Below, one piece after another: positions 1 to 5,091 of a DNA stretch of 5,091 nt. This DNA comes from Candidatus Nanopelagicaceae bacterium. GTDB lineage: Bacteria; Actinomycetota; Actinomycetes; Nanopelagicales; Nanopelagicaceae. Under the pieces are notes generated by a model. It ran no database searches, was not told the origin of the DNA, and worked only from the letters and a program-made list of their open reading frames with translations. A program made the position numbers and the translations under genes. Each line of letters opens with the position of its first letter. Position 1 is the first letter of the stretch. The stretch is taken from positions 1 to 5,091 of the forward strand of contig CANLFL010000069.1 in NCBI GenBank assembly GCA_947489825.1. The letters are read 5' to 3'.

Positions 1-97
1 CTTAATTGATGCGGGAGTACCAGGAATTCACTTCTACACAATGAATAGCTCAACTGCCACAAGTGAGATCTTTGAATCTTTGCAAGATCGGCGCTAA
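1..97 (+). CDS. metF: Methylenetetrahydrofolate reductase, C-terminal end only (5' truncated by window edge)
   Basis: Reading from base 2, an open frame of 31 codons runs to a TAA at 95-97. It encodes a C-terminal tail with the segment AGVPGIHFYTMNSSTAT. This closely matches the last conserved block of MetF proteins (aGxPGxHFYTxNxsxat), which forms part of the TIM-barrel end near the folate site. The family enzyme is cytosolic and FAD-dependent, reducing 5,10-methylene-THF to 5-methyl-THF for methionine synthesis. About 260 N-terminal residues lie outside the window, so FAD-binding residues cannot be checked. The phosphatidyltransferase gene begins three bases after the stop in the same direction, so the two are probably co-transcribed. 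The call rests on one short but distinctive motif. Confidence 0.88.
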   Translation, partial: LIDAGVPGIHFYTMNSSTATSEIFESLQDRR

Positions 98-100
98 TCT

Positions 101-718
101 ATGAAACGTGAAGAATTCTTTGCAAGCTGGAGCCAGCTTCATCTCGGCGCAGAGATCAAGGGAATCGTTAAAGGTTGGTTGAGTATCTCTTATGTCATCG
201 GTCGAGGATTAAATTCCTTAAAAATCACTCCAAATGTTCTAACTCTTCTAGGTGTACTCACTGCTTCGGCTGCACTCTTCTATCCTTATTCAGCAGTCGC
301 CCTGATTTTCCTCGTGTTATCCCTTATCTGTGATGGCGTTGATGGAAGCGTTGCCATTGTTTCAGGCAAGGTAAGCCAATTTGGTGCCGCTCTTGATGCT
401 ATCGCCGACCGCATCACAGAGGTGCTCTGGTTCTTTGCTCTCTATCAATGGGGAATTGCGCCAGAGATTTGTTTGGCGCTATTTGCTCTTGCACTCACAC
501 AAGAATATGCGCGAGCACGGATGGCATCTCTTGGTTTTCACGAGATTGGTGTGGTTACTATTGCAGAACGGCCAGTACGCGCCAGTGCGATTGCAATCTT
601 TATGGTGCTAGATCTGCTCAACTTTTCTTTCGCGCCAGTTGCGATTTATATCTTTACGGCGATGGCAATCTTTAGTGTCTATCAAGTGATGAGAGCTGCT
701 CGCCGCCATCTTCAGTAA
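101..718 (+). CDS. CDP-alcohol phosphatidyltransferase family membrane protein
   Basis: This 205-residue protein is of normal length for the family. These integral membrane enzymes move a phosphatidyl group from a CDP-linked lipid to an alcohol such as glycerol-phosphate, inositol-phosphate or serine. An ITPNVLTLLG segment (residues 42-51) opens the first strong membrane helix. The metal and CDP-binding motif follows as CDGVDG at 77-82, then G95, D99 and D103, so all four aspartates (78, 81, 99, 103) are present. The usual Ala-Arg step is Ala85-Ile86, so the typical Arg is missing. An ERPVR block (156-160) follows, and several hydrophobic helices reach the C-terminus. From memory, the DGxVAx...ERPxR pattern occurs in an actinobacterial subgroup of unassigned substrate. 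The ATG at 101 sits three bases after the metF stop with no clear Shine-Dalgarno, which suggests translational coupling. The acceptor alcohol cannot be deduced. Its 3' end overlaps the convergent desaturase gene. Confidence 0.9.
   Translation: MKREEFFASWSQLHLGAEIKGIVKGWLSISYVIGRGLNSLKITPNVLTLLGVLTASAALFYPYSAVALIFLVLSLICDGVDGSVAIVSGKVSQFGAALDAIADRITEVLWFFALYQWGIAPEICLALFALALTQEYARARMASLGFHEIGVVTIAERPVRASAIAIFMVLDLLNFSFAPVAIYIFTAMAIFSVYQVMRAARRHLQ
672..718. other. Tail-to-tail overlap of two convergent coding regions
   Basis: The plus-strand phosphatidyltransferase stops with TAA at 716-718 and the minus-strand desaturase stops with TAA at 672-674, so 47 bases encode both C-termini in opposite directions. 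There is no intergenic space for a terminator. Transcripts from each side must end inside the facing gene or be ended by factor-dependent termination. Confidence 0.9.
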
Positions 719-2201
719 TAATTGCTTGAGCAACTATCTCGGCACTTAAACCCACCAATGGGAGTCCTCCACCAGGGTGTGCACTTCCTCCCACGCAATA
801 CAAACCTTTGAGCGGACTGCGATTCTTCGCACGATTAAATGCACTCTGTGAGCCGTTACTTGATGTGCCATAGATAGAACCACCAGGCGCTAAGACGCTA
901 GCCTCTAAATCCGAAGGGGTGCGAATTTCCAAGAGTTCAAGGCGGTTGCGGATCTGAATACCGCGAGACTCGATGCGATCAATAATCTTCTGCGCATACT
1001 GGTCTGCAAACTCGCGATTGCTCCAATCGAAACTATCAGATCCGTGACGAGGTGCGTTCACTAAAACAAACCACGCCTCATGTCCCTCCCTTTTCACCAT
1101 CGTCTTATCGTGCGGAGCACAGATATAGATCGTCGGATCTTCGACTGGAGTCTTCTTGCTAAAGATAGATTCGAACTCTTCATCATAATTTTCTGGAAAT
1201 AAAACTGTGTGGTGTTCAAGCTTGGGCGCATCTGATGGTCGAAGCCCAAGGAGTAAAGAGAATCCAGCAAGGGATGGCTCCATCTTGGCTAGGGTGCGAG
1301 CTGCTTTGCGCACCGATTGTGAAGGATTCTTTATGAGCTGTGAATAAATCATTCCCGCATCTGCATTTGCGACAACTGTTGTGGCAGAGACTGTGCGGCC
1401 ATCTGCCATGGCTACACCCGTGACGGAACCTTCGCGATGAGTGATCTCAGCAACGCGAGCGCTAAATTCGAAGGTGACTCCTCTATCTAAACAACGTTGA
1501 TAGAGAGCATCGCCAAGCTTTCCAATACCGCCGGTGATATGCCAAGCACCAAAAGCTTCTTCGACAAAGGCGATTGACGATAAAACTGCAGGGGCAACAC
1601 GAGGATCAGATCCGCTATAGGTGGCATAGCGATCGAGAATTTTACGAAGGTGTGGACTCTTGATTGCCAGCCCGCGGATTGATTTCCATGGAGAGATAAC
1701 GAAAATATCTTTAATCAGCGATCTACGTTTGAGAAGAGAAGCCATAGATGTGAGCTCTGACTCGATAAATGGTTCACGCGAGACATCCCACATTGCTTCC
1801 GCCCGCTGCATCACCCGATCCCACTCGTTGGCGGCATCTGCGCCATATGAATCTGAGATTGCTTCTAAAGTTTTCTTGCGAGAGAGATTGGCATATTTCA
1901 CTGAGGTTCCATCGTGGAAGCGATAATCGAAAGATGGATCGACGGCTTTGAGTTCAACAACTCTGCCTAATACATCACCTGTTCGTTGAAAGAGATCGCG
2001 ATAGACAGCAGGCAGTGTCAGAAGTGAAGGACCTGTATCAAATGCGTAACCATCAATCCATTCAGTTCGACATTTTCCACCGTGGCGATCGCCGGCTTCA
2101 AAAACTTGAATACGATAACCCTTCTTGGCAAGGCGAGCAGCAGTTGCCATTCCACCCATGCCTGCGCCAATAACAACTACATCTTTCTTATCAGTTGTCA
2201 T
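672..2201 (-). CDS. CrtI/CrtD-family FAD-dependent carotenoid desaturase
   Basis: This 509-residue flavoprotein has a length typical of CrtI-type desaturases. The N-terminal Rossmann motif is VVVIGAGMGG (G12, G14, G17), with Glu35 ending the second strand to hold the FAD ribose. It is followed by HGGKCRT (40-46) and FDTGPSLLTLP (54-64). A central RYATYSGSDPR block starts near residue 191. The C-terminal FAD and substrate signature GGSAHPGGGLPLVGLS lies at about 471-486. The family acts at the membrane on phytoene-derived polyenes. Standing downstream of cruF and a glycosyltransferase gene, this copy more likely desaturates C-3',4' of a hydroxylated carotenoid (CrtD-type) than phytoene itself. 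A phytoene desaturase or a CrtO-like oxygenase remains possible. I chose the ATG at 2201 because it overlaps the upstream stop as ATGA and has a well-placed Shine-Dalgarno. A GTG at 2219 would add six residues but lies next to that site. This is the last gene of the operon. Confidence 0.9.
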   Translation of the reverse strand: MTTDKKDVVVIGAGMGGMATAARLAKKGYRIQVFEAGDRHGGKCRTEWIDGYAFDTGPSLLTLPAVYRDLFQRTGDVLGRVVELKAVDPSFDYRFHDGTSVKYANLSRKKTLEAISDSYGADAANEWDRVMQRAEAMWDVSREPFIESELTSMASLLKRRSLIKDIFVISPWKSIRGLAIKSPHLRKILDRYATYSGSDPRVAPAVLSSIAFVEEAFGAWHITGGIGKLGDALYQRCLDRGVTFEFSARVAEITHREGSVTGVAMADGRTVSATTVVANADAGMIYSQLIKNPSQSVRKAARTLAKMEPSLAGFSLLLGLRPSDAPKLEHHTVLFPENYDEEFESIFSKKTPVEDPTIYICAPHDKTMVKREGHEAWFVLVNAPRHGSDSFDWSNREFADQYAQKIIDRIESRGIQIRNRLELLEIRTPSDLEASVLAPGGSIYGTSSNGSQSAFNRAKNRSPLKGLYCVGGSAHPGGGLPLVGLSAEIVAQAIITEDGGEQLSSLDRH

Positions 2202-3277
2202 ACTGATCGCCCTTTCCACGTAATCTTAGAGTGGAAGAGATTGGAGTAGATCAACAGGTAGATAAAGAAAAGCGCGGAGATGGGGTGGAGAAGGCCATCA
2301 ATAAGCAGTGAACGCGATGACAAAGCTGAGACCACTCGTGAGGTGATAACAAGAAGTAGCGCAGCGGTAGCAATCGATGATCCTACGATTGAATAAATGA
2401 AAGGTAGTACAGCAGAAACTGCCATAACTAGAGTAAGTGCAAGTGAGCCAAAGATTCCGCCAAAGCCTGAAGACATTGACTTCCCATACCCTGCGCGAAT
2501 TTCTTCAAGAGATGTATACATGCGAGTAGATGCGATAGTCGATCCATCACAGACCCCACCTTTGTATCCGCTACGAACCAGAACACGTGCTATATCAATA
2601 TCATCAAGAACGCTCGATTGAATCGCGTTAAATCCTCCCGCTGCAACAAGTGCGCTCTTTTTAATGAAGAGAAACTGCCCATTAGCAACAGCGAGCGATG
2701 GACGTGCACTTCTCATTGCAAGTCGAAGTGGAACTGTAGTCATCCATGTCCACTGTAAGAGAGGTTGGATAATTCTTTCTGTCAGAGTTTCCGCTATTTG
2801 AGCAGGGTAGGGAGAGAGAAAATCCGATCCTGTTCGTTGTAGAACAGAATCCATCGCCGAGAGTGCATCGGGTGCGAGCCGAACATCAGCATCAACGGTC
2901 ACAATGTATTCATGAGTTGCATGGCTAAGCCCTTGCGATAACGCCCATGGCTTTCCCATCCAACTATCTGGCAAGGGGGCTGCACTAATTACCTTCATGA
3001 AGGGGCAATTTCTAATTGCCTGGCTTAAGAGATCCCCAGTGCTATCCGTTGAGTTGTCGTCAATAAAGATGACTTCATAGCGTGGGTGATCAAGTGTGCT
3101 AAGAGTTGAGACAAGCCCTGAGACATTTTCAGCCTCGTTACGACATGGAACAAGTATCGAAAAACTTAAATTATGCGAGCTTTGCCCTCGAGGTCGAATG
3201 ATTGTGATCGCGTTGAAGATAGCCATACTTAAGAGAAATGCATTGAGCGCAACGGAGAAGCTGAGAAGAGCTGACAT
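2198..3277 (-). CDS. Family 2 glycosyltransferase, probably carotenoid-specific (CruG/CrtQ-like)
   Basis: This 359-residue membrane-anchored GT-A glycosyltransferase starts with a hydrophobic N-terminal helix (about 2-27). The catalytic domain shows VPCRNE (43-48), FIDDNSTD (71-78), WMGKPWAL (106-113), the metal-binding D129-A-D131, the acceptor-side ANGQFLFIKKSAL block (198-210) and LDDID (224-228), whose Asp is the likely catalytic base. About three C-terminal hydrophobic helices (near 275-345) follow. The W-x-GKxWA motif and this topology recur in the carotenoid glycosyltransferases CrtQ and CruG, and also in hopanoid-associated HpnB. Lying between cruF and a carotenoid desaturase gene, it most likely moves a sugar from a nucleotide donor to a hydroxyl on the carotenoid psi end. 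Sugar and position (1' or 2') are unknown. The ATG follows the cruF stop by five bases with no clear Shine-Dalgarno, and the TGA overlaps the desaturase start. The GT2 fold is certain. The carotenoid role is inferred from context. Confidence 0.9.
   Translation of the reverse strand: MSALLSFSVALNAFLLSMAIFNAITIIRPRGQSSHNLSFSILVPCRNEAENVSGLVSTLSTLDHPRYEVIFIDDNSTDSTGDLLSQAIRNCPFMKVISAAPLPDSWMGKPWALSQGLSHATHEYIVTVDADVRLAPDALSAMDSVLQRTGSDFLSPYPAQIAETLTERIIQPLLQWTWMTTVPLRLAMRSARPSLAVANGQFLFIKKSALVAAGGFNAIQSSVLDDIDIARVLVRSGYKGGVCDGSTIASTRMYTSLEEIRAGYGKSMSSGFGGIFGSLALTLVMAVSAVLPFIYSIVGSSIATAALLLVITSRVVSALSSRSLLIDGLLHPISALFFIYLLIYSNLFHSKITWKGRSV
2210..2217 (-). promoter_or_regulatory. Ribosome binding site deciding the ATG start of the desaturase
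   Basis: On the minus strand GGAAAGGG lies eight bases before the ATG at 2201, inside the end of the glycosyltransferase gene. Its position favours that ATG over the in-frame GTG at 2219, which lies immediately beside it and so could not use it. The ATG also makes a 4-base ATGA overlap with the upstream stop, a common sign of translational coupling. Confidence 0.65.
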
Positions 3278-3282
3278 ATCAA

Positions 3283-4086
3283 TTAGCTGCGGTTAAGCCA
3301 CTGTGTGAAGAAGTACGGAGCTAGGATGAGGCCGTAGATCAAAAAAGCGACGATCGCCAGCCCGTGGCGCCCAAAGAAGAAGAACTGTGCAATAAATCCA
3401 CCAACCAAGCTCCACCCTAAGAAGATATCTACGACCAGCGTGCTTGGCGCTTCCTTACGTCGCTCTGTAGGAAGAATAAAGTGCAAGATTGCGATCAGTG
3501 TGAGGCCAGAAAGTAACCACCCAAATGCATTCGACAAAGGAATTTCTGGAGCGAATGGAAATGAACGCCCCGTAACTTCCCACGTCCATCTTCCTGCGGT
3601 AACCATCTGTGGATCTAAGAAGAGATCCCAACCCATCAAGATTGCTCCGCCATAGAGAAATACCCAGCCGCGTGTAATGCGACGAGCCGCGACAAGTGCA
3701 GGGTAGGCCATCATCGTCCACGCAAAGAGAACCACAAGTGGAACATCGAAGATAAACAAGCCAAGAGTTTTACTATATTCGTATACGCCAAAAGGCCAAC
3801 CAGTGTTTACTCCGACGTTTTCGATAATCAGTGCAAAGACGGCAGTTATAGAGAGATAAGTGAAAGCAAATTTATTTCCAAAACTCATCCGTGCATGTAA
3901 GAGCATCGCAGTAGCGCCGGAATAGACAGTAAGCAGAGTAAAAATCTCAAGTGCTCGTCCATCTAAGAGCGGATACGGAATTTGAAGCAGGATAGCCGCA
4001 GCGAGGACTACGCCAAGAAAAATTTTTGAGCGCTGAGATTGCACGCGACGACGATTTGATCGCGGCGTGAAATCTCTGATCGACAT
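3283..4086 (-). CDS. cruF: Carotenoid 1',2'-hydratase, CruF family (DUF422)
   Basis: This 267-residue, multi-helix membrane protein is of usual CruF length. Characteristic motifs are the ENVGVNTGWPFGVYEY stretch (89-104), FDVPLVV (113-119) with Trp123, the acidic GWDLFLDPQM (152-161), the RWTWE tryptophans (166-170) and the IPLSNAFGW block (182-190). Six to seven hydrophobic helices cover most of the chain after a basic N-terminal tail (RSNRRR). Family members add water across the terminal 1',2' double bond of lycopene- or gamma-carotene-type psi ends, giving a tertiary 1'-hydroxyl. Examples are cyanobacterial myxol and haloarchaeal bacterioruberin synthesis. The acidic residues in helices fit an acid-catalysed hydration. 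Its neighbours, a crtA-like gene 17 bases upstream and a glycosyltransferase gene five bases downstream, support the assignment. An AGGG about 12 bases before the ATG is a poor Shine-Dalgarno, so translation may be coupled to crtA. The family is clear. The exact substrate is inferred. Confidence 0.93.
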   Translation of the reverse strand: MSIRDFTPRSNRRRVQSQRSKIFLGVVLAAAILLQIPYPLLDGRALEIFTLLTVYSGATAMLLHARMSFGNKFAFTYLSITAVFALIIENVGVNTGWPFGVYEYSKTLGLFIFDVPLVVLFAWTMMAYPALVAARRITRGWVFLYGGAILMGWDLFLDPQMVTAGRWTWEVTGRSFPFAPEIPLSNAFGWLLSGLTLIAILHFILPTERRKEAPSTLVVDIFLGWSLVGGFIAQFFFFGRHGLAIVAFLIYGLILAPYFFTQWLNRS

Positions 4087-4103
4087 GGGCTAAGTCTGCC
4101 CTA

Positions 4104-4772
4104 CTAGAGTTGACCGCGCACATGGCGCAATGCAAAGCGTGAAAATAGCTCTTCGGCATACCAGTTGTACTGCGCTGTAGCCTCAATCGCTCTCTGATGT
4201 GCCTGACCTTTATAAGCAAAGTCACGTAAGGCTTTTCCGTTCTCCCAGAGAGAGAAAGTTCCCTGCAACCCAATTGGCGCTTCACCTATTCCGATAGCTG
4301 CAATCAACCCGGGGGATTGGTGCAGATCCGCAGAGACCGGTGGCACCGCTTTCCAAAATCTAAAGTTCTGACTCCACTTAATTCGTGCACGAGTTATTGC
4401 AACAACTTGAGCATCTGCCGAAGGAGTAACGCTCCAATCAAATGGATTCTGCCCCGACCATAGCCCATGTACTGCGATTGGATCTAGGACCAAACGGACT
4501 TCAGTGAGTGCTCGCTTATTCCATGACCGCAGCACCGCCAGAGAATCGATTGATTCCAAGGCGCTTTCATCAATAGCCATAATTGCGCCCCAGCGAGAGA
4601 GATCGGCATCACTGGGTGTGAAATTTTCTCCGGTTCCAGTGCCCAGCATCTTGGCAAAGTTCACACCGTCAGATCTGCGCAAACGACCTCGATCACGCGC
4701 CATGGAAAAAAGTGCGAAGGGAAGATCGTTTTTCTTAATGGTCCAAAAGTATGCAACGACTACTTGAGACAC
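4104..4772 (-). CDS. crtA: CrtA-like carotenoid (spheroidene) monooxygenase
   Basis: This 222-residue protein is close to the usual CrtA length and has no obvious membrane helix or signal peptide. Family blocks appear in order: KMLGTGTGENFTP (41-53), GLWSGQNPF (103-111), AITRARIKW (125-133), FRFWKAVPPVSA (137-148), GIGEAPIGLQGTFSLW (161-176) and the C-terminal AIEATAQYNWYAEELFSRF (195-213). In purple bacteria CrtA uses O2 to oxidise C-2 of acyclic carotenoids twice, giving a 2-keto group, and is reported to be a heme enzyme. With cruF and a glycosyltransferase gene next to it, this version may stop at a 2'-hydroxyl or go on to the ketone. Sequence alone does not decide. The GTG start at 4772 is favoured by a GGAG seven bases upstream, and the preceding gene ends two bases before it. 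This start is unusual in being GTG but well supported. Confidence 0.88.
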   Translation of the reverse strand: MSQVVVAYFWTIKKNDLPFALFSMARDRGRLRRSDGVNFAKMLGTGTGENFTPSDADLSRWGAIMAIDESALESIDSLAVLRSWNKRALTEVRLVLDPIAVHGLWSGQNPFDWSVTPSADAQVVAITRARIKWSQNFRFWKAVPPVSADLHQSPGLIAAIGIGEAPIGLQGTFSLWENGKALRDFAYKGQAHQRAIEATAQYNWYAEELFSRFALRHVRGQL

Positions 4773-4774
4773 AA

Positions 4775-5091
4775 TTAATCTCCAACAATCATAGGCGTTG
4801 CTTTTGCGCAGGCTAGCAACTCTGCGTAACTAGTTGGATAGACCGCGTGTGGATGTCCAGCGGCTGCCCAGACTACGTCGTAGTCATTGAGGGCTTCATC
4901 GATCAGCGTGATTTCGGGTTCTGATATCCAGCCCAAAGGACTTACGCCCCCTATGGCTTTTGAAACCATTTCGACTGGGGAAATGTTGTATGAGGTTCGA
5001 ACTTGGTCTCTCATTAGAAATGCCTTCGCCGTTATTTCTGCTCTTTTGTGTCGGATTTCAAAATTCGATAAAAAGCAAATGTAATGATTAA
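4775..5091 (-). CDS. YbaK/EbsC-family aminoacyl-tRNA deacylase, 5' end beyond window
   Basis: The frame stays open from the stop at 4775-4777 to the right edge, giving 104 visible residues of a family usually about 155-165 long. Roughly 50-60 N-terminal residues are therefore missing. The ATG at 5014 is internal, because residues read upstream of it still fit the fold: a hydrophobic strand YICFLS, then a basic helix with the conserved Lys region. Diagnostic features are KAIGGVSPLG, matching the family GGvxPxG loop, then TLIDEAL, and DYDVVWAAAGHPHAVY near the C-terminus. These cytosolic enzymes hydrolyse mischarged aminoacyl-tRNAs such as Ala- or Cys-tRNA(Pro). Which substrate this one edits cannot be told. 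It ends two bases before the crtA-like start, and its last codons contain that gene's Shine-Dalgarno. It therefore probably shares the carotenoid transcript, although no functional link is apparent. Confidence 0.88.
   Translation of the reverse strand, partial: NHYICFLSNFEIRHKRAEITAKAFLMRDQVRTSYNISPVEMVSKAIGGVSPLGWISEPEITLIDEALNDYDVVWAAAGHPHAVYPTSYAELLACAKATPMIVGD
4779..4784 (-). promoter_or_regulatory. Ribosome binding site for the crtA-like gene
   Basis: On the minus strand TGGAGA contains the Shine-Dalgarno core GGAG seven bases before the GTG at 4772. It overlaps the last codons (Val-Gly-Asp) of the upstream deacylase gene. This is the clearest Shine-Dalgarno in the window and fixes the GTG start, since no in-frame ATG lies at a comparable position. 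Confidence 0.75.

What the first reader, a model, noticed from the sequence alone, without database searches (positions are those of the whole stretch)
672..4772. Compact four-gene cassette predicted to build a glycosylated 1'-hydroxy carotenoid
Seen: crtA-like, cruF, GT2 and CrtI/CrtD-like genes are contiguous with gaps of at most 17 bases. Known: CruF hydrates C-1', CrtD-type enzymes desaturate C-3',4', CrtA oxidises C-2, and CruG/CrtQ-type enzymes glycosylate. Inferred: together they give a 1'-hydroxy, 2'-oxygenated, 3',4'-didehydro psi end carrying a sugar, a pattern like myxoxanthophyll or salinixanthin. The mixed set, a CrtA family best known from purple bacteria with a CruF/CruG-like pair best known from cyanobacteria, is an unusual combination in an apparent actinobacterium.
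Basis: partly seen in the sequence, partly recalled or inferred. Interest (0 to 1): 0.75.

Follow-up and report, generated by a model that had tools for sequence, protein, structure and literature searches.

The report
Actinobacterial glycosylated carotenoid gene cassette
Four neighbouring genes from a freshwater actinobacterium very probably finish one end of a sugar-bearing carotenoid pigment; the set is real, but it is ordinary for this group of bacteria and recurs in other actinobacteria.

Summary
Minus-strand crtA-like (4104-4772), cruF (3283-4086), GT2 (2198-3277) and crtD-like (672-2201) genes have gaps of 17 and 5 bases and an ATGA overlap. The closest relatives are Ca. Nanopelagicaceae and Ca. 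Planktophila, the acI group. The predicted 1'-hydroxy, 2'-oxygenated, 3',4'-didehydro, glycosylated psi end is supported by homology: CruF + CrtD + CrtA-OH of Nonlabens made the myxol end group in E. coli (PMC11855829). The claim of an unusual combination is not supported. In the order, 94 of 101 genomes have crtA and 99 of 101 cruF, adjacent in 93 of the 94 with both. Elsewhere in the phylum, 23 of 26 genomes with a CrtA hit hold all four genes within 8.7 kb, 15 of them with a CrtO-like gene between crtA and cruF. The best-fitting known product is phleixanthophyll, already reported from an actinobacterium. A complex-carotenoid branch in acI is, by recall, published. New member of a known kind. 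Oxidation state at C-2', the sugar and its position are inferred.

The parts
4104..4772 (-). crtA-like gene (spheroidene monooxygenase / CrtA-OH family), predicted C-2' oxygenase
   Evidence: NF045923 158 bits, E 2.1e-46 (cut-off 300 not reached); keeps all 26 columns conserved in at least 95% of 30 aligned sequences (one row, L084, left out of that count)
3283..4086 (-). cruF, predicted carotenoid 1',2'-hydratase
   Evidence: PF04240 104 bits, cut-off 25; best TIGR03460 bisanhydrobacterioruberin hydratase CruF 99.8 bits (cut-off 154.7 not reached)
2198..3277 (-). GT2 glycosyltransferase, CruG/CrtQ-like, predicted carotenoid glycosyltransferase
   Evidence: PF00535 3.7e-21; NF045692 CruG 145 bits (cut-off 600 not reached), HpnB 117; relatives in carotenoid loci
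672..2201 (-). crtD-like 1'-hydroxycarotenoid 3',4'-desaturase (the ORF can extend to a GTG at 2219)
   Evidence: ATG at 2201
2198..2201 (-). ATGA stop/start overlap of GT2 and crtD, suggesting translational coupling (inference)
4775..5089 (-). YbaK-like gene, 5' end beyond the window, 2 bases upstream of crtA; neighbour, not part of the pathway
   Evidence: (PF04073 E 1e-4, below cut-off)
101..718 (+). CDP-alcohol phosphatidyltransferase, convergent, overlapping the end of crtD; neighbour, not part of the pathway

Best explanation
The cassette is the psi-end finishing operon of a C40 carotenoid glycoside in an acI-type freshwater actinobacterium. Inferred steps: a lycopene or gamma-carotene precursor comes from crtE-crtI-crtB (nearby in relatives) and a CrtYc/CrtYd-type cyclase (elsewhere in relatives' genomes); CruF adds water at C-1',2'; the CrtD-like enzyme desaturates C-3',4'; the CrtA-like enzyme oxygenates C-2', most likely as a hydroxylase like flavobacterial CrtA-OH; the GT2 adds a sugar. 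The predicted product is phleixanthophyll-like (1'-glycosyloxy-2'-hydroxy-3',4'-didehydro-1',2'-dihydro-beta,psi-carotene; structure recalled) without a 4-keto group, since no CrtO gene lies in the cassette. Shown here: gene identity at family level, linkage, conservation. Inferred: every reaction, the order of steps, the sugar and its position.
For: Family matches. CrtD rather than CrtI. In L002 the cassette is followed by CDP-OH-P and metF on the other strand and by crtE-crtI-crtB starting about 1.5 kb beyond crtD; the CrtI gene is at that place in 7 of 11 loci, the other 4 contigs ending before it. Cyclase domain pair in 8 of 10 relatives' genomes, blh in 8 of 10, rhodopsin in 7 of 10. Order: crtA 94 of 101, cruF 99 of 101, adjacent in 93 of 94. 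In E. coli, Nonlabens crtY + cruF + crtD + crtA-OH gives deoxymyxol (PMC11855829, first part of section 3). GT2 relatives beside carotenoid genes in 7 of 8 annotated places opened. Phleixanthophyll reported from Nocardia kirovani (passage of PMC5822342).
Against: No protein reaches the cut-off of its specific equivalog model. [quoted passage not shown] The GT2's best model is a 2'-O-glycosyltransferase, whereas phleixanthophyll carries its sugar at 1' (recalled). HpnB is the next model for the GT2. No cyclase lies in the operon, so an acyclic substrate is possible. The window's own genome is not held, so its cyclase and crtE-crtI-crtB are inferred from relatives.
Confidence: 0.72

Rival explanations
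1. Same pathway, but the CrtA-like enzyme is a ketolase, giving a 2'-keto end with the sugar on the 1' oxygen.
For: Its one profile match is the Rhodobacter-type spheroidene monooxygenase; CrtA of Rubrivivax acts as a ketolase although acquired from Bacteroidetes, where CrtA is a hydroxylase (PMC2889829 passage).
Against: Together with CruF and CrtD the tested relative is a hydroxylase (PMC11855829).
Confidence: 0.2
2. Acyclic product: the enzymes act on one or both ends of lycopene, giving an acyclic hydroxylated glycoside.
For: No cyclase in the cassette; CruF matches best the bisanhydrobacterioruberin hydratase model; Nonlabens CruF alone makes hydroxy- and dihydroxylycopene.
Against: A cyclase domain pair is in 8 of 10 relatives' genomes and blh in 8 of 10.
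Confidence: 0.15
3. The GT2 is not a carotenoid enzyme but an HpnB- or lipid-type glycosyltransferase, and the pigment is an aglycone (deoxymyxol-like).
For: HpnB is the second model, 117 bits; the GT2 is the most divergent of the four between loci, 43-69% identity; one of 8 annotated plasmid relatives opened has no carotenoid neighbours.
Against: CruG scores higher, 145 bits; a GT2 lies with crtA, cruF and crtD in 23 of 26 non-acI genomes; the other 7 plasmid relatives lie beside carotenoid genes.
Confidence: 0.12

Closest known systems
[quoted passage not shown]
   Same: Same three enzyme families on the psi end, tested in E. coli (PMC11855829)
   Different: Bacteroidota; no glycosyltransferase in the published set; crtY and crtZ in the cluster
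Phleixanthophyll of actinobacteria (Nocardia kirovani in a PMC5822342 passage; Mycobacterium phlei recalled)
   Same: Predicted structure matches; actinobacterial
   Different: I found no gene assignment for it, and no named producer genome was tested here
Salinixanthin (Salinibacter, Rhodothermus)
   Same: Monocyclic carotenoid glucoside with 1'-sugar and 2'-hydroxyl form
   Different: 4-keto ring and fatty-acylated sugar; the authors found no CruF, CrtC or CrtA homologue and no unequivocal CrtD in R. marinus (PMC5822342 passages); no CrtO gene in the window
Cyanobacterial CruF/CruG pathway
   Same: CruF hydratase and CruG-like GT2
   Different: The gamma-carotene CruF model NF045693 matches at only 40.9 bits and TIGR02733 CrtD at 87.5 of 549.7
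Retinal and complex-carotenoid pathway of acI Actinobacteria (Dwulit-Smith et al. 2018, not held; described in PMC8113403 passages)
   Same: Same organisms; retinal and carotenoid operons described and transcribed
   Different: I did not see that paper's gene list; its complex-carotenoid claim is recalled

Membership tests
CruF carotenoid 1',2'-hydratase | Caroten_synth domain over curated cut-off | tested here: met
   104 bits, cut-off 25
CruF carotenoid 1',2'-hydratase | Specific equivalog cut-off (TIGR03460, NF045693) | tested here: not met
   99.8 of 154.7 and 40.9 of 400 bits
CrtD 3',4'-desaturase | Closer to CrtD than to CrtI references | tested here: met
CrtD 3',4'-desaturase | Specific equivalog cut-off (NF045637) | tested here: not met
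   344 of 580 bits
CrtA family | Full-length match and the columns conserved in the family sample | tested here: met
   (residues 2-220 of 222)
CrtA family | Specific equivalog cut-off (NF045923, Rhodobacter type) | tested here: not met
   158 of 300 bits; 0 of 101 genomes of the order reach it
CrtA-OH hydroxylase subgroup | Grouping with tested Bacteroidota hydroxylases | not tested
   No named Bacteroidota CrtA sequence was obtained (one search lists the best 120 of 5848)
CruG-type carotenoid glycosyltransferase | CruG model best among named GT2 models and over its cut-off | tested here: inconclusive
   best model but 145 of 600 bits
Salinixanthin-type pathway | 4-ketolase gene with the set | tested here: not met
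   None in the window; no room between crtA and cruF in the 93 genomes of the order with both on one contig, largest distance between profile edges 247 nt
Phleixanthophyll pathway | Chemical identity of the product | not testable with these tools
   Needs LC-MS/NMR

The most novel reading that the evidence does not exclude
crtA-(crtO)-cruF-GT2-crtD is the unassigned biosynthetic locus of the actinobacterial phleixanthophylls. Presence or absence of the crtO-like gene in the cassette decides the 4-keto form, and acI bacteria kept the non-keto form, possibly as a second chromophore for actinorhodopsin.
Probability: 0.35. Interest if true: 0.5.

Novelty: new member of a known kind. Interest (0 to 1): 0.32.

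Why it matters
acI bacteria are among the most abundant freshwater microbes (stated in PMC8113403), and 7 of 10 relatives' genomes here hold a rhodopsin. That nearly all sampled genomes of the order keep crtA beside cruF makes a concrete pigment structure testable, and the crtO-like gene in other actinobacteria gives a simple genetic prediction for keto and non-keto forms.

Tried and rejected
Viral origin: a viral-contig scan with CrtA gave no relative. A classical CrtY-type cyclase (PF05834): only sub-cut-off N-terminal hits, in 7 of 10 genomes, while the model rings in 10 of 14 controls; the CrtYc/CrtYd type is taken as the cyclase.

CrtO-family genes in the order: 14 of 101 genomes at E <= 1e-30, none over cut-off, and in all 14 on contigs other than the crtA contig. 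They are not counted in the cassette, but they mean that a 4-keto step cannot be excluded in those genomes.

Contrary or empty results: the Deinococcus taeanensis plasmid CrtA has no annotated carotenoid neighbours in the fetched stretch. The Picosynechococcus GT2 relative has none either, the one contrary case of 8 annotated places. Of the 26 phylum genomes with a CrtA hit, 3 lack the rest of the set in the fetched stretch (L082, a strong hit of 4.5e-39; L086 and L087, weak hits of 5.2e-11 and 6.0e-8). In L084 the crtA and GT2 matches are broken into pieces, and in L068 and L077 crtA and GT2 lie on the other strand from cruF and crtD. No PDB relative of CrtA at E <= 1. One search lists the best 120 of 5848 CrtA homologues, almost all unnamed, so the CrtA tree lacks the tested hydroxylases and cannot settle hydroxyl or keto. 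In that tree the one Rhodobacterales row is a long branch of unsure place, as is Sulfitobacter CrtD; the CrtA tree holds 31 rows, and L085, L086 and L087 were left out by a bit-score floor or for want of a match. Papers on acI or actinobacterial carotenoids with these genes: listings gave none naming this cassette in acI; this is no proof of absence. A Luna-1 actinobacteria paper describes other genes (crtB, crtY, crtEb) in that group (PMC12422013 passages).

Full report
Observation. The window encodes four co-directional minus-strand genes, crtA-like (4104-4772), cruF (3283-4086), GT2 (2198-3277) and crtD-like (672-2201, or from a GTG at 2219), with gaps of 17 and 5 bases and an ATGA overlap. 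A YbaK-like gene lies 2 bases upstream of crtA, and a convergent CDP-alcohol phosphatidyltransferase gene overlaps the end of crtD.

Source. A scan with CrtA of contigs of one genome per species gave 11 loci; the closest are Ca. Nanopelagicaceae (88%) and Ca. Planktophila (77%). That these are the acI group is recalled. No genome is held for the window itself. In the protein database the best 120 of 5848 homologues are almost all unnamed, but one source already names a Ca. Planktophila relative 'spheroidene monooxygenase, partial'.

Context in relatives. All four genes are in the same order in 9 of the 11 loci (in L008 crtD is cut by the contig end); L001 and L011 end inside cruF. In L002 the cassette is followed by CDP-OH-P and metF on the other strand, then crtE-crtI-crtB, crtE starting about 1.5 kb beyond crtD. 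The CrtI gene is at that place in 7 of 11 loci; the other 4 contigs end before it. In the 10 genomes holding these loci the lycopene-cyclase domain pair (CrtYc/CrtYd type) is in 8, blh in 8 (one only a fragment at a contig end) and rhodopsin in 7.

Conservation. In a draw of 101 genomes from the order of LanE43 (which also holds the Ca. Planktophila genome G001), 94 have a CrtA hit and 99 a CruF hit; in the 14 control genomes CrtA rings in 0 and CruF in 3. In 93 of the 94 with both, crtA lies directly 5' of cruF on the same strand; in the other one the two hits are on different contigs.

CrtD, not CrtI. The window protein scores 246 bits against PDB 4REP (gamma-carotene desaturase; from Nonlabens by recall) and 159 against 4DGK (phytoene dehydrogenase). 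The CrtI of the L002 locus scores 235 against 4DGK and 212 against 4REP. In a 62-row tree the window protein nests among actinobacterial CrtD rows with Sulfitobacter CrtD next to them, apart from Sulfitobacter CrtI and acI CrtI. The Sulfitobacter CrtD branch is long and its exact place unsure.

GT2. I opened 9 of the 25 listed plasmid places (177 records matched in all). One record (Niallia) has no annotation in the stretch, though a CruF match lies about 0.9 kb from its GT2 match. Of the other 8, 7 have carotenoid genes beside the GT2 and 1 (Picosynechococcus) has none annotated.

Not unusual among actinobacteria. In a draw of 396 genomes of the phylum, 27 have a CrtA hit, one being LanE43 itself. 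I fetched up to 8 kb on each side for the other 26: 23 hold all four genes, within spans of 4.1 to 8.7 kb. Gene orders: 15 have crtA, a CrtI-superfamily gene, cruF, GT2, crtD in that order; 3 have crtA-cruF-GT2-crtD, 2 of these with the YbaK, CDP-OH-P, metF and crtE neighbours of acI; 5 are rearranged. The 15 inserted genes form one clade (100/100); 4 of the 15 were scanned and match CrtO best, at 208-235 bits, far below the 1000-bit cut-off. Nonomuraea gerenzanensis also has cruF-crtD-GT2-crtA beside crtB, crtI and crtE. In a 31-row CrtA tree the window groups with the acI rows (97/99) inside an actinobacterial set of 24 (89/98), apart from Sulfitobacter, Deinococcus and Nonomuraea rows.

Literature. 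In E. coli, Nonlabens crtY + cruF gave 1'-hydroxy-gamma-carotene, adding crtD 1'-hydroxytorulene, adding crtA-OH deoxymyxol (PMC11855829, first part of section 3 read). Bacteroidetes CrtA acts as a hydroxylase and was transferred to Rubrivivax, where it acts as a ketolase (PMC2889829, passages). Phleixanthophyll is named as the hydroxylated form reported in Nocardia kirovani (PMC5822342, passages). The acI pathway paper (Dwulit-Smith 2018) is not held; PMC8113403 passages describe it and speak of complex carotenoids. That its abstract claims a complex-carotenoid branch in all acI clades is my recall. For gene assignments of phleixanthophyll, one search found one paper (PMC5822342), whose passage assigns none to the actinobacterial pigment; one search found one Salinibacter model paper; the 12 listed of 85 were not opened.

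On the rhodopsin idea. PMC8113403 reports, for another freshwater actinobacterium (IMCC13023), that its own carotenoid bound actinorhodopsin and raised the initial pumping rate, but that added salinixanthin lowered the rate and canthaxanthin gave no complex (passages). So a carotenoid partner is plausible, but a salinixanthin-like partner has direct evidence against it in that strain.

Conclusion. The cassette most likely makes a phleixanthophyll-like glycoside without a 4-keto group. Reactions, sugar and position are inferred. The finding is sound but conventional for the group.

Noticed in passing
L062-L067, L070-L074, L078-L080, L084: In 15 of 26 non-acI actinobacterial genomes with a CrtA hit, a CrtO-like gene (4 of 15 scanned) lies between crtA and cruF, predicting a 4-keto form of the pigment.
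   Followed up: partly
L009:9363-10013: In LanE43 an unscanned 216-aa ORF overlaps the start of crtA by a few bases, where the window has the YbaK-like gene; possibly a regulator.
   Followed up: no
L011:1919-2561: crtA of one Ca. Nanopelagicaceae MAG contig matches in two frames, and the same MAG has a second crtA-cruF contig (L001), suggesting strain mixture or an assembly error.
   Followed up: no
L006 and L010 record titles: MAG records titled Streptomyces griseus and Bifidobacterium breve carry the acI-type locus in genomes of about 1.5 and 1.3 Mb, so the titles look mislabelled.
   Followed up: no
L075, L076: Two genomes of 7.0 and 3.1 Mb share not only the cassette but also the YbaK, CDP-OH-P, metF and crtE neighbours with acI, so the wider locus may be older than the small-genome order.
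   Followed up: partly
L022 (NZ_LT559118.1): The 11.85-Mb Nonomuraea gerenzanensis record is filed as a plasmid and has almost no annotation in the collection; it looks like a chromosome.
   Followed up: no
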